Below the pieces are notes generated by a model. That model searched no databases. It saw nothing but the letters and a program-made list of their open reading frames with translations, and was not told where the DNA came from. The position numbers and the translations under genes were made by a program. 64,000 nt of DNA from Nostocales cyanobacterium Centralia_MAG_434. GTDB lineage: Bacteria; Cyanobacteriota; Cyanobacteriia; Cyanobacteriales; Nostocaceae. The stretch is from assembly GCA_021324415.1 (NCBI GenBank), contig JAJPJF010000467.1, positions 1-64,000 on the forward strand. Reading direction: 5' to 3'. Of the stretch, positions 1-64,000 are shown one piece after another; position 1 is the stretch's first letter; every line of letters begins with the position of its first letter.

Positions 1-138
<138 letters not shown>

Positions 139-168
139 TAACTCTGAAATCTTCGATATTTCATAGTT

Positions 169-203
169 AAAAAAGCCCCCACTGATCAGTGGGGGCTTTT
201 CAA
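169..203 (+). terminator. Rho-independent terminator of psbD
   Basis: AAAAGCCCCCACTGATCAGT continues into GGGGGCTTTT, giving a nearly uninterrupted GC-rich hairpin with A-tract and T-tract flanks about 30 bases after the psbD stop. The A-flank means it could work in both directions. Confidence 0.85.
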
Positions 204-229
204 TTCACATAGCAATTCGTATAGGAGTT

Positions 230-281
230 GTAAAAATTCAAAGTCTCAGAATCCCGGTTTCTTCAAGAAATCGGGATTCTC
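230..281 (+). repeat. Dispersed palindromic repeat (CCCGGTTTC family), copy 1
   Basis: A hairpin with arms at 248-263 and 265-280 (AGAATCCCGGTTTCTT and a near-perfect complement). The adjoining GTAAAAATTCAAAGTCTC recurs in inverted orientation next to the copy at 10423-10475, so the mobile or conserved unit is about 50 bp, longer than the hairpin itself. Confidence 0.8.
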
Positions 282-429
282 ATTTTTCACGCGTGATTCA
301 AGAGTGTTATGGCTTCTGGACGGCTGCAGCAAAAAAATCATCAACTAACAACTAAGCACTATCATTATTCCCAAATAGATGTGCTAGTATTAATGAGTAG
401 ATAAAACCAGAGCCACAAGCTCTGCCTTT
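282..429. other. Intergenic stretch with no gene seen
   Basis: Between the palindromic repeat and the structured leader I see no convincing coding frame. A small hairpin (AGAGC / GCTCT, about 409-423) followed by CCTTTTT at 424-430 could be an attenuator or weak terminator just before the structured region. Confidence 0.4.
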
Positions 430-660
430 TTGAGACTAAGACCGCTTAGGCAACAAGGAGGTGATGCCCATGATAGAAAGTAGTAAATGCATGGGTCATC
501 AGGTTGTAGCAAGCCGGCTGTGTGCCGGGGCTGTTCTCTAAAAGTTAGCTTTAGTCTTCTTGCAAAGACTTAAGTAAAACCAAGTAGCTAGGCTAGTTTG
601 GAGTTCCTTCCGGCAGTCTGGTTACAACCTGAAGACCCGCTAGACCGCTCATAAATTAGG
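430..660 (+). ncRNA. Candidate structured leader RNA upstream of the pterin dehydratase gene
   Basis: Several complementary segments lie close together. TGATGCCCATG (462-472) faces CATGGGTCATCA (490-501). TCAGGTTGTA (499-508) is perfectly complementary to TACAACCTGA (623-632), a long-range 10-bp helix. AGTCTT and AAGACT form a local hairpin near 554-571, and CCGG segments near 514-528 form another. The region carries a 23-codon ORF with an exceptionally strong ribosome binding site and precedes the pterin dehydratase gene by about 100 bases. I cannot match it to a known RNA family. The pairing is seen; that it is an RNA element is inferred. Confidence 0.45.
470..541 (+). CDS. Tiny ORF (23 aa) with near-perfect Shine-Dalgarno
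   Basis: ATG at 470 opens a 23-codon frame beginning MIESSKCMGHQVV and ending RLCAGAVL, stop TAA. AAGGAGGTGAT at 455-465 matches the complement of the 16S rRNA 3' tail almost perfectly and lies 8 bases before the ATG when measured from GGAGG, which is unusual because many cyanobacterial genes have weak sites. The start codon sits inside a predicted hairpin (462-472 with 490-501), so translation could be gated by folding. An internal ATG at 491 gives a 16-residue alternative. It could be a leader peptide, a small protein, or chance. I do not recognise the peptide. Confidence 0.4.
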   Translation: MIESSKCMGHQVVASRLCAGAVL

Positions 661-756
661 TCCCTTGATCTAATGTATGAGCGGATAGTTATTTATGGAG
701 ACTTTGTTATTCACCAACAGCCTGAGAACAATAAAATAACAAGGGGAAAGTTTGAG

Positions 757-1041
757 ATGGCAAAGCTACTTACTGAACAAGAAATCCAAGAACAAGTAAG
801 CACTTTATCAAACTGGACTTTGGAAAAGTCTAAGTTACAACTTAACCTTGTTTTTAAGGACTTTGTCGAGGCAATCAACTTTGTGAATCAACTTGTTGAA
901 CCTGCAGAGTCAGCAGGTCATCATCCAGATATCGAAATTTCATATAACAGAGTTAAGCTCACACTTACAACACATGATGCAGGTGGTTTGACGCAAAAGG
1001 ATTTCGATTTGGCAAAGATCATCTCAAGAAATCAAGCCTAA
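757..1041 (+). CDS. 4a-hydroxytetrahydrobiopterin dehydratase (pterin-4a-carbinolamine dehydratase)
   Basis: A 94-residue protein starting MAKLLTEQEIQ. The family dehydrates 4a-hydroxytetrahydropterin in the cytoplasm, recycling the pterin cofactor. The diagnostic signature is visible: ESAGHHPDIEISYNRV in the middle, with paired histidines after the NQLVEPA segment, then LTTHDAGGLTQKDFDLA near the end. An upstream in-frame ATG at 673 would add 28 residues with no family similarity. The start at 757 has AAGGGGAAAG at 741-750 as ribosome binding site and gives the usual family length. It follows the structured leader at 430-660. A pterin synthase-like gene lies 5 kb downstream. Function is confident, physiological substrate less so in cyanobacteria. 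Confidence 0.9.
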   Translation: MAKLLTEQEIQEQVSTLSNWTLEKSKLQLNLVFKDFVEAINFVNQLVEPAESAGHHPDIEISYNRVKLTLTTHDAGGLTQKDFDLAKIISRNQA

Positions 1042-1526
1042 TGTATAGATAAGGCAAATTGTCGTTGTCACTACAGAGCTATAACTTGTAAAAAAAAATT
1101 ATCTAAGTAATAATACTGAGTTATTACTGTCCCATAGACTTCAATGCTAGTTATCACGAAAGAGTAATAGCTAATTTCTGCGTAACACCTCTACTTTCTA
1201 GATTTGATAACCTAATACACGGTTGCACTGACCATCACTGAGTAGGTTTAGAAATGTTAGATGTGTGACAGTTCACAAGGCGACACTAGCAGAGTTCCAT
1301 CCAGAATAGATGTTTTATAATTACTGGATATAGAGTTCTGTTTTTTGCATAAGTTAATGACATATTTTTTTTACCTTAACTTAACTAACAGTTAGCTTGG
1401 TAAAAACTAAAATATGAATGAAGGTAATCTAGCCTCATCCATAGTTTCCAAATAAGAAGATATATTCTCCAAGCTTAGTTGCAGCAAACAAAATTATCTA
1501 AACAAGGTGTGAGGAGAACAGAAAAA
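1042..1526. other. Intergenic region upstream of the porin gene
   Basis: About 485 AT-rich bases with no convincing coding frame. It presumably holds the porin promoter and a long untranslated leader. An in-frame TTG at 1479 could extend the porin by 16 residues, but the signal peptide pattern argues for the ATG at 1527. Confidence 0.4.
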
Positions 1527-3377
1527 ATGTCCAACATATTGTGGAAATCTTTCGTAGCTAGTCCAGCGGTTTTGGCAGCTACACTACTGATTTCAACGAC
1601 GGCGATCGCTGCTCAAAATTCCAACAACTCTGAAGCTGGCAAGACAAAGGCTTTACCAACTGAAAATCAACAAGTTGCTACATCCGCGTCAGCATTAGCA
1701 TCTGACAATCTGCAAACTTCTACATCCGCCTCAGTATTAACAAACTCAACCACCGGCACGAAAGTAGCTCAAAAGTCCGAAACCTTGTCTCAATCAACGC
1801 AGACAAACGATGTCAACGTTCTGCAGCAAGTTAACAACTATAGCAACGAAGGGACTAACAAATCTCAGTCTCAAGTGACATCAGTTTCTCAGTTTTCGGA
1901 CGTACAGCCTACAGACTGGGCATTCCAAGCATTGCAGTCCTTGGTTGAGCGTTATGGTTGTATAGCTGGTTATCCCAATGGGACTTTTCGTGGTAACCGT
2001 GCTATGACTCGTTATGAGTTTGCAGCAGGTTTAAACGCCTGTTTGGATAGAGTTAATGAGTTGATTGCAACAGCAACATCTGACTTGGTACGCAAGGAAG
2101 ACTTGGCTACTTTGCAGCGGTTACAAGAAGAATTTAGCGCTGAGTTAGCAACTCTCCGTGGTCGTGTGGATGCACTAGAAGCACGCACAGCAGAATTGGA
2201 AGCCAATCAATTCTCAACAACCACAAAACTAGCAGGAGAGGCAATCTTTGCGTTATCTGCTCCTCTGCTCAATTCCTCTAGCGATAGAAACCGCGCGGTC
2301 TTACAAGACAGAGTGCGTTTAGATTTGCAAACCAGCTTCACAGGTAAAGACGTCCTACATACTCGTCTAGCTACTGGTAATGGTGGTTTCAGCAACAAAT
2401 TCGATCTAGGAACACGACCAGTTGGACCAGGAGCATTCCAAACATCTGAAGGTACTCAAACCTTCAATATCACTGGTAATGGCACAACCAATAACAATAA
2501 CAGTGTCTCCCTAGATTGGTTGTCCTACTATGTTCCCATAGGACCAGCGCAACTTTATATTGCTGCAACTGGCGGTACTCATAGCGATTATGCTCCCACT
2601 GTCAACCCTTACTTTGAAGACTTTGATGGTGGTAATGGAGCCTTGTCAACCTTCGCCTCCAGAAACCCAATCTATAACATTGGTGGTGGTGCAGGTGGCG
2701 CACTCAATATCAAATTTGGCAAGGGCGGTCTTTTAAGACCAAGTTCCATAACCTTGGGTTACTTGGCGTCTAACCCAAACAACCCTGGTCTTGGTTCAGG
2801 TGTTTTCAACGGTAACTATGCAGCTCTTGGACAGATCAACTTTAATCTGAGTGACCGCTTTGCTATAGCTGCAACCTACGTCCATGGATACCTCAAAGGT
2901 GGAAGTTCTGTCTTTGATGAAGGTGGAACAATCGCTTCCAACTTTGGTGTAGTAGGTACGGCGCAAGCTAACAGAGTTATTAATGCGGCTGAAGTTAACA
3001 GCTACGGTGTAGAAGCATCATTCCGACTCAGCGACAAAATCTCTCTGAGTGGGTTTGGTACCTATTCTGATGTATCAGGTAAAGTCAGTAGGATTGATAA
3101 CTTCCAATCCTGGACATACGGTGGTGGTGTAGCCTTCCCCGATCTTGGTAAGAAAGGTAACGTTTTGGGCTTATTCGCTGGTGCAGAACCCTATGCGCGT
3201 AACAGAAGAGGTTTTGGAGGCAGTGACACACCCATTCACGTAGAAGGATTCTACAAATATCGTGTAAGCGATAACATCTCTATCACCCCAGGTGTGATTT
3301 ATCTCATCTCTCCTGGTCAAAATAGCAACAACGATGACGTGTTGATTGGTACATTGAGAACAACCTTCACCTTCTAA
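1527..3377 (+). CDS. SLH-domain outer-membrane porin (OprB/SomB family)
   Basis: A 616-residue porin for the outer membrane. It starts MSNILWKSFVASPAVLAA, a typical signal peptide with likely cleavage after AIAA near residue 29. GAGGAG at 1511-1516 supports this ATG. A low-complexity Ser/Thr/Asn/Gln linker runs to about residue 118. A single SLH domain follows at about 120-180 (FSDVQPTDWAFQALQSL then YPNGTFRGNRAMTRYEFAA), which binds peptidoglycan or its polymer. A short coiled coil is at about 195-225 (LATLRGRVDALEARTAELE). The rest is a beta-barrel with alternating hydrophobic strands and a terminal phenylalanine (RTTFTF), the outer-membrane insertion signal. Family assignment is firm; the solute is unknown. 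Confidence 0.93.
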   Translation: MSNILWKSFVASPAVLAATLLISTTAIAAQNSNNSEAGKTKALPTENQQVATSASALASDNLQTSTSASVLTNSTTGTKVAQKSETLSQSTQTNDVNVLQQVNNYSNEGTNKSQSQVTSVSQFSDVQPTDWAFQALQSLVERYGCIAGYPNGTFRGNRAMTRYEFAAGLNACLDRVNELIATATSDLVRKEDLATLQRLQEEFSAELATLRGRVDALEARTAELEANQFSTTTKLAGEAIFALSAPLLNSSSDRNRAVLQDRVRLDLQTSFTGKDVLHTRLATGNGGFSNKFDLGTRPVGPGAFQTSEGTQTFNITGNGTTNNNNSVSLDWLSYYVPIGPAQLYIAATGGTHSDYAPTVNPYFEDFDGGNGALSTFASRNPIYNIGGGAGGALNIKFGKGGLLRPSSITLGYLASNPNNPGLGSGVFNGNYAALGQINFNLSDRFAIAATYVHGYLKGGSSVFDEGGTIASNFGVVGTAQANRVINAAEVNSYGVEASFRLSDKISLSGFGTYSDVSGKVSRIDNFQSWTYGGGVAFPDLGKKGNVLGLFAGAEPYARNRRGFGGSDTPIHVEGFYKYRVSDNISITPGVIYLISPGQNSNNDDVLIGTLRTTFTF

Positions 3378-3437
3378 GCTGTTTCTAAGCTCTTGTAGTT
3401 ACCAGCATTTAATAGTCTACGAAATATAAGTATATGG

Positions 3438-3466
3438 CCCCCACTACTAAATTGGTGGGGTTTTTT
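3438..3466 (+). terminator. Terminator of the porin gene
   Basis: CCCCAC (3439-3444) pairs with GTGGGG (3455-3460) and is followed by TTTTTT, 61 bases after the porin stop codon. Confidence 0.85.
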
Positions 3467-3544
3467 GTCTTTAAGTAAAGAAAACAGCAAACCCCAGTGG
3501 AGAGCCGGAGTATACTATAAGAAGTAAAGAGTTATGAGTTCAAA

Positions 3545-3572
3545 ACTCCTAACTCCTAACTCCCAACTCCTA
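3545..3572. repeat. Heptamer tandem repeat (ACTCCTA)n
   Basis: Four period-7 units (ACTCCTA, ACTCCTA, ACTCCCA, ACTCCTA) lie directly before the Rrf2 gene. They can be translated in frame with it from an ATG at 3534, but this is repeat DNA and not a genuine N-terminus. Confidence 0.85.
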
Positions 3573-3587
3573 ACTTTTTATCGCCTT

Positions 3588-4025
3588 GTGGAACTATCCT
3601 GTAAATCTGAATACGCAATTCTTGCTCTACTAGAATTGGCAATTCATCACCAAAGTGGAGAACCTCTCCAAATTCGACAGATTTCATTAAAACAAGACAT
3701 ACCCGAACGTTACTTAGAACAGTTACTAGCGACGTTGAGGCGTGGTGGTTTAGTCAAGAGTCAACGGGGATCAAAAGGTGGTTATTTGTTGGCACGAGAC
3801 CCCTGGAAAATAACAGTCTTCGAGGTTTTGGGTTGTTTGGAAGGGTTAGACGTACAAACAAGTGAGGAAGACACTACACCTAAAACTGTAGAAAGTGCTG
3901 TTATAGAAGAGATCTGGTGTGAAGCACGTCAAGCGTCAAACTCAATTTTGCAAAACTACACGCTTGCCGATCTCTGTGAAAAACGAGACTCACGACAGCA
4001 GAAGGATATTATGTATTACATTTAG
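3588..4025 (+). CDS. Rrf2-family transcriptional regulator (CymR-like)
   Basis: A 145-residue DNA-binding regulator. I start it at the GTG at 3588, giving MELSCKSEYAILALLELA, the canonical Rrf2 N-terminus; an ATG at 3534 would translate heptamer repeat DNA. A winged helix covers about residues 1-75, with the recognition region IPERYLEQLLATLRRGGLV and wing SQRGSKGGYLLA. The IscR-type three-cysteine cluster loop is not present: the cysteines seen are near the N-terminus and in LGCLEG, IWCEA and DLCEK, and do not form CX5CX5C. This points away from an IscR [2Fe-2S] sensor and toward a CymR-like factor. It sits 110 bases upstream of cysK, the known partner of CymR in Bacillus, so a role in cysteine metabolism is inferred. 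Confidence 0.85.
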   Translation: MELSCKSEYAILALLELAIHHQSGEPLQIRQISLKQDIPERYLEQLLATLRRGGLVKSQRGSKGGYLLARDPWKITVFEVLGCLEGLDVQTSEEDTTPKTVESAVIEEIWCEARQASNSILQNYTLADLCEKRDSRQQKDIMYYI

Positions 4026-4069
4026 TCATTTGTTTTTGTCCTTGGGTCTTTGTCCTTTGTCTTCACTAA

Positions 4070-4111
4070 ATGACCAATGACTATTGACCAATGAGCAATA
4101 ACCAATGATTA
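4070..4111. repeat. Heptamer tandem repeat (ATGACCA-type), six units
   Basis: Six period-7 units with drift (ATGACCA, ATGACTA, TTGACCA, ATGAGCA, ATAACCA, ATGATTA), ending 24 bases before the cysK start. This is the short tandemly repeated repetitive (STRR) type known from filamentous cyanobacteria. Confidence 0.85.
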
Positions 4112-4135
4112 TTTACCACTGACAAACAACAAACT

Positions 4136-5101
4136 ATGCGTATAGCTCGTGATATTACAGAACTTGTAGGCTACACACCTCTGGTACAGTTGAACCGGAT
4201 TCCTCAAGCAGAGGGCTGTGTCGCACAAATTGTAGTAAAGCTAGAGAGTATGAACCCTGCGGCATCGGTCAAAGACCGAATTGGCATCAGCATGATTAAT
4301 ACAGCCCAAGAGAAAGGGTTGATTACTCCTGGCAAAACAGTACTGGTAGAACCTACCTCTGGTAATACAGGAATTGCTTTGGCAATGGTCGCTGCTGCAA
4401 AGGGCTATCGATTAATTTTGACAATGCCCGAAACAATGAGTAGTGAGCGCAGGGCAATGTTGAGAGCATATGGAGCAGAACTAGAACTCACACCGGGAAT
4501 TGAAGGTATGAGTGGGGCCATTCGGCGAGCACAAGAAATCGTAGATACCATGCCAAATGCGTATATGCTGCAACAATTCCGCAACCCAGCAAATGTCAAA
4601 ATTCATCGGGAAACCACAGCAGAGGAAATTTGGCAAGATACTGATGGTCAAGTGGATATGATTGTGGCAGGTGTTGGTACGGGAGGTACAATTACGGGTG
4701 TAGCAGAAGTTATTAAAGCACGTAAACCCAGTTTTAAAGCGATCGCTGTTGAGCCAGCCAATAGTCAAGTTTTATCTGGAGGGCAACCTGGACCACATAA
4801 AATTCAAGGAATTGGTGCTGGGTTTATTCCTCAAGTTCTTAAGGTAGAATTGATAGATGAGGTTATTAGTGTCACCGACGAGGAAGCAATTACCTATGGT
4901 CGGCGGTTGGCACGAGAAGAAGGTCTACTCTCTGGGATATCAAGTGGAGCAGCTTTATGTGCTGCAATTCGTGTTGCTCAACGGCAAGAAAACCAGGGGC
5001 GTTTGATTGTTATGGTTCAGCCTAGTTTTGGAGAAAGGTATTTGAGTACACCGTTGTTTCAAGATCTAGAGCCCAGGATAGCTGTCAGCATTAGCCAATA
5101 A
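4136..5101 (+). CDS. cysK: Cysteine synthase A (O-acetylserine sulfhydrylase)
   Basis: A 321-residue cytoplasmic PLP enzyme that makes cysteine from O-acetylserine and sulfide. The PLP lysine is K46 in [11 protein letters not shown]; the substrate loop TSGNTG is at residues 74-79; the phosphate-binding GTGGTITG is at about 180-187; and SGISSGAA appears near residue 266. Length is normal for CysK (about 310-325). It follows the Rrf2 regulator in the same direction and is 12 bases from the J-domain gene, so the three may be co-transcribed. In Bacillus, CysK binds the Rrf2 protein CymR to control sulfur genes; a similar pairing here is inference. A CysM or cystathionine beta-synthase-like role is less likely given the motif set. 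Confidence 0.95.
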
Positions 5102-5113
5102 TCAATTTCAGTC

Positions 5114-5902
5114 ATGGCTGAGTTTAATCACTACGACACTCTCAAAGTGAATCCCAATGCAACCCAAGCAGAAATTAAGCAAGCCTATCGCCGCTTGGTT
5201 AAAATGTTTCATCCTGACAGTAATCAGGAGACAGCAGACCATGATGAAATTATTCGCATCAATGCAGCTTATGAGATCTTAGGCGATCGCCAAAATCGCT
5301 TCAAATACGATCAAAAACTACTGCGTACGACTCCTCTTCAAAAAGGAAAAAGTTACAGTACGCAAAAGCAGCGTACTCCTAATTCTTATCCTAATCCCAG
5401 TCCTAGTTACACTCCTAATCCTAATGCTAGGAGTACGAATACGACTCGTCAGCAGCGTACTGCTGCTGCTCAACAGCAGTACGAGGCTACACGCAAAACA
5501 GCAAAGCATGCTGATGAACAAGTTGAGGAATGGATGCGTCTGGTATATCAACCAGTGAATCGTCTCCTGTGCCGGATTCTGAATTCCCTACACGATCAAA
5601 TTGAAAAATTAGCAGCTGATCCTTTTGATGATGAACTTTTACAAGACTTTCAGGATTATTTAGCAGCTTGTCGAGATTCTCTAAAACAGGCACAGATGAC
5701 TTTTCGTTCTTTGCCCAATCCTCCTAGTCTAGCAAGAACAGCTGCTCACCTTTACTACTCCCTAAACCAAATTGGTGATGGACTAGACGAACTAGAGTAT
5801 TTTCCTCTAAATTACGATGAAAGTTACTTGCATACAGGGCAAGAAATGTTTCGTATTGCTACTCACCTGCACTGCGAAGCGCAGGAATCTGTGGTTATTT
5901 GA
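5114..5902 (+). CDS. J-domain protein (DnaJ-like co-chaperone)
   Basis: A 262-residue protein with an N-terminal J domain at about residues 4-70 carrying the essential HPD tripeptide at 33-35 (VKMFHPDSNQ), which stimulates Hsp70 ATPase activity. A low-complexity linker rich in Pro, Asn, Ser, Thr and Tyr follows (about 75-120). It is encoded by locally repetitive DNA with CCTAAT/CCTAG steps near 5378-5440. The C-terminal half is helical with no zinc-finger or DnaJ substrate-binding domain, so this is a class C J protein. It starts 12 bases after cysK and is probably in the same transcript. The client is unknown. Confidence 0.88.
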   Translation: MAEFNHYDTLKVNPNATQAEIKQAYRRLVKMFHPDSNQETADHDEIIRINAAYEILGDRQNRFKYDQKLLRTTPLQKGKSYSTQKQRTPNSYPNPSPSYTPNPNARSTNTTRQQRTAAAQQQYEATRKTAKHADEQVEEWMRLVYQPVNRLLCRILNSLHDQIEKLAADPFDDELLQDFQDYLAACRDSLKQAQMTFRSLPNPPSLARTAAHLYYSLNQIGDGLDELEYFPLNYDESYLHTGQEMFRIATHLHCEAQESVVI

Positions 5903-6000
5903 TGGTTAAAAATTGATAGTGGTTATCAAATAACAACAATTGGTTTATGCTGGAAGTAGAGTAATTTTAAGATTTTTTAAATTTTATTTCCAGAGTACTC

Positions 6001-6867
6001 ATGCAATGTGTTGTAAATCGTCGCGCTCAGTTTTCAGCGAGTCATCGGTACTGGTTGCCAGAACTGAGTGAGGCAGAAAACATTGAAAAATTTGGTGCTT
6101 GCTCTCGATTTCCTGGACATGGACACAACTATATTTTATTTGTCTCCCTCAAGGGAGAATTAGATGAAAATGGTATGGTGCTGAACTTGTCCGATGTAAA
6201 ACAGATTATTAAACGGGAAGTAACCAGCCAACTTGACTTTTCCTATCTCAACGATGTGTGGGTTGAATTTAAACAAACTCTACCTACTACTGAAAATATT
6301 GCACGGGTTATATGGAAGCGGCTAGCACCTTATTTGCCCTTAGTGCGTGTACAGATATTTGAAAATCCCGAACTTTGTGCCGAATATATAGGAAATCAAA
6401 TGGAAGCTTACCTCACCGTCAGTACTCACTTTAGCGCTGCTCATCGACTAGCTCACCCTCACTTGAGCACTGAAGAAAACTTCGAGATTTACGGTAAGTG
6501 TGCTCGTCCTAATGGTCATGGACACAACTACCATTTAGAAGTCACAGTCAAAGGGGATATTGACCCGCGTACTGGAATGATTGTTGATTTAGTTGCCCTA
6601 AATCAGGTGATTGAAAATTATGTGATCGAACCATTCGATCACACTTTCCTCAATAAAGATATCCCATACTTTGAGAAGGTTGTTCCTACTGCTGAGAATA
6701 TTGCACTTTATATCACCAATTTACTGCGATCGCCAATCCAAGAAATTGGAGCTAAGCTTTACAAGGTAAAATTAATAGAAAGTCCAAATAACTCTTGCGA
6801 AATATTCTGCAGTGACTTGGAGTTAAACTCAATCAATTTAACTCAAAATGAAGCAGTTTTAGTGTGA
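6001..6867 (+). CDS. Tandem-duplicated 6-pyruvoyl-tetrahydropterin synthase/QueD family protein
   Basis: A 288-residue protein made of two PTPS-fold units in one chain. Unit 1 (about 1-130) keeps zinc-ligand histidines H15 (SASHRYW), H40 and H42 (PGHGHNY) and cysteine C34 (GACSRF). Unit 2 (about 134-280) keeps H148 (SAAHRL), C167 (GKCARPNGHGHNY), H173 and H175. Single-domain family members are about 120-150 residues and make 6-pyruvoyltetrahydropterin, sepiapterin or the queuosine precursor. Both halves look catalytically competent. Whether it works in biopterin-type or queuosine synthesis cannot be decided by sight. A pterin dehydratase gene is 5 kb upstream, which mildly favours pterin chemistry. 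Confidence 0.88.
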   Translation: MQCVVNRRAQFSASHRYWLPELSEAENIEKFGACSRFPGHGHNYILFVSLKGELDENGMVLNLSDVKQIIKREVTSQLDFSYLNDVWVEFKQTLPTTENIARVIWKRLAPYLPLVRVQIFENPELCAEYIGNQMEAYLTVSTHFSAAHRLAHPHLSTEENFEIYGKCARPNGHGHNYHLEVTVKGDIDPRTGMIVDLVALNQVIENYVIEPFDHTFLNKDIPYFEKVVPTAENIALYITNLLRSPIQEIGAKLYKVKLIESPNNSCEIFCSDLELNSINLTQNEAVLV

Positions 6868-7348
6868 ATTTGACTATAACATTTATAATTGAGTAACAAA
6901 TTTTTCAGTTCCAAAAAACCCGGTTTCTCTAAGAAACCGGGTTTCTCCATCTTTGTCAATGATTTAGGATATACCTAGTAATATTGTTAGAAATTTATTT
7001 TTTTTAGAGTTTATTTTATGAATAACTTTTATAACCTTGGAAGGACCCACTCTTAAATAAAGTAAAATTCAAATCTTTCATTAGGAGGATATATAAAAGA
7101 AAAAGCCAGAAATATAATGATGTGGCATCTTCTCACTTTGCCTAATTTTTAGTAAGCTCAAATCTAAATTGTAATTGACTATACCAAGTTTTGTGTGCGT
7201 ATAGTCAGTTTGGTTAGTGTTAATAGTCTAAAGTAGATTCAAAATCAATAATTGAATCAATTTTTAACATTAATTCAAAAAAATCATAGTTTCTTTTGAA
7301 CTAAAAAGTCCGAAATCTACTGATTATCTACGATTATCTACTTAGATT
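6868..7348. other. Intergenic region with no gene seen
   Basis: About 480 AT-rich bases between the PTPS-family gene and the GT2 gene. It contains one palindromic repeat at 6915-6945 and otherwise no open frame or structure I can support. Confidence 0.4.
6915..6945. repeat. Dispersed palindromic repeat (CCCGGTTTC family), copy 2
   Basis: AACCCGGTTTCT (6917-6928) and its exact complement AGAAACCGGGTT (6932-6943) with a 3-base loop. Because it follows the PTPS-family gene closely it may also act as a terminator. Confidence 0.8.
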
Positions 7349-8335
7349 ATGCAATCATCAATAAATCAGCAAAATCCTCTAGTTAGCATTATTATTCCTA
7401 CTTACAATCGACCAAATTATCTAAAGCAGGCGATCGCTAGTGCTGTGCAACAGACATATAAAAACATAGAGATTATTGTGTCTGATGACTGTAGTCCTGT
7501 AGACCAACAGGCGATTGCAGAATCATTTGGTGACCCACGAATTCGATTTCGGCGAAATGCAACTAACTTAGGAATAGCACTGAATGTTATAGCTGCATAT
7601 AAGGAAGCAAAAGGGAAATATGTTGCTAGCTTAAACGATGATGATATTTGGAATGAGGACTTTTTAGAGAAACTCGTTGGCCATCTTGAAGCAAATCCAG
7701 ATTTGGTTTTAGCCTTTAGCGACCATTATATTATGGACTCAGATGGCAAAATTGATCAAACAGCGACTGAGGAAAATAGCCGCCGCTGGCAAAGAGACAA
7801 GTTAAAAGAAGGAATTTATCAACCTTTCTATGAAATAGGGTTAGTCCATAAAGCAGTCGCTTGTGCTGTAGCTACTGTTATTCGTAGAGATGCTATTGAA
7901 TGGAATCAATTTCCCGTCCAAATGGGACCTTTTTGGGATCTCTACCTAGTCTACCTTGCTTGTCGCAATGGTGGTGGGGCATATTACTGTCCAGAAAGAT
8001 TAAGTAAATATCGTGTCCATTCACAATCTGAAAGTATGATTAGTGGCAATGTGAATGCCATTGCAAAAATTAGAGCAAGTAGAGCTGGTATTTTTTGTTA
8101 TCGCCAATTTATGTTAGATGAAAATTTAAAAGAGTTTCAAAGCTACTTTCGAGACAAATGGCTAGAGGCACATACAAGTTTATCGATTGGCTTGCTAAGA
8201 ATTGAAAAGAAGGCAGAAGCACGTCCCTATCTTCTCAATGCTCTTAGAGAACAAAAATTTAACTTACGAACTCTTGCTGCACTTGTCATCAGTTTTATTC
8301 CTCAACCATTAGTAAAGAAACTACTAACTAGTTAA
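7349..8335 (+). CDS. Family 2 glycosyltransferase
   Basis: A 328-residue GT-A fold enzyme that would transfer a sugar from a nucleotide-sugar donor. The N-terminus shows the GT2 signature VSIIIPTYNRP (about 12-22), the VSDDCS nucleotide-binding step (about 44-49) and the metal-binding NDDD at 96-99. The C-terminal third is helical and lacks membrane segments, so it is probably cytoplasmic or peripheral. It stands alone, facing a convergent membrane protease gene and 8 kb from the main polysaccharide cluster. Acceptor and donor are unknown. Confidence 0.85.
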   Translation: MQSSINQQNPLVSIIIPTYNRPNYLKQAIASAVQQTYKNIEIIVSDDCSPVDQQAIAESFGDPRIRFRRNATNLGIALNVIAAYKEAKGKYVASLNDDDIWNEDFLEKLVGHLEANPDLVLAFSDHYIMDSDGKIDQTATEENSRRWQRDKLKEGIYQPFYEIGLVHKAVACAVATVIRRDAIEWNQFPVQMGPFWDLYLVYLACRNGGGAYYCPERLSKYRVHSQSESMISGNVNAIAKIRASRAGIFCYRQFMLDENLKEFQSYFRDKWLEAHTSLSIGLLRIEKKAEARPYLLNALREQKFNLRTLAALVISFIPQPLVKKLLTS

Positions 8336-8362
8336 TCAATCAGGCGCTCCTCTTAATGAGTA

Positions 8363-9340
8363 TTAGAAAAATCGGCGGCGTGCTAAATGTCGTAAGTAGC
8401 GATAAATGAGCCACGCCAAAAATCCGACAAATATATTGAGTAGTAATCGGCTAAGTATCAGCAATAAAACACGACTTTCAGAAAGCTGCAAATGACTCAA
8501 AAGGCTGACACTTTTAAATAGCTCAAAAAGCCCAAAAATAGCATTGCCACCTAGTATCAGAGTAAAGAGGACTAAAATGTGTTGCCACAACCAATGATGA
8601 GGTGTGCGGCTAGAAATCAATTTTATGGAAGGTTTGCCTAGTAATTTCCGCAAGAATTGCTCTAGTCGCCAAAACATCCACAATAAAAAAGGAAATAAAC
8701 CATAGCTCAAAAAATGTATGGGTGGTGGATAATCCCAACTGCCAGATAAGAAATTAACCAAAGCATGACAGACGACAGAATTGAGCCAAGCGCTCAGAAT
8801 AAGTTTTCTGTCGTACATCAAACGAGTATGTAACCAAAAAGATATCCCTAAAGCGTATCCCCAAGGTGCGGATAAGATTGGATGGACAGGTGTACCGATG
8901 ACACGGTCCACAATAGAAGCTGTACCATTGTTGAGATAAATCCAGTTTTCCTCAGTTGTGAATCCCAACGCAACAGCTATGGTGAAAAGATAAACAGTAC
9001 TAGGACGCAATCTATATTGACTTTGGAAATAGCGGGTTGGGACAACGATCGCCAATAATTTACAGCCTTCTTCTATTGGACCCACTTCTAAAAGTTGCCG
9101 TAACCCAGTTCCTAGAAGCGAAAACTGCATTGTCTGCCAGTTCACAACCAAATTTACTACATTTTCAAAAATCCACTCTAGAGAGAGAGCAAAGAGGCCA
9201 GATACTATTCCCAAGAGAAAGAACAATAGCACCCGTGCTAAAGATGGGGCAGTTGGGATACGGTGATAGTAAAAGAAAAGAAGCAGGAGTGGTGGTAAGA
9301 CTACCCACAGCAACTCCGTATCTGGAAGTAGCATGAGCAT
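8363..9340 (-). CDS. PrsW-family intramembrane metalloprotease
   Basis: A 325-residue, very hydrophobic protein with roughly eight membrane segments. It carries the family hallmarks: EEGCK at 90-94 (expected EExxK), GFTTEEN at 126-132, a histidine in PVHPILSAPWG (H153) and another in CHALVNF (H192). In PrsW-type proteases these glutamates and histidines bind the catalytic metal, and the enzyme cuts membrane-embedded substrates such as anti-sigma factors. No sigma or anti-sigma gene is adjacent, so the substrate is unknown. It is transcribed toward the GT2 gene, with only 27 bases between the two stop codons. Confidence 0.83.
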   Translation of the reverse strand: MLMLLPDTELLWVVLPPLLLLFFYYHRIPTAPSLARVLLFFLLGIVSGLFALSLEWIFENVVNLVVNWQTMQFSLLGTGLRQLLEVGPIEEGCKLLAIVVPTRYFQSQYRLRPSTVYLFTIAVALGFTTEENWIYLNNGTASIVDRVIGTPVHPILSAPWGYALGISFWLHTRLMYDRKLILSAWLNSVVCHALVNFLSGSWDYPPPIHFLSYGLFPFLLWMFWRLEQFLRKLLGKPSIKLISSRTPHHWLWQHILVLFTLILGGNAIFGLFELFKSVSLLSHLQLSESRVLLLILSRLLLNIFVGFLAWLIYRYLRHLARRRFF

Positions 9341-9427
9341 GCTACATATTCAATAAGTCAGTGGACAGCAACAATTGCACTATGTTATCGCGAATGTAGC
9401 ACAGCCAAATGCTGAGAGCATTAAGGT

Positions 9428-10369
9428 TCATTTGATAACGCTCGCGATGACAGTGCGGTGACGAGGACTATTGGCAGTGATTGTTGGCGCTTTGAAACCT
9501 GCTTCCACAAGTGTCTGTTCAATATCTAAAGTAAAATATTCATCCAAATAGGGTTCTGTACTTTTGAGTAGAGTGAAGATATAAGGCGGCATTTTCCGAT
9601 AATTTTCTGACTTAGGATTCATATCCATAATTGCTAGATAACCATCCGGACGTAGCAGACGCCGTGCTTCAGCAAAAATCTCTCGTGTTGCTGATTGTGG
9701 CAACTCGTGGCACATCAAGAAAATAGAGATTAAATCAAACGAGGCATCTGCTAGTTGAGTTGCTTCAGCAGCAGCATGAATCCATTTAATACTGGCATGG
9801 CGTTGCTGAGTGTAGTAATTGGCAACAGCTAAAAAATAAGGGGATAAATCTAAGCCTGTGATTTTAGCTTCAGGATATACCTCTTGCAATGCAAAGGTAC
9901 TCATGCCTATACTGCACCCCAAGTCTAAAATGTCTTTTGGTTGATAGGGAATGGAGTTAGTCAGGATATCGTGATAACTTTGCCGCAGTTTAGGATCACC
10001 TTGCAACCCAGCATGAGGCCAAATGTTAGCGTGAACAGCGTAAGCTGCTACTTCCACTTCCAAAGCCGCTTCCCAAGACAAATTTCCTTTGTCGTAGGCG
10101 TGGAATGAGCGAAGATAGTAATCTGGATAAGTGAGCTGGGAGTTTTGTACTTTAGCGAGCTCAGCCTCCCAATCATGGGCTTGTAGTGTCTGTACTTTTT
10201 TTGTCCAGGGTACCCCTATTTTCTCCGCACGTTTGATGATCATCTGCTTAGCTTGATACTTAGCTAGGTTAGCTAAAGGTTTAATTGCTAGTACCCCGTT
10301 GACTATATGGGAAGCTAAGCGGGGAGTCGTGGTTTTATCTGCGATCATAAGCTCAAAAAGGCTCAACAA
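9428..10369 (-). CDS. Class I SAM-dependent methyltransferase
   Basis: A 313-residue protein. A helical N-terminal region (about 1-130) precedes a Rossmann methyltransferase domain. The SAM-binding motif I is ILDLGCSIGMSTF at 147-159, followed by the acidic strand ITGLDLSPYF, then AAAEATQLADASFDLIS and the post-motif RRLLRPDGYLAIMDMNP. The fold and cofactor are clear; the substrate is not. It ends 87 bases from the start of the PrsW-type gene in the same orientation. Confidence 0.85.
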   Translation of the reverse strand: MLSLFELMIADKTTTPRLASHIVNGVLAIKPLANLAKYQAKQMIIKRAEKIGVPWTKKVQTLQAHDWEAELAKVQNSQLTYPDYYLRSFHAYDKGNLSWEAALEVEVAAYAVHANIWPHAGLQGDPKLRQSYHDILTNSIPYQPKDILDLGCSIGMSTFALQEVYPEAKITGLDLSPYFLAVANYYTQQRHASIKWIHAAAEATQLADASFDLISIFLMCHELPQSATREIFAEARRLLRPDGYLAIMDMNPKSENYRKMPPYIFTLLKSTEPYLDEYFTLDIEQTLVEAGFKAPTITANSPRHRTVIASVIK

Positions 10370-10422
10370 CTTTTTAATTTATGATATACGCGCTCGCGAT
10401 CAGTCCAGACAATCGTGAGAAA

Positions 10423-10475
10423 CGAGAATCCCGGTTTCGTGGAGAAACCGGGATTCTGAGACTTTGAATTTTTAC
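10423..10475 (-). repeat. Dispersed palindromic repeat (CCCGGTTTC family), copy 3
   Basis: AGAATCCCGGTTTC (10425-10438) and GAAACCGGGATTCT (10444-10457), followed by GAGACTTTGAATTTTTAC, the inverse complement of the flank of copy 1 at 230-247. The shared flank shows both copies come from one longer unit. Confidence 0.8.
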
Positions 10476-10487
10476 CGAAAAAATGGG

Positions 10488-10640
10488 TGTAGGTGGTAGG
10501 GTGTGGGGTGTAGGGGTAAAAAGAAATTCTTGCAGAAAATGAACACCCTACTCTACACCCAAGCGGGTTTAAAGCCCCTCAATTCATTGATGCGGATACC
10601 CTACACCCTACACCCCATACCCCACACCCTTCTTAAAACT
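10488..10640. repeat. Inverted GTGTAGGG/CCCTACAC-rich repeat
   Basis: The left part (10490-10518) reads GTAGGTGGTAGGGTGTGGGG and onward, built from GGTGTAGGG steps. The right part (10597-10630) holds ACCCTACACCCTACACCCC and related steps. The two halves are roughly complementary and can fold back on each other around about 80 bases. There is no credible gene. A 77-codon plus-strand frame here is repeat-derived. Confidence 0.6.
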
Positions 10641-10668
10641 CCTACACGGAGGACAATAGCCGCAATTC

Positions 10669-12339
10669 CTAATTTGTACTTTTTGGCTTCAGTGCTAATA
10701 ACATATCCATTTTGCTGGTTGATTTGTCTAGGCTGATTGTTGTGACACCCAAACTACGAATAGAATTCAGAATGGCACTGGTCTCAGGTGGAAAAGACTG
10801 CTTTTGTGACCCTGCAAACCGATTTAGCAGAAACATAGTTTTGTCCATATCTAAATAAAAGTAGCCACTATTTGGTTTTTGTAGAGAGTTAGTAACAGCT
10901 TGAAAGTTTTCGTTACTGCCTAAAGAGTGATTTTGAGTCTGAGCGATCGCATCAGCCACAGGACCACCAATAGCCACAAATACGGTGTCTTGGTTTAACC
11001 AACCGTGTGCCAATAAAGCCCCCTGTTGAGGGATTTGCCATTCGGTGACGTCTTTTCCATCAATATTTCTCTGAGCAATGTTGAATAGTTGTTTTTTGGC
11101 AAATGCATCTAGCTTAGCAAAAGTGGTCTCAGCAGTTTGGCGATCGCTGGTATGAAATACCAACGCTCCTCCAACACCTACAGGAGCCAGCACACCTTGA
11201 TTGGATGGAATAGCAGCAAAGGCAAATTCCCCATTCATCCAGCTAAACACATCTTGATCTAGATCTATGTTGACAAATTTCAGTTGCTCACGGACTCGCT
11301 GTAGTCCTTGGTTAAATTCTGGATTATTTTTTGACTGTTCCACAAAGACTGGCCACCAGCTGCTGATTCCCTGTCCACTTAAAAGAGCAATTGTATCAGT
11401 TGGTAATTGAGATACAACTTGGTTAGAAGAATTTTGGTACTGGTATTTAACCAGCTGTGGATCTAGATTAGCGATCGCCTTTAACCGGACTCCTAAGTGA
11501 TCAACACCTATGCCTGCCACGATTGATTTTACCTGCTTCGACTGCGTTAAGGTTTGTGGAGGGAGCAAATTAGGAGATTTTGGGCTCAGGTTTTGTACCA
11601 TGCTTGCATAATCAGGCACATAAATTTGTGCAAGAGTATTTTCTATATCCACTCCTTTTGTTAACATGCCTTTTACATCTTCTTTACTTGCAAAAGAAGG
11701 CTCTCCTTTATAAGTGTCAATAGCATGTTCTACAGCTTGCTTTTGAGGAGCTAATACTAAGTAAGTATTATTCAAAATTGTGCTATAAGTTGATGTGTTT
11801 TTGACTGATGCTTCTGTGATTTTTTCTCCTTTATAATCAATTTTTTTAGTTGTCATTCCTTGTTGTGAATTAAATTTGTTAGCAAAATTCAAAGCACTAA
11901 GTTTATCCCTAATCCCCACAACTATCAGCATATTATTCTGTTCTTGTAATGCTTGGGGAGGATTTTGTACTCCTTGGACTGGACTGTTTGGCAACATGGC
12001 AATCATTACACCACCGACCCAAGGTTTTAAATCTCTTTCGTAAGAAAAATTACTTTCTGTTGACCCATCTTGATTAAAGTTGTTTAGGCTTTTTGCTACT
12101 ATCTGTTGTGCTGCTGTTGTATCAAACTGCTGTAACTTTGCCCAGACTTCAGGCTTTGTAGAAATATAAGTTGCCATGACCGCTTCATTTGGAACTATTT
12201 TGGCACTCTCCAAAGCGCCTGCGAGATCTCCAGAAGGTCCACTTTTAAAATAAGTGTAAGCTGCAATACTTCCTGCCACAACGACAGCAGCGCCCACAGC
12301 AGGAATTAAAAAGTTTGATTTATTATTACGCATTGTCAT
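10669..12339 (-). CDS. DUF3352-family protein, membrane-anchored
   Basis: A 556-residue protein beginning MTMRNNKSNFLIPAVGAA, with a single N-terminal membrane segment (about 11-31) and a long extracytoplasmic region. Spaced Val/Ala-rich segments and the overall layout match the cyanobacterial DUF3352 family, whose function is not established. No catalytic motif is visible. It is a single gene, divergent from the aminopeptidase gene across a 600-base gap. The assignment rests on overall sequence character and length. Confidence 0.7.
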   Translation of the reverse strand: MTMRNNKSNFLIPAVGAAVVVAGSIAAYTYFKSGPSGDLAGALESAKIVPNEAVMATYISTKPEVWAKLQQFDTTAAQQIVAKSLNNFNQDGSTESNFSYERDLKPWVGGVMIAMLPNSPVQGVQNPPQALQEQNNMLIVVGIRDKLSALNFANKFNSQQGMTTKKIDYKGEKITEASVKNTSTYSTILNNTYLVLAPQKQAVEHAIDTYKGEPSFASKEDVKGMLTKGVDIENTLAQIYVPDYASMVQNLSPKSPNLLPPQTLTQSKQVKSIVAGIGVDHLGVRLKAIANLDPQLVKYQYQNSSNQVVSQLPTDTIALLSGQGISSWWPVFVEQSKNNPEFNQGLQRVREQLKFVNIDLDQDVFSWMNGEFAFAAIPSNQGVLAPVGVGGALVFHTSDRQTAETTFAKLDAFAKKQLFNIAQRNIDGKDVTEWQIPQQGALLAHGWLNQDTVFVAIGGPVADAIAQTQNHSLGSNENFQAVTNSLQKPNSGYFYLDMDKTMFLLNRFAGSQKQSFPPETSAILNSIRSLGVTTISLDKSTSKMDMLLALKPKSTN

Positions 12340-12946
12340 AAACCTCTTTTAAACAAGTTGTCCTCTAGTCTGGTAAAAATCTGGTAAAAACGTCTTTAGG
12401 GAATGTTCGCATTTGTGATCTATTACTGTCATAAATACGGTATTTACTAGAAAAATAAGTGATCCTACAGACTATGCCTGATAAATAGCTCCGCAAATTA
12501 TTTCAAAAGTATAAAGATGAGAACCGCAAGGAGTTATGTTCTTCATAAAAAAAAATTAATTTAAGTAACAGTAGCAAGTTATTCTAATCTATATCTAAGT
12601 AAACAAACTTTAACGGAGTATTTTTACCCAATTAGAGCTAATTAGGACATCAAGTGCCTTAAAACTTATTCAGAAGGGGGTAAAAAATATTACAAAAAAG
12701 CGAACTTGTAAATCTTTTTTTTTAGGACGTGATGGCAGTTGCCCTATTGTCGTTATTAGTCATTAACTACTAGTATTGCAAAAGACAAATGGTAAATTGA
12801 TGATGAATAACGTAAAATCTTACCCTTTTATAGAGAGTGAGATGATGGGAAAAAACAGGAGTTGATTCAGTAAATACGCGTGAGATGGCTGCTTTTTTTC
12901 ACAAAAGCCGCTAGAGTTATCAGGATTATAAGGTCAGTAAGCATCA
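12340..12946. other. Divergent intergenic region, no gene seen
   Basis: About 600 AT-rich bases between two divergently transcribed genes, so it should hold two promoters. I find no convincing coding frame, strong hairpin or repeat. Confidence 0.4.
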
Positions 12947-15535
12947 ATGTCGCAGTATTATTTTGATACAGAACATAACGTTCACAAACGTTTTGAATCA
13001 CCAGGGGCAAAACCACACTATAACCCTGATCGCCCTGGACAGGTTGAGCACATTTTTTTAGACCTCAAGCTGGACATACCTCACCAAAGTTATGAAGGCA
13101 AATGTAGCATCACCTTAACGCCTATCCGTAATGGTATTGACCGTTTGACTTTGGATGCTGTTAACCTAAATATTCAATCTGTCCAAGTAGATGAAGTCTC
13201 CCAAAGTTTTGACTATGATGGAGAACGTTTGTCTATTAAACTCAATCAGCCGACACAAGCAAATAAGCAAATCGTGATTGAGATTACCTACTCGGTGGAA
13301 AAGCCTCAACGTGGTATCTACTTTATTCAACCAGACAAACATTACCCCAACAAGCCTATCCAAGTCTGGACTCAAGGAGAAGACGAAGACTCTCGTTTTT
13401 GGTTTCCTTGCTTTGACTATCCAGGACAACTATCTACCTCTGAAATTCGTGTTCGAGTTCCCAAACATCTAATTGCCATATCTAATGGCGAACTCATTGC
13501 TACACAAGAAGATGGTGACGACAAAACCTATCACTGGTCACAGCAGCAAGTTCATCCCACCTATTTGATGACTCTGGCTGTGAGCGACTTTGCTGAGATT
13601 CAAGATGAATGGAGAGGTAAACCCGTTACCTATTATGTAGAAAGAGGACGGGAAGAAGATGCTAAACGTAGCATGGGCAAAACTCCGCGGATGATGGAGT
13701 TTCTGAGCGAGAAATATGGTTACTCTTATGCTTACCCTAAGTACGCTCAAGTCTGCATTGATGATTTTATCTTTGGTGGAATGGAGAACACTTCCACAAC
13801 ACTATTAACTGATAGATGTTTACTCGACCAGAGAGCAGCATTACACAATCGTAATACCGAAAGCTTAGTTGTCCACGAACTAGCACACCAATGGTTTGGT
13901 GATTTGGTGGTCATCAAGCATTGGTCTCATGCTTGGATCAAGGAAGGAATGGCTTCCTACTCTGAGGTTATGTGGACAGAACATGAATATGGTCCTCAAG
14001 AAGCAGCGTACTATCGATTGTTAGAAGCTCGCAGTTATTTGACAGAAGATAGCACTCGCTATCGCCGTCCAATGGTGACACATGTCTATCGGGAAGCGAT
14101 CGAACTTTATGACCGTCACATTTACGAAAAAGGTTCTTGTGTTTATCACATGATCCGGTCGGAATTGAAGGATGAGCTTTTCTGGAGGGCAATCCAAACA
14201 TTTGTGCAGGATAATGCTCACAAAACTGTAGAAACAGTAGACTTACTACGAGCAATTGAAAAGGCTACTGGACGGAATCTTTTGTTTCTCTTCGATCAGT
14301 ATGTTTATCGCGGTGGTCATCCTGATTTTAAAGTGGCTTACGCTTGGGATGGGGATAGCAAGCTAGCAAAAGTAACCGTGACTCAAACTCAAGCTACATC
14401 AGACAATAATGGTAGCCGTAATGATTTATTTGACTTGAGAATTCCCATTGGTTTTGGCTATGTTCAAGAGAACACTCCTAATTTAAAGACCTTTACAGTG
14501 CGAATTCATGAACAAGAGCAAAGCTTTTACTTCCCACTAGAAGAAAAGCCCCAGTTTATCAGCTTTGATGTGGGAAATAACTACTTAAAAACAGTCACTT
14601 TAGAATATCCAATACCAGAATTAAAAGCACAACTAGAATTTGATCCTGATCCCATCTCTCGTATTTATGCAGCGGAAGCTTTGACAAAAAAGGGAGGATT
14701 GGAGGTGGTGAAAGCGCTGTCATCAGCATTAGAAACAGACATTTTCTGGGGTGTGCGTGCTGAAGTTGCTAAACAACTCGCAGAAATCAAATTAAACCAA
14801 GCTTTTGAGGGATTAGTTGCTGGGTTACAAGACCAACAAGCTCATGTACGGCGCGCCGTGGTTGAAGCATTGGCTAAACTCAAGACTCTAGAAAGCTACC
14901 AAGCTGTAGAAAAACTCTTGCAGAATGGTGATCCCAGCTATTATGTGGAAGCTGCAGCAGCACATGCTCTGGGCGCAATTGTTGCACCAGGAGAAGATAA
15001 GCAAAAAGAACAACAGGTATTGGAAGTGCTGAATTCTCTTTTGGCGCAGAGAGCAGGTTGGAATGAAGTTGTCAGGAGTGGAGCGATCGCTGGTTTAGCG
15101 GAACTCAAAACCTCAGAAGCAGCATTAAATTTAATCATGGAGTACACTTCACTTGGTGTACCCCAACCCCTACGTCTAGCAGCAATTCGTGCTTTAGGTA
15201 AAATTTCTGTTGGTCAAAGTGCTGCAAATCTAGAACGTGTTCTAGAGCGCTTAACAGACATTTCTCAAGAAACATTCTTTTTGACCCAAGTATCAGCAGT
15301 TACGGCTTTGGGGTACATGGAAACTCCTAAAGCGATCAATATTTTACAAGCGATCTCTGATCGAACACCGGATGGACGTGTACGGCGCTACACAGAGGAA
15401 GAAATTGCTCGGATACAAAAAAACATTGGTCCAGAAAGTACACTTCTTGCGCTGCGCTCTGAACTAGATCAACTTAAACAACAAAACCAAGAACTCAGAA
15501 GCCGTTTGGAAAGCTTAGAAGCCAAATCCAAATAG
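12947..15535 (+). CDS. M1-family zinc aminopeptidase with HEAT-like C-terminal tail
   Basis: An 862-residue metallopeptidase that removes N-terminal residues from peptides. The exopeptidase motif is GGMEN at 277-281 (a common variant of GAMEN). The zinc site is HELAH at 310-314 with the third ligand E333 (WIKEGMAS), the HEXXH-X18-E spacing. From about residue 570 to 830 the chain is built of helical hairpins (for example DQQAHVRRAVVEALAKL and AAHALGAIVAPGE), like HEAT/PBS repeats, and it ends in a short coiled coil (LRSELDQLKQQNQELRSRLE). No signal peptide is seen, so it is probably cytoplasmic. The specific substrate is unknown. Confidence 0.92.
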   Translation: MSQYYFDTEHNVHKRFESPGAKPHYNPDRPGQVEHIFLDLKLDIPHQSYEGKCSITLTPIRNGIDRLTLDAVNLNIQSVQVDEVSQSFDYDGERLSIKLNQPTQANKQIVIEITYSVEKPQRGIYFIQPDKHYPNKPIQVWTQGEDEDSRFWFPCFDYPGQLSTSEIRVRVPKHLIAISNGELIATQEDGDDKTYHWSQQQVHPTYLMTLAVSDFAEIQDEWRGKPVTYYVERGREEDAKRSMGKTPRMMEFLSEKYGYSYAYPKYAQVCIDDFIFGGMENTSTTLLTDRCLLDQRAALHNRNTESLVVHELAHQWFGDLVVIKHWSHAWIKEGMASYSEVMWTEHEYGPQEAAYYRLLEARSYLTEDSTRYRRPMVTHVYREAIELYDRHIYEKGSCVYHMIRSELKDELFWRAIQTFVQDNAHKTVETVDLLRAIEKATGRNLLFLFDQYVYRGGHPDFKVAYAWDGDSKLAKVTVTQTQATSDNNGSRNDLFDLRIPIGFGYVQENTPNLKTFTVRIHEQEQSFYFPLEEKPQFISFDVGNNYLKTVTLEYPIPELKAQLEFDPDPISRIYAAEALTKKGGLEVVKALSSALETDIFWGVRAEVAKQLAEIKLNQAFEGLVAGLQDQQAHVRRAVVEALAKLKTLESYQAVEKLLQNGDPSYYVEAAAAHALGAIVAPGEDKQKEQQVLEVLNSLLAQRAGWNEVVRSGAIAGLAELKTSEAALNLIMEYTSLGVPQPLRLAAIRALGKISVGQSAANLERVLERLTDISQETFFLTQVSAVTALGYMETPKAINILQAISDRTPDGRVRRYTEEEIARIQKNIGPESTLLALRSELDQLKQQNQELRSRLESLEAKSK

Positions 15536-16275
15536 ATAAGAGATTCATCGATTAGATATTCGGCATGTGTAGAGACGTTGCAGTTCAACGTCTCTACATC
15601 TATATAACCCCAGATTAAAAAGCGGCGGTTCTCTTCCCAGTGATCTCATTTCACGAAATTGTTGATACAAATCCATCCCCTTGTCCTCCTTGTCTTTCCA
15701 GTTGCCAAGCGTATCAAATTTATAGTGAATTGCTATGAGAGGTTGGAGGAACCGTCATTTTTGAATGTATTGCTATTTACATTCTATTAATTGGTTAAAA
15801 TACGGTTGATAATTTATTAAATTATCATAAACTTGCTGCAATTTTTAGTTGAAGCTTACAGTATAAATTAATGCAGAACTTTGGAATATTATCACATAAC
15901 TTCACCTTTGAAGATAAAATTTATACATGACAGCCTATTTTTTTTGTAAAGATATGATGAAGATAATGTGAATTAACTTTCATGAATACTACGATTTGAT
16001 AGAGTGTAACCAAATTTCTATGTAAAAAGCACATAAAATCTATGTGTCTTTTAGAGGGTAGAAATCATCTCCCCCTACTTGTCAAATAAATGTCTAGTGT
16101 TGGCTGAACATTTAAATCTTTGCTGTACGCGGAATCCTACTAACGGAGGAATTCAGATACTAATTAACTTATTTACTTTTTAGGAAGACATAACCAATAC
16201 TTTTTTGTAGTGGTGTTTTCAACAACTAAAAATGAATTCAGTGTTTGTACTTAAAGTCGTACATCGTGCTTTATT
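15536..16275. other. Long intergenic region before the polysaccharide cluster
   Basis: About 740 AT-rich bases. It contains an inverted repeat at 15568-15597, a short CCCCTTGTCCTCCTTGTC stretch at 15677-15694 related to the nonamer arrays elsewhere in the window, and probably the promoter of the downstream cluster. No coding frame is convincing. Confidence 0.45.
15568..15597. repeat. Palindromic repeat GTAGAGACGTTG...CAACGTCTCTAC
   Basis: GTAGAGACGTTG and CAACGTCTCTAC are perfect complements around a short loop, about 35 bases after the aminopeptidase stop. This is a common type of dispersed cyanobacterial hairpin; it could act as a terminator but lacks a T-tract. Confidence 0.75.
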
Positions 16276-17487
16276 ATGCATAAACCTGTGCTGACTATTT
16301 TTTATCAGTTCAATCCTTGGAACGCCACTATTGGTGGAATTCAGACACTAATCAACACCTTCATCAAATATGCTCCAAGTGAATTCACTGTACGGCTTGT
16401 AGGAACAAGTAATGATCCGAGTGTTGCCTTGGGAAAATGGCAAGAAGCAGAATTTGCAGGGAGAGAACTTAGTTTCCTGCCGTTATTGAAATTAGAAAAT
16501 GATAATGTTAGGGGGCTAATACCAACAACACTCAAGTATACAACGGCTCTTCTGAGACAACACTTAGCCTCAGACTTTATGCATTTTTATCGATTAGAGC
16601 CAACTATTGCAACCCTCAATTGGTCAGGTGAAAAGACGCTGTTTATTCAGAACGATATTAAGGCACAGATCACATCTGCAGACGACAAAAATGCGATCCT
16701 CTGGCGGCGCTTTCCAGAAGCTTATTTTGCGTTGGAGCGTTTGTTAATTGGTCAATTTACCCAAATTTTTTCGTGTAACAGCGATTCACTTGAACTTTAT
16801 CGCAAACGTTATCCCAAAGTTGGAGACCGTGTTGCTTTCCTAAAAAATACCTTTGACGAAGAGATTTTTTACCCGTTGCCGATGGAAGAGCGCGATCGCC
16901 AAAGGCGCAATCTTGCCAAAAAGCTCGGTCTTGCGGAAGAGACACGTTTTGTCTTGTTTGCTGGTCGCCTACATCCTCAAAAAGATCCGCTATTGCTTGT
17001 ACAGGCGATCGCATCTTTAAATGATCCAAATATTCACCTGTTGATAGCAGGTGATGGTGAGTTGGCCAATCAAGTGCGTGCTGAAATTGGTCAATTGGGT
17101 CTGTCTGAACGGGTGACAATGCTAGGAGCACTCCAACAAAGAGAACTAGCTGATTTACACCGTGTCTGCAACGTTTTAGTTCTGACCAGTATTTTTGAAG
17201 GCTTACCATTCGTCGTTCTTGAGGCTCTCGCTTGTGGAACGCCAGTGGTGACAACACGAACAGGCGAAACCCCAAAACTGCTATCTGCCGATAGTGGAGT
17301 TGTATGTGAAGAACGAACACCTACTTGTATAGCAGATGCCTTACGCAAGGTAGTGTTGCATCCTGAGCAATATCCTGTAACATCATGTATGCGGAATGCT
17401 CAACCCTATGCTGCCCGCACTGTTATTAATGAAGTATACAGTCAAATGTGGCAACGTTGGGAGCAGCGTGTCCTTTCATATTCGTGA
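16276..17487 (+). CDS. Family 4 glycosyltransferase, first gene of the polysaccharide cluster
   Basis: A 403-residue GT-B fold enzyme. The N-terminal domain carries a glycine-rich acceptor-side loop (ATIGGIQTL). The C-terminal donor domain has FAGRLHPQKDPLLLVQA (about 225-242), LLIAGDGELANQV, and the donor-site FEGLPFVVLEALACGTPVV, the EX7E-like motif of GT4. It adds a sugar during polysaccharide repeat-unit assembly on the inner face of the membrane (inferred from context). The next gene begins 44 bases downstream in the same direction. Donor sugar unknown. Confidence 0.87.
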   Translation: MHKPVLTIFYQFNPWNATIGGIQTLINTFIKYAPSEFTVRLVGTSNDPSVALGKWQEAEFAGRELSFLPLLKLENDNVRGLIPTTLKYTTALLRQHLASDFMHFYRLEPTIATLNWSGEKTLFIQNDIKAQITSADDKNAILWRRFPEAYFALERLLIGQFTQIFSCNSDSLELYRKRYPKVGDRVAFLKNTFDEEIFYPLPMEERDRQRRNLAKKLGLAEETRFVLFAGRLHPQKDPLLLVQAIASLNDPNIHLLIAGDGELANQVRAEIGQLGLSERVTMLGALQQRELADLHRVCNVLVLTSIFEGLPFVVLEALACGTPVVTTRTGETPKLLSADSGVVCEERTPTCIADALRKVVLHPEQYPVTSCMRNAQPYAARTVINEVYSQMWQRWEQRVLSYS

Positions 17488-17531
17488 GCCTGAGAGTATC
17501 TACCCAACTTTTAATACCAAAAGTAGAACAG

Positions 17532-18725
17532 ATGAAAATTGCTGTGATTGGTGCAAAAGGTCTTCCTCCCAAACAGGGCGGTATAGAGCATTACTGTGCA
17601 GAAGTCTATCCCCGCATGGTAGCTCAAGGTAACAGTGTAGATTTATTTGCCCGCTGTTCCTACACTGACTGTTCTTGGTTGAAGCGTTATGATTTTCAAG
17701 GAGTTCAAGTGATCTCCTTACCAGGCTTGAATATGAGAGGAGCAGACGCCTTGATGACTTCAGGACTGGGAGCAATCTTAACCCTTGCTAAGAAATACGA
17801 TATTGTTCATTTCCATGCTCTGGGACCATCGTTATTCACTTGCTTACCCAGAATAATCTCCTCCACAGGAGGAGTCGTTGTGACTTGTCAAGGATTGGAC
17901 TGGCAACGTGCAAAGTGGGGCAATTTTTCCACCCGCTTAATTCAGATGGGTGAGAAAGCAGCAGTACGCTTCGCTCACAGCATCATAGTTGTATCTGATG
18001 CACTCCAAACGTACTTCTGGCAAACTTACGGGAGAAAAACCGTTTATATTCCCAATGCACCAGCCAGCTATGGGGAGTCAGATCCCCATTTTGGCTATGG
18101 AAATCAGCTAGGTCTTAAGCAAGGGCGTTACATTCTGTTTTTAGGTAGACTTGTCCCGGAAAAGCGTCCTGATTTGCTAGTTGAAGCTTTTTGTAAGCTT
18201 AAACCCATTGGATGGAAACTTGTTTTGGCGGGTGGTGTGAGTGATACAAAATCCTTCAGTGCCAAACTCTTAGAAAAAGTTGCCAAAAATCGAGATATCG
18301 TATTTGCCGGCGAATTACAGGGACGACGCCTTTGGGAAATTGTGCGGGGAGCAGGATTGTTTGTTCTTCCTTCTGATTTGGAGGGACTACCTCTGGCCAT
18401 GCTAGAAGCAATGCAAGAAGGTATACCTGTGCTGGCAAGCAACATTCCACCCCACCAGCAATTGGTGAATGGAGGGAGAGGAATGCTCTTTGAAGAAGGC
18501 AACTTAGAATCTCTTGTTAGTTCCCTCAATTGGGCAATTCATCATCCCCAAGAACTAGCAGTCATGGCTCAAAATGCACGTAAGTCTGTCGAGCTTAACT
18601 ATAGCTGGGATCACATCACTTCAGAAACTTTGAAACTATACACGACACTTTTGAACTCGCCTAAGCCAGTTCGGCTCTGTGAGTCTAACGAGAATAGATT
18701 AGCTGGGGTGATTGGCAAAAAATAG
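17532..18725 (+). CDS. Family 4 glycosyltransferase
   Basis: A 397-residue GT-B enzyme. I place the start at the ATG at 17532 (MKIAVIGAKGLPPKQGGIEH); a frame open from 17448 would overlap the previous gene and add 28 residues with no family similarity. The N-terminal loop GLPPKQGGIEHYCAE resembles rhamnosyl- and galactosyl-transferases of capsule clusters. The donor domain has FLGRLVPEKRPDLLVEAF, LVLAGGVSDT and DLEGLPLAMLEAMQEGIPVLAS. It lies between another GT4 and the chain-length kinase gene, supporting a role in exopolysaccharide assembly. Confidence 0.87.
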   Translation: MKIAVIGAKGLPPKQGGIEHYCAEVYPRMVAQGNSVDLFARCSYTDCSWLKRYDFQGVQVISLPGLNMRGADALMTSGLGAILTLAKKYDIVHFHALGPSLFTCLPRIISSTGGVVVTCQGLDWQRAKWGNFSTRLIQMGEKAAVRFAHSIIVVSDALQTYFWQTYGRKTVYIPNAPASYGESDPHFGYGNQLGLKQGRYILFLGRLVPEKRPDLLVEAFCKLKPIGWKLVLAGGVSDTKSFSAKLLEKVAKNRDIVFAGELQGRRLWEIVRGAGLFVLPSDLEGLPLAMLEAMQEGIPVLASNIPPHQQLVNGGRGMLFEEGNLESLVSSLNWAIHHPQELAVMAQNARKSVELNYSWDHITSETLKLYTTLLNSPKPVRLCESNENRLAGVIGKK

Positions 18726-18783
18726 TGATCGTTCTTTGTCGTTAGTCATTGATTTTTTGTCCTGTGTTATTTGTTCTTGGTAA

Positions 18784-18822
18784 CTCATGACTAATGACTA
18801 ATGACCCATGACTCGTGACAAA
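18784..18822. repeat. Heptamer tandem repeat (ATGACTA-type)
   Basis: Period-7 units around ATGACTA, ATGACTA, ATGACCC, ATGACTC in the 126-base gap, ending 30 bases before the start of the tyrosine-kinase gene. Immediately upstream the gap is also repetitive (TTGTCC/TTGTTC steps). Confidence 0.8.
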
Positions 18823-18851
18823 GGACAAATGTTCTACAAGGGTATATCGTA

Positions 18852-21020
18852 ATGGACAAAGGCATTTCATACTTATTAGGAGTGTTGAAGCGACGAAGTT
18901 TGCCAGCTTTGGTTAGTTTCGCAGCTGTTATTGGTGGGGCGATCGCTTACCTGGAGATCACCCCACATCAGTATGAGTCATCAGCGCGATTGATGCTTGA
19001 TGATAAAAGTGTGAGCGTTTCTGACTTAGGTCGTAACCTCACCCAACTGCCTTCAGGTGTACCTGGTGGTCCGAATCCTCTGGCTGACGAAGCAGAATTG
19101 ATCAAGTCCAACAGTGTTCTGAAAGTAGCTCTTACGAACATTGCTCCTCATCTTAATGGGAATTCACCTCAAAGTAAGCCAACAGTTGAAGACCTCAGTA
19201 AAGGTCTAAAAGTGAAAATTGTTCCAGCTACTAACATTCTCGAACTGAGCTATCAAAGTAAAGACCCAAGACTTGCGGCTCAGGTACCTAATGCCATTGC
19301 TCAAGCAGTCGTTGATGAAAGTCAAGCATCAATCCGCCGAGAAGCTGCTAACGTACGGAAATTTTTGGAAACAGAAGCATTGCCCGAGGCGCGCAAGCGA
19401 CTAGAAGCCACAGAAGCTGCTGAGAGTAAATATAGACATACAAGCGGTATTGTTTCTTTTGATCAACAAACTAATAGTTTGGTGAATAGCCTGGCTTCAG
19501 TGGCAGATCAAGAGCGTGCTCTGTCTGCACAACTTAAAGAGGTACAAGCGCGAGATGCATCTTTGCGGCAAGTGACCGACGCCAAAGCAATCAACAGTGC
19601 CTACGCAACTGTACGTGGTGGTCAAGATGCACAACTTAAAGAGTTACGAGATAAATACACAGAAGCCGAAACAAAGCTAATTGAAGCTCGTACACACTTT
19701 ACAGAAGACCATCCCGTTGTTCAAGGTTTGGTTGCTCAAAGAGACGCTCTCCACAAGTTATACGTTGAGCAACTGAGCCGTGTTTCACCAAATGGCAATC
19801 AATCGATTGCTCCTAACACTGTTGCAGGCGACCAGATTAGCCAGGATCTGAACTCCAAACTGATTCTCAATGAGGTTGAGCGCAAGGCTATTGAAAAGAA
19901 ACTGAATGTTGTACAAGCTGAGCGAGCCAACCTCCAAACTAAACTGGCACAACTGCCACTCAAGCAGCAGCCACTGACTGAATTGTCCCGTAAACGCCAA
20001 GAGGCAGCTGACAGTGTTAAGTTGCTACAAAGCAAATATGAGGAAGCCCGGATTGCTGAAGCCCAGCAAATTGGTAATGTGCAAATGATAGAGCAAGCAC
20101 AAATACCAACGACACCCACGTCGCCGAAGAAAAAAGCTGTACTGGCGATCGCGATTGCCTTTGGGACTGTCTTAGCTACTGGTGTTGTGCTGCTTTTGGA
20201 AGTCTTAGACAATACCCTGCATGATGCTTCAGAAGCAGAGGAACTTCTAAAACTGCCATTGTTGGGAGTCTTGCCTCGCCTACCTGCCAAAACGTTATTT
20301 CTTGGTCAGTCTCAACGGTTTTTAGACAATGTTGGCTTGGTTGAACCATACCGTATGCTCTTCAAAACTCTAGAGTTTAGAGGTCCAGAGCAGTTGCGGC
20401 TAGTTGTTGTTAGTAGCACCATTTCTGGCGAAGGTAAATCGGTAGTAGCCTCACACTTAGCTGCTGTTGCTGCTATGTTGTCTTGGCGAACATTGATTAT
20501 TGATGCTGATTTGCGAAGACCTGTCCAGCACACTCTGTTCAATTTGCCGCCACAGCCAGGAGTCACAGATGTGATTGATAAAGATCTATCCCTGCTGGAT
20601 GCAGTGCAGCCAACAGATATTGAGAACCTGGATGTATTGACCTGTGGAGAACTGCACAGCCGTCCTTCACAGCTGCTGGAGTCGGTTGCGATGAAGGCTC
20701 TTATGGAAGAAGCATCTCAAGAATATGATCTAGTTATTATAGATACTCCACCACTCAGTGCTTGTGCTGATGCTGCAAGCTTGAGCCGCCATAGCGATGG
20801 AATTGTGTTGGTGACACGTCCCAGTTTCACCCTTAAGGAAGCTCTTTCAAAGACTGTAGCGGAATTAACACAAAATAGAATACCTGTTTTAGGTGTAGTG
20901 GTGAATGGAATGACTGATTCTATAGAAAAGCATTACCGCCATCCGCTTAAGGGTTATCAACCCGCAAAGCGTTTGACTAGTTTTGGGACGCAGCGGAAAA
21001 AACCCTTCAGACGAAATTAG
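18852..21020 (+). CDS. Wzc-like polysaccharide co-polymerase and BY-kinase
   Basis: A 722-residue inner-membrane protein. It has an N-terminal Wzz/chain-length domain with a first membrane helix at about 15-35, a long periplasmic coiled-coil region (about 160-400), and a second membrane helix at about 425-445 (AVLAIAIAFGTVLATGVVLLL). A cytoplasmic tyrosine-kinase domain follows: Walker A GEGKS 526-530, Walker A' LIIDADLRRP 548-557, Walker B LVIID 627-631. It would control polymer length and export. The C-terminal tail after the kinase has only two tyrosines (KHYRH and KGYQP), fewer than the usual cluster. It is upstream of the Wzy-like gene by 15 bases. Confidence 0.93.
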   Translation: MDKGISYLLGVLKRRSLPALVSFAAVIGGAIAYLEITPHQYESSARLMLDDKSVSVSDLGRNLTQLPSGVPGGPNPLADEAELIKSNSVLKVALTNIAPHLNGNSPQSKPTVEDLSKGLKVKIVPATNILELSYQSKDPRLAAQVPNAIAQAVVDESQASIRREAANVRKFLETEALPEARKRLEATEAAESKYRHTSGIVSFDQQTNSLVNSLASVADQERALSAQLKEVQARDASLRQVTDAKAINSAYATVRGGQDAQLKELRDKYTEAETKLIEARTHFTEDHPVVQGLVAQRDALHKLYVEQLSRVSPNGNQSIAPNTVAGDQISQDLNSKLILNEVERKAIEKKLNVVQAERANLQTKLAQLPLKQQPLTELSRKRQEAADSVKLLQSKYEEARIAEAQQIGNVQMIEQAQIPTTPTSPKKKAVLAIAIAFGTVLATGVVLLLEVLDNTLHDASEAEELLKLPLLGVLPRLPAKTLFLGQSQRFLDNVGLVEPYRMLFKTLEFRGPEQLRLVVVSSTISGEGKSVVASHLAAVAAMLSWRTLIIDADLRRPVQHTLFNLPPQPGVTDVIDKDLSLLDAVQPTDIENLDVLTCGELHSRPSQLLESVAMKALMEEASQEYDLVIIDTPPLSACADAASLSRHSDGIVLVTRPSFTLKEALSKTVAELTQNRIPVLGVVVNGMTDSIEKHYRHPLKGYQPAKRLTSFGTQRKKPFRRN

Positions 21021-21035
21021 AATGAGGTAAAGATC

Positions 21036-22484
21036 TTGATTCATCAACCCTCTAGTCATTCCTCGCGCCTAGCTCTAGTAGTTGGGTTAATAGCTATTGG
21101 AATTGGTACAGTTGCAGGGTTCATAGCAGGTGTTCAGCCCCGTTACCTATTATTAGCTCTAGTTGCGGTGCCAATATGCGTCTACTTTATCACTCGTTTT
21201 GAGCAAGCTATACTAGGTCTACTCATCATACGTACTTGTCTCGATCCATTCTCTGGTCAACAAATACCTGCTGCATACGCTGTGGGTATGGATGCTTTAA
21301 CCCTGCTTTATGTGCTCGTTATGCTGTTGCGCGGTCGCCGAGTTCAAACCGATGGTTTTTGGTGGTTCTTTGCAGGCTGGGTAATGCTACAGGGTTTATG
21401 GGTGATACTTATACCGCTTGGAGGGGTAGGACTACATTGGTTTTTACCAGAAAGTATCCGTGAGTGGATGCGTCTATTTAGCTGGCTGATGGTCTATTTG
21501 CTGGTGATGCAGCTTAAGGATCGAATCCCTCCTGAAAAGATGATCTTGACGTTATTCTTAGCGCTTGTCATTCCGGTTACAGTCGCACTCATGCAGATGT
21601 TTGTACCTTTTTTGCTACCTTCGTTTTTGGTGGATGGTAGCGGAGGTGAACTTGGTGGAATGCCTGTCGAAGGACCATCCCGCATTAAGGGTACTATTGG
21701 TCATCCGAATGGCTTTGCAACTCTGTTGTTGATGTTTATTGCTTTGACATGCTGGCAACTTGGTCACGCTAGGTATCGTCAACTATGGATAGCAATACTT
21801 GGTCTACTTGCGTGTTGTTTTGTCAGTACCAAAGCCCTCACAGGCTTGACTATGCTTGCAACTTTTGTTTTCGTTTTGGTTGTCCCAAAATTGAGCTTAC
21901 TTAACCTGATTGGTGGAGCAATCTTTTTTGCTCTGATCATAGGTCTATTTGCGAATTCAGACTTTGGAAGACAACGCCTTGATTCTCTAGCTAACACACC
22001 ATTACTGAATCCCCAAATAGATATATCACGGGCAATTTTGATGTCAAATGGAGATAACAATAGCTTTAACTGGCGGCTTGCGCAATGGAATTTACTCATG
22101 AACTATGTTTTTCCGGAGTCTCCATTTTTTGGCTATGGCTTGGGGTTAAGTATTCAAGCAGCTGGTAATGGTTATCTTCCTCATAATGATTATGTCCGGG
22201 CTTTGATAGAAGGAGGAATTGTTGGTTTTGTCACTTATATTGGTTTTTTTGTTGCTATAGGTATACGTCTTATCCAGTTAATCCGCTCAGCACCTCCTAG
22301 AAGTGCACAACGTGATTTGTGTTTCATCTTGTTAGCTGTGATGTTTTCTATGTTGACAGGGATGCTGAGTGATAATATCTGGAGCCATACTACTTTGTTT
22401 TTCTACTTCTTTACCGTGTTGGCGATCGCTGGCTGGAATTGGAACGAGATGCCATCTACAAACACTAAGGGAAGCTATTCATGA
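21036..22484 (+). CDS. O-antigen ligase/polymerase-family membrane protein (Wzy-like)
   Basis: A 482-residue integral membrane protein with about ten to twelve hydrophobic segments. It starts at a TTG (21036) preceded by GAGG at 21024-21027. The large periplasmic loop before the last segments carries the family feature W(R)LAQWNLL and a downstream PHNDYVRALIEGGIVG segment, the conserved HN.Y...GG pattern of Wzy/WaaL proteins. It would polymerise repeat units on the periplasmic face of the membrane. It follows the Wzc-like gene closely and overlaps the next gene by 4 bases (ATGA), showing translational coupling. Wzy and ligase activities cannot be separated by sequence. Confidence 0.87.
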   Translation: MIHQPSSHSSRLALVVGLIAIGIGTVAGFIAGVQPRYLLLALVAVPICVYFITRFEQAILGLLIIRTCLDPFSGQQIPAAYAVGMDALTLLYVLVMLLRGRRVQTDGFWWFFAGWVMLQGLWVILIPLGGVGLHWFLPESIREWMRLFSWLMVYLLVMQLKDRIPPEKMILTLFLALVIPVTVALMQMFVPFLLPSFLVDGSGGELGGMPVEGPSRIKGTIGHPNGFATLLLMFIALTCWQLGHARYRQLWIAILGLLACCFVSTKALTGLTMLATFVFVLVVPKLSLLNLIGGAIFFALIIGLFANSDFGRQRLDSLANTPLLNPQIDISRAILMSNGDNNSFNWRLAQWNLLMNYVFPESPFFGYGLGLSIQAAGNGYLPHNDYVRALIEGGIVGFVTYIGFFVAIGIRLIQLIRSAPPRSAQRDLCFILLAVMFSMLTGMLSDNIWSHTTLFFYFFTVLAIAGWNWNEMPSTNTKGSYS

Positions 22485-23473
22485 CAACGGAACTAAAAAC
22501 GAATAACACAATCAAATTAGCGGCAAGTACGCAAGAACAGCTTCGCTGTCCAGTTTGTATGTCTAATCTAGAATCAACTCACTCGCAATTTCAATGCACA
22601 AATTTTGATTGCCAAAGTTGTTTTCCTGTTATTGATGGTATTCCTATTTTAATCAATGAATCAGCTAGCATTTTCTCTATTAGCGATTTTCTGAATAACC
22701 AAAACAACACTCTTAAACCGAAGTCTCATTTAGAAAGATTGGTCGTAAATTTGATTCCTGGAATTATTACTAATCTTAAGGCAAAAACCAATTATAAAAA
22801 ATTTATAGAGTTGCTCTTGCAGCAGAATGAACATCCCAAAGTTTTGATAATTGGTGGTAGTGTAGTAGGCCAAGGTATGGATGAACTGCTTGCACACCCT
22901 ACACTCGAACTTATTGAGAGTGATGTTGCTTTTGGTAGTCGCATCTCAATTATATTTGACACACACACTATTCCCTTTGCCGATAGTTCTTTTGATGGAG
23001 TTATCATACAAGCTGTTCTTGAGCATGTTTTAGATCCCAATCATTGTGTAGGAGAAATTCATCGCGTGCTCAAACCAAATGGCTTAGTTTATTCAGAAAC
23101 TCCATTCATCCAACAAGTACACCTAGGAAAATATGATTTTACTCGCTTTACTCACTTAGGACATCGGCGTTTATTTAACAAATTTGAAGAAATTTCTAGT
23201 GGTGCAGTGTGTGGGCCTGGAATGGCATTAGCTTGGTCATATCAATACTTTCTTTTAAGCTTTGTTAAGTCCCCATTGTCTAGATTGTTGGTCAAGGCTT
23301 TTGCGAGAATAACATCATTTTGGTTAAAGTATTTTGATTATTACTTAATTGATCAGCCTGGTACCTTCGACTCGGCATCATCATTTTACTTTATGGGTAA
23401 AAAGAGTGAAAAAGTTCTTACAGACAGAGAATTATTAACTCTTTACAGAGGCACCCAGGGGAGTTCTTTTTGA
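22481..23473 (+). CDS. SAM-dependent methyltransferase with N-terminal zinc ribbon
   Basis: A 330-residue protein. Cysteines 23, 26, 39, 44 and 47 (LRCPVCMSN, QCTNFDCQSC) form a Trm112-like zinc ribbon. The Rossmann domain follows, with VLIIGGSVVGQGMDEL as motif I (about 120), AFADSSFDGVIIQAVLEH-like positions around 170-190 and HRVLKPNGLVYSETPF as the post-motif. Motif I lacks the usual DxGxG acidic start. Its position, overlapping the Wzy-like gene by 4 bases, suggests it methylates a sugar or a lipid-linked intermediate of the polymer; this is inference. Confidence 0.8.
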   Translation: MTTELKTNNTIKLAASTQEQLRCPVCMSNLESTHSQFQCTNFDCQSCFPVIDGIPILINESASIFSISDFLNNQNNTLKPKSHLERLVVNLIPGIITNLKAKTNYKKFIELLLQQNEHPKVLIIGGSVVGQGMDELLAHPTLELIESDVAFGSRISIIFDTHTIPFADSSFDGVIIQAVLEHVLDPNHCVGEIHRVLKPNGLVYSETPFIQQVHLGKYDFTRFTHLGHRRLFNKFEEISSGAVCGPGMALAWSYQYFLLSFVKSPLSRLLVKAFARITSFWLKYFDYYLIDQPGTFDSASSFYFMGKKSEKVLTDRELLTLYRGTQGSSF

Positions 23474-23513
23474 AGAAACCTAGCTGACTAGAATAAAGGA
23501 TGGATTAAGAAAA

Positions 23514-24047
23514 ATGACTAACTTTATTCGTCACCTATTACAAGATTGGGAAGCAAACCAAGAAGCCAATTCAAAGTCTCGGTTGATATTACTGATGTTT
23601 CGAACAGTAGGAATTCTTGGCAGATTGCCTGCGCCATTTTCTCTGTTCTCTAAATTTTTTCGCAGCTTTTATGCACTCATTGTAGAGTGGATATTAGGTG
23701 TTGAGTTACCTTGGGATACTAAGGTAGGAGCAAATCTTAAACTGCTTCATGGTGTTGGTTTGGTTGTCAATCACGAAACGATAATTGGGACAAATTGTAC
23801 CCTTAGGCATTGCACAACAATTGGCAATAAAAAACGTCCGGATGGCTCTTACACGGGTTCACCTAAAATAGGGAATTATGTAGATATAGGCTCTAATGTC
23901 GTCATTATAGGACCAATTACAGTTGGAGATCATGCTGTTATTGGAGCGGGTTCAGTTGTTGTGAAAGATGTTCCTGATGGGGCTGTTGTTGTAGGTAATC
24001 CGGCACGAGTTATTCGTATGAACAATAGTGTTTTAAATCAAAAATGA
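23514..24047 (+). CDS. Hexapeptide-repeat acetyltransferase (CysE/WcaB-like)
   Basis: A 177-residue left-handed beta-helix acyltransferase. Hexapeptide turns occupy about residues 70-160 (VGANLKLLHGVGLVVNHETI, then IGSNVVIIGPITVGDHAVIGAGS). The catalytic-type histidines are in LLHGVGLVVNHE, and the tail is AVVVGNPARVIR. It looks like a serine O-acetyltransferase but lacks the long N-terminal helical domain of CysE, and its place inside a glycosyltransferase cluster suggests O-acetylation of the polysaccharide. A hydrophobic segment at 40-58 may attach it to the membrane. Confidence 0.82.
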   Translation: MTNFIRHLLQDWEANQEANSKSRLILLMFRTVGILGRLPAPFSLFSKFFRSFYALIVEWILGVELPWDTKVGANLKLLHGVGLVVNHETIIGTNCTLRHCTTIGNKKRPDGSYTGSPKIGNYVDIGSNVVIIGPITVGDHAVIGAGSVVVKDVPDGAVVVGNPARVIRMNNSVLNQK

Positions 24048-24070
24048 AATAAATCCTGAAAATTAAAAAT

Positions 24071-25051
24071 ATGGTAAAAGTTTCCGTCATTATTCCAGCA
24101 TTCAACTCAATGAAGTATCTTCCAGACACTCTGGAAAGTGTTTTGCAGCAAACTTTTACTGACTTTGAAGTCCTGATTATTAATGATGGTAGTTCCGATA
24201 ATATTGTGCAATGGGCTTCTGGGCTAGTAGACTCGCGTGTAAAATTGATTTCGCAAGAAAATCAGGGTTTATCTGGAGCTCGTAATACAGGTATTTCTCA
24301 TGCTCAAGCAGATTACATAGCATTTGTGGATGCTGATGATCTTTGGGAAGCAACAAAATTAGAAAAGCAAGTCCGTTGCCTTGATGATCATCCAAAAGTT
24401 GGTCTGGTACATACTTGGATGGCTTTAGTCGATGAAAGGGGCAAACCGACTGGTCGAGTGTTGGAGTCTTATTTAGAAGGAGACGTATGGGAACAAATTG
24501 TTCAATGGAATAGAATTGCTTGTCCTTCTGTGATGGTTCGTCGTTGCTGTTTCGACACAATGGGTGGATTTGACCGAAATTTACGCTCAATTGAAGACTG
24601 GGATATGTGGATTCGCATCGCAACTATCTATCCTTTTGCTGTGATCAAAGAACCTCTAGCTTATTATCGGCAAGTTCCTAACAGTATGTCTAAAAACTGT
24701 CAAGTGATGGAACAAGCTTTTCACCAAGTGATTGAAAAAACATTTCAGTCAGTAGCAACAGAGTTACTTTACTTGAAGAATCGCAGCTACAGTTATGCAA
24801 ATCTCTGTTTGGCTTGGAAAGCTTTGCAAACTATAAATAGAGACTATAAGCTGGCTATTCATTATCGTGACTTAGCCATTTTTTATAACCCTCAGCTACG
24901 CTACTCTCGCGAATATATCCGCCTAAGTTTAGCGATCACGGCGCTGCAGTTTTTTGGAAATCATAGTTATAGCAGAGTATTAGAGCTAACTTATGCATTG
25001 CGACGACGCATAACCAATTTTAAACAATTTCATTTGATTCGTGGTCGCTAA
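24071..25051 (+). CDS. Family 2 glycosyltransferase (twin A)
   Basis: A 326-residue GT-A enzyme starting MVKVSVIIPAFNSMKYLPDT. The DXD-type metal site is DADD at 87-90 (AFVDADDLW), and GLSGARNTGI at 67-76 is the typical GT2 segment. It is strikingly similar along most of its length to the gene at 26522-27490, from the N-terminus through VRCLDDHP and the C-terminal helices. The two are paralogues flanking one GT4 gene. Donor and acceptor are unknown. Confidence 0.87.
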   Translation: MVKVSVIIPAFNSMKYLPDTLESVLQQTFTDFEVLIINDGSSDNIVQWASGLVDSRVKLISQENQGLSGARNTGISHAQADYIAFVDADDLWEATKLEKQVRCLDDHPKVGLVHTWMALVDERGKPTGRVLESYLEGDVWEQIVQWNRIACPSVMVRRCCFDTMGGFDRNLRSIEDWDMWIRIATIYPFAVIKEPLAYYRQVPNSMSKNCQVMEQAFHQVIEKTFQSVATELLYLKNRSYSYANLCLAWKALQTINRDYKLAIHYRDLAIFYNPQLRYSREYIRLSLAITALQFFGNHSYSRVLELTYALRRRITNFKQFHLIRGR

Positions 25052-25127
25052 AGTGATAAAAAATTTACTCGTTCTGTGTAAATCAGACTGCTGATTATTT
25101 GTATCTCTTAACTTAATTAAATATTGT

Positions 25128-26525
25128 GTGACCCTGACAACTATGCTGGACTATAAAAGCCCCGAGAGGCTAGTCAATACTGATAAACCACAACCAGTGA
25201 TCGCATTAGTGCATTGTATAGACCTGATTGACGATTTTTTAGAGCACATTAATATTTCATTCGAGACTTTCTGTAATGAATTTATTGGTAGTTGGATGTT
25301 TGGTTACATCAATGCTTTGAAGCAAGTTGGTGTTAAGACAGTGTTATTCTGCATTTCTGCCCATTTTACTGAGCCTTCACGCTTTATCCACGCACCAACT
25401 GGGACAACAATTTGCGTTTTACCTGCATCTAAAAGCTATCTTGCCTACCGCGCTATTCGACAAAAGGCACTTAGTCTTTACGGCGCGCGTGAGGGAAAAA
25501 CGTTCAAAGACATTCCAGACTCCAATGTGAGCCGTCGTTCTCTGCTAACCAAGTTGAAAAATCTTGCTCAAAGTGTGGGGACTTACCTATCTACACCACT
25601 GGGGTTACTTGCTCGCGAAATCCGCCGTGAAGGTTGCCAGGCTATTTTATGCCAAGAATATGAGTATGCTCGCTTTGACGCTTGTGTGCTTTTGGGTCAA
25701 TTGACAGGTCTGCCAGTGTTTGCTACTTTCCAAGGCGCAGACCAAACACATAGCTTTCTCGAATATCCCCTGCGTCAATTGGCATTTCAAAGATGCACAG
25801 GTGTAATTATCTCTACTCAAAAAGAAATTGAGCGGGTTCGTAGTCGCTATCAAGTTCCATCCGCCAAGATAGCTCATATTTTCGATCCCATGGATACAGT
25901 GACATGGAGTCCTGTAGACCGCAGCCAAGCACGTGCGGAGATTGGCATTCCTCTCGATGCTAGGGTAGTGGTTTGTCATGGACGCATTGATTTTCATCGT
26001 AAAGGGCTAGATATTCTTGTATCGGCTTGGGTTCAAATCTGTCGCGATCGCCCAGACCAAGACCTACGATTGTTACTTGTAGGGACAGGTCCTGATGCTG
26101 AAAAACTCCGCGAATGCATTGCAAAGATACCCCTGCAGGGTGTCATGTGGCGAGATGAGTTTGTAAATGATCGTGCTGTGCTTCGGCGCTATTTGTCAGC
26201 TGCTGACGTTTATACTCTTTCCTCTCGACAAGAAGGCTTTCCCATCGCACCACTTGAAGCCATGGCTTGCGGTTTACCCGTAGTAGCCACTGATGCTCCA
26301 GGTGTACCAGATATTCTTGAAGGAGGTGAGGTTTCTGGTGGACTTGTTGTACCACGAGAAGATGTTACAGCACTTGCTACAGCACTGGGTCGTGTTTTGG
26401 ATGATGACGCTTGGCGGCTTGAGTTGGGTAAACGTGCTCGTCATCGCATAGAAGATCACTTCTCACCTAAGGCGATCGGCAAGCAATTACGAGAATTTAT
26501 GTTCAAAAATGTACCACAAGTATGA
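25128..26525 (+). CDS. Family 4 glycosyltransferase
   Basis: A 465-residue GT-B enzyme. The start is a GTG at 25128; an ATG at 25143 is an alternative and neither has a clear ribosome site. The N-terminal domain is longer than in its cluster neighbours. The donor domain shows VVCHGRIDFHRKGLDILVSA, LLLVGTGPDAEKLRE and the GT4 signature SSRQEGFPIAPLEAMACGLPVVATDAPGV. It overlaps the following GT2 by 4 bases (ATGA), so the two are translationally coupled. Confidence 0.85.
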   Translation: MTLTTMLDYKSPERLVNTDKPQPVIALVHCIDLIDDFLEHINISFETFCNEFIGSWMFGYINALKQVGVKTVLFCISAHFTEPSRFIHAPTGTTICVLPASKSYLAYRAIRQKALSLYGAREGKTFKDIPDSNVSRRSLLTKLKNLAQSVGTYLSTPLGLLAREIRREGCQAILCQEYEYARFDACVLLGQLTGLPVFATFQGADQTHSFLEYPLRQLAFQRCTGVIISTQKEIERVRSRYQVPSAKIAHIFDPMDTVTWSPVDRSQARAEIGIPLDARVVVCHGRIDFHRKGLDILVSAWVQICRDRPDQDLRLLLVGTGPDAEKLRECIAKIPLQGVMWRDEFVNDRAVLRRYLSAADVYTLSSRQEGFPIAPLEAMACGLPVVATDAPGVPDILEGGEVSGGLVVPREDVTALATALGRVLDDDAWRLELGKRARHRIEDHFSPKAIGKQLREFMFKNVPQV

Positions 26526-27490
26526 ATTCAATTATGCCCAAGGTGTCTGTTGTCATTCCTGCATACAATGCTATGCTTTATTTGCCAAACACCCTCAAAA
26601 GTGTTTTGCACCAGACTTTCACTAATTTTGAAGTTTTGATTATTGATGATGGGAGCTCAGATCAAATTGTGAACTGGGCTTCTCTTCAAACAGACCCACG
26701 AGTGAAATTGATTTCGCAAGCCAACCAAGGTGTATCTGCAGCACGTAACACAGGTATTGCTCATGCACAAGGGGAATATGTGGCATTTGTGGATGCTGAT
26801 GACTTGTGGGAGCCAACGAAGCTAGAAAAACAGGTTCGTTGTTTGGAAGAGAATCCAGTGGTAGGGTTAGTTTACACTTGGACGGTTTTGATTGATGAGT
26901 TGGGTAAACCAATTGGTAGGGTAATTGCTTCTCATGCACAAGGAGATGTGTGGCAGCAACTGATTGAGGATGACATGATCTCAACAGGTAGTTCAACTAT
27001 GGTTCGCCGTAGTTGTTTTGATACTGTAGGAATGTTTGATACTAGTCTTGCTTTTGCAGAGGACTGGGATATGTGGTTGCGTATTGCGGCTCATTATTCT
27101 GTTGCTGTGGTTAAAGAACCGCTGACTCTGTATCGACAGCACGCAAACAATACAACCAAAAACCGTCCGAAGATGATCCAAAGTCTTCGCACCGTCATTG
27201 AGAAAGCATTTCAAAATGTTCCCTTAGATTCGCTTTATCTAAGAAACCGTGCTTATGCTAGCGTCTTTCTTGGTTTAGCTTGGTTGGCTATTGATGCAGG
27301 CGATCACAAGCAAGCAGATCATTATCGCACCCAGGCTCTTCTTCAAAATTGGTCAACACGCTTTTCACAGAAGTGTGTGCGGTTAAGTGTGGCGATCGCA
27401 ATGATTCGTTGGTTTGGTCCTCATGGCTACAGTGGTGTACGTTCTTTGACTCACATACTACGTCAAAGTATGTTAAATGTTTTCGGATAG
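26522..27490 (+). CDS. Family 2 glycosyltransferase (twin B)
   Basis: A 322-residue GT2 paralogue of the gene at 24071-25051. Shared segments include VDADDLWE.TKLEKQVRCL and RVKLISQ.NQG.S.ARNTGI; the metal-site aspartates are at 91, 93 and 94. The start is ATG at 26522, coupled to the previous gene; a second ATG at 26534 (MPKVSVVIPAYN) aligns exactly with the start of the twin and is also possible. Divergence is concentrated in the acceptor-facing part (about 140-190), consistent with a changed specificity after duplication. Confidence 0.87.
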   Translation: MNSIMPKVSVVIPAYNAMLYLPNTLKSVLHQTFTNFEVLIIDDGSSDQIVNWASLQTDPRVKLISQANQGVSAARNTGIAHAQGEYVAFVDADDLWEPTKLEKQVRCLEENPVVGLVYTWTVLIDELGKPIGRVIASHAQGDVWQQLIEDDMISTGSSTMVRRSCFDTVGMFDTSLAFAEDWDMWLRIAAHYSVAVVKEPLTLYRQHANNTTKNRPKMIQSLRTVIEKAFQNVPLDSLYLRNRAYASVFLGLAWLAIDAGDHKQADHYRTQALLQNWSTRFSQKCVRLSVAIAMIRWFGPHGYSGVRSLTHILRQSMLNVFG

Positions 27491-27526
27491 TTCCTATTTA
27501 TTTGTTGTAGTGAAAGTGATAAGTCG

Positions 27527-28726
27527 ATGCACATCATAGCTTTAGAGCAAGAGCCTTCTTCAAAACGCGGTGGACAAGAAGCAGTACTATTAAATTTCTG
27601 TCGTAGTTTGCAAGAGCGAGGACATAAAATTACTCTACTTTATTCTCAAGAAGGTGATCTACTTGAGCAGTATCAAAAATTTTGTATTCAACTATTCAAA
27701 GTCAATAGATTTATAATTTATAAGCCTCAACAAATATTTAGCTTTCTTGTTGATATTTGGAAAGTCAACCAAAAAATTCCAAATTTAGAGAACAGTATTG
27801 TTCTCAATAATAAATTTACAGATACTCTTTTTGGTTATGCTATAGCTTCATCTAGGAATATTCCCTTAGTCTGTTATCTCCATTTACCTCCACCATACAA
27901 GCAAGGGAAGATATGGGAAGGGAATAGGGGATTGAAGGATTTTAAAAAAAAGCTTGGAATTGCAAATATTGACTGTCAATGGCAGCTTGGCTTGAAAGGA
28001 GCTAAAAATTTTATTGCTGTTTCTCATAAGACAAAATCAGATTGGGTGCAAATTGGTTGTCAGGAGAGTAAGATTGATGTTGTATATAATGGAATTGATT
28101 TAGAGAAGTATAAACTTCCTACTAATTTCTCCTTGCTGAGAAAAGAATGGAATATTCCTGAAGATGTCAGAGTTATTTCCTATGTGGGAAGGATAGATAA
28201 AGAAAAAGGATTAGAAACTCTGATTAAAGCTTTTGCTTTATTACGCAAAAAAGGTCTTAATGCCAGACTACTCATTGCTGGAAAGCCTGTGCTTGAGGGG
28301 GAAGACTATAAAAAATCTTTAGAACAGTTATCTGCCAACCTACAGATAGAAAATTATGTAAAATTTTTAGGTCACGTCAGTAATCCTAGTCGTGTTTATC
28401 AGGTTAGTGATGTCACAGTTCTACCTAGTCTATGGTTTGAACCTTTTGGACTAGTCATTACTGAATCAATGGCTTGCGGTACTCCTGTGATAGCTAGTCA
28501 CATTGGAGGAATTTCTGAAATCTTGACAAAAGAATTTCAAAATTTGCTTTTTCCACCGGGTGACGAACAAGAGTTATCCAATACTCTCAATTTAATTATT
28601 GATTGGCGAGAGAAAGATCCTCAATTATCCCAAAGGTGTCGTGAGCATATTATATCTAAATTTAGTTTAGAAAAAATGGTTGATGGAATTGAGAAAGTCA
28701 TAGAAAAACGCTTTTTCAAGCATTGA
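27527..28726 (+). CDS. Family 4 glycosyltransferase
   Basis: A 399-residue GT-B enzyme. The N-terminal acceptor domain begins MHIIALEQEPSSKRGGQEAV with the usual glycine pair. The donor domain has SYVGRIDKEKGLETLIKAF, LLIAGKPVLEGEDY and WFEPFGLVITESMACGTPVIAS, a clear GT4 EX7E motif. Lysine- and isoleucine-rich composition makes this gene more AT-rich than neighbours. It sits 40 bases before the ABC ATPase gene in the same direction. Confidence 0.87.
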   Translation: MHIIALEQEPSSKRGGQEAVLLNFCRSLQERGHKITLLYSQEGDLLEQYQKFCIQLFKVNRFIIYKPQQIFSFLVDIWKVNQKIPNLENSIVLNNKFTDTLFGYAIASSRNIPLVCYLHLPPPYKQGKIWEGNRGLKDFKKKLGIANIDCQWQLGLKGAKNFIAVSHKTKSDWVQIGCQESKIDVVYNGIDLEKYKLPTNFSLLRKEWNIPEDVRVISYVGRIDKEKGLETLIKAFALLRKKGLNARLLIAGKPVLEGEDYKKSLEQLSANLQIENYVKFLGHVSNPSRVYQVSDVTVLPSLWFEPFGLVITESMACGTPVIASHIGGISEILTKEFQNLLFPPGDEQELSNTLNLIIDWREKDPQLSQRCREHIISKFSLEKMVDGIEKVIEKRFFKH

Positions 28727-28766
28727 CTTATCCATAGAAAATCTAGATTAAGTAAGTGAGGCAGAT

Positions 28767-30041
28767 ATGTCAGATACTGTCATCCAGGTAGAGAACTTAA
28801 GCAAGAAGTACATCATTACACATCAGCAACAGGGTTTTTATCGTTATAAAACTTTTCGTGGTGCAATGACTAATGCCGTACAATCTCTTGTTCGTACACT
28901 TAGCCTTAATGCCAAAAGTAAGGGGATAAAACCAAGTCAGGAGGAGTTTTGGGCTTTAAGGAGCGTATCATTTGAGATTCAAGAAGGCGATAGAATTGGG
29001 ATTATTGGTCGCAACGGTGCAGGAAAATCAACACTACTAAAACTTCTTAGCCGAATCACCGAACCCACGACTGGCTTGATACGAATAAAAGGAAGAGTTG
29101 CTAGTTTACTAGAAGTGGGAACAGGTTTTCATCCAGAACTGACAGGTAGAGAAAATATTTTTCTTAACGGTGCCATTTTAGGAATGAGCAAGGCAGAGAT
29201 ACAACGTAAGTTTGATGAAATTGTGGCGTTTGCAGAAATTGAAAAATTTTTAGATACACCTGTAAAGCGCTATTCTTCCGGGATGTACGTGCGGTTAGCA
29301 TTCGCTGTAGCTGCTCACTTAGAACCAGAGATATTAATTGTAGATGAAGTATTAGCAGTAGGAGATGCCACCTTTCAAAAAAAATGCTTAGGCAAGATGG
29401 GAGAAGTTGCAGAAGGAGGGAGGACTGTCATATTTGTTAGCCATAATATGCAAGCCATTAGACGGTTGTGTTCTAAGGCAATTTACCTTGAGCAAGGAGT
29501 CAATAAACATGTCAATAGTATAGAAGAAGCAATTCAGCGTTATTCTGCTCAATTATCCGTGTCAATTTTTGATATTGACCTAGACTCTAAACGTAGAATT
29601 GGTAATTTTGGAGAACAAGCTCGTTTGCTGCGTCTTCGCTTAGGTTCCAATATGGGTTTCAGTTATGGAGAACCTTTAGAGTTAATATTTACTGTACAGT
29701 GTTTTCAACAAATAGCTGATTTCGTTATTGGAATTGGGTTTGAAACACTCGAAGGAAATAGAGTTATGACTTTAGACTCTGATCACAATCAACCCGCTTT
29801 ACAAATGCCAGTAGGTATTCATGAAATTCATTTGCATTTAGAGAGAAATCCACTACATCCAAATATTTATTCAGTTGGTCCAGCTATACTTTCAAATAAC
29901 TACATTTTGGATGCGATCGCTGAACCATTGACTTGGGAAGTCACTTCTGGTCCTACAGATTTGGTGGGAGATAGAGGTTACGGAGGCTGTCGTTTACCTC
30001 TTGATGTCTTCGTATCAGATTGTTCATATCAATCTTCTTAA
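28767..30041 (+). CDS. Polysaccharide ABC exporter ATP-binding protein (Wzt-like)
   Basis: A 424-residue protein. The ATPase half has Walker A GRNGAGKST at 81-89, a signature region RYSSGMYVRLA at 168-178, Walker B EILIVDE at 188-194 and the H-loop FVSHNMQ. An extra C-terminal domain (about 250-424) resembles the carbohydrate-binding domain of Wzt/TagH proteins that reads the finished chain end. The ATPase needs a membrane partner (Wzm), and none is visible in this window. Expected role: energising export of a polysaccharide across the inner membrane. Confident in family, not in substrate. Confidence 0.9.
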   Translation: MSDTVIQVENLSKKYIITHQQQGFYRYKTFRGAMTNAVQSLVRTLSLNAKSKGIKPSQEEFWALRSVSFEIQEGDRIGIIGRNGAGKSTLLKLLSRITEPTTGLIRIKGRVASLLEVGTGFHPELTGRENIFLNGAILGMSKAEIQRKFDEIVAFAEIEKFLDTPVKRYSSGMYVRLAFAVAAHLEPEILIVDEVLAVGDATFQKKCLGKMGEVAEGGRTVIFVSHNMQAIRRLCSKAIYLEQGVNKHVNSIEEAIQRYSAQLSVSIFDIDLDSKRRIGNFGEQARLLRLRLGSNMGFSYGEPLELIFTVQCFQQIADFVIGIGFETLEGNRVMTLDSDHNQPALQMPVGIHEIHLHLERNPLHPNIYSVGPAILSNNYILDAIAEPLTWEVTSGPTDLVGDRGYGGCRLPLDVFVSDCSYQSS

Positions 30042-30119
30042 TCTACCCATTGCAATATTTACAAAGCTTTAAAATCAATTCTTCTATAGCAAAAATACTC
30101 TTAGTAAACTAGCAAACGG

Positions 30120-31922
30120 ATGAAAGTTATCAGTAGAGTACAATTTCCCCAGACAGATGAAATCGCTCCTTTATACATCAAATACGATAGTCAAAGTTTA
30201 GAGCCTCAAACATCAGAAAGTAAAATTTTTTTAAAAAAAGGCAGTACATTATCTTTAAATACATACTTTAACTCCATTTACGAAAACTTCTACAAAGAAT
30301 ACACAACGCTTAGTACACTGTCCTATCTACTCAAGTTAGAGGGAGATTTTGCAGTTGCCATCTACCAAGAAAATCAGGTTAGTGAAAAAAAATTAATTGA
30401 TTACCAGACATTTCAGCAGTGTCAAAACTTGGATTATGTCAAAATTGTTTTGCCAGAACTCCAGCAAAGTCGTACATATTTAGAAGTAACTTGTCTGAGC
30501 ACCCAAGGCTGGTTTACGGAAGGACTCCTAGTGACTGAGCAACAACAGCTTCAGAATGTATCGTTAGCAATTATAATTTGTACCTATAAAAAAGAAGCTT
30601 TTGTCAAAAGAACAGTCAATGCAATTTTGCAAGATAAATTATTGCAAGATAAACAGTTCAAAATCTTTATAGTAGACAATGCAAAAACACTTGAACAAGG
30701 GGACTTTTTCCATCCACGAGTGCAGTTCATCTCTAACCGCAATGTTGGTGGAAGCGGCGGTTTCACCAAAGGACTAATTGAGGCTTTACAAGAAGGGGGT
30801 TACACTCATTTCTTGTTTATGGATGATGATATTGAGTTAGATAGTGAAGTTATCTACAGAATATTTTCTTTATATGAGTATGCTCAACAGGATTTTGCTG
30901 TAGCAGGTAGTATGTTAGATCTGCATAATAAGCATATTTTACATGAAGCTGGAGCTTTATATAATCAGGGCTTTGATCAAGATGAAAATTTGCAACATCG
31001 TCCATTCATACTAACCTCTCTCAAGCATCATCTTGACTTACGTAATTCCACCGCACTCAACTCTCTTTTAACTGTAGATAACATAGATTTTGGTGGATTT
31101 TATTTCTTCTGTTTTTCTCAAACTGTTGTCGAAAAAATTGGGTTACCGCTACCTTTTTTTATAAAAATAGATGATATCGAGTTTAGCTTAAGAGTCAAAC
31201 AACTTAATACTCCCATCGTTGCTTTCCCATCTTTATGTGTATGGCATGAACTCTCATATAGTAAAAAACCAGATTGGGATGCCTACTACACATTCCGGAA
31301 TATGCTAATAACGAACTCAATTCATGACTCTACTAAATATTTAGATGTCATCAAAATATTAACAATGGGGATAGTTTATCATTTATTGCTATTTAACTAT
31401 AATGCAGCCCAGATGTATATCCGAGCTTTTGAAGACTATATGCAAGGTCCAGATTTCTTAAAAACTAACGATCCAGAGAGTTTGCATATTAAGGTTTGTG
31501 AATTCAGTAAAAGTCATACAAGCCAAACCATAGTTCAGAACCCAAGTCTCAATGATAAGGCACTCCCCACTACAGTCGGCACATTTCAAAAGCTTCTCAG
31601 TTTATTAACACTTAACGGTCATTTACTACCGCCATTTCTCATTCGTAATGAAAGTGCACTGATCCGATATGGCATGGAAGAACGTGACTCTATCTGTAAA
31701 GGATTTGCCAAAAAACGAGTCATTTTTGTTATTGATCAAGTTCCTCACTCTTACCAAAATGAATTGGATAATCAGGCAGGTATTTATATCTTATTTTCCT
31801 GGGTGAAATCAGTAGTCACAAATAGACGAAAATGGTTAAGCGTTACACGAGAGTGGAATCAAGCTGCTAATGACTTTACCTCTATTAATTTTTGGCAAGA
31901 TTATTTAAAGCCATCAAAATAA
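30120..31922 (+). CDS. GlfT2-like galactofuranosyltransferase
   Basis: A 600-residue GT2-class enzyme larger than ordinary cluster transferases. An N-terminal beta-rich domain (about 1-140) precedes the GT-A core: SLAIIICTYKKEAFVKRT, then NVGGSGGFTKGLIEAL, and the metal-binding DDD near residues 235-237 (FLFMDDDIELDSE). The catalytic-base region and a helical C-terminal part follow. This layout matches GlfT2-type polymerising galactofuranosyltransferases of actinobacteria and relatives. It implies galactofuranose in the polymer; no UDP-galactopyranose mutase gene is seen in the window. It is the last gene of the plus-strand cluster. Confidence 0.83.
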   Translation: MKVISRVQFPQTDEIAPLYIKYDSQSLEPQTSESKIFLKKGSTLSLNTYFNSIYENFYKEYTTLSTLSYLLKLEGDFAVAIYQENQVSEKKLIDYQTFQQCQNLDYVKIVLPELQQSRTYLEVTCLSTQGWFTEGLLVTEQQQLQNVSLAIIICTYKKEAFVKRTVNAILQDKLLQDKQFKIFIVDNAKTLEQGDFFHPRVQFISNRNVGGSGGFTKGLIEALQEGGYTHFLFMDDDIELDSEVIYRIFSLYEYAQQDFAVAGSMLDLHNKHILHEAGALYNQGFDQDENLQHRPFILTSLKHHLDLRNSTALNSLLTVDNIDFGGFYFFCFSQTVVEKIGLPLPFFIKIDDIEFSLRVKQLNTPIVAFPSLCVWHELSYSKKPDWDAYYTFRNMLITNSIHDSTKYLDVIKILTMGIVYHLLLFNYNAAQMYIRAFEDYMQGPDFLKTNDPESLHIKVCEFSKSHTSQTIVQNPSLNDKALPTTVGTFQKLLSLLTLNGHLLPPFLIRNESALIRYGMEERDSICKGFAKKRVIFVIDQVPHSYQNELDNQAGIYILFSWVKSVVTNRRKWLSVTREWNQAANDFTSINFWQDYLKPSK

Positions 31923-31946
31923 ACACATTTCTGCAATTTCCATGAC

Positions 31947-33044
31947 TCAGTTTCCAATAGTTGGCGCTAAAGCCACACGTGGTTTTCCTCCACCACCGAT
32001 ACTCTTTGGTCCATTATTATCAATAATGTAAAGTGCTTGGAATAATTTCATAAAATCGTTGTAAAATTTTCCTCCTGTGCCTTCAAAATTGTAGCCAAAG
32101 GTTTTTCTAAACTCTTCTAGAACCCCTTTTTCCACTGTAAAGTAATGACCATCCCAACCGGCATCATCAACAACATAAGCACCGTAATTTTGCAAAGCAT
32201 GAAATAGCTTTTTCCCTGGTGTTGTTTGCAAATGGAGACTAGCTTCGGTCACCCTTGGAGGAATTGCCAATAGCGAACCTTGCATGAGAGCCGGGTTTTT
32301 CCCATGGTACTGATTGGGTGCATTGTTATCCGCAAGTGCTGCAGGCCAGCGATGACCAGGAATTTCCTTGGAATAGTAAAGGTATTTTTCTCCCCATAGG
32401 AGAATTTTCAAAGCATGACGAATCGGCTGATCGCTAGTGAGTTCACCTTTACGAATAGATCCACCAATAGCAGAAAGACCTGAACCAAAATGTGACCCAC
32501 CTAATCCTTGTCCATAAATATCCTCGTCATGATAGTAATGGAACCCATATAGTGGGCTTCCTGGTTGACAACGAGCTAACGGTCCAATTTGCACCAAGGT
32601 TTTACCATCAGGCAACAAAAAGGCTGACGCATTGTTGGGTGTGTTGTATGGTTTACTAGTTGCATCTGGAACAATTAAGTTATCAGGAACTGGCAATGGT
32701 GAGATTCCTACAGGTTTTGTTCCTTTACAACGCCCTTCACCCCAAGCACCAGGTTCATACAATTGACGCAACGGATCGCCTTTGGAGAGCTTAAACAGGT
32801 ACTCCTGATCCGCTCCAGCAAAGCCGGCACGAGCTATGTTTGCTGGTAGATAATGAGCTTTGGAGCCAATGGGCATATTCCAAGGTGATGTTGGGGAAAA
32901 TGGCCAAAGAAACTTGTCTCGTGTCGCAATTTTACCAGGAGTTTCTATGCTGCCGAGAACAAGAGAGAGTACTAAACCTGTTAAAAATATCAGTAGACTG
33001 TAACGTTGCCATTGGCTTTTCCGAGATCGTCGCACAATGCTCAT
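31947..33044 (-). CDS. Exported protein of unknown function, SPWN/PIG family (copy 1)
   Basis: A 365-residue protein with a basic N-terminus and one membrane segment (about 17-31), then an extracytoplasmic domain. Distinctive invariant segments shared with the adjacent copy: FLWPFS.TSPWNMPIGS, GFHYYHDEDIYGQGLGGSHF, SAIGGSIRKGELTSDQPIRH, GHRWPAALADNNAPNQYHGK and YGAYVVDDAGWDGHYF. The many conserved His, Asp and Asn residues suggest an enzyme or a sugar-binding fold. I know of no established function for this family. It converges on the polysaccharide cluster with 24 bases between stop codons. Confidence 0.75.
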   Translation of the reverse strand: MSIVRRSRKSQWQRYSLLIFLTGLVLSLVLGSIETPGKIATRDKFLWPFSPTSPWNMPIGSKAHYLPANIARAGFAGADQEYLFKLSKGDPLRQLYEPGAWGEGRCKGTKPVGISPLPVPDNLIVPDATSKPYNTPNNASAFLLPDGKTLVQIGPLARCQPGSPLYGFHYYHDEDIYGQGLGGSHFGSGLSAIGGSIRKGELTSDQPIRHALKILLWGEKYLYYSKEIPGHRWPAALADNNAPNQYHGKNPALMQGSLLAIPPRVTEASLHLQTTPGKKLFHALQNYGAYVVDDAGWDGHYFTVEKGVLEEFRKTFGYNFEGTGGKFYNDFMKLFQALYIIDNNGPKSIGGGGKPRVALAPTIGN

Positions 33045-33168
33045 GAACAGGTTACCCCAAGTATGTGGTCGGAGCCGAACGAATATTGTAATTGTGCCAA
33101 TTTTTGCTGTAGCTTATGCACAAATCTACTATTATTCTAACAGTTGAAAAAAACTGTAGGTGCTTCAC

Positions 33169-34317
33169 CTAGTTACCAATTGGTGGAGCTAAATCCACAC
33201 GCGGAGTTCCACCACCACCAACACTGTCCGGGCCATTGTTATCAACAATATAAAGTGCTTCAAATAGCCTCATAAAATCATCATAGAAATTTCCGCTTGT
33301 ACCCTCAAAATCGTAGCCAAAGGTGTTGCGAAACTCTTCAAGAACTCCGTGTTCCACGCCGAAGTAATGGCCATCCCAGCCTGCGTCATCCACAACGTAA
33401 GCACCGTAATCTTGCAAGGCATGAAACAGCTTTTTCCCTGGTGCTGTTTGCAAATTCAGATTATCTTCAGTCACGTTTGGCGGAATTGCTAGTAACGAGC
33501 CTTGCACAAGAGCAGGGTTTTTCCCATGGTACTGATTGGGTGCATTGTTATCTGCAAGTGCTGCAGGCCAGCGATGACCAGGAATGTCTTTTGAATAGTA
33601 AAGGTATTTTTCTCCCCAGATCACAACTTTTAATGCGTGACGAATCGGCTGATCGCTAGTGAGTTCACCTTTGCGAATAGATCCACCAATAGCAGAAAGA
33701 CCTGAACCAAAATGTGACCCACCTAATCCTTGTCCATAAATATCTTCGTCATGATAGTAATGGAAACCATATAGTGGACCTCCAGGTTGACAACGAGCTA
33801 GCGGTCCAATCTGCACTAAGGTTTTACCATCGGGCAATAAGAAGGCTGATGCACTGTTAGGTGTATAGTTTTGCGTAGCATCTGGAACAATTAAGTCATC
33901 AGGAATCGGTAATGGCGAGATTCCTACTAATTTGGTCCCTGTACAACGCCCCTCAGCCCAAGCACCAGGTTCATACAATTGACGCAACGGATCGCCATCT
34001 TTGAGCTTGAATAGATACTCTTGATCTGCACCAGCAAAGACTGCCTTATCAATATTTGCTGGTATAAAGTTTGCGTTTGAGCCGATGGGCATGTTCCAAG
34101 GTGAGGTGGATGAAAACGGCCAGAGAAACTTATCTCTTGTCGGAGGGTCAGTAGGAGTTGCTACACCGTGGAAAAAAAGAGCAAGGACGATACTAGCTAA
34201 AAAAATAAATAAGCTAGAAAGCCTCTTGCGGCTTGGTAAAAATTGAATAATGAGCATGAAAAAGCAACTCCAAATCCATTTCGTTATCGGAGACTGTTGT
34301 AGTCTTAGTTTCATCAA
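33169..34317 (-). CDS. Exported protein of unknown function, SPWN/PIG family (copy 2)
   Basis: A 382-residue paralogue of the gene at 31947-33044, in the same direction with 124 bases between them. It carries the same conserved segments but a different N-terminus (MMKLRLQQSPITKWIWS) with a membrane segment at about 35-50, and an internal difference near the KPYNTPNNAS / NYTPNSAS region. The central part of the two genes is almost identical in DNA while the ends are diverged, see findings. It is probably exported and linked to the envelope or the secreted polymer; this is inferred from location only. Confidence 0.75.
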   Translation of the reverse strand: MMKLRLQQSPITKWIWSCFFMLIIQFLPSRKRLSSLFIFLASIVLALFFHGVATPTDPPTRDKFLWPFSSTSPWNMPIGSNANFIPANIDKAVFAGADQEYLFKLKDGDPLRQLYEPGAWAEGRCTGTKLVGISPLPIPDDLIVPDATQNYTPNSASAFLLPDGKTLVQIGPLARCQPGGPLYGFHYYHDEDIYGQGLGGSHFGSGLSAIGGSIRKGELTSDQPIRHALKVVIWGEKYLYYSKDIPGHRWPAALADNNAPNQYHGKNPALVQGSLLAIPPNVTEDNLNLQTAPGKKLFHALQDYGAYVVDDAGWDGHYFGVEHGVLEEFRNTFGYDFEGTSGNFYDDFMRLFEALYIVDNNGPDSVGGGGTPRVDLAPPIGN

Positions 34318-34954
34318 GAGATAGTAATTATGCCTATTTTTGAGAAATGCTACTTGCCTGCATAATCCTACCCAAAATTATGTCATTTAGTGTGATTTTT
34401 AATTTTTGTAACACAATTTTTATAAAATAAAAAATTTTCGTAGAGAAAATATGCTAATATGCAGCCCATATATTTGTTAGCCGTTTTGATGCGTCTGCTA
34501 AGGTAACCAGTGAACAGGCAACAGTGGGAGTCATAAGCTTTTCGTTTTAGTATTCTCCAAAAACGGTTTGGCAAACTATGTGTATTAGGAAGGACAAAGC
34601 AAAGCCGTAGGACAGTGGTGCAAGAAGGGAGCCACTGACTTCAACACATCGTAATAAAGAAACGGCTTTCTGGCTATTGTGTCTATTTTATGAAGCCAAC
34701 AAGGAAACTTATAAAAAGATAAATGAGTACAGAAATATTTTTCGATTACTGAAGTCTATTTTTGAGACTCATACAAAATGAGTATTTATACTATTATGTA
34801 TTTAATATAAAATATATAGATAGAAAGTAAAGTTTAGTAAAGTTTGACTAGACCATACAAACCAAAATAACTAAATTGCTTTAGCTCACAGAATGCCGGA
34901 ATTCGGCTCTGAAAGGCAAAACCCTTTTTTTCAGTTGCAGAGGTAAACAAGGGA
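34318..34954. other. Long intergenic region with compound hairpin
   Basis: About 640 AT-rich bases between divergent genes. A nested inverted repeat is visible: AAAGCCGT (34601-34608) with ACGGCTTT (34662-34669), enclosing CAGTGG (34613-34618) with CCACTG (34632-34637). No coding frame is convincing. The region should hold the promoters for the AarF-family gene and the exported pair. Confidence 0.5.
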
Positions 34955-36631
34955 GTGAATTGGCAAACCCTTACACAAGACAATAAACAATACGATCCCG
35001 ATGTGATCGCTCGCTACTACCGCTACCGACCTTGGCTTGCGTGGAGGCGGGCATTCTCGATTGTCTGGAGTTTTGCGAGATTTCTTTTTAGTCTCAAGTG
35101 TGACGAATGGCAAAATCAAGTTGAGCAAAACAAGTTGAAACGAGCTACCCAATTACGGGAGTTACTGACTCGCCTAGGTCCAACGTTCATTAAAGTTGGT
35201 CAAGCTCTTTCAACCAGACCAGACTTGGTACGGAAAGACTTTCTGGAGGAATTAGTCAAGCTACAAGACCAGTTGCCACCATTTGATAATGCGATCGCCT
35301 ACCAGACTATCGAAACAGAACTAGACCGTTCAGTTGACGAAATTTTTATGGAGTTGTCTCCGACTCCTGTTGCTGCTGCTAGTTTGGGTCAGGTTTACCG
35401 TGGTCGTTTGATGAGTGGCGAAGAAGTGGCGGTGAAAGTGCAACGCCCCAACTTACGTCCATTGTTGACACTCGACCTTTATCTTTTGCGCTGGGCGGCT
35501 GGTTGGCTAGCGCCTTGGCTACCCTTAAATCTTGGTCATGAGCTCACCTTAATTGTGGATGAGTTTGGTACCAAGTTATTTGAGGAGATTGATTACATAC
35601 ATGAAGCACGCAACGCGGAAAAATTTGCTTACAACTTTCGCGATGATCCTCGTGTCAAAGTGCCAGCAATTTATTGGGCTTACACAAGTAATAGTGTTTT
35701 AACCTTAGAGTGGATCAACGGTTTTAAACTTACCGATACAAAGAAGATCCGCGAATCGGGTTTAGATCCAGAAGCAATTATCCAGATTGGCGTTATCTCA
35801 AGTTTGAAACAGCTATTGGAATACGGCTTCTTCCATGCTGACCCCCATCCAGGCAATTTATTTGCCATGCCTGATGGTCGTATGGCATATATTGACTTCG
35901 GTATGATGGATCAGTTGGATGAAACCACCAAAGAAACTCTGGTAGATGCACTCGTCCACGTGGTTAACAAAGACTACTGTGACTTAGCCAAAGACTTTGT
36001 GAAGTTAGGGTTTCTCAGCCCAGACACAGATATACACCCAATAGTACCAGCTTTAGAAAAGGTTTGGGGAAATGCCCTTGGCAAAAACGTCAAGGATTTT
36101 AACTTCAAAACCACTACTGATCAGTTCTCAGAACTGATGTATGATTATCCTTTTCGAGTCCCCGCAAAGTTTGCCTTAATTATTCGTTCCTTGGTAACAC
36201 AGGAGGGTATTGCTCTCAGTCTTAATCCAGAGTTCAAAATAGTCGAGGTAGGATACCCTTACATAGCAAAGCGCTTGCTCACAGGCGAATCTCCTGAACT
36301 CCGGCGGCGACTGCTCAATGTACTATTCAAAGATGGTAAGTTTCAGTGGCAACGGTTAGAGAATTTGATTGCGATCGCTCGCACTGATAGTAACTTTGAT
36401 GTGTTGCCTACAGCACAACTGGGATTGCAATTTCTACTCTCCGACGAAGGCAAATTTTTCCGACGACAGTTGGTGCTTGCACTCACAGAAGATGATCGAC
36501 TTCATACCGCAGAAGTTCAGCGTCTATGGAACTTGGTGAAGGATGACTTGGGACCAAATCGTTTACTAAATGTAGCGATTGGAGTTTTAACAGAGTTATC
36601 CAAAGAAAGTGTTGCGACTTTCAAGAGTTAG
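34955..36631 (+). CDS. AarF/ABC1/UbiB-family atypical kinase
   Basis: A 558-residue protein starting at GTG 34955 after AGAGG. The hallmark KxGQ motif is in FIKVGQALSTRPDL near residue 80; an alanine-rich nucleotide loop AAASLGQVYRG follows; HADPHPGN and IDFGMMDQ (DFG at 314-316) form the catalytic and metal sites. The family supports ubiquinone or plastoquinone and prenyl-lipid metabolism, and in plants and cyanobacteria is tied to plastoglobule-like and stress functions. Hydrophobic residues at the C-terminus may associate with membrane. It is a single gene with no quinone-biosynthesis neighbours. Confidence 0.9.
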   Translation: MNWQTLTQDNKQYDPDVIARYYRYRPWLAWRRAFSIVWSFARFLFSLKCDEWQNQVEQNKLKRATQLRELLTRLGPTFIKVGQALSTRPDLVRKDFLEELVKLQDQLPPFDNAIAYQTIETELDRSVDEIFMELSPTPVAAASLGQVYRGRLMSGEEVAVKVQRPNLRPLLTLDLYLLRWAAGWLAPWLPLNLGHELTLIVDEFGTKLFEEIDYIHEARNAEKFAYNFRDDPRVKVPAIYWAYTSNSVLTLEWINGFKLTDTKKIRESGLDPEAIIQIGVISSLKQLLEYGFFHADPHPGNLFAMPDGRMAYIDFGMMDQLDETTKETLVDALVHVVNKDYCDLAKDFVKLGFLSPDTDIHPIVPALEKVWGNALGKNVKDFNFKTTTDQFSELMYDYPFRVPAKFALIIRSLVTQEGIALSLNPEFKIVEVGYPYIAKRLLTGESPELRRRLLNVLFKDGKFQWQRLENLIAIARTDSNFDVLPTAQLGLQFLLSDEGKFFRRQLVLALTEDDRLHTAEVQRLWNLVKDDLGPNRLLNVAIGVLTELSKESVATFKS

Positions 36632-36633
36632 GA

Positions 36634-36732
36634 GGAGCCAGTGCGTTGCGGAGGACAGTCGCACAGGAAGGGTCTCCCGACTTGAGCGAAGTGTCCGTTG
36701 GGGTTCCCCCCGTTGTAGCAACTGGCGTTTAG
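36634..36732. repeat. Dispersed repeat GAGCCAGTGCG...GCAACTGGCG, long copy
   Basis: Starts GAGCCAGTGCGTTGCGGAGG and ends GTAGCAACTGGCGTTTAGG; ends are roughly complementary. The shared CCCGACTTGA core and ends recur at 58896-58945 and, inverted, twice at 43491-43598. It lies directly after the AarF-family stop codon. Confidence 0.75.
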
Positions 36733-36744
36733 GAGTTAGGAGGG

Positions 36745-36812
36745 TAATAATTAATTACTAATTACTAATTAACTAGTTACTAATAATTAATAATTAATTA
36801 CTAATTACTAAC
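36745..36812. repeat. Heptamer tandem repeat (ATTACTA-type)
   Basis: AT-rich period-7 array around ATTACTA/ATTAATA units, ending 36 bases before the small membrane-protein gene. Confidence 0.75.
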
Positions 36813-36847
36813 TACTGACAGCTAATATTATCAAATTAGGAGTTTTT

Positions 36848-37222
36848 ATGTACTATTATCCTCTACAACCACCTTACATTTTACTGGCTCTAGGACTGTT
36901 TGCCGCATTAACCTCTGGTGTTGCGTTTGCTGGGACATTAAAGTTAATTGTACAGAAATGGCAGGCTGATGGTGCAGAAAACTCTAATACGCGGTTGTCT
37001 AATAGACAACTAGTCATCCCATTTGCAGGCATAACTTTTGGTATTGCGCTGTTTCTCTGCTCAGGTTTTGAGATATTCGGCTTTCCTCCTGTACTAGCTT
37101 ACGCAGTAGGTTTGCCAGTTGCTTTTCTCACTAGTTTGCTAATTTGGTTGCAACTAGGAAGTATGTTAACTTTTGTGGAGCGTCGAGGAATGCAATCTCT
37201 AAATTTAGATTCTTGGAGTTAG
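36848..37222 (+). CDS. Small conserved membrane protein of unknown function
   Basis: A 124-residue protein with about three hydrophobic segments (about 10-30, 54-72, 80-104) and an intervening polar loop (WQADGAENSNTRLSN). I do not recognise a named family. The start ATG (36848) is preceded by TTAGGAG (36836-36842), a good ribosome site. It follows a heptamer array and precedes a convergent gene. Confidence 0.65.
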   Translation: MYYYPLQPPYILLALGLFAALTSGVAFAGTLKLIVQKWQADGAENSNTRLSNRQLVIPFAGITFGIALFLCSGFEIFGFPPVLAYAVGLPVAFLTSLLIWLQLGSMLTFVERRGMQSLNLDSWS

Positions 37223-37324
37223 AGATTAATACAAATTACCAGCAGGAAAAATCCCTGCTGATAAAAATTTTTATGAATTAATATTCACTTTTACTAGTAT
37301 TTAGTAGATATATCAGTATTCGTT

Positions 37325-38104
37325 CTAATTATAAAAGAATCCAAAATCTTTCAATGCAATTAACCTAGCTTGATTTAAACGATAGTGATAAAAAAGTCTC
37401 AATTTCCATTGCTCCCACAATGTTTGTTGAGAAATAAACTGGGAAGCATCTAGGTGCTTAGCCACTTGTTTAACCGCTTGCCAACTATGACTATTACTGT
37501 TAATATTCCATCCTACTTTAGCAGCTGCTAATCCTATAGTGTTGCCTTCTCCAGCATGAATACCTTTTAATTCTAGGTATCTACCGATCATTTCCCAATG
37601 CTTAAAAAATTCTCTTTCTCTCCCTTGATCTCTAGCGACAACAAATAAAGATTCTCCAATATAATTAGTCTTTTCTATAGCTAAATTTAGCTTTAATCCT
37701 ATTTTTTTCAAAACTTCCAATCTCTCTGGGGAGTATTTCCTGACATGCTCTAGTAAATTCTCACAATGTCCTGTTGTAATTCCTGGCATCCATTTGATAT
37801 CATCTGAAATCTTACCTAGAATTCTTGTATCTGCATCAAGGAAAATTGCAGCATTAAAATTTGATAAAGCTTGAGCTATGACAAGGCGTTTATCGTTAAA
37901 ACAAGTCAGTATCCCTTGTTGTTGATGTTTGTAAGCTAAAACATTAAGTTCATCAGTGAAGTCTTGAGTTTCATCAGTGTAAACTACCAAAAAAACTCCA
38001 GGAGCATGCATTTTTAAATCCTTAGCTAATTGCTGAGTAAAAAGACGATACTTTTTTCCCAAAGCTAAGGTACAAAAGCAAAAATCTTTTTGTACTTGAC
38101 GCAT
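37325..38104 (-). CDS. Putative glycosyltransferase-like protein (GT-A type)
   Basis: A 259-residue protein without membrane segments. The N-terminus (DFCFCTLALGKKYRLFTQQL) and the strand-plus-DXD pattern NAAIFLDADTRILGK (DAD about 91-93) resemble GT8-like or related GT-A sugar transferases, as does a GEGNTIGLAAAKVGW segment. I cannot place it in a named family. It lies directly downstream of secA in the same orientation, with a strong hairpin between them. Confidence 0.55.
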   Translation of the reverse strand: MRQVQKDFCFCTLALGKKYRLFTQQLAKDLKMHAPGVFLVVYTDETQDFTDELNVLAYKHQQQGILTCFNDKRLVIAQALSNFNAAIFLDADTRILGKISDDIKWMPGITTGHCENLLEHVRKYSPERLEVLKKIGLKLNLAIEKTNYIGESLFVVARDQGREREFFKHWEMIGRYLELKGIHAGEGNTIGLAAAKVGWNINSNSHSWQAVKQVAKHLDASQFISQQTLWEQWKLRLFYHYRLNQARLIALKDFGFFYN

Positions 38105-38125
38105 ATTTTGACACTCACTTAGAAC

Positions 38126-38158
38126 ACAGGCAAAGGTTGTTGGAAAACCTTTGCCTGT
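38126..38158 (-). terminator. Hairpin between secA and the downstream gene
   Basis: ACAGGCAAAGGTT (38126-38138) pairs perfectly with AACCTTTGCCTGT (38146-38158), a 13-bp stem with a 7-base loop. It is 48 bases past the secA stop codon. The tract after it on the minus strand is only weakly T-rich, so termination may be partial. Confidence 0.6.
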
Positions 38159-38205
38159 CTAGGTGTTATTTTCTCAAGAAACCTACAGTCAGTTCACTAT
38201 AATTT

Positions 38206-40998
38206 TCAAACCATCTCAGATGATGTTTGTACCACTGGCTGGGGTTGAGGTTGGAACATGAATAAGGAGTAAACTACATCTCGGCGGATGTTGGTCATCA
38301 TATCCAAGAAGAGCTCATATCCCTCACTCTTGTACTCAATCAGTGGATCTTTTTGGCCATAACCACGCAATCCCACAGATTCACGCAGCGCGTCCATTTG
38401 TTGTAAATGTTCCCGCCATAAAGTATCAATCCGTTGCAAAATAAAGAAGCGCTCGGCTTGCCGCATCAGTCCTGGTTGAATTTGGTCTATTTGTGCTTCT
38501 TTGAGGTCGTAGGCAATTCTTACTTGTTCATGAAGAAAAGCTTTAATCTCGCCAACTAACATATCCTCTAATTGACTAGATTGTAAATCCTCTAGCAAAT
38601 AGACAAATTCCTTAACTTTCTCAACTAACTTGTCTAGTTCCCATTCTTCAGCAGGTAACTCTGGGTTGATATAGTAGTCAACGATGTCATCCATCGTTTT
38701 TTCAGCGTACTTGATCACCTGTTCCTTCAAGTCTTGACCTTCTAACACCCGACGGCGTTCAGCATAGATAGCACGACGCTGATTGTTCATCACTTCATCG
38801 TACTCAAACACCTGCTTACGGATGTCGTAGTAATAGGTTTCAACTTTTTTCTGAGCACCTTCTAAACTACGGGTGAGCATGCCAGACTCAATTGGCATGT
38901 CTTCTTCAACATTGAAAGCATCCATTAAACGAGCAACGCGATCACCACCGAAGATCCGTAGTAAGTTATCTTCTAAGCTGAGGAAAAATCTTGTTGAACC
39001 AGGGTCACCTTGCCGTCCAGCACGTCCACGTAACTGGTTATCAATTCGCCTAGACTCGTGACGTTCTGTACCGATAACATGCAACCCGCCTAGTTCTACT
39101 ACCTCATTGTGTTCTTGGCGAGTAAACTGTTCGTACTCTTGCTTAATACGGTTGTATGCTTCCCGCAATCTTTGGATGACCACGTCATTAGTGGGAGCTT
39201 TTTCTGCAGCCACAGCAACCTTATCTTCTGCTTCCAGTTCTGATAAACTACGCTCACCATACTCGCGTACAGCAAATTCTACTGCGTCTTTAAGCAGCTT
39301 TTCTGCTTCTTTTGTAAGCTGAATTGGAAAGACTTGTGGTGAAGCCTTCCAAGTTTTCACTTTTCTACCAGGAACAAAGCCTTGACCGCTACTGCTTCCT
39401 GTAGGTAATCCAGCAGCTTTATGGATGCCAAAAGTATCTTCATCTTCTGGCTTGACAATTCGGGGCATAAAGTATTCCCGCAGTTTCAAACGCGCCATAT
39501 ATTCGGAGTTACCACCCAGAATAATGTCCGTTCCTCTACCTGCCATGTTGGTGGCTATGGTAAGTGCGCCTTTGCGTCCTGCTTGCGCCACAATCTCCGC
39601 TTCTCGTTCTACGTTCTCTGGTCTTGCGTTCAGTAGCTCGTGGGGAATGTTTTTCTCTCTTAATAGCTGACTGAGATATTCTGATTTTTCCACACTTGTG
39701 GTTCCCACTAGGACTGGTCTACCTAGTTCGTGCATTTCAGCACATTCTTTAGCGATCGCCTGCCACTTACCCACTTCAGTTTTAAAGACCATGTCAGATA
39801 AGTCGCGACGACTGGTTGGGCGATTGGTGGGAATTACCGTGACTTCTAGTTTATAAATTTTCTCAAACTCTGGTTCTTCTGTTTTTGCTGTTCCTGTCAT
39901 TCCACCCAGTTTCTCATACAGCAAAAACAGGTTTTGATAGGTAATCGTTGCCAGAGTTTGAGTCTCCGGCTGAATTTCTACGTGTTCTTTTGCTTCAATC
40001 GCTTGGTGTAGTCCATCACTCCAACGTCTTCCCGGAAGAACCCTACCTGTAAATTCATCTACAATGACGACTTCCCCATTACGGACTATGTAATTTACAT
40101 CCTTGAGAAACAATTCTTTTGCTTTAATAGCGTTAAAAACAAAATGTGCCCAAGGATCTTCTGGGTCGAATAAATCTTTCACTTCCAAAAGTCGCTCTGC
40201 CTCAGCAAAGCCTTCATCAGACAACAGCACGTTACGAGCTTTTTCATCCACTTCGTAATGCTCATCTTTTTTGAGTGCTGTTGCTATTTGAGCAGCTTGT
40301 AGGTATTTTTCTGTCGGTCGTTCTACCTGCCCAGAAATAATGAGTGGTGTCCGCGCTTCATCAATTAAGATTGAGTCTACTTCGTCAATAACACAGTAGT
40401 TTAGCGGACGCTGCACCACATCTTCGATGGAAGTCGCCATATTGTCGCGTAGGTAGTCAAAACCTACTTCACTGTTGGTGACATAAGTAATATCACACTG
40501 GTAGTTTTTCTGGCGTTCTGCTGGTGTCATACTTTGCTGAATGAGACCCACACTCAACCCTAAGAAGCGATGCACCTGTCCCATCCATTCTGCGTCCCGA
40601 CGAGCCAGGTAATCGTTCACTGTAACTACGTGTACACCTTTGCCAGTGAGGGCATTTAAATAACTAGGTAAGGTAGCAACTAGAGTCTTACCCTCACCAG
40701 TCTTCATTTCAGCAATTTGACCTGAATGCAGGATCACACCACCTAAGAGTTGCACGTCAAAGTGCCGTAACCCCAAGACTCGCCGTCCTGCTTCCCGTAC
40801 CACAGCAAATGCTTCACTGAGGATGTCGTCTAGGGTTTCGCCTTTGCTCAGACGCTGTTTAAACTCTACTGTTTTGCCCTTTAACTCTTCATCCGAAAGG
40901 GCTTTAACTTCTTCCTCTAAGAGGTTAATTTCAGTAATGTAAGGTTGATATCTTTTTAGTTTACGAGCGTTGGGGTCGCCCAGCAAAGTTTTTAGCAT
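38206..40998 (-). CDS. secA: Protein translocase ATPase SecA
   Basis: A 930-residue motor that drives proteins through SecYEG in the plasma and thylakoid membranes. Walker A is MKTGEGKT (98-105); the DEAD-type box is in [12 protein letters not shown] (about 206-217); AMAGRGTDI-type [13 protein letters not shown] and [13 protein letters not shown] form the second ATPase half; the scaffold and wing follow with an extended loop around [18 protein letters not shown] that is longer than in Escherichia coli. The C-terminus ends [11 protein letters not shown] and lacks the SEC-C zinc finger, as in other cyanobacteria. Full length; no sign of damage. Confidence 0.97.
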
Positions 40999-41320
40999 GG
41001 CAGGTTATTCAACTGAATCAAAGGGGATGGGAATTAAAGGTTGAGCATTAGATTATAAACATTCCACCCAACCAAGTCTTTGTAATTATAGGTGGGTTGT
41101 AAATGAGCATCATTTCAAGACATTTAACGTCAGAATGAGCCTATCAGTTTACTAAATTATTGCTTTTATCTCTTCATTTTATTTAGACTGTCTTCATAGT
41201 ATCATTTCAACCCCAACTCAAGCATTGAACCCCAAGCATGCAGAGGTAGCGATTGCCGGACTTGGGGAGTGGGTCATAGGGCATGGGAGGACATGGAGGG
41301 TATTGAGATATGGGAGCAGA

Positions 41321-41397
41321 AGGGACAAGGGGGACAAGAGGGACAAGAGGGACAAGGGGGACAAGGGAGACAAGGGAGACAAGGGGGACAAGGGGAA
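41321..41397. repeat. Nonamer tandem repeat GGACAAGGG, plus strand
   Basis: Eight period-9 units (GACAAG plus GGG, AGG or GGA). Because the period is three codons it creates artefact frames on both strands. The array lies 35 bases beyond the 3' end of the dihaem cytochrome gene. Confidence 0.9.
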
Positions 41398-41431
41398 TAC
41401 TCTAATACTATGCCCTATGCCCCATGCCCTC

Positions 41432-41986
41432 TTATTGCGAATTCTCCCACTCACTCGTGAGGCGACGGAAATTAAAGTTAGTAGCACTGGGATGACAACT
41501 CACACAACTCCCGATCTGTACAGGGCTTGAGAACTTGACTCTAGGATGCAAAGCTTTAAAATAGCGGGAGCTACTGACGCGATAAGGCGTTTCTTCATCT
41601 TGTAGCAGGGGGCGAGAGAAAGCAGAAAGATATTTCCACACAAGAACACGGGGTGGATCGACCAAAGGCTTGAGTTGAGAGCCGTAGTGCTGTGAGTCTT
41701 GTAGGAGATTTTTCCAAGTCTGAGAAGGCAAAACAGCTGGTGGTATAGCAATATGACAACTAGAGCAATTCTCTAAGTATAGTTGTTGACCCAGTTGGTA
41801 TTGTGTGGGAACTATGTCAACTGTACCAATTTCGGAAGAAGGACTAGCACCTTGAACACCATTTGCCAAGGTTAAGAGCCAGCCCATTGACAAACTCCAA
41901 GCCAAAATTATCAAGAGTAACCCGATAGGTTTTCGTCTAAGTGGACGGCGTCGCCGATAACCAATGTTGTTTAACATACTCCTCAC
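41432..41986 (-). CDS. Dihaem cytochrome c family protein
   Basis: A 184-residue protein with an arginine-rich start and one membrane segment (about 20-40), so the rest is exported to the lumen or periplasm. Two haem-binding CXXCH sites are seen: CSSCH at 74-78 and CVSCH at 161-165. The spacing fits the dihaem cytochrome c (DHC) family. The start could be the methionine at 41977. No electron-transfer partner gene is adjacent, so its role in electron transport is unknown. The 3' end is followed by the nonamer array. Confidence 0.82.
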   Translation of the reverse strand: MRSMLNNIGYRRRRPLRRKPIGLLLIILAWSLSMGWLLTLANGVQGASPSSEIGTVDIVPTQYQLGQQLYLENCSSCHIAIPPAVLPSQTWKNLLQDSQHYGSQLKPLVDPPRVLVWKYLSAFSRPLLQDEETPYRVSSSRYFKALHPRVKFSSPVQIGSCVSCHPSATNFNFRRLTSEWENSQ

Positions 41987-42255
41987 ACTGACAATTGTTT
42001 TGTAAAAAGTCTACTTCGTTGCTACAACAATTATGTCGATGGCTATCAAGCGCAAACTTCTCGCCTGAATGCCCCTGGCCTTCCACTTGGCTTTAACCAG
42101 CTTGCAACAATCAATCTTGAATTTCAGGAAAAACAAAGTTGCGGAGATAGTAGTGACCACACCGCACCCGGCTATCTTGAATGATGATGCGCTCGGTGTA
42201 GGTACGATTGGTGTAACTTATTCCCATAAAATTGGGACTTGACAACACCAAAAGT
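41987..42255. other. Intergenic stretch, no supported gene
   Basis: About 270 bases between ribF and the cytochrome gene. Short protein-like open frames exist on both strands: a plus frame without a start codon, about 41976-42184, and a minus frame reading into 42111. Neither has a start with a ribosome site or any family I recognise. Confidence 0.35.
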
Positions 42256-43299
42256 TTAATAGTTAGAACTGAAAAAAGCTCTAGCAGCAGCACAATCTTG
42301 TTGGATTTGCGATTTTAGAGCTTCTAGAGACGGAAATTTCTGTTCTGGTCGTAAAAATAGTTCTAGCTCAACTGTTAACTTCTTACAATACAAATCACCA
42401 GCCCAATCTAACAAATGTACTTCTACTGATGTATGAGTACCATCTACTGTTGGACGACGGCCTATATTCATAACTCCCCAGCAATCAAAAGCAGCAGTAT
42501 CTGCTACCTCACCTAAACTCTTTACACGTACAGCATAGACACCAAATCGGGGCAAAAACTTTTGTTTTGGTAATTGCAAATTAGCCGTAGGAAAGCCGAT
42601 AGTTCGACCTAGTTGTTGACCTTTAATAACAGAACCAATAAGAGTATAGGGACGTCCTAACAACTTGTTCGCTTGTTGAATATCGCCACGTTCAAGACAT
42701 TGGCAGATCAGTGAGGTACTGATCCGTTCGGATGTATAGTCTACAGATAACTCATCCGTACAAACTTGTAAGGGAACAATAATAACGGGTATGTTGTATC
42801 TAGCCGCTATCGATTTTAAATCACTTGCGGTACCACTGCGCTTGTTGCCAAAACGAAAATCTTGACCAACGCTAATTTTCTGGCATTGTAGTTGTTGCAC
42901 CAAAATTTTTTCAACAAATTGTTCAGCGCTTAAAGACGATAGCTCTTTATCGAAGGGTAATAGTACTAGTTGTTCTACCCCTAGCGATCGCAAATGTTGA
43001 GTTTTTTCATCTAATGGTGTTAACAAAGGCCGAGGTTGCCCTGTAAAAAACTCTTGGGGATGAGGATTAAAGGTGACAACCGTTGAGTAGACAGATTTTT
43101 TTGAATTAGAGGAATCTTGAATTTCCCCTGCCTCTACTCCTCCTTTCCTAAAAGGCGGCAATATTGGTTGGATGACCTGTTGATGACCACGATGTACACC
43201 ATCAAATTTTCCAAGAGCAATAACAGTAGGAGTTAGAGCTAATTCAGTCGAAGAAGTAATCCACACAGAACAACCATTTTGAGACAAATTAAGCAGCAC
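42256..43299 (-). CDS. ribF: Bifunctional riboflavin kinase / FAD synthetase
   Basis: A 347-residue enzyme that makes FMN and FAD from riboflavin. The N-terminal adenylyltransferase half has the HxGH-type site in FDGVHRGHQQV (H36, H39) and VVTFNPHPQEFF. The C-terminal kinase half has GRTIGFPTANL (about 233-243), GVYAV and MNIGRRPTVDG. Residues 48-68 (PPFRKGGVEAGEIQDSSNSK), encoded by 43096-43158, look like an insertion: the DNA is of a repeat type and family members run directly from the VIQP helix into the TVVTF strand. The frame is kept. A 370-base repeat block lies just upstream of the start. Confidence 0.93.
   Translation of the reverse strand: MLLNLSQNGCSVWITSSTELALTPTVIALGKFDGVHRGHQQVIQPILPPFRKGGVEAGEIQDSSNSKKSVYSTVVTFNPHPQEFFTGQPRPLLTPLDEKTQHLRSLGVEQLVLLPFDKELSSLSAEQFVEKILVQQLQCQKISVGQDFRFGNKRSGTASDLKSIAARYNIPVIIVPLQVCTDELSVDYTSERISTSLICQCLERGDIQQANKLLGRPYTLIGSVIKGQQLGRTIGFPTANLQLPKQKFLPRFGVYAVRVKSLGEVADTAAFDCWGVMNIGRRPTVDGTHTSVEVHLLDWAGDLYCKKLTVELELFLRPEQKFPSLEALKSQIQQDCAAARAFFSSNY
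43096..43158 (-). repeat. Repeat-like in-frame insertion within ribF
   Basis: The coding DNA for residues 48-68 of ribF contains CCGCCTTTTAGGAAAGGAGG (minus strand), an imperfect palindrome of the CCTTTT...AAAAGG kind often found as dispersed cyanobacterial repeats. It adds 21 codons between two conserved motifs. Confidence 0.6.
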
Positions 43300-43321
43300 G
43301 TCGATTCTGGGATTTGAGGTT

Positions 43322-43440
43322 TAGTGAGCTATCAGCTGGAAGAGGGGACAGGGGGGACAGGGGAGACAAGGGGAGACAAGGAAGACAAGGGAGACAGGGG
43401 AGACAAGGAGATAGGGGAGACAAGGAGATGGGGGAAGGAA
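43322..43440. repeat. Degenerate GGAGACAAGG array (G-rich plus strand)
   Basis: Period 9-10 units around GGGAGACAAG/GGGGACAGG in about 120 bases starting 23 bases before ribF. It is the left arm of an inverted pair with the C-rich array at 43600-43695. Confidence 0.85.
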
Positions 43441-43482
43441 GACAGGGCAGGCAATAGAAACTTCCTTATCCTTCTTGTCCTC

Positions 43483-43608
43483 CTTGTCCACGCCAGTCGC
43501 CTCAAGTCGGGAGACCCGCCCACGGCGCTGGCTCCCCTTGTCCCCCTTGTCCACGCCAGTCGCCTCAAGTCGGGAGACCCGCCCACGGCGCTGGCTCCCC
43601 TTGTCCCC
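43483..43608. repeat. 63-bp direct duplication carrying the GAGCCAG-family repeat
   Basis: Two 63-bp units in tandem. Each holds CGCCAGTCGCCTCAAGTCGG through GGCGCTGGCTCC (43491-43535 and 43554-43598), the inverse of the element at 36634 and 58896, joined by nonamer-type CCCCTTGTC sequence. I see no difference between the repeat-element parts of the two units. Confidence 0.85.
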
Positions 43609-43695
43609 CTTGTCCTCCTTGTCCCCTTGTCCCCCTTGTCCCCCTTGTCCTCCTTGTCCCCCTTGTCCTCCTTGTCCTCCTTATCCTCCACGTCC
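43600..43695. repeat. Nonamer array CCCTTGTCC (C-rich plus strand)
   Basis: About ten period-9 units (CCTTGTCCC / CCTTGTCCT). It is the inverse of the arrays at 41321 and 43322, so with 43322-43440 it can form a very long hairpin. Confidence 0.9.
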
Positions 43696-43765
43696 CCACT
43701 CCCATAACTGATAGTTCTTAATCACCAATCTAATTTAAAATCTAAACTTGCTTCGACTACAAGCT

Positions 43766-44662
43766 TTATGAAGAAAACTTTCTTGTGGGGCAAGATTCTG
43801 AGAAAGAAACTCCTACAGGAACTTGAAGTTCCATTCCTTCGCGTGCCATAATAGCGCCAGAAAACTTCTTTGCTGCTTCTTCCCCTATTTCATCTAAGAA
43901 CTCATCGTTGTGGGATGGGTCATGGTGGAAAATCACTAGAGTTTTGACTGAAGCTGCTTGCGCAACTTTCACTGCCTCTTGCCAGGTTGAATGACCCCAA
44001 CCAACTTTAGGTTTGCTTGGTAAGTTGTATTCCGCATCTGTATAAGTGGAATCGTAGATGAGGATGTCGGCACCACGAGACAGCCACAGGACATTTTCAT
44101 CCAGCTTATCAGAAAAATGCTCGGTATCGGTAATGTAAACAGCAGCACCTCCATGCCAGTTGACTCGATATCCTACGGCTTCTCCTGGATGGTTAAGTGG
44201 TGCTGTTTCTACCAAAATGTCATGAATGTGTATGGGTTTTCCAGGCGTGACATCAGAGAAGTGTAGATTTGCTTGCATGATCTGCAAGGGTACTGGAAAA
44301 TTGGGATGCAGCATTTGGTCATTCAGGCGCTGTTCTATTGTTGAACCATCAGGAGCGATCGCGCCGTAAATATAAAAGGTGTTTCCCGGGACAAAACCTG
44401 GACCAAAGAAAGGAAAACCTTGCATGTGATCCCAGTGGGAGTGAGTGAAGAAGATGTGCGCTTCCACTGGCATTTTGGACAATAAAGATTGTCCTAAAAC
44501 ATGTAGTCCTGTACCACCATCAAAAATTAAGCGTTTGCCGCCCACTTGCATTTCAACACAAGGGGTATTACCACCATAACGCACGGTGCGTGGTCCCGGA
44601 CAGGGTATACTGCCGCGAACGCCCCAAAAATGCACGGTAAATTGGTTCTCTATCCTCGACAT
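43766..44662 (-). CDS. MBL-fold metallohydrolase (PhnP/RNase Z-like group)
   Basis: A 298-residue protein starting MSRIENQFTVHFWGVRGSIP; a TTG at 44695 would add 11 residues. The metal site is THSHWDH (H74, H76, D78, H79), with further ligands in PLNHPGEAVGYRV, YITDTEH and IFHHDPSHND. WGVRGSIPCPGPRTVRYGGN is characteristic of a cyanobacterial and wider bacterial MBL group annotated as PhnP- or phosphodiesterase-like. The likely activity is phosphodiester hydrolysis, but the substrate is not established. It is a single gene with a 15-bp hairpin upstream. Confidence 0.85.
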   Translation of the reverse strand: MSRIENQFTVHFWGVRGSIPCPGPRTVRYGGNTPCVEMQVGGKRLIFDGGTGLHVLGQSLLSKMPVEAHIFFTHSHWDHMQGFPFFGPGFVPGNTFYIYGAIAPDGSTIEQRLNDQMLHPNFPVPLQIMQANLHFSDVTPGKPIHIHDILVETAPLNHPGEAVGYRVNWHGGAAVYITDTEHFSDKLDENVLWLSRGADILIYDSTYTDAEYNLPSKPKVGWGHSTWQEAVKVAQAASVKTLVIFHHDPSHNDEFLDEIGEEAAKKFSGAIMAREGMELQVPVGVSFSESCPTRKFSS

Positions 44663-44724
44663 GGGTGTTGCTTGCTGGACTGAGTAGGCGATCAATCAAA
44701 AAGGAATGACTTATTTTGTTAGCT

Positions 44725-44780
44725 GTATGCTGTTTTACCAATTTTAGTAGAGAAGATGTTTGGTTGGTGAAACAGCATAC
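44725..44780. repeat. Inverted repeat GTATGCTGTTTTACCA ... TGGTGAAACAGCATAC
   Basis: Arms at 44725-44740 and 44765-44780 match 15 of 16 with one G-T type difference; the loop is 24 bases. It lies in the gap between surE and the MBL gene. Confidence 0.75.
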
Positions 44781-44950
44781 TCTTTCCAAGACTAGCTTTG
44801 CGAGGTATAAGTGAAACACTACCAAAAACTAGCCTCTAGATTTGTACGAGCTGTGTAAAGTATTGTAGAAAGCACTCCTACCTTTATAACTTAAAATTTG
44901 CCTGAGACGCATTTAACGGTCATGATACAGTTACGTGTGCATCAAATGTG

Positions 44951-45748
44951 TCAGGGAAACTTAAATTTCCAGTCAGATAAGCGCTCCAGTCCAGTTGAGT
45001 AGGTGAGATTGTATTGTAATGGCGTGATGCTAATGTAATTTTTTTGGATAACATGCATGTCAAGAGGTAGATGTTGAGGCAAATTTAAACCTGCAGGTGG
45101 TTCCACGTCTTCAAGAACTTCTCCTGTCAACCAGTAATATGTTTTACCGCGTGGATCGATTCGCTTGTCAAAAACATCAACATAGCGCCGTACTCCTTGA
45201 CGAGTAATAGCGACTCCAGCAATGTCTTCCGCCTTGACAGCAGGAATGTTAATGTTGAGTAGCATCAGTTCGGGTAGAGGATTTTGAACCAATTGTGCTA
45301 CTAAACTTGTCGCAAACTCAGCAGCGGGTTGAAAGTCTTTAGATGAGAAACTAGTAAGACTCAGTGCTATAGCAGGAATACCTTCAATTAAGCCCTCCAT
45401 TGCTGCAGAAACAGTACCAGAATAAAGAATTTCAGTTCCCAAATTAGCACCCTGATTAATGCCAGAAAGTACCAAATCGGGTGGAGACTCTAGTAAAGCC
45501 CACAGCGCCAATTTTACACAATCAGAAGGCGTACCATCACAAGCCCAAGCTTTGATAGCAGGATCAAATACAGATTCGACAATTTCAGCACGAATTGGTT
45601 GGTGTAGCGTTAGTCCATGCCCAGTGGCTGATCGCTCTCGATCTGGGCAAACAACAGCAACATCATGACCTGCCTTTGCTAAGGTATTTGCCAAAATACG
45701 TACACCTGGAGCAAAAATTCCGTCATCGTTGCTAATCAGTAATTTCAT
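44951..45748 (-). CDS. surE: 5'/3'-nucleotidase SurE
   Basis: A 265-residue metal-dependent phosphatase for nucleoside monophosphates and related phosphates. The start [10 protein letters not shown] with metal ligands D8 and D9 is canonical; an ATG six bases earlier (45754) is possible. Further hallmarks are GHGLTLHQP, the [19 protein letters not shown] segment (metal-binding Asn and the strand) and the beta-hairpin region that mediates the domain-swapped dimer. Length is normal. The neighbouring genes are unrelated; no role in stationary-phase survival should be assumed from the name. Confidence 0.95.
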
Positions 45749-46075
45749 AATCATCAGTCATTTACCAATATTTATATAGATCACAAGTATGAGACAAAAA
45801 ACAAATTCAATCAGCTTAAACTGGTAGGGAAGGGTGAGGTTAGGTTAGATTAAATTTCTACCTTTGTCTTTTACTCATGTAAATGGTAGTCAGGGACTAC
45901 TGGTTAAAAGCAAATCCCGTGCCTAAATGCAGGGGCTTGTGCATTAACTCCACCTGACTAGCTTAAGTCCATTACCTGGACTACGACTATGTTCACCCGA
46001 AGAGTTAAACTTTGTAAGTATGTATGCTTGCCAGTCTGTAGCTCTACAACCCAAATGACTAATGACTAATTACAA
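45749..46075 (+). other. Leader/intergenic region upstream of pheS with nested hairpins
   Basis: About 330 bases. TAGTCAGG (45887-45894) pairs with CCTGACTA (45953-45960), enclosing AATGCA (45926-45931) with TGCATT (45940-45945); then AGTCC (45966-45970) pairs with GGACT (45978-45982). The heptamer array at 46055-46082 follows. No known riboswitch is recognisable. Confidence 0.45.
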
Positions 46076-46082
46076 ATGACTA
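46055..46082 (+). repeat. Heptamer repeat that contains the pheS start codon
   Basis: Four period-7 units: ATGACTA (46055), ATGACTA (46062), ATTACAA (46069), ATGACTA (46076). The ATG of the fourth unit is the pheS initiator. Confidence 0.85.
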
Positions 46083-47068
46083 GCAATTTAGAGGCTCAAC
46101 TTTTAGCACTGCAACAAGAGGGAGAAAAAGCGATCGCAGCAGCCGATACGCTAGAACGCCTAGAGGAACTGAGAGTCAGTTACCTAGGTAAAAAAGGTCA
46201 TCTGGGAGTGCTGTTGCGGAGTATGGGGCAACTGAGTGGGGAAGAAAGACCTAAAATTGGAGCGATCGCCAATAAAGTTAAGGAATCCCTACAAAATAGC
46301 CTAGATCAGCAACGCACCGTCCTAGAAGCGGCGGAAATTGAAGCACAGCTAGAGGCTGAAACTCTGGATGTCACTATGCCTGGGATTTATCGACCACAAG
46401 GTCGGATTCATCCCCTCAATGGAATTATTGATCGTGTCCTAGATATCTTTGTAGGGATGGGCTACACAGTGGCAAGTGGTCCAGAAATGGAAACAGATTA
46501 CTATAACTTTGAGGCTCTGAATACTCCGCCTGACCATCCAGCCCGCGACATGCAGGATACCTTCTACTTACCAGATGGAAATCTGCTAAGGACTCAAACC
46601 TCATCGGTACAAATTCGTTATATGGAAACCGAAGAACCTCCTGTACGAATTATTGCTCCGGGGCGAGTGTATCGAAGAGATAATGTAGACGCAACTCACG
46701 CAGCAGTTTTCCATCAAATTGAACTTCTAGCAATTGACGAAGGACTCACTTTTACTGACCTTAAAGGCACGATTAAAGTGTTTTTACAAGCAATGTTTGG
46801 TGAGGTCCCCATTCGCTTTCGTGCCAGTTATTTCCCATTTACAGAACCTTCTGCTGAAGTAGATTTACAATGGAACGGTCGCTGGCTCGAAGTTATGGGC
46901 TGTGGGATGGTCGATCCAAATGTATTGAAAGCAGTGGGTTACGATCCAGAAGTTTATACAGGCTTTGCTGCCGGATTTGGTGTAGAACGCTTTGCCATGG
47001 TACTTCACCAACTTGATGATATTCGCCGTGTATACACTAGCGACCTACGATTTTTAAGCCAATTTTAA
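46076..47068 (+). CDS. pheS: Phenylalanyl-tRNA synthetase alpha subunit
   Basis: A 330-residue catalytic subunit of the alpha2-beta2 enzyme that charges tRNA-Phe. An N-terminal helical arm (about 1-85) is followed by the class II core: motif 2 [31 protein letters not shown], and motif 3 [20 protein letters not shown]. Length is normal for cyanobacteria. Start [10 protein letters not shown] lies in a heptamer unit. pheT is not adjacent in the window, which is common in cyanobacteria. Confidence 0.97.
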
Positions 47069-47123
47069 AGATGGGAGTAGGGAGTAGGGAATGGTAAAGA
47101 ATTTATCATCTCCACTCCCCAAA

Positions 47124-48563
47124 TTAACGGCAATTATCACAATGCCCACAACGCCAGGCGACAACTTCTCTATCAAATCCAAAAGCGTTTAATAAAAATT
47201 TCCACCGACATTGTCTTGTAGTAAGATATTGCTTCATCTGCTGAGCACCGATAAGTTGTCTGAGCGGCTGGTTTTGTGTTTTAGAAGTCATGCTGTAATG
47301 GAAAGGGTCAAGCCAGTTTAACTGACCAGTGCTGTGTAGTAGAGAAAGGGCAATCTCTCCATCTGCAAATCGTCGTGCAACTGCATTGACTTCGCCCTGT
47401 GCAGGTAATTTTTTAGCAAGTTGTTGCGCATCAAGCTGTAGCGATCTCACCCTATCTTCAAAAAAACGTCGTCTTTGTTGATCCTGTGGATCTAGCCATC
47501 CTGTAGGTTCACTCATCAGCAGGAAAACGTCAGATGTTTTACCATCACGTCCAGCGCGTCCAATTTCCTGCACATACTCAGATAACAATAATGGGGTGTG
47601 AAAGTGTACGACCCAACGCACATCTGATTTGTTTATCCCCATCCCAAAAGCAGATGTACACACGACAAAGGGCATTTTTCCATTTAGCCAGTCAGCTTCT
47701 ACAGTGCGACGTTCCTCTGCTAAGAGTCCTGCGTGATAACTAGCTGTGGTAAAACCCGCTTCCTGTAACCACATAGCTATGGTTTCGCTATCTCGCCTTG
47801 TCCGAACATAGACTAACCCAGTTTGTTGTGGTCTTTTTTGAATAAATTTTAAGAGTTGTTGCTTTCTGCCTCTTGGTGTCCAAGCTATACGAACACTCGG
47901 GTTCAGATTAGAACGGTAGAGATTTATATGAAAAATTTCTGGTTGTTGTAATTGTAAAGTTTCTGTAATTATTTTTTGGGCTGAAGGGTCAGCGGTGGCG
48001 GTGAAAGCTGCTACCGCTATCTTTGTTTCTGGAGGTTTTGATTTTAATAGTGCTGCTCGAACTACCCCTAATCTTCGATACGCTGGTCTAAATGTTTCGC
48101 CCCATTGCACCAAACAATGTGCTTCATCTAAAATGAGGCCATTAATGACAATTTGTGGCTGACATAATATTTCCCAGACTGGCACACTTAGTAAAGTTTC
48201 TGGCGATACATACAGTAATCTTAATTGTTGTTTTGTCAATGCTTGCAAAGTTTGTCGTCGCTTAAAAGGGGGCAATTCACTATGCAAAAGAGCAGCGGGT
48301 AAATTGCGACTGCGCAATTCTTGCACTTGATTTTCCATCAACGCAACTAAAGGCGAAACTACTAACGTTAATCCAGTTTGTAGCAATGCGGGAAGTTGAA
48401 AGCAAATAGACTTTCCCCCACCTGTAGGCATAATAATCAGTGCATCTCTTTTTTCTAATAAACTTTGGATAATTTCTCCTTGTGGAGGACGAAAATCTTC
48501 ATAACCCCAGATTTTTTGAAAGGTAGAGCGAATATCATCCCAAGATGTTATGACATGATGCAT
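47124..48563 (-). CDS. recQ: Short RecQ-family ATP-dependent DNA helicase
   Basis: A 479-residue 3'-5' helicase. Walker A is TGGGKS (47-52), the DEAH box is at 146-149 (LILDEAHCLVQW), and motifs V and VI are TSAFGMGINKSDVRWVVH and QEIGRAGRDGKTS. The chain ends directly after the zinc-site cysteines (RQCRWKF and RCGHCDNCR), so the winged-helix and HRDC domains of E. coli RecQ (about 610 residues) are absent. Such short RecQ forms occur in cyanobacteria, and nothing suggests a frameshift. Role: repair and recombination. Confidence 0.9.
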   Translation of the reverse strand: MHHVITSWDDIRSTFQKIWGYEDFRPPQGEIIQSLLEKRDALIIMPTGGGKSICFQLPALLQTGLTLVVSPLVALMENQVQELRSRNLPAALLHSELPPFKRRQTLQALTKQQLRLLYVSPETLLSVPVWEILCQPQIVINGLILDEAHCLVQWGETFRPAYRRLGVVRAALLKSKPPETKIAVAAFTATADPSAQKIITETLQLQQPEIFHINLYRSNLNPSVRIAWTPRGRKQQLLKFIQKRPQQTGLVYVRTRRDSETIAMWLQEAGFTTASYHAGLLAEERRTVEADWLNGKMPFVVCTSAFGMGINKSDVRWVVHFHTPLLLSEYVQEIGRAGRDGKTSDVFLLMSEPTGWLDPQDQQRRRFFEDRVRSLQLDAQQLAKKLPAQGEVNAVARRFADGEIALSLLHSTGQLNWLDPFHYSMTSKTQNQPLRQLIGAQQMKQYLTTRQCRWKFLLNAFGFDREVVAWRCGHCDNCR

Positions 48564-48749
48564 AAATAAAAGTTCATATTTCTCATGATGAATATTTCTT
48601 CTATTTCCTATATATTTGCTCAGGAATATTGAACAAAATTCAGTAGTTTCCGATCTATTTACATTTTCTTGTCTTTACGTTTTATCTAGTGGGAAGCTGC
48701 TGTCTTGTCTTTGCAGTTCAGGACTTCAAATAAGAGGTGAAACAGTAGT

Positions 48750-49190
48750 ATGACGGAAGCGTTAAAACATAGATTTTACATAAGTACTGATAAATCTAAA
48801 TTAGATATTCCCTTGATTCATAATGTCCTTAAATCTTCATATTGGGCTGAGAACATACCTTTAGCAATTATGGAAAAGTCCATAAAAAACTCCTTGTGCT
48901 TTGGGCTCTATGAAAATAGTCAACAAGTGGGATTTGCTAGAGTCATTACAGACTATGCAACTACTGCCTATTTAAAAGATGTTTTTATTGTAGAACCCTA
49001 CCGCGGACAGGGTTTAGGAAAATGGTTTGTTGAGTCTATTTTGGAGTATCCAGAACTTCAAGATGTTCCAAAATGGTTGTTAGCAACAAAAGATGCTCAT
49101 GGACTTTATCGGCGCTATGGTTTTAAAAAGTTGACAGAACCTGAGAAAATTATGATGCGTTTGCAACCACATCATTACGAGCATTTGTAG
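48750..49190 (+). CDS. GNAT-family N-acetyltransferase
   Basis: A 146-residue protein. The acetyl-CoA pyrophosphate loop is PYRGQGLGK at 83-91 (R/QxxGxG/A), preceded by the strand YLKDVFIVE and followed by the C-terminal LYRRYGFKKL segment typical of GNAT enzymes. Substrate unknown. Its last 16 bases overlap the 3' end of the convergent PNPOx-like gene. Confidence 0.85.
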   Translation: MTEALKHRFYISTDKSKLDIPLIHNVLKSSYWAENIPLAIMEKSIKNSLCFGLYENSQQVGFARVITDYATTAYLKDVFIVEPYRGQGLGKWFVESILEYPELQDVPKWLLATKDAHGLYRRYGFKKLTEPEKIMMRLQPHHYEHL

Positions 49191-49855
49191 TTCTGTACAT
49201 AGTCTGGTAACGCAATACCTGAGTGCAAACGTGGATCAGCGATCGCCTCATCTGCAGCTAATTTTAAGGGAATAACACCTGCCCACACAGGTAAATTGTA
49301 GTCTGCTTCCTCATCTACTGGCGGACCAGTACGCACCTTAGCTGATGCTTCAGTTAAAGGCAGCGACAGGACTAAAGTTCCCTGTAGTTCTTGCCGGCTT
49401 GGGAGACGAACTTCTGCCCAGCGTCCAGGTACTATATGCTCAGTAAAGGCTTGCAATGCTTCTAGCTTTTGGTCAGTATTTTCTACTTTAGTAGCCGTAC
49501 CAAATATGACGACAGAGCGAAAATTCATGGAGTGATGAAATGCAGATCGAGCCAGTACTAACCCATCAAGCAAAGTCACTGTCACGCACACTTCAATACC
49601 ACTAACTAATGAACGTAACATTCTACTAGCTGGTGAACCGTGGATATACAGTTGGTCTTCCACACGACCGTAAGCCGTCGGAATGACATAAGGCTGATTG
49701 TCATTCACAAATCCTATTTGACAAATCAAAGCTTCATCCAAAATGTCATATATGAGCTGACGTTCATAATGACCGCGTTGAGGCACTCTCTTAATTTGAC
49801 TGCGTTGTGTAGGAGTGAATTGTTTTTGATGAGTTTTGTTTTCTACAGTACTCAT
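49175..49855 (-). CDS. Pyridoxamine 5'-phosphate oxidase-like flavoprotein
   Basis: A 226-residue split-barrel protein. I start at the ATG at 49855 (MSTVENKTHQ); an upstream ATG at 49906 would add 17 residues. The core (GHYERQLIYDILDEALICQIGF, PYVIPTAYGRVEDQLYIHGS, and SRMLRSLVSG) matches the FMN-binding PNPOx-like/NimA-related family, which binds FMN or similar cofactors. It is divergent from a MocR-type regulator gene 113 bases away, a classic arrangement for PLP-related regulation. True PNPOx activity is not shown by sequence. Confidence 0.8.
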   Translation of the reverse strand: MSTVENKTHQKQFTPTQRSQIKRVPQRGHYERQLIYDILDEALICQIGFVNDNQPYVIPTAYGRVEDQLYIHGSPASRMLRSLVSGIEVCVTVTLLDGLVLARSAFHHSMNFRSVVIFGTATKVENTDQKLEALQAFTEHIVPGRWAEVRLPSRQELQGTLVLSLPLTEASAKVRTGPPVDEEADYNLPVWAGVIPLKLAADEAIADPRLHSGIALPDYVQNYKCS

Positions 49856-49968
49856 AATTATCTGTAATGAGGCGTTTAACTTAACTACTGTCAGCATAAT
49901 TTTCAAAGTGGCCTTCTACAAGAACCACTTTTATGATTTAGTAGCAGTCCACTTTGAAGATGTGCTTT

Positions 49969-51432
49969 ATGGATTTCGCCATCACCCTAGACAGCAGCTT
50001 TTCTCTACCACTTCACCAACAGCTTTATGAGGAATTGCGCCAAGCTATTCTTAACGGACGGTTGTTACCGGGAGAACGCATCCCTTCTACCCGAAAGCTA
50101 TCAAAACTTTTGGAGATTTCTCGCTCTACTGTTACCCAAAGCTACGACCAGCTTCTCAGCGAAGGCTATCTAGAGACTATTATCGGTTGTGGTACATTTG
50201 TTTGTTCTCAACTTCCTGATGACTTGTTGTGTTCAGCACCGCTAGAGTCTACTCAAAGAAGCACTCGTCCACCAGTCAAGCTATCTTCCTATGGAGTGAG
50301 TCTCATAGAGATAGAGAATTTTTCTCGAGTTATAGAACCTACTGAATTGCCCATAAACTTCCGCTACGGAAGACCAGCCTTAGATCAATTTCCCATTAAG
50401 CTATGGCGCTCTTTATTATCTCGTTACTGTTGCTCTAACCTCGATTGGCTAGACTACGCAACTGATCAATTGGGGTACAAACCTCTAAGGATAGCGATCG
50501 CCCGTTACATCTCTCGTGCTCGTGCTATCAACTGTGACCCAGAACAAATATTAATTGTCAATGGTACACAGCAAGCACTTTATTTGATTGTACGTCTGCT
50601 GCTAGAACCTCAAGATGTTATCGCCGTAGAAGACCCAGGGTACCTAAGCGCACGGCTGATATTTTTAAATCAAGGTGTGAAACTCTTGCCTATTTCTGTA
50701 GATGAATCAGGCTTGGTAGTCAAAGACTTAGTCAATTCTTTAACAAAAATCCGGTTGGTATACGTAACACCTTCTCACCAATTTCCTACAGGAGCAATTC
50801 TCTCACTACCACGACGCTTGGAACTGCTCGCTTGGGCGCAAGCAACAGGAGCACTGATCATTGAAGATGACTACGACAGTGAATATCGCTATGATGACAG
50901 ACCCATTCCTGCTCTGCAAGGCTTGGATCGGAGTGATTCAGTGCTTTACGTTGGTACGTTTTCAAAAGTACTGTTTCCTTCCTTGCGGATTGGCTATTTG
51001 GTACTACCAAAAGATTTAGTTTTGCCATTTGCGCGTGCCAAATGGTTGAGCGATCGCCATTTACCTGTACTGGAACAACAAGTACTAGCAACTTTTATCG
51101 AAGAAGGACATCTAGAACGTCATCTGAGAAAAATGCGAGAGATTTACGATCAGCGTCGTCAAGCCTTAGTGAAGGCGTTAAATACTAGCTTTGGAGAAAA
51201 AGCAACAATATTAGGTGAAAAGGCAGGAATCCATTTGATGGTGAGACTGCACACCAAATTTAGTGAGCAAGAGATTATCCAACGTGCTGCCCAATTTGGG
51301 GTAGGTATGATGTCTGCTGGAGCACAGTATCTCCAATCACATCCTACAGGTGAATTTATTTTTGGCTATGGTGAACTTACTGAGCAACAACTTGAAGAGG
51401 GGATTCAACGATTAGCGCAAAGTCTTACTTAG
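49969..51432 (+). CDS. MocR/PdxR-type regulator (GntR domain plus aminotransferase domain)
   Basis: A 487-residue fusion. I start at ATG 49969 (MDFAITLDSSFSLPLHQQ); the frame is open from 49954. The winged helix-turn-helix GntR domain covers about 12-80 (LYEELRQAILNGRLLPGERI, STRKLSKLLEISRSTVTQSY). The rest is a fold-type I aminotransferase-like domain with PLP lysine K333 (YVGTFSKVLFPSLRIGY). MocR proteins sense PLP or amino-acid derivatives; PdxR subtypes control vitamin B6 genes. The divergent PNPOx-like gene makes that the likeliest target. Its 3' end overlaps the NdbB gene by 8 bases. Confidence 0.88.
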   Translation: MDFAITLDSSFSLPLHQQLYEELRQAILNGRLLPGERIPSTRKLSKLLEISRSTVTQSYDQLLSEGYLETIIGCGTFVCSQLPDDLLCSAPLESTQRSTRPPVKLSSYGVSLIEIENFSRVIEPTELPINFRYGRPALDQFPIKLWRSLLSRYCCSNLDWLDYATDQLGYKPLRIAIARYISRARAINCDPEQILIVNGTQQALYLIVRLLLEPQDVIAVEDPGYLSARLIFLNQGVKLLPISVDESGLVVKDLVNSLTKIRLVYVTPSHQFPTGAILSLPRRLELLAWAQATGALIIEDDYDSEYRYDDRPIPALQGLDRSDSVLYVGTFSKVLFPSLRIGYLVLPKDLVLPFARAKWLSDRHLPVLEQQVLATFIEEGHLERHLRKMREIYDQRRQALVKALNTSFGEKATILGEKAGIHLMVRLHTKFSEQEIIQRAAQFGVGMMSAGAQYLQSHPTGEFIFGYGELTEQQLEEGIQRLAQSLT

Positions 51433-52618
51433 AGAGTGACTCAATAATAGGACGAACTAGCCAGTTGAACCCAACTTTAAGTTGATGATCTAAGGTTGGC
51501 AGTCGATAGAGGTAGGCAAGACGACGAGCAAGATACGCAAAAGGACCACTTAATTTGATGCCTAAGCCTGCCAGCGTAGCATCGTCAATCCCTAGTGTCA
51601 TCATTTCGCCCAAATACTGGTAGCGGAAGGGAAGTAAAGGACGGTGAGTCAGAGTTGCCCAGATGTTCCAAGCCGCATAATCAGCTTGTTGAAAAGCAGC
51701 TTGTGCTGTTGTTGGCACTAGCTTACCTTCAGCATCACGGCAATCAGCTAAGTCTCCCAAGGCAAATATTTCCGGATGGTCAAGAACTTGTAAGGTGGGT
51801 GTAGTGCTAATTTGACCACGTTGGTTTTGTTTAATAGGAAGCGATCGCACTACTGGTGCGACTTGTGTTCCTACTGTCCAAATCACTATATCAACGGGAA
51901 TTTTATCTACTTGACTCTTGTAATTTAACGAAATACTATCTTGCTCAATTGATTCGACGCTAGTTTCTAAATCAACAAATACACCCCGCGCTTCCAATGC
52001 TTTGGTGGCTGATTGGCGATTAAATTCTGGAGATGTACGTAAAATTTGATCGCTCAGTTCAATTAATCGGAATCGTCCTCTGTCTCCAAGTCTGTCTGCT
52101 AGTTTACAAGCTAATTCAACACCACTGTAACCAGCACCAACAATTGCCACTCGGATTTTATCTAAATCTGATTCTTCCAATATTCGTAAACGTTCTTCTA
52201 AACGATACGCATCGGCAATAGTACGGAATGTATAAGCATAAGATGTGGCTCCAGGTACAATATCAAGTGGCGTTTCACCCCCTAAAGCCAAAACCAAGCG
52301 ATCATAAGAAATCACTGGTCCATCTTGCAAGTGGACTTGTTGTTGGTCTATATCTATTTTTGATATAACTCCCTGAGAAAAACGAACACCAGTATCTTGT
52401 AAGATTTCTTCAAATGGAGGTGCAATTTCCCACGTTTGCAGTTCACCTGTTAAGAGTTCGTAAAGAAGAGGAGAGAAAAGGAAGCGATCGCTTTGATCTA
52501 CCAGAACCATTTCAGGCTTTTGTGTAGGTTCCCATGGTAACTGGCTCAAGCGTAGGGCAGTGTAGAGACCACCAAAGCCTCCACCAAGGATACAAATTCT
52601 AGCAGATTGTTGAGTCAT
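51425..52618 (-). CDS. ndbB: NdbB-type NAD(P)H-quinone oxidoreductase (demethylphylloquinone reductase-like)
   Basis: A 397-residue flavoprotein. The start is MTQQSARICILGGGFGGLYT (ATG 52618); an extended frame from 52651 adds 11 residues. The FAD dinucleotide motif GGGFGG is at about 11-16, the NAD(P)H motif VGAGYSGVELA at about 165-175, and ALGDLADCRD binds the flavin phosphate. The sequence closely follows my memory of cyanobacterial type 2 dehydrogenase NdbB. NdbB is known for reducing demethylphylloquinone in phylloquinone synthesis, besides possible respiratory roles. It has the length and order of that group. Tail-to-tail with the MocR gene. Confidence 0.85.
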   Translation of the reverse strand: MTQQSARICILGGGFGGLYTALRLSQLPWEPTQKPEMVLVDQSDRFLFSPLLYELLTGELQTWEIAPPFEEILQDTGVRFSQGVISKIDIDQQQVHLQDGPVISYDRLVLALGGETPLDIVPGATSYAYTFRTIADAYRLEERLRILEESDLDKIRVAIVGAGYSGVELACKLADRLGDRGRFRLIELSDQILRTSPEFNRQSATKALEARGVFVDLETSVESIEQDSISLNYKSQVDKIPVDIVIWTVGTQVAPVVRSLPIKQNQRGQISTTPTLQVLDHPEIFALGDLADCRDAEGKLVPTTAQAAFQQADYAAWNIWATLTHRPLLPFRYQYLGEMMTLGIDDATLAGLGIKLSGPFAYLARRLAYLYRLPTLDHQLKVGFNWLVRPIIESLSK

Positions 52619-53197
52619 CGGTTTATGGGATAGACAATCCCAGTAAGGCAACTTCTATCAGTTTACTGATTTCTTGCCCTGTATTGCTAAGCGCTGTGCA
52701 TTGAAAATTACACGTTATGAGCGAGAATTAACAAGCCATGGTCAGTGACCAGTGATCAGTGAACAGTAATCAGTGACCAGTGATCAGTGACCAATAAGAA
52801 TACACTAATAACCAATGACTATAAATTGCAGCAGATAGACCCCATTAAACAGTAAGCGGTCATCGTGTTTACGTGTATGTTGCCCCAACAGACACATGAT
52901 AAAGTGATGCTTGGCAATCTTATATTTTGGTAATTGCTTTGCTTTGTACCTGAGGAAAAGGCGTTCGGCTAACGCAAAGACGAATTATTCTATGTTTATT
53001 TAAACCTATCTACTAAGCTGGGCTATCTACATTTACATATTTCCTGCATGCGGTTTAAATGCAGAAAGCTAAAATTAATGAATAGCCATCAGTTAATTAG
53101 TTAGAGAAAGATGTCAGCAAATTTAAGCGAGAAAGTGCAACAAACAAGACTTTTTAAAATCCTCTAACTTTAGCTAGAAGGATTGAAGTCATAATTC
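52619..53197. other. Intergenic region with heptamer array, no gene seen
   Basis: About 580 bases between ndbB and chaB. It contains the CAGTGA heptamer array (52742-52797) and further heptamer-like AACCAATGACTA sequence near 52809-52820, then AT-rich DNA without a convincing frame. Confidence 0.45.
52742..52797. repeat. Heptamer tandem repeat (TCAGTGA/CCAGTGA), eight units
   Basis: Units: TCAGTGA, CCAGTGA, TCAGTGA, ACAGTAA, TCAGTGA, CCAGTGA, TCAGTGA, CCAATAA. Three of the units repeat in the same order, indicating local duplication. It lies about 125 bases upstream of the ndbB start. Confidence 0.9.
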
Positions 53198-53443
53198 TTA
53201 ATTACCACCAGAGGTAATAGCTTTATCGTGTTGGGCAGTTACTTCACCTCGTGAATGCCAGTGACCATCTGTACCTTTCTCGTATTGGTTTTTGACACTG
53301 TTCCAAGCAACTTGACGAGCACTATCTTCACTTAAACCATCACTTTGAGCAGCATTGAATGCTGCAACAAAAATTTGCTGAGCTCCTTGAGGCAGGTCTC
53401 CCTTGAGATCCTCAGGCAGTTCATCTATTTTGTTATAAGGCAT
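53198..53443 (-). CDS. ChaB-family protein
   Basis: An 81-residue protein matching ChaB: DELPEDLKGDLPQGAQQIFV, AFNAAQ, AWNSVKNQYEK and a trailing glycine- and charge-rich tail. In E. coli ChaB was described as a cation transport regulator, but the family's function is poorly defined and it is often found in stress-linked contexts. It is a single gene with flanks of 579 and 294 bases. The methionine start has no strong alternative. Confidence 0.85.
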   Translation of the reverse strand: MPYNKIDELPEDLKGDLPQGAQQIFVAAFNAAQSDGLSEDSARQVAWNSVKNQYEKGTDGHWHSRGEVTAQHDKAITSGGN

Positions 53444-53737
53444 AAACCAACTCCAATTTATAGATTTTTACTTATCTTATGAATTTATAAGGAGATCTTC
53501 CTCTTTCTGTAAGCAGAGAGACCATTGATAGAAAAGGCTTAAATAGATAAGCCAAAAAGAGTAGACAGGATCGAAATTGATAAAAAGTAAACAGTTTTTA
53601 GTGAGAAAAAGTGCAATTTTGTGACAGTCTGTGTGAAAAGATTTAACTTATTTTTAGATTTCTATGCCTAAATGCAAGTCGTAGATGTTAAAATAGCGCA
53701 ATTTTAAATTGATAATCTTAAACTTTCTATAGTAATC

Positions 53738-54415
53738 CTAAATCAGTGCGGCTATGATATTGATGCTCATGGCCAAGATTGTTGTATTAAAGAAAAAGGA
53801 TAATATTCCATGTATCAGAGCTAAACGTCTCATAAAGCGCGAGGTTGTCTGAATGTCGGAAACTTGGCTAGTCATCCCAATTACAAAAGAAAAATATAAA
53901 AAATCCCAGTAGTCTGGTTCACGGTCGTCAGGAAAATCTAAACCTCCAGCAATTTCCTGGGTATCACTATTACTGAGTTGATAGTAATTATGTGCATATT
54001 GCAATGCGAACATTGTATGCACGAGGAACCAAGAACTAAGAATTGTGACAACAGCAAGCGTAACGTGCAGCGCTAGTAAAAATTCTGGTTGACCTTTTTT
54101 ATTATTACCACTGAGCAAAAACCCAATCGCTAACACACTAGCACAAGCAGCGGCAATGATCAGAATGAATAAAGCCAACCGTCCTGTGTACTCACGCTGA
54201 GCATAGCGACGCATTTTGTCTGGAGTCGCCTCGAGCATAATCCACCATGTCAGACCAAGGAAACAGTCACTGCCAGAGTTCCAGGCACAAAGAATGCGCG
54301 TGGGTAAGTGTAACCAAGATGGTAGTATTGCTGAGACTAGTACGACTAATGCAGCAGAAGTGATCAGTCGGGGTTGGGGGTCGAGGTTCTTGTACAACCT
54401 ACTTGCAATAGACAC
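53738..54415 (-). CDS. DUF1345-family membrane protein
   Basis: A 225-residue protein with about five hydrophobic segments. The family-typical segments are seen: WWIMLEATPDKMRRYAQREY, LVHTMFALQYAHNYY, and DFPDDREPDYWDFLYFSFVIGMTSQVSDI. DUF1345 has no proven function. The start is the ATG at 54415. The next gene on the same strand ends 84 bases before, but the two are not obviously an operon. Confidence 0.83.
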   Translation of the reverse strand: MSIASRLYKNLDPQPRLITSAALVVLVSAILPSWLHLPTRILCAWNSGSDCFLGLTWWIMLEATPDKMRRYAQREYTGRLALFILIIAAACASVLAIGFLLSGNNKKGQPEFLLALHVTLAVVTILSSWFLVHTMFALQYAHNYYQLSNSDTQEIAGGLDFPDDREPDYWDFLYFSFVIGMTSQVSDIQTTSRFMRRLALIHGILSFFFNTTILAMSINIIAALI

Positions 54416-54499
54416 TTAGATAAAGCACTCAACGAGAGAGTATAACTAGTACATTAGTATACGTGAAAAGTAATCCATCAAAAACATCTCTGCTTAATG

Positions 54500-55936
54500 C
54501 TAATTTTCCACAGGGAAAGCTTCTAAGTCGGTTGAGGTTGTGCGTGTTTGCAAACTCCTCACATCCCCGCACTTATGAGCATGAGGTAGGCTTTTCACGC
54601 CGATCTTCGCTGTTTCATAAAGCCGATTAAATTCCTGTTCATAATGTGGGGCAACTAGGGGATTCTGGATAAAAACTAAAGTCTCATCGTTTAAGTAGTT
54701 CCCGGAATTAGACCAGTTGTGGCTACCTGTAATGACCAATGACCCATCTAAAATAGCCATCTTACTATGCACTCCGCGATCGCCCATTGGGGAAATAGGA
54801 AAACCAACTGTATCGATGGGATGTTTCCAAGGATGAACTTTGCTTAAATAGTGTTTCTTACCAGAGTTTGGGCATACTCCCAACGCATCGTACGCTTTTG
54901 AGTAGGGTCTAGCAATAAAATCTGGGTCTATCAAAACTTTAATATCTTTTACGCCTTGCTCATGGACATTACCGAGAGTATCGCTAATTATTTGATCGGA
55001 ATAAACAAAAAGTGCCATATGAGCGCTCTTTTTAGCTTGCTCAATATAAGAAGCTATATATCCATTACTAGTGATTGCAATATCCACATTTCTAGGAGCA
55101 GGTGAAAAATTGACTGTGATAGTTCCCAATCCAACAGGGATTGTAACTGGATGTCTTTCGGGTTTATGGGATTTAAATAATCCCTGCCACATATAGTTAA
55201 ATTCATTAGTAAAAATTTCGCCGATCTGGGTGTTATTAGAAATAACCACCATATTATTAGGATTGCCGCGAGTATCAAAGTTATTAAAATCACCATGTAG
55301 ATCAGATGTCGTTAGATTGCCACTCAATATAATTGTGGTTTTACTATCAATAACGACAAATTTATGATGCATGAGCCCACTGCCTTTGGTTGTTTCATCA
55401 GATGTATCATCTTTGATATCAATTCCACCTTGGTGTAGCATAGCTAAGGCATCAGCAGGATAACGCTTGAGTTCTTCATAAGCTTGCTGATCATGCTTAT
55501 TCATGTGTGCGACTTCTTGTGTTGTATAGTCAGCTAAAGTTCTGTTGTATTTATTGTCAATCATGACTCTGACTTTTACTCCACGCTTTTGAGCAAGCAT
55601 CAGCGCTTCAGCAACCTTAGGCAGTCTGAATTCCATAACTGCTAAATCTACGGTTGATGTTGCTTTATTGATAGCATCAACAATCTGTTGTTCTAAGTTG
55701 TCTCCTTTACGGTTAAAATGGCGATATGGATCTTCGTAAGAAGAAGCTTGGTTATGATTGAAATAGACTTGAACAGCAGGATCTTGAGGTAAAGGTTTGA
55801 GACTTGATTGGGCTGAATGCTGAAGGTTTAGAACCAGTACAAATCCACCAATAAAAAGCAGTAAAATTAGGAGAGCTTTTGGAAAGCGTGCGAATTTGCG
55901 TTTGTTATCAGTAATAAAATCTCGGAAAAATTTCAT
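54500..55936 (-). CDS. Membrane-anchored phospholipase D-like protein
   Basis: A 478-residue protein with an N-terminal membrane segment (about 21-38, KALLILLLFIGGFVLVLN) and two HKD motifs: HHKFVVIDSKTTIILSGNLT near residue 190 and VHSKMAILDGSLVITGSHNWS near 388. These pair to form one active site for phosphodiester hydrolysis or transfer of phospholipids or nucleic acids. The PLD-type active sites would face the periplasm. Neighbours do not reveal a substrate. The second motif is followed by SGNYLNDETLVFIQNP, typical of Nuc/PLD proteins. Confidence 0.85.
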   Translation of the reverse strand: MKFFRDFITDNKRKFARFPKALLILLLFIGGFVLVLNLQHSAQSSLKPLPQDPAVQVYFNHNQASSYEDPYRHFNRKGDNLEQQIVDAINKATSTVDLAVMEFRLPKVAEALMLAQKRGVKVRVMIDNKYNRTLADYTTQEVAHMNKHDQQAYEELKRYPADALAMLHQGGIDIKDDTSDETTKGSGLMHHKFVVIDSKTTIILSGNLTTSDLHGDFNNFDTRGNPNNMVVISNNTQIGEIFTNEFNYMWQGLFKSHKPERHPVTIPVGLGTITVNFSPAPRNVDIAITSNGYIASYIEQAKKSAHMALFVYSDQIISDTLGNVHEQGVKDIKVLIDPDFIARPYSKAYDALGVCPNSGKKHYLSKVHPWKHPIDTVGFPISPMGDRGVHSKMAILDGSLVITGSHNWSNSGNYLNDETLVFIQNPLVAPHYEQEFNRLYETAKIGVKSLPHAHKCGDVRSLQTRTTSTDLEAFPVEN

Positions 55937-56570
55937 TTATTTATAGTATAGTTATAGTGAGTATCTAGTGAAACAAACATCTTATTTTAATCACAAAAAT
56001 TTCATTTTCAGAAACCCGGTTTCTTTAAGAAACCGGGTTCTTCAATGCTTGATTAATTTTTTCCATCCTGAAATGTATCCCAACTATTAAACGATGGTTA
56101 CTAATGACTGATTTATTGAATTGTGTTTGCTCCCTAGTATTGTTTGAAGTATTCAGAAGAGCAATACGGTTATTGCGGAAATTATATTAAAGAGATCTTA
56201 TTGGTCAAACAATCATAAAATAATGATCAGTCTTTTATATGTTGTCCTTATTTATCTTCTATCTGTAGAAGGAATCTTTGTTCCTCTAAGGTTCATATTT
56301 CAACCATTTACTACATGCCCAGAGTTGTTTACAAGCAATAACCAATTGTCTGTAAAATCGTTACAAGAATCTTTGGGTGATGTATCGTACGGTCCTTGTC
56401 CGTTGGCTCACTTCAGTTTAATAGTTAAAAGTAGATGTACTAGTAGGCAACCAATATACTCTTAAAAGCAAATATAGCTATTGGTGAAAGTTGTAAAGAA
56501 TTTGGCAGTTTAACTATATATGCTGAGAAGAGAGCAGCCAGTTGCCAAATGTGTTCTCATTCGAGAGATT
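55937..56570. other. Intergenic region, no gene seen
   Basis: About 630 AT-rich bases between divergent genes. One palindromic repeat lies at 56011-56041. An 80-codon plus-strand frame at 56223-56465 looks random (mixed hydrophobic start, no ribosome site, no family). Confidence 0.45.
56011..56041. repeat. Dispersed palindromic repeat (CCCGGTTTC family), copy 4
   Basis: AACCCGGTTTCTT (56013-56025) with its perfect complement AAGAAACCGGGTT (56027-56039). Confidence 0.8.
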
Positions 56571-57725
56571 ATGCAAATTTACTTAGATTACAGTGCTACC
56601 ACTCCTACTCGTCCAGAAGCGATCGCTGCCATGCAAATGGTTCTCACTGAACAGTGGGGTAACCCTTCGAGCATACATGAGTGGGGACAACGGGCAGCAA
56701 CAGTTATAGAACAAGCAAGAATGCAGGTTGCTAGTTTAATTAATGCACCCAATCCTGAGTCCATAATCTTCACTTCTGGGGGTACTGAAGCAGATAATAT
56801 GGCAATTATGGGAGTTGCCCATTCATACTCCAAACCTCAACATATTATTATTTCTAGCGTAGAACACTCAGCGATATCTGAGCCAGTGAGATTACTGGAA
56901 CTGTGGGGTTGGCAAGTTACAAGACTACGAGTGGACGCTAAAGGAAGAGTTAGCCCTTTAGACTTAAAAGTGGCGTTGCAAAGTAATACTGTATTGGTGT
57001 CAATTATTTATGGCCAAAGTGAAGTTGGCACAATTCAACCGATTGAAGAATTAGGAAATATTGCTCGTTCGCGTAATGTTTTATTCCATACAGATGCTGT
57101 GCAGGTGGCAGGACGTTTACCTATTGATGTCCAAAAGCTCCCTGTAGATTTGCTGAGTATGTCTAGTCATAAAATCTATGGTCCCCAAGGTGCAGGAGCA
57201 TTATATGTACGTCCTAACGTAGAGTTAGTACCCCTAGTGATTGGTGGGGGACAAGAAAGGCGACTGCGTTCTGGCACCCAAGCCGTACCAGCCATCGCTG
57301 GTTTTGGAGTAGCTGCAGAATTAGCAAAGCAAGAGATGTCAACAGAAACACCCCGATTAATCAAATTACGCGATCGCCTGTTTGCCCAATTAACCAATAT
57401 TCCAGGTTTGATTCCCACCGGTGAACGCTTCCACCGCTTACCCCACCATGTGAGTTTTTGCTTAGAGCATGCTGATGGTGAAAAACTCAGTGGTAAAACC
57501 TTGGTGCGTCAATTAAATCTAGCTGGTATTGGCATTAGTGCTGGCGCAGCCTGTCAAAGTGGGAAACTTAACCCTAGCCCAATTTTATTAGCCATGGGGT
57601 ATTCAGAAAAAGCAGCCCTAGGAGCAATTCGGATGACACTAGGACGTGATACGACTGAAGCTGACATCGATTGGGTTGCAATGGTGTTCAAACAAGTTTT
57701 GGGCTCCATTGCTGACCAAAAATAA
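56571..57725 (+). CDS. Cysteine desulfurase (NifS/IscS-like)
   Basis: A 384-residue PLP enzyme that takes sulfur from cysteine for Fe-S clusters and other sulfur carriers. I start at ATG 56571 (MQIYLDYSATTPTRPEA); an ATG at 56520 would add 17 unrelated residues. The PLP lysine is K201 (SSHKIYGPQGAGAL), HTDAVQVAG is the cofactor Asp/Gln region, and the persulfide cysteine is C328 (SAGAACQSGKL). The short loop with C328 exposed fits the NifS/IscS group rather than SufS. No scaffold genes adjoin it; it is likely a stand-alone housekeeping copy. Confidence 0.92.
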   Translation: MQIYLDYSATTPTRPEAIAAMQMVLTEQWGNPSSIHEWGQRAATVIEQARMQVASLINAPNPESIIFTSGGTEADNMAIMGVAHSYSKPQHIIISSVEHSAISEPVRLLELWGWQVTRLRVDAKGRVSPLDLKVALQSNTVLVSIIYGQSEVGTIQPIEELGNIARSRNVLFHTDAVQVAGRLPIDVQKLPVDLLSMSSHKIYGPQGAGALYVRPNVELVPLVIGGGQERRLRSGTQAVPAIAGFGVAAELAKQEMSTETPRLIKLRDRLFAQLTNIPGLIPTGERFHRLPHHVSFCLEHADGEKLSGKTLVRQLNLAGIGISAGAACQSGKLNPSPILLAMGYSEKAALGAIRMTLGRDTTEADIDWVAMVFKQVLGSIADQK

Positions 57726-57734
57726 TGGGATACA

Positions 57735-57762
57735 AGCCCCGTCCTTCTAGGACGGCTTTTTA
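57735..57762 (+). terminator. Hairpin with T-tract after the cysteine desulfurase gene
   Basis: CCGTCCT (57739-57745) and AGGACGG (57749-57755), followed by CTTTTTATTG, 10-30 bases past the stop codon. It may be a terminator, or an end hairpin of an IS200/IS605-type element, given the tnpB remnant that follows. Confidence 0.7.
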
Positions 57763-57788
57763 TTGATTTTTAACTTTCATTTCAACTC

Positions 57789-57989
57789 CCTAAGTACATC
57801 AGATTTTGTTCTTCCACACAACAGGCAATACTCTTCAAGGTGTGCTAGTTCTTCAGAGATGAAAATGCTTCACTGAATATAGAAATGGTCGGCATGGGGC
57901 ATCGGCACGACCTTAAACGGACGGGAGCGATTGTGAGACTACTTCGGTAGCGGGTTGCTGTGAGCCGTCAACAATCACCGGACTTCTAA
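57789..57989 (+). pseudogene. Decayed tnpB 3' end (IS200/IS605-family remnant)
   Basis: One frame reads PKYIRFCSSTQQAILFKVC, stop, FFRDENASLNIEMVGMGHRH then DLKRTGAIVRLLR, stop, RVAVSRQQSPDF, stop at 57987. RDENASLNI plus the preceding cysteines is the C-terminal zinc-ribbon region of TnpB, the RNA-guided nuclease ancestor of Cas12; VAVSRQQSPDF matches typical TnpB tails. In-frame stops at 57846 and 57948, and the loss of all upstream domains, show it is dead. The RuvC catalytic regions are absent. A right-end-like hairpin follows at 57975-58005. Confidence 0.72.
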
Positions 57990-58005
57990 GGCGGTGAGTA
58001 TGTCA
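57975..58005 (+). mobile_element. IS200/IS605-type right-end hairpin
   Basis: TCACCG (57975-57980) pairs with CGGTGA (57992-57997) and is followed by GTATGTCAA. It overlaps the last codons of the tnpB remnant, as in intact IS200/IS605 elements, where this region is the end and the omega-RNA scaffold. No left end or tnpA is seen. Confidence 0.5.
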
Positions 58006-58153
58006 AAAAAATTAATATAAAATCACCACAAAGTCTTAAAGCCCAAAGCCCTGGCTTCATCTAAAATGACAACCGCACCCTGTAGTAGATGTGTGTGGAC
58101 GTAGCAGCAAACGATCTGCCACAGGATGTGGTTAAAATCCAAAATTTTTGAAA
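58006..58153. other. Remainder of the gap before the DUF1995 gene
   Basis: About 150 bases of AT-rich, then mixed sequence after the IS right end. A minus-strand frame ending LLQGAVVILDEARALGF is open here, but I cannot assign it and treat it as unsupported. Confidence 0.35.
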
Positions 58154-58885
58154 ATGACTGAACTTCCAAAAACACTCGAAGATGCGCTCGCCCAAGCTTG
58201 TGAGGCAACTCAAGCTGCACTTGATGATGGCTATAAAAGACTACAAGTTGAGTTAGTATTTCCAGAACTTAAACCAATGCCTGTGGCACAGCAATTCCTG
58301 CCACTGTTTGAAAAATACGGTTCTCATCTTAAAGTTTTCTTTCCCGATGCTGGCGGTGCAGCACTTGCTCAACGTGAGTGGACAGATGCACCATTCAAAA
58401 TTTATGACATTGGCAGCGGTAGATCAGCCACACAATCGAAAGTTCAACCAGAGGATGAAATTTTCTTATTTATTGCCCCGACTGCAGTAGAAGTCGTGGA
58501 ATTAGAAAAGTTGTGTGAACAAATAGGCGATCGTCCTCTGGTCATCTTAAATCCCCGCATGGACGAAGCAGGAGCAGTTGGTATTGGCTACGCAGGCCGA
58601 CAAACTCGCCAGCGTTTCCTCAATACAATTACATCCTGCTACTACTTACGTCCCATATATGAAGAAGCAGCAGTATTTCGTTGCTATCCTGGACCTTGGG
58701 AAGTCTGGGTAGAAAGTGGGGGTGACTACCAAAAAGTTACGGAATTAGATCAAAAACCCTCAGGCGATGACTTAGATATCATTTTAATGAAAGGACAACA
58801 ACAAACACCAGGCGACAATTCATCAGCCAGAAAACCTGGGGTTTTTAAGGGTTTACAACGATTCTTGAGAGCGCTGAGAAATTAG
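58154..58885 (+). CDS. DUF1995-domain protein
   Basis: A 243-residue soluble protein. The start is ATG 58154 (MTELPKTLEDALAQA); a TTG two codons earlier is possible. Features matching the cyanobacterial and plastid DUF1995 group include ATQAALDDGYKRLQVELVFP at the N-terminus, IFLFIAPTAVEVVELE, PLVILNPRMDEAG, and FRCYPGPWEVWVE. In plants a related protein, LPA3, assists photosystem II assembly; in cyanobacteria a role is not proven. It lacks membrane segments. The gene begins shortly after a mobile-element remnant. Confidence 0.8.
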   Translation: MTELPKTLEDALAQACEATQAALDDGYKRLQVELVFPELKPMPVAQQFLPLFEKYGSHLKVFFPDAGGAALAQREWTDAPFKIYDIGSGRSATQSKVQPEDEIFLFIAPTAVEVVELEKLCEQIGDRPLVILNPRMDEAGAVGIGYAGRQTRQRFLNTITSCYYLRPIYEEAAVFRCYPGPWEVWVESGGDYQKVTELDQKPSGDDLDIILMKGQQQTPGDNSSARKPGVFKGLQRFLRALRN

Positions 58886-58895
58886 AGAGTTAGGA

Positions 58896-58945
58896 GGAGC
58901 CAGTGCGTTGGGCGGCTGTGCCGACTTGAAGCAACTGGCGTTTAG
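58896..58945. repeat. Dispersed repeat GAGCCAGTGCG...GCAACTGGCG, short copy
   Basis: Begins GAGCCAGTGCGTTGGGCGGC and ends GAAGCAACTGGCGTTTAGG. It lacks most of the middle of the long copy at 36634 and starts 11 bases after the DUF1995 stop codon. Confidence 0.75.
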
Positions 58946-59014
58946 GAATTAGACTTAATAATTTGCCTGACTTGCCTGTTTAGGAACGTATTCCAATTCT
59001 GTAAAACAGATGGT

Positions 59015-59095
59015 AGTGGGAGCATGTTGCTCCCTACTTGATTACCTAAACGAGCAAGATGTGAGTGCAAAGCACACGCTTCGCGAACGCACTAC
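59015..59095. repeat. Two small hairpins: GGGAGCA/TGCTCCC and CGCTTCGCG-type
   Basis: GGGAGCA (59018-59024) with TGCTCCC (59028-59034), then a palindrome-rich GCACACGCTTCGCGAACGCA stretch at about 59069-59090 of the kind dispersed in cyanobacterial genomes. They lie between convergent genes and may serve as a bidirectional terminator. Confidence 0.6.
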
Positions 59096-59133
59096 TTATT
59101 CCTATTTCTTTCCTCCTAACTCCTAACTTTTTT

Positions 59134-62100
59134 TCACCTTTCTCCCAGTGGCGCATTCAAGACTTTGTTAATCCGATCGCGTGTTTCCAGTACGTATGCC
59201 TGAGTGTATTCGTCATCTGAGTGTACACTATCCAGCTTTTGATTTAGTTGTTTGAGTTTGTACCATGCCAATGAACGAGCGTCTTCTGGAACAGATTGTT
59301 TGCCCAACACCATCCCTGTTAGGATATCCAGGTATTGCCGCTGCAAGCTTCGACGAAGGCTAGAAATTTTTATTGACCTACCTTTTGGTTTTAATACTTC
59401 TGTCCAGATTCCTGACTGCAAAGTGTCAAATAGTTCTGGAAGAGTTAAAGCTTGTCCAGGCTGACTTTTGAGTTCAATATCTTCTAGACGAGAGAGACGA
59501 TCACCTGATAGTAAATCCCACAATACCAACTTCTGCACAAACAAGATCAAGTCGTGAATTGGATAGTCTAGTCGCCCAATCTTAGGATTACTACCCCAAT
59601 GTCGCCAACGCGAAGGTGCTAATTTATTAAGAAGTTGGGGTGAGAAATTAAAAGCATCCTCAGCAAATACATACTTTTGTAGCATTGCTAAAGCTTGCCT
59701 TTCTTTTTCGACAGGCACTGGTTGAAATGGTAATTGTCCATGGGAATCTCCAGCATGAACTCGGTAGAAAGACTGCCCACCGATATATTTAGTCATGTAA
59801 TAGATATTCTGAAAATAATTCCCCAGTACTGTGCCGAATCCTTCACTCACATCACTGTAACTCTCTCCAGAAACTAAGTAACTCGTATTGAGCCTGTCCC
59901 ACATAATTCGCGAGTTATCAAGTTGCCATTGAGAATATTGGAGAACATTATCAGTATCATCCCAAGCATCAGCAGTTGGATCGAGGTCATATATATCCTC
60001 ATCTGTTGAATAACTTAACTCTGGCTTAAAGGATTGTTGAGCAATCTTTTCCAAAAATGGCTTTTCAGCCATAGGATTTTTTGCTGGAAAAGGTGTATAA
60101 CCATACTGAATTGCCCATTCATCATAAGCTCCCACCATTAAGGGAAAATAATCTCCCTGCTTGATACCTTGGGGTGCAATGTTCGGTGGAATGTAGTCCA
60201 TTACGGAGGAAACCATACCCTTTTTGTGGGTAATTTTCGTGTTATTCATTTGCTCTGGTGATAGTAGGGTACTACCACGGAAGTTGTGTCTTAAACCTAA
60301 GGTGTGTCCAACTTCGTGAGCAATGATTAAGCGTAAATATTGATGGACATAATCTTTGGCTTGGTCACTCTTGGGTGGTATCTTCTGCAGAAGTGACATT
60401 GCCATTGAGCCAAAAGCAAACTGGTTAGCTGCTTCCACACCATAGCAAAGGTCATACTCGCCTGCAAGCTTAGATAATTGATTTAAAAATGGCTTGTGTT
60501 CTTGTTCCTGTTCTTGCTCCTGGTTTTGCAGAGCATTGCCTTTCATTTCTAAACCATTAGCGCAAAGCAGACGATTTTGCATGAATGCTGTTAAGGTCGT
60601 CTGGGCTTGTGCACGGTCAGGTTGGACAATTCTGCGATAATCACTCTTCAGTAGCCTCACAAAACTAGCATCTACCAGAATAGTTGCATTCAAGATTTCC
60701 CCAGTTAAAGGATTAACGCGGGACGGTCCCATAGCAAAATATCCATCTACCGTATGAATCCAGCGAATTGTGTTGTAGCGTATATCTGCTGGGTCCCACT
60801 TAGCATTATCTGGCATTTGATACACTTGGATGGCATCTTTAAATCCAGCCTTTTCAAAGGCTTTGTTCCACATAAGAACGCCTTCTTTGATTGCATCCCG
60901 ATATTCTAGAGGTACAGCGTTATCAATCCAAAATACAATCGGTTTTTTAGGTGGAGAAATAGCTGCTTTGGGATTTTGCTTTTCTAGATGCCAACGGTTG
61001 ATGTAGCGGACAAAAGGATTGCGTTGCTCATCATCAGACAAATCTTGGTAGGCAGTGATAAAGTAGCCAACTCGATCATCAGCTAAACGTGGTTGGTAAT
61101 TGTTTTGTGGGAGTTGCGAAAGACTGTAATGAACACGTAAGGTAAAACCACGATTGTCAGGTAGTGTAGCAAAGCGCAGTATTGGATTGTTTTTGCGCTC
61201 ACTAGCAGTGCTGTTGAAATTTAAGACTGACTCAATCTCCATGTTCTGGGGAAAAACTTTGGCATCACCAAAATAGGACTTATCTATGCTTTGGGATACT
61301 CCTAAACTTGAAGATAATCCAGCAAAGTCTGTGAGTAGTAGATCACCTAAGTCAATGAGAATCGTTTTGCGTTGAGGATGAATACTTTTGATCGCGAGAG
61401 TGTAAAGCACTGAATCACTGAAAGACCGACCGAGCGATCGCTGTTGAGGATCTCCTCCATCGGTGCGAAAATTTACATTACGGACAACAAACTGCAAATT
61501 GTTATTGACTCGCCGAAAGTAAAACAAAAAATCTTGCAAAGGCATCCCACTATAAATTCCAGATTCACCAATGCCTGATTCTAATGTTGTTGTGGCAAGA
61601 TAATTTTTATTCAGTTGTTCTGGTTGAATTTCTAGATAAATTTTATTATTTTCCCTATTCCGGTATAGAGTAAAGAGCCCTTCCAACTTTTGAGTACTTT
61701 TTATAACTTCATCAAATCTTTGTTGTGGCTCGTTCTTTTTTCTAGACTGTACACTATGATTCTCTTTGTTAAGGAGTTGTGTAAAATTTTCTGAGTTTTG
61801 CCCAACTAACAAAAATGGTTGCTGTCCAGTATTTTTTGCATCCTTAACTACCCAAACAAAAGACTGGCGCTGTAGATATTTATTTTTATCAATTACCCAT
61901 ACTTGGTCTTGTGGTAACCTTGGGGAAGATACTGAAGGTAAGCGGTGCGACATCAATACAGAGAGTTTATCATTAATATTTCTTATATTTTTGTATCCTT
62001 GTATCCTAGTCTCATCTTTCCGTTGAAATGTATCTATAGTATTTACAATTGCTTTCGTTGTTAACGAGTTTGCACTGGCATTGGTTGCTATTCCTAAAAA

Positions 62101-62142
62101 CAAACTATTTAGCAACATTATACAAAAGGTCAATCTCTTCAT
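59134..62142 (-). CDS. Large secreted zinc metalloprotease (DUF5117/DUF4953-like)
   Basis: A 1002-residue protein with a signal peptide (about 1-25, ending ATNASANS). The N-terminal part (about 90-400) fits the DUF5117-type region, including FRRVNNNLQFVVRNVNFRTD. The catalytic site is HEVGHTLGLRHNF at 609-621, a met-zincin type HEXXHXXGXXH, followed by the expected methionine-turn area (SVMDY). A DUF4953-type C-terminal region follows. It is probably a cell-surface or secreted protease; the target is unknown. It has its own promoter with an NtcA-like site upstream. Confidence 0.85.
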   Translation of the reverse strand: MKRLTFCIMLLNSLFLGIATNASANSLTTKAIVNTIDTFQRKDETRIQGYKNIRNINDKLSVLMSHRLPSVSSPRLPQDQVWVIDKNKYLQRQSFVWVVKDAKNTGQQPFLLVGQNSENFTQLLNKENHSVQSRKKNEPQQRFDEVIKSTQKLEGLFTLYRNRENNKIYLEIQPEQLNKNYLATTTLESGIGESGIYSGMPLQDFLFYFRRVNNNLQFVVRNVNFRTDGGDPQQRSLGRSFSDSVLYTLAIKSIHPQRKTILIDLGDLLLTDFAGLSSSLGVSQSIDKSYFGDAKVFPQNMEIESVLNFNSTASERKNNPILRFATLPDNRGFTLRVHYSLSQLPQNNYQPRLADDRVGYFITAYQDLSDDEQRNPFVRYINRWHLEKQNPKAAISPPKKPIVFWIDNAVPLEYRDAIKEGVLMWNKAFEKAGFKDAIQVYQMPDNAKWDPADIRYNTIRWIHTVDGYFAMGPSRVNPLTGEILNATILVDASFVRLLKSDYRRIVQPDRAQAQTTLTAFMQNRLLCANGLEMKGNALQNQEQEQEQEHKPFLNQLSKLAGEYDLCYGVEAANQFAFGSMAMSLLQKIPPKSDQAKDYVHQYLRLIIAHEVGHTLGLRHNFRGSTLLSPEQMNNTKITHKKGMVSSVMDYIPPNIAPQGIKQGDYFPLMVGAYDEWAIQYGYTPFPAKNPMAEKPFLEKIAQQSFKPELSYSTDEDIYDLDPTADAWDDTDNVLQYSQWQLDNSRIMWDRLNTSYLVSGESYSDVSEGFGTVLGNYFQNIYYMTKYIGGQSFYRVHAGDSHGQLPFQPVPVEKERQALAMLQKYVFAEDAFNFSPQLLNKLAPSRWRHWGSNPKIGRLDYPIHDLILFVQKLVLWDLLSGDRLSRLEDIELKSQPGQALTLPELFDTLQSGIWTEVLKPKGRSIKISSLRRSLQRQYLDILTGMVLGKQSVPEDARSLAWYKLKQLNQKLDSVHSDDEYTQAYVLETRDRINKVLNAPLGER

Positions 62143-62442
62143 TCAATCCATCCCCGGCAACAATTCCGTCTCCAATTTTTCAATTACCTTGACTCTCCTC
62201 ACTTCCTAATAGCACGTTCAAATATGCTTGACTGCCTGACATTATGCAGCAAGCTCTTTAACTAGCCTGTTATAGCTATTTTTCAATTTTTTGGTACTAG
62301 CTTTAGTTTAGTTTTCCCAACAATTTTGTCTGTAGGAAATAGTACGTATTATTTTTACATTAAATTCATGAAAATACTTAAAAATGGGTATAATTTTTCG
62401 TGTGAATACTTATATATGACTGAAAATCAGCCAACTGATTTG
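62143..62442. other. Gap between marC-like and metalloprotease genes
   Basis: About 300 AT-rich bases. It holds an NtcA-like operator with a suitably placed -10 on the minus strand. A short plus-strand frame beginning at 62326 overlaps the MarC-family gene in antisense and is not supported. Confidence 0.45.
62305..62345 (-). promoter_or_regulatory. Candidate NtcA-activated promoter of the metalloprotease gene
   Basis: GTA (62332-62334), eight bases, TAC (62343-62345) is the NtcA consensus. On the minus strand it is followed after 21 bases by TAAACT (complement of 62305-62310), matching TAN3T, with the spacing known for NtcA class II promoters. It lies about 165 bases upstream of the metalloprotease start codon. 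The match is by eye; such motifs can arise by chance in AT-rich DNA. Confidence 0.45.
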
Positions 62443-63045
62443 TCAACCTATCAAAAACAACTCCTTGATTCCCTTACTGCCAATCTCAACCGCCAGCGCC
62501 GCCAACAGAAAACCCAAAAGCTGAGTAATAATCACTTCGCCTTCTGCACCAAGCCATCGATCAAGTTCGTTGGATAAACGTAAAATCAACCAAGTGACAA
62601 ACATTGCTGCCAGAATTCCTAGCACTACGCTCAAATTGGGATTGGCTGCTTCTGAGATTAACAGCATCACAGTTGTTAGTGTACCTGGACCTGCCAGCAA
62701 TGGCAGGGCTATAGGAGTAATTGCCACATCACGATCTTGATCAAGGATTGGCGTATCTATTTTTCCTTGAAGCATTTGTAAGGCGATTAACAATAGTAGC
62801 AGTCCCCCAGCAACTCGTAGGGACCCAAAAGTTATATCTAAGTAATTCAAAATTAATTGACCAGCAAAGGCAAACAATAAAAGAATTGCTATTGCTACCA
62901 AAATTGCTTTATCTATAACTTTGTTTCTTTGTCCTGGTTCCATGCCCTTTGTAAGAACTAGAACTATCGGTATATTGCCAACAGCATCTGCAAGAACGAA
63001 CACAGCAACAAAAGTTTTGACTAGAACAGAGATATTTACAGCCAC
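62443..63045 (-). CDS. MarC-family membrane protein (UPF0056)
   Basis: A 200-residue integral membrane protein with about six hydrophobic segments. The DAVGNIPIVLVLTKG segment near residue 20 and the APGTLTTVMLLISEA segment near 120 are typical of the family. MarC was once linked to antibiotic resistance, but its function is not established. It is a single gene with no operon partners. Confidence 0.87.
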   Translation of the reverse strand: MAVNISVLVKTFVAVFVLADAVGNIPIVLVLTKGMEPGQRNKVIDKAILVAIAILLLFAFAGQLILNYLDITFGSLRVAGGLLLLLIALQMLQGKIDTPILDQDRDVAITPIALPLLAGPGTLTTVMLLISEAANPNLSVVLGILAAMFVTWLILRLSNELDRWLGAEGEVIITQLLGFLLAALAVEIGSKGIKELFLIG

Positions 63046-63154
63046 GGAATTTATTGAGTTTTCTACAAAGCTAACGCGAATCTAGCAGGTTTTCTATAAT
63101 GCTTGAGCAAGAGATTGAAAATAGGGAGATAAGGGTGATAGGGTAATGGCACCT

Positions 63155-63205
63155 ACCTTAGGGGGCAAGGAAGACGAGGAGGACAAGGAAGCAGAGGGGA
63201 CATAA
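63155..63205. repeat. Degenerate GGACAAGGA nonamer-like array
   Basis: About 50 bases of GGGGGCAAGGAAGACGAGGA and GGACAAGGAAGCAGAGGGGA steps, a decayed member of the nonamer family seen at 41321 and 43322-43695. Confidence 0.6.
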
Positions 63206-63323
63206 GACAAAATACACATAAGAGAGTTTTGCTTACACATTTTTAACAAGCTTTGTCAATTTTGAGTTGAAGATATATTTTGATAATCTACCCCACACAA
63301 CTTTATTGTTTGCTGTTGAATTT

Positions 63324-64000
63324 ATGAAGTCTTATTTAGCTGCCGCACTTCAAATGACTAGTGTGCCTGATCTCCAAAAAAATTTGGCACAGGCACAGGA
63401 ATTAATCGATCTGGCGGTACGTCAGGGTGCTCAATTGGTAGGTTTGCCTGAAAACTTCTCCTTTATGGGAGAAGAATCTGAGAAGCTTGCTCAAGCCGAG
63501 GCGATCGCAACGGAAACTGAAAAATTCCTCAAAACCATGGCTCAGCGCTTTCAAATTACCATATTAGGAGGTGGTTTTCCAATTCCTGTCAACAGTACAG
63601 GTAAAGTTTATAATACTGCTTTACTCATTGATGCTGACGGTCAAGAACTTATTCGCTATCAAAAAGCGCATCTGTTTGATGTCAACGTCCCTGATGGCAA
63701 TACTTATCGGGAATCTAGTACAGTCATGGCTGGTACACAGCTACCTGGGGTCTATTTCTCAGAAGAGCTTGGAAATATAGGGCTTTCTGTGTGCTATGAT
63801 GTCCGCTTTCCTGAACTTTATCGGCACTTGTCGTCTAAGGGAGCAGATGTGATGTTTGTACCAGCAGCTTTCACTGCCTTTACAGGCAAAGACCACTGGC
63901 AAGTGCTACTGCAAGCCCGTGCTATTGAAAACACTTGCTATGTTATTGCTCCAGCACAAACAGGACTAAACTACGCGCGTCGTCAAACTCACGGACATGC
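63324..64000 (+). CDS. Nitrilase-superfamily amidohydrolase (partial)
   Basis: The gene starts at ATG 63324 (MKSYLAAALQMTSVPDLQKN) and runs off the window at residue 225. The catalytic triad is visible: E43 (GLPENFSF), K114 (RYQKAHLFD) and C157 (SVCYDVRFPEL). The CYDVRFPELYR signature points to the Nit1/Nit2 (deaminated glutathione or omega-amidase) branch rather than true nitriles. Full family length is about 265-280 residues, so roughly 40-55 residues are missing. It is 278 bases from the marC-like gene and divergent from it. Confidence 0.9.
   Translation, partial: MKSYLAAALQMTSVPDLQKNLAQAQELIDLAVRQGAQLVGLPENFSFMGEESEKLAQAEAIATETEKFLKTMAQRFQITILGGGFPIPVNSTGKVYNTALLIDADGQELIRYQKAHLFDVNVPDGNTYRESSTVMAGTQLPGVYFSEELGNIGLSVCYDVRFPELYRHLSSKGADVMFVPAAFTAFTGKDHWQVLLQARAIENTCYVIAPAQTGLNYARRQTHGH

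Follow-up and report, generated by a model that had tools for sequence, protein, structure and literature searches.

A small cyanobacterial RNA gene with a short reading frame predicted to pair with its own 3′ untranslated region

Described systems and the RNA of this study

Dual-function small RNAs such as RNAIII and SgrS are short, structured transcripts with a very short internal ORF, and the leader-peptide attenuators of the trp/tna type combine a short ORF under a strong Shine–Dalgarno (SD) sequence with an overlapping RNA helix and a terminator located downstream. The RNA analyzed in this study, originating from a stretch of DNA of 64,000 nucleotides (the window, i.e., the whole stretch that was analyzed), has features of both groups. 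It is short and structured with a very short internal ORF, as are RNAIII and SgrS; unlike in these RNAs, however, the ORF itself supplies a strand of the principal helix that is conserved. As in the trp/tna attenuators, a short ORF with a strong SD overlaps a helix and is followed by a terminator, but the RNA is free of a tie to a downstream gene, and its helix and terminator do not overlap.

Among cyanobacterial RNAs, Yfr6 of Prochlorococcus is described in the accessible text of PMC1242208, which also mentions RNAIII, as a structured RNA of ~240 nt from two strains with a possible 33-aa ORF beginning at nt 97. It resembles the RNA of this study in its structured nature and in possibly carrying a short ORF; differences in ORF length and distribution were taken to speak against an identity of the two, by description rather than by sequence. 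A closer counterpart is ncl0160, a small RNA attributed to Mitschke et al. 2011a in the accessible text of Brenes-Alvarez et al. 2016 (PMC4734099). There, it is reported to be widely conserved, with a ribosome-binding site always preceding the start codon and a peptide of 23–25 aa (stop codons: 47 TAA, 34 TAG, and 2 TGA of 83), in a survey without the marine Prochlorococcus/Synechococcus lineage. The paper also refers to a predicted structure in its Figure S2. Wide conservation, the ribosome-binding site, and ORF length (97 of 103 ORFs in this study encode 23–24 aa) agree with that description. Stop codon usage also matches (TAA/TAG/TGA: 67/33/2 of 102 in the 103-ORF set and 93/72/1 of 166 in a larger set), although this carries little weight, since similar usage would be expected of many sets of ORFs. 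The RNA and peptide of the window are very probably the published ncl0160, matched by description and not by sequence. In a literature search conducted mostly without full texts, no follow-up work on ncl0160 was recognized. Covariation between the ORF and the 3′UTR does not appear in the accessible text of PMC4734099 and is described here; the conserved ORF:3′UTR architecture and a short form are taken to be new, the RNA itself very probably being known.

Organization of the locus and its long-range helix

As judged from comparative sequence analysis, the region between approximately 397 and 696 of the window is a free-standing small RNA gene, with transcript ends as we infer them. From 5′ to 3′, it consists of an extended −10 promoter, the SD, a 23-codon ORF, a long helix between the ORF and the 3′UTR, a terminator, and a U-tract (Table 1). 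The SD and the ORF had been recognized in the initial annotation of this DNA, and both are present; the terminator and the extended −10 element had been missed, so that both the size and the age of the feature had been underestimated. Its upstream neighbor is the end of psbD (D2, assigned by sequence), and downstream it is followed by pcd (757–1041) and an SLH/OprB porin gene. Folding z-scores relative to shuffled sequence were −5.8 (400–700) and −2.9 (410–652), and the stretch from the SD to a GGGUC motif was highly conserved at the nucleotide level (mean 0.89). After psbD, an inverted repeat (AAAAGCCCCCACTGATCAGTGGGGGCTTTT, 171–200) probably represents a bidirectional terminator; weak Rfam matches to 'sar', 'nse_sRNA', and 'Thr_leader' coincide with it.

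Table 1. Parts of the small RNA gene, with positions in the window.
Feature	Position	Strand	Remarks
Extended −10 promoter element TGTGCTAGTAT	380–390	+	TGTGnTAnnnT conserved upstream of the RNA
Putative transcription start	near 397	+	estimated
Shine–Dalgarno sequence AAGGAGGTGAT	455–465	+	GGAGGTG invariant in 57/57 aligned homologs
ORF MIESSKCMGHQVVASRLCAGAVL, 23 codons plus stop (TAA)	470–541	+	length conserved across loci
Long-range helix, 5′ arm (codon 8, position 3, to stop codon, position 1)	493–539	+	covariation
Variable loop between the helix arms	540–599	+	mean column conservation 0.62 vs. 0.86 in the arms
Long-range helix, 3′ arm, within the 3′UTR	600–638	+	covariation
Intrinsic terminator stem-loop with GA/A internal loop (CUA-GA-CCGCUC...GAGCGG-A-UAG)	640–688	+	covariation
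U-rich tail of the terminator	689–696	+	sequence; U-rich in 55/56 aligned

A DNA search located the region at a single site in the genome containing the window and the RNA in 96 of 100 genomes, the window's own included, representing 31 of the 33 families sampled. With 40 further loci fetched, the resulting alignment A1 comprised 57 homologs. Upstream of the RNA, 33 aligned loci from the family of the window share the conserved element TGTGnTAnnnT; in 34 loci from other families, its conservation is weaker. The 13 pairs of the terminator were paired in 94.6% of 736 cells (i.e., base pairs in individual sequences), compared to 85.2% after shuffling, and nine of them featured double-sided changes; the GA/A internal loop was found in 44 of the 57 sequences of A1. 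A simple terminator scan of positions 300–800 did not flag this stem-loop. Together, the conserved promoter-like element and the terminator indicate that the RNA represents a gene of its own.

Within the presumed 5′UTR of the window (408–431), a terminator-like hairpin (CAGAGC...GCTCTG) followed by CCTTTTT is largely conserved in the window's family. Its CCUUUUU pairs with the SD in the predicted fold, and in this model the hairpin could act early, attenuating transcription or locking the SD in this lineage specifically. When the window is folded freely, as a single-sequence prediction, the SD is mostly paired with the 5′UTR (unpaired fraction 0.20), which speaks against the translation-set fold proposed below.

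In the consensus fold computed from A1 with RNAalifold, the greater part of the ORF pairs with the 3′UTR to form a long helix. This helix comprises 33 pairs, the middle of which is the perfect 10-bp complementarity (499–508 with 623–632) noticed initially. Its cells were paired in 97.1% of 1875 cases (57 sequences), compared to 90.0% after shuffling; double-sided changes were detected for 21 of the 33 pairs (9.3 shuffled), and 137 cells were doubly changed (31.4 shuffled). Sliding the helix by one to three columns caused pairing to collapse to 30–55%, but the structure was derived from the same alignment and is favored over slid versions, above all in the proportion of cells paired, and double-sided changes are stronger evidence for the helix than either cells paired or slides. 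The helix is strongly supported by covariation, and the view that translation must change the fold, given that the ORF overlaps one helix arm, gains from its conservation. Counted from the AUG, the first paired position is +24 in 95 of the 103 distinct ORFs of the main form (seven others have +27 and one has +33) and in all 41 assignable loci of the short form described below (4 of 45 unassigned). ORF and helix lengths match, with the arm extending to nt 70 in 23-codon forms and to nt 49 in 17-codon forms, and the SD and codons 1–7 lie outside the helix. In four loci of one family (f14: L067, L120, L136, and L137), inspection by eye suggests that ORF and inner helix are kept and that the outer helix and usual terminator are missing; the ORF there has an additional Ser codon but lacks the final codon.

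Other pairings fared less well. The initial annotation had the start codon buried in a hairpin (462–472 with 490–501), which turned out to be pairable in 90.1% of cells, equal to the shuffled mean, without any double-sided change; its two outer pairs are broken in 20 and 21 of the 57 sequences, respectively, and the hairpin and the covariation-supported long helix are mutually competing structures. Of the structures whose conservation in relatives had been named as decisive, the long helix and the ORF are conserved, whereas this hairpin is unsupported. A local hairpin in the freed 3′ arm was pairable in 92.7% of cells both as observed and after shuffling, with four doubly changed cells only, and covariation was unconvincing for an SD-presenting stem (AGGn with nCC). 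A local CCGGC/GCCGG hairpin inside the ORF was pairable in 96.8% of cells, often with a wobble or mismatch where the ORF varies, and might constitute an alternative state.

Our preferred reading, to which we assign a probability of roughly 0.45, is that the window encodes, as a gene standing on its own, a small structured mRNA or an RNA of dual function, the fold of which would be set by translation of the ORF it carries.

Coding signal, distribution, and the short form

The foremost competing explanation is a plain small-protein gene, in which the peptide of 17–24 aa would be the product and the helix and terminator would tune mRNA stability and translation. Several observations fit it. Both SD and ATG were invariant in 57 of 57 aligned homologs, although loci were located via an SD–ATG pattern, which none of 71 failed. 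In loci L002–L071, the ORF encodes 23 aa in 66 of 70 cases, 24 aa in three, and is frame-shifted in one. For a set of 103 distinct ORFs, identified with BLAST or a covariance model, the corresponding numbers are 91 with 23 aa, six with 24 aa, five with 17 aa, and one frame-shifted. This set, selected from 126 loci by GGAGGTG, ATG, and a GGG-like motif within 18–38 nt (which excluded L107, L110, and L139), leaves out loci picked by pattern. Stops in codons 2–17 were absent from 87 canonical ORFs but present in 5.3% of column-shuffled recombinants, and codon 3 encodes E or D in 85 of these 87, with all four third bases used. Moreover, ncl0160 is judged likely to be translated in the accessible text of PMC4734099. 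On sequence evidence, translation of the ORF is very probable.

Evidence for the peptide itself is concentrated at its end. Changes at codon positions 1/2/3 of codons 17–23 numbered 28/15/55 in the 87 canonical ORFs and 39/24/98 in the larger set. Omega values, which are rough, being calculated from minimum spanning trees on short sequences, amounted to 0.48 for codons 17–22 in frame 0 (p = 0.021), the two alternative frames yielding 1.83 and 4.52. For codons 17–23, omega was 0.36 (p = 1.6 × 10^−4) in the larger set, which is enriched by pattern. That set includes loci picked with fixed SD spacing, a GAN codon 3, AGTAGT at codons 4–5, and a fixed distance to GGGTC, so that its codon-3, spacing, and +24 figures are partly built in. 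The C-terminal signal is weaker without such loci (p = 0.021 vs. 1.6 × 10^−4), which leaves confidence in the preferred reading unchanged, as it does not rest on this signal. For the main form, omega was 4.3 for codons 2–8 and 1.0 for codons 9–16, and amino-acid constraint was not detectable in codons 2–16, though frame and length are kept. The synonymous-versus-nonsynonymous comparison proposed initially leans to constraint at codons 17–22, where the peptide end of the main form may matter, and finds none at codons 2–16. Outside this C-terminal block, translation frame and extent appear to be better conserved than the peptide.

The small-protein explanation is weakened by the lack of constraint in codons 2–16, by the absence of the C-terminal block from 17-codon forms, and by the peptide, which at E ≤ 1 matched no model in Pfam or NCBIfam. 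Furthermore, omega in the short form was 0.68–0.78 in the coding frame, not significant, and a non-coding frame gave 0.47 (p = 0.008), below the 0.78 of the coding frame, indicating that RNA-level constraint alone can mimic coding signals. A plain small-protein gene is accordingly regarded as possible but rather unlikely, and the structured small mRNA or dual-function RNA is retained as the preferred reading.

To describe the distribution of the RNA, a covariance model of the main form (R1) was applied to 386 genomes drawn from the phylum, 137 of which had matches. Among the families listed, a match was obtained in 11 of the 12 families of the same class outside the order; 229 genomes without R1 match lie outside this family tally, which gives no class-wide rates. 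Two matches were judged to be due to chance, namely L135 in G165 (another class; 29 bits, unrelated ORF) and L134 in G370 (no ORF). The former (L135:1600–1704) has a AAAGGAGGTGATGCCTATG start, a 23-codon unrelated ORF, and then a terminator-like repeat, and the likeness is probably fortuitous. A pattern scan of named genomes yielded at least 117 stretches; 80 are among the matches listed, all with cyanobacterial titles, including Nostoc, Leptolyngbya, Nodosilinea, Microcoleus, and Thermosynechococcus. Rfam 15 had no match overlapping the RNA at E ≤ 1 in positions 1–5000 of the window, nor at E ≤ 0.5 in eight loci. Viral contigs, scanned with two exact patterns, plasmids, and phages likewise gave no match. 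Some lineages have lost the outer helix or the whole RNA. Two nearly complete genomes of 3.8–4.1 Mb from the window's family (G012 and G296, genus g13) had no match even with laxer filters, and the RNA was probably lost in them; draft assemblies may hide copies.

In family f41, which has small genomes and which we take to be Synechococcus/Cyanobium-like, R1 matches were weak, consistent, and ~124 nt long. They follow the plan of the main form: an SD precedes a 17-codon ORF (e.g., MISSCLTQGLLIAENAG), the helix spans +24 to nt 49, and the terminator likewise has the GA/A internal loop. A second covariance model (R2), built from 12 of these short-form loci, had matches in 93 of 151 genomes of the family; four of its genomes of 1.7–1.9 Mb had no match to R1 or R2. 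The stop is located at codon 18 in all 42 ORFs scored from 45 loci, with three loci not counted: L301, which reads 10 aa and comes from a genome that is 71% complete, as well as L307 and L308 (degenerate). The helix was paired in 706 of 730 cells in 43 sequences (without L301 and L308), which differ largely from the main form, compared to 34–50% for slides and 94.1% (maximum 95.6%) for shuffles; as double-sided changes are few, the helix is less well supported here than it is for the main form. Neighbors common to both forms, with psbD upstream in 12 of 45 and the porin gene downstream in 7 of 45 short-form loci, fit homology of the two. L308, a second match in G208 located ~5 kb from an intact copy, is a degenerate short-form copy with the SD lost and an early in-frame stop, in which parts of the helix and terminator are still recognizable. 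In Thermosynechococcus-type loci, the ORF also ends after codon 17, and the long helix was not confidently recovered; these loci, like the lineages lacking the outer helix or the RNA, count against the preferred reading.

Proposed mechanism, gene context, and significance

In a structured small mRNA of the kind preferred here, the ribosome would be the switch. Initiation would take place between the SD and codon 7, outside the long helix. The footprint of an initiating ribosome reaches about +15 to +17, and the helix start at +24 lies beyond it, so that a ribosome could load and would have to unwind the helix to reach the stop codon. By melting the ORF:3′UTR helix to finish the short ORF, the translating ribosome would convert a closed form, in which the 3′UTR arm is hidden, into an open form, in which it is free. 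The translation state, and not mainly the peptide sequence, would then set RNA activity or stability. In constrained folding, the unpaired fraction of the 3′ arm rose from 0.18 to 0.40 with a ribosome at codon 12, but only from 0.18 to 0.27 with a ribosome at the stop codon. Comparison supports the closed fold and its geometry; we infer the switch, the signal, and the target. The local fold of the freed 3′ arm had no covariation support, which counts against this reading and leaves a conserved open structure hypothetical. A further-reaching version, i.e., a translation-gated riboregulator kept across most sampled cyanobacterial families in which ribosome passage unlocks the 3′ arm, is offered tentatively and is doubtful as a whole.

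Alternatively, the RNA might act in trans, with a vestigial or house-keeping ORF and with the 3′ arm or the AGUAGUAA region pairing with target mRNAs. A stand-alone gene with a terminator and the conserved stretch from the SD to GGGUC would suit such a small RNA, but the 3′ arm is hidden by the long helix and the ORF stays open and in frame, unlike a vestige. This explanation is considered improbable.

The order psbD, RNA, pcd, and SLH/OprB porin gene (window 1–3377) recurs in distant cyanobacterial families, and the arrangement looks ancestral as far as the sampled loci indicate; it joins genes for a photosystem II protein, a pterin enzyme, and a porin of the outer membrane in what seems an old linkage. 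Of 135 loci, 61 have psbD upstream, whereas pcd and the porin gene follow the RNA in 47 and 55, respectively; in 48, all three genes were missing from view. These linkage counts are lower bounds owing to limited flanks, and twelve loci without an anchor (3 + 3 + 6) were dropped. By set, pcd was located downstream in 40 of 67, 6 of 23, and 1 of 45 loci, and the 67-locus set contained psbD in 43, pcd in 40, and the porin gene in 37 cases. In several loci, the next gene is located on the opposite strand. The RNA persists without the arrangement and is independent of any one downstream gene.

A transcription attenuator or translation-coupled leader for pcd or the porin gene, the weakest of the alternatives, is very improbable: its proposed targets do recur beside the RNA in distant families, and Pterin_4a and OprB+SLH are both identified by Pfam within the window, but psbD, pcd, and porin gene are all absent from view in more than a third of the loci, neighbors lie on the opposite strand in several of them, and the terminator stem and long helix do not overlap, so that no terminator/antiterminator choice is visible. 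The initial annotation had proposed a translation-coupled leader, or a regulatory small RNA or peptide, controlling the pterin dehydratase gene. Of this proposal, the structured small RNA with its peptide stands; the control of pcd is unsupported, given the promoter-like element and terminator of the RNA itself and the presence of pcd downstream in only 47 of 135 loci.

If the structured small mRNA or dual-function RNA is translation-gated in the way proposed, its coding sequence would be the antisense strand of its own 3′UTR, with a near-fixed helix start at +24, and the RNA would report translation status to a target independently of most of the peptide sequence. ORF and helix lengths would have changed together (23 vs. 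17 codons). The conserved ORF:3′UTR helix turns a listed, unexplained small RNA into a testable mechanism, and the two covariance models, for the main and the short form, would permit its annotation. Being kept across many families of oxygenic phototrophs, and with neither an Rfam model nor a reported function found, the RNA represents a candidate core regulator of these organisms.
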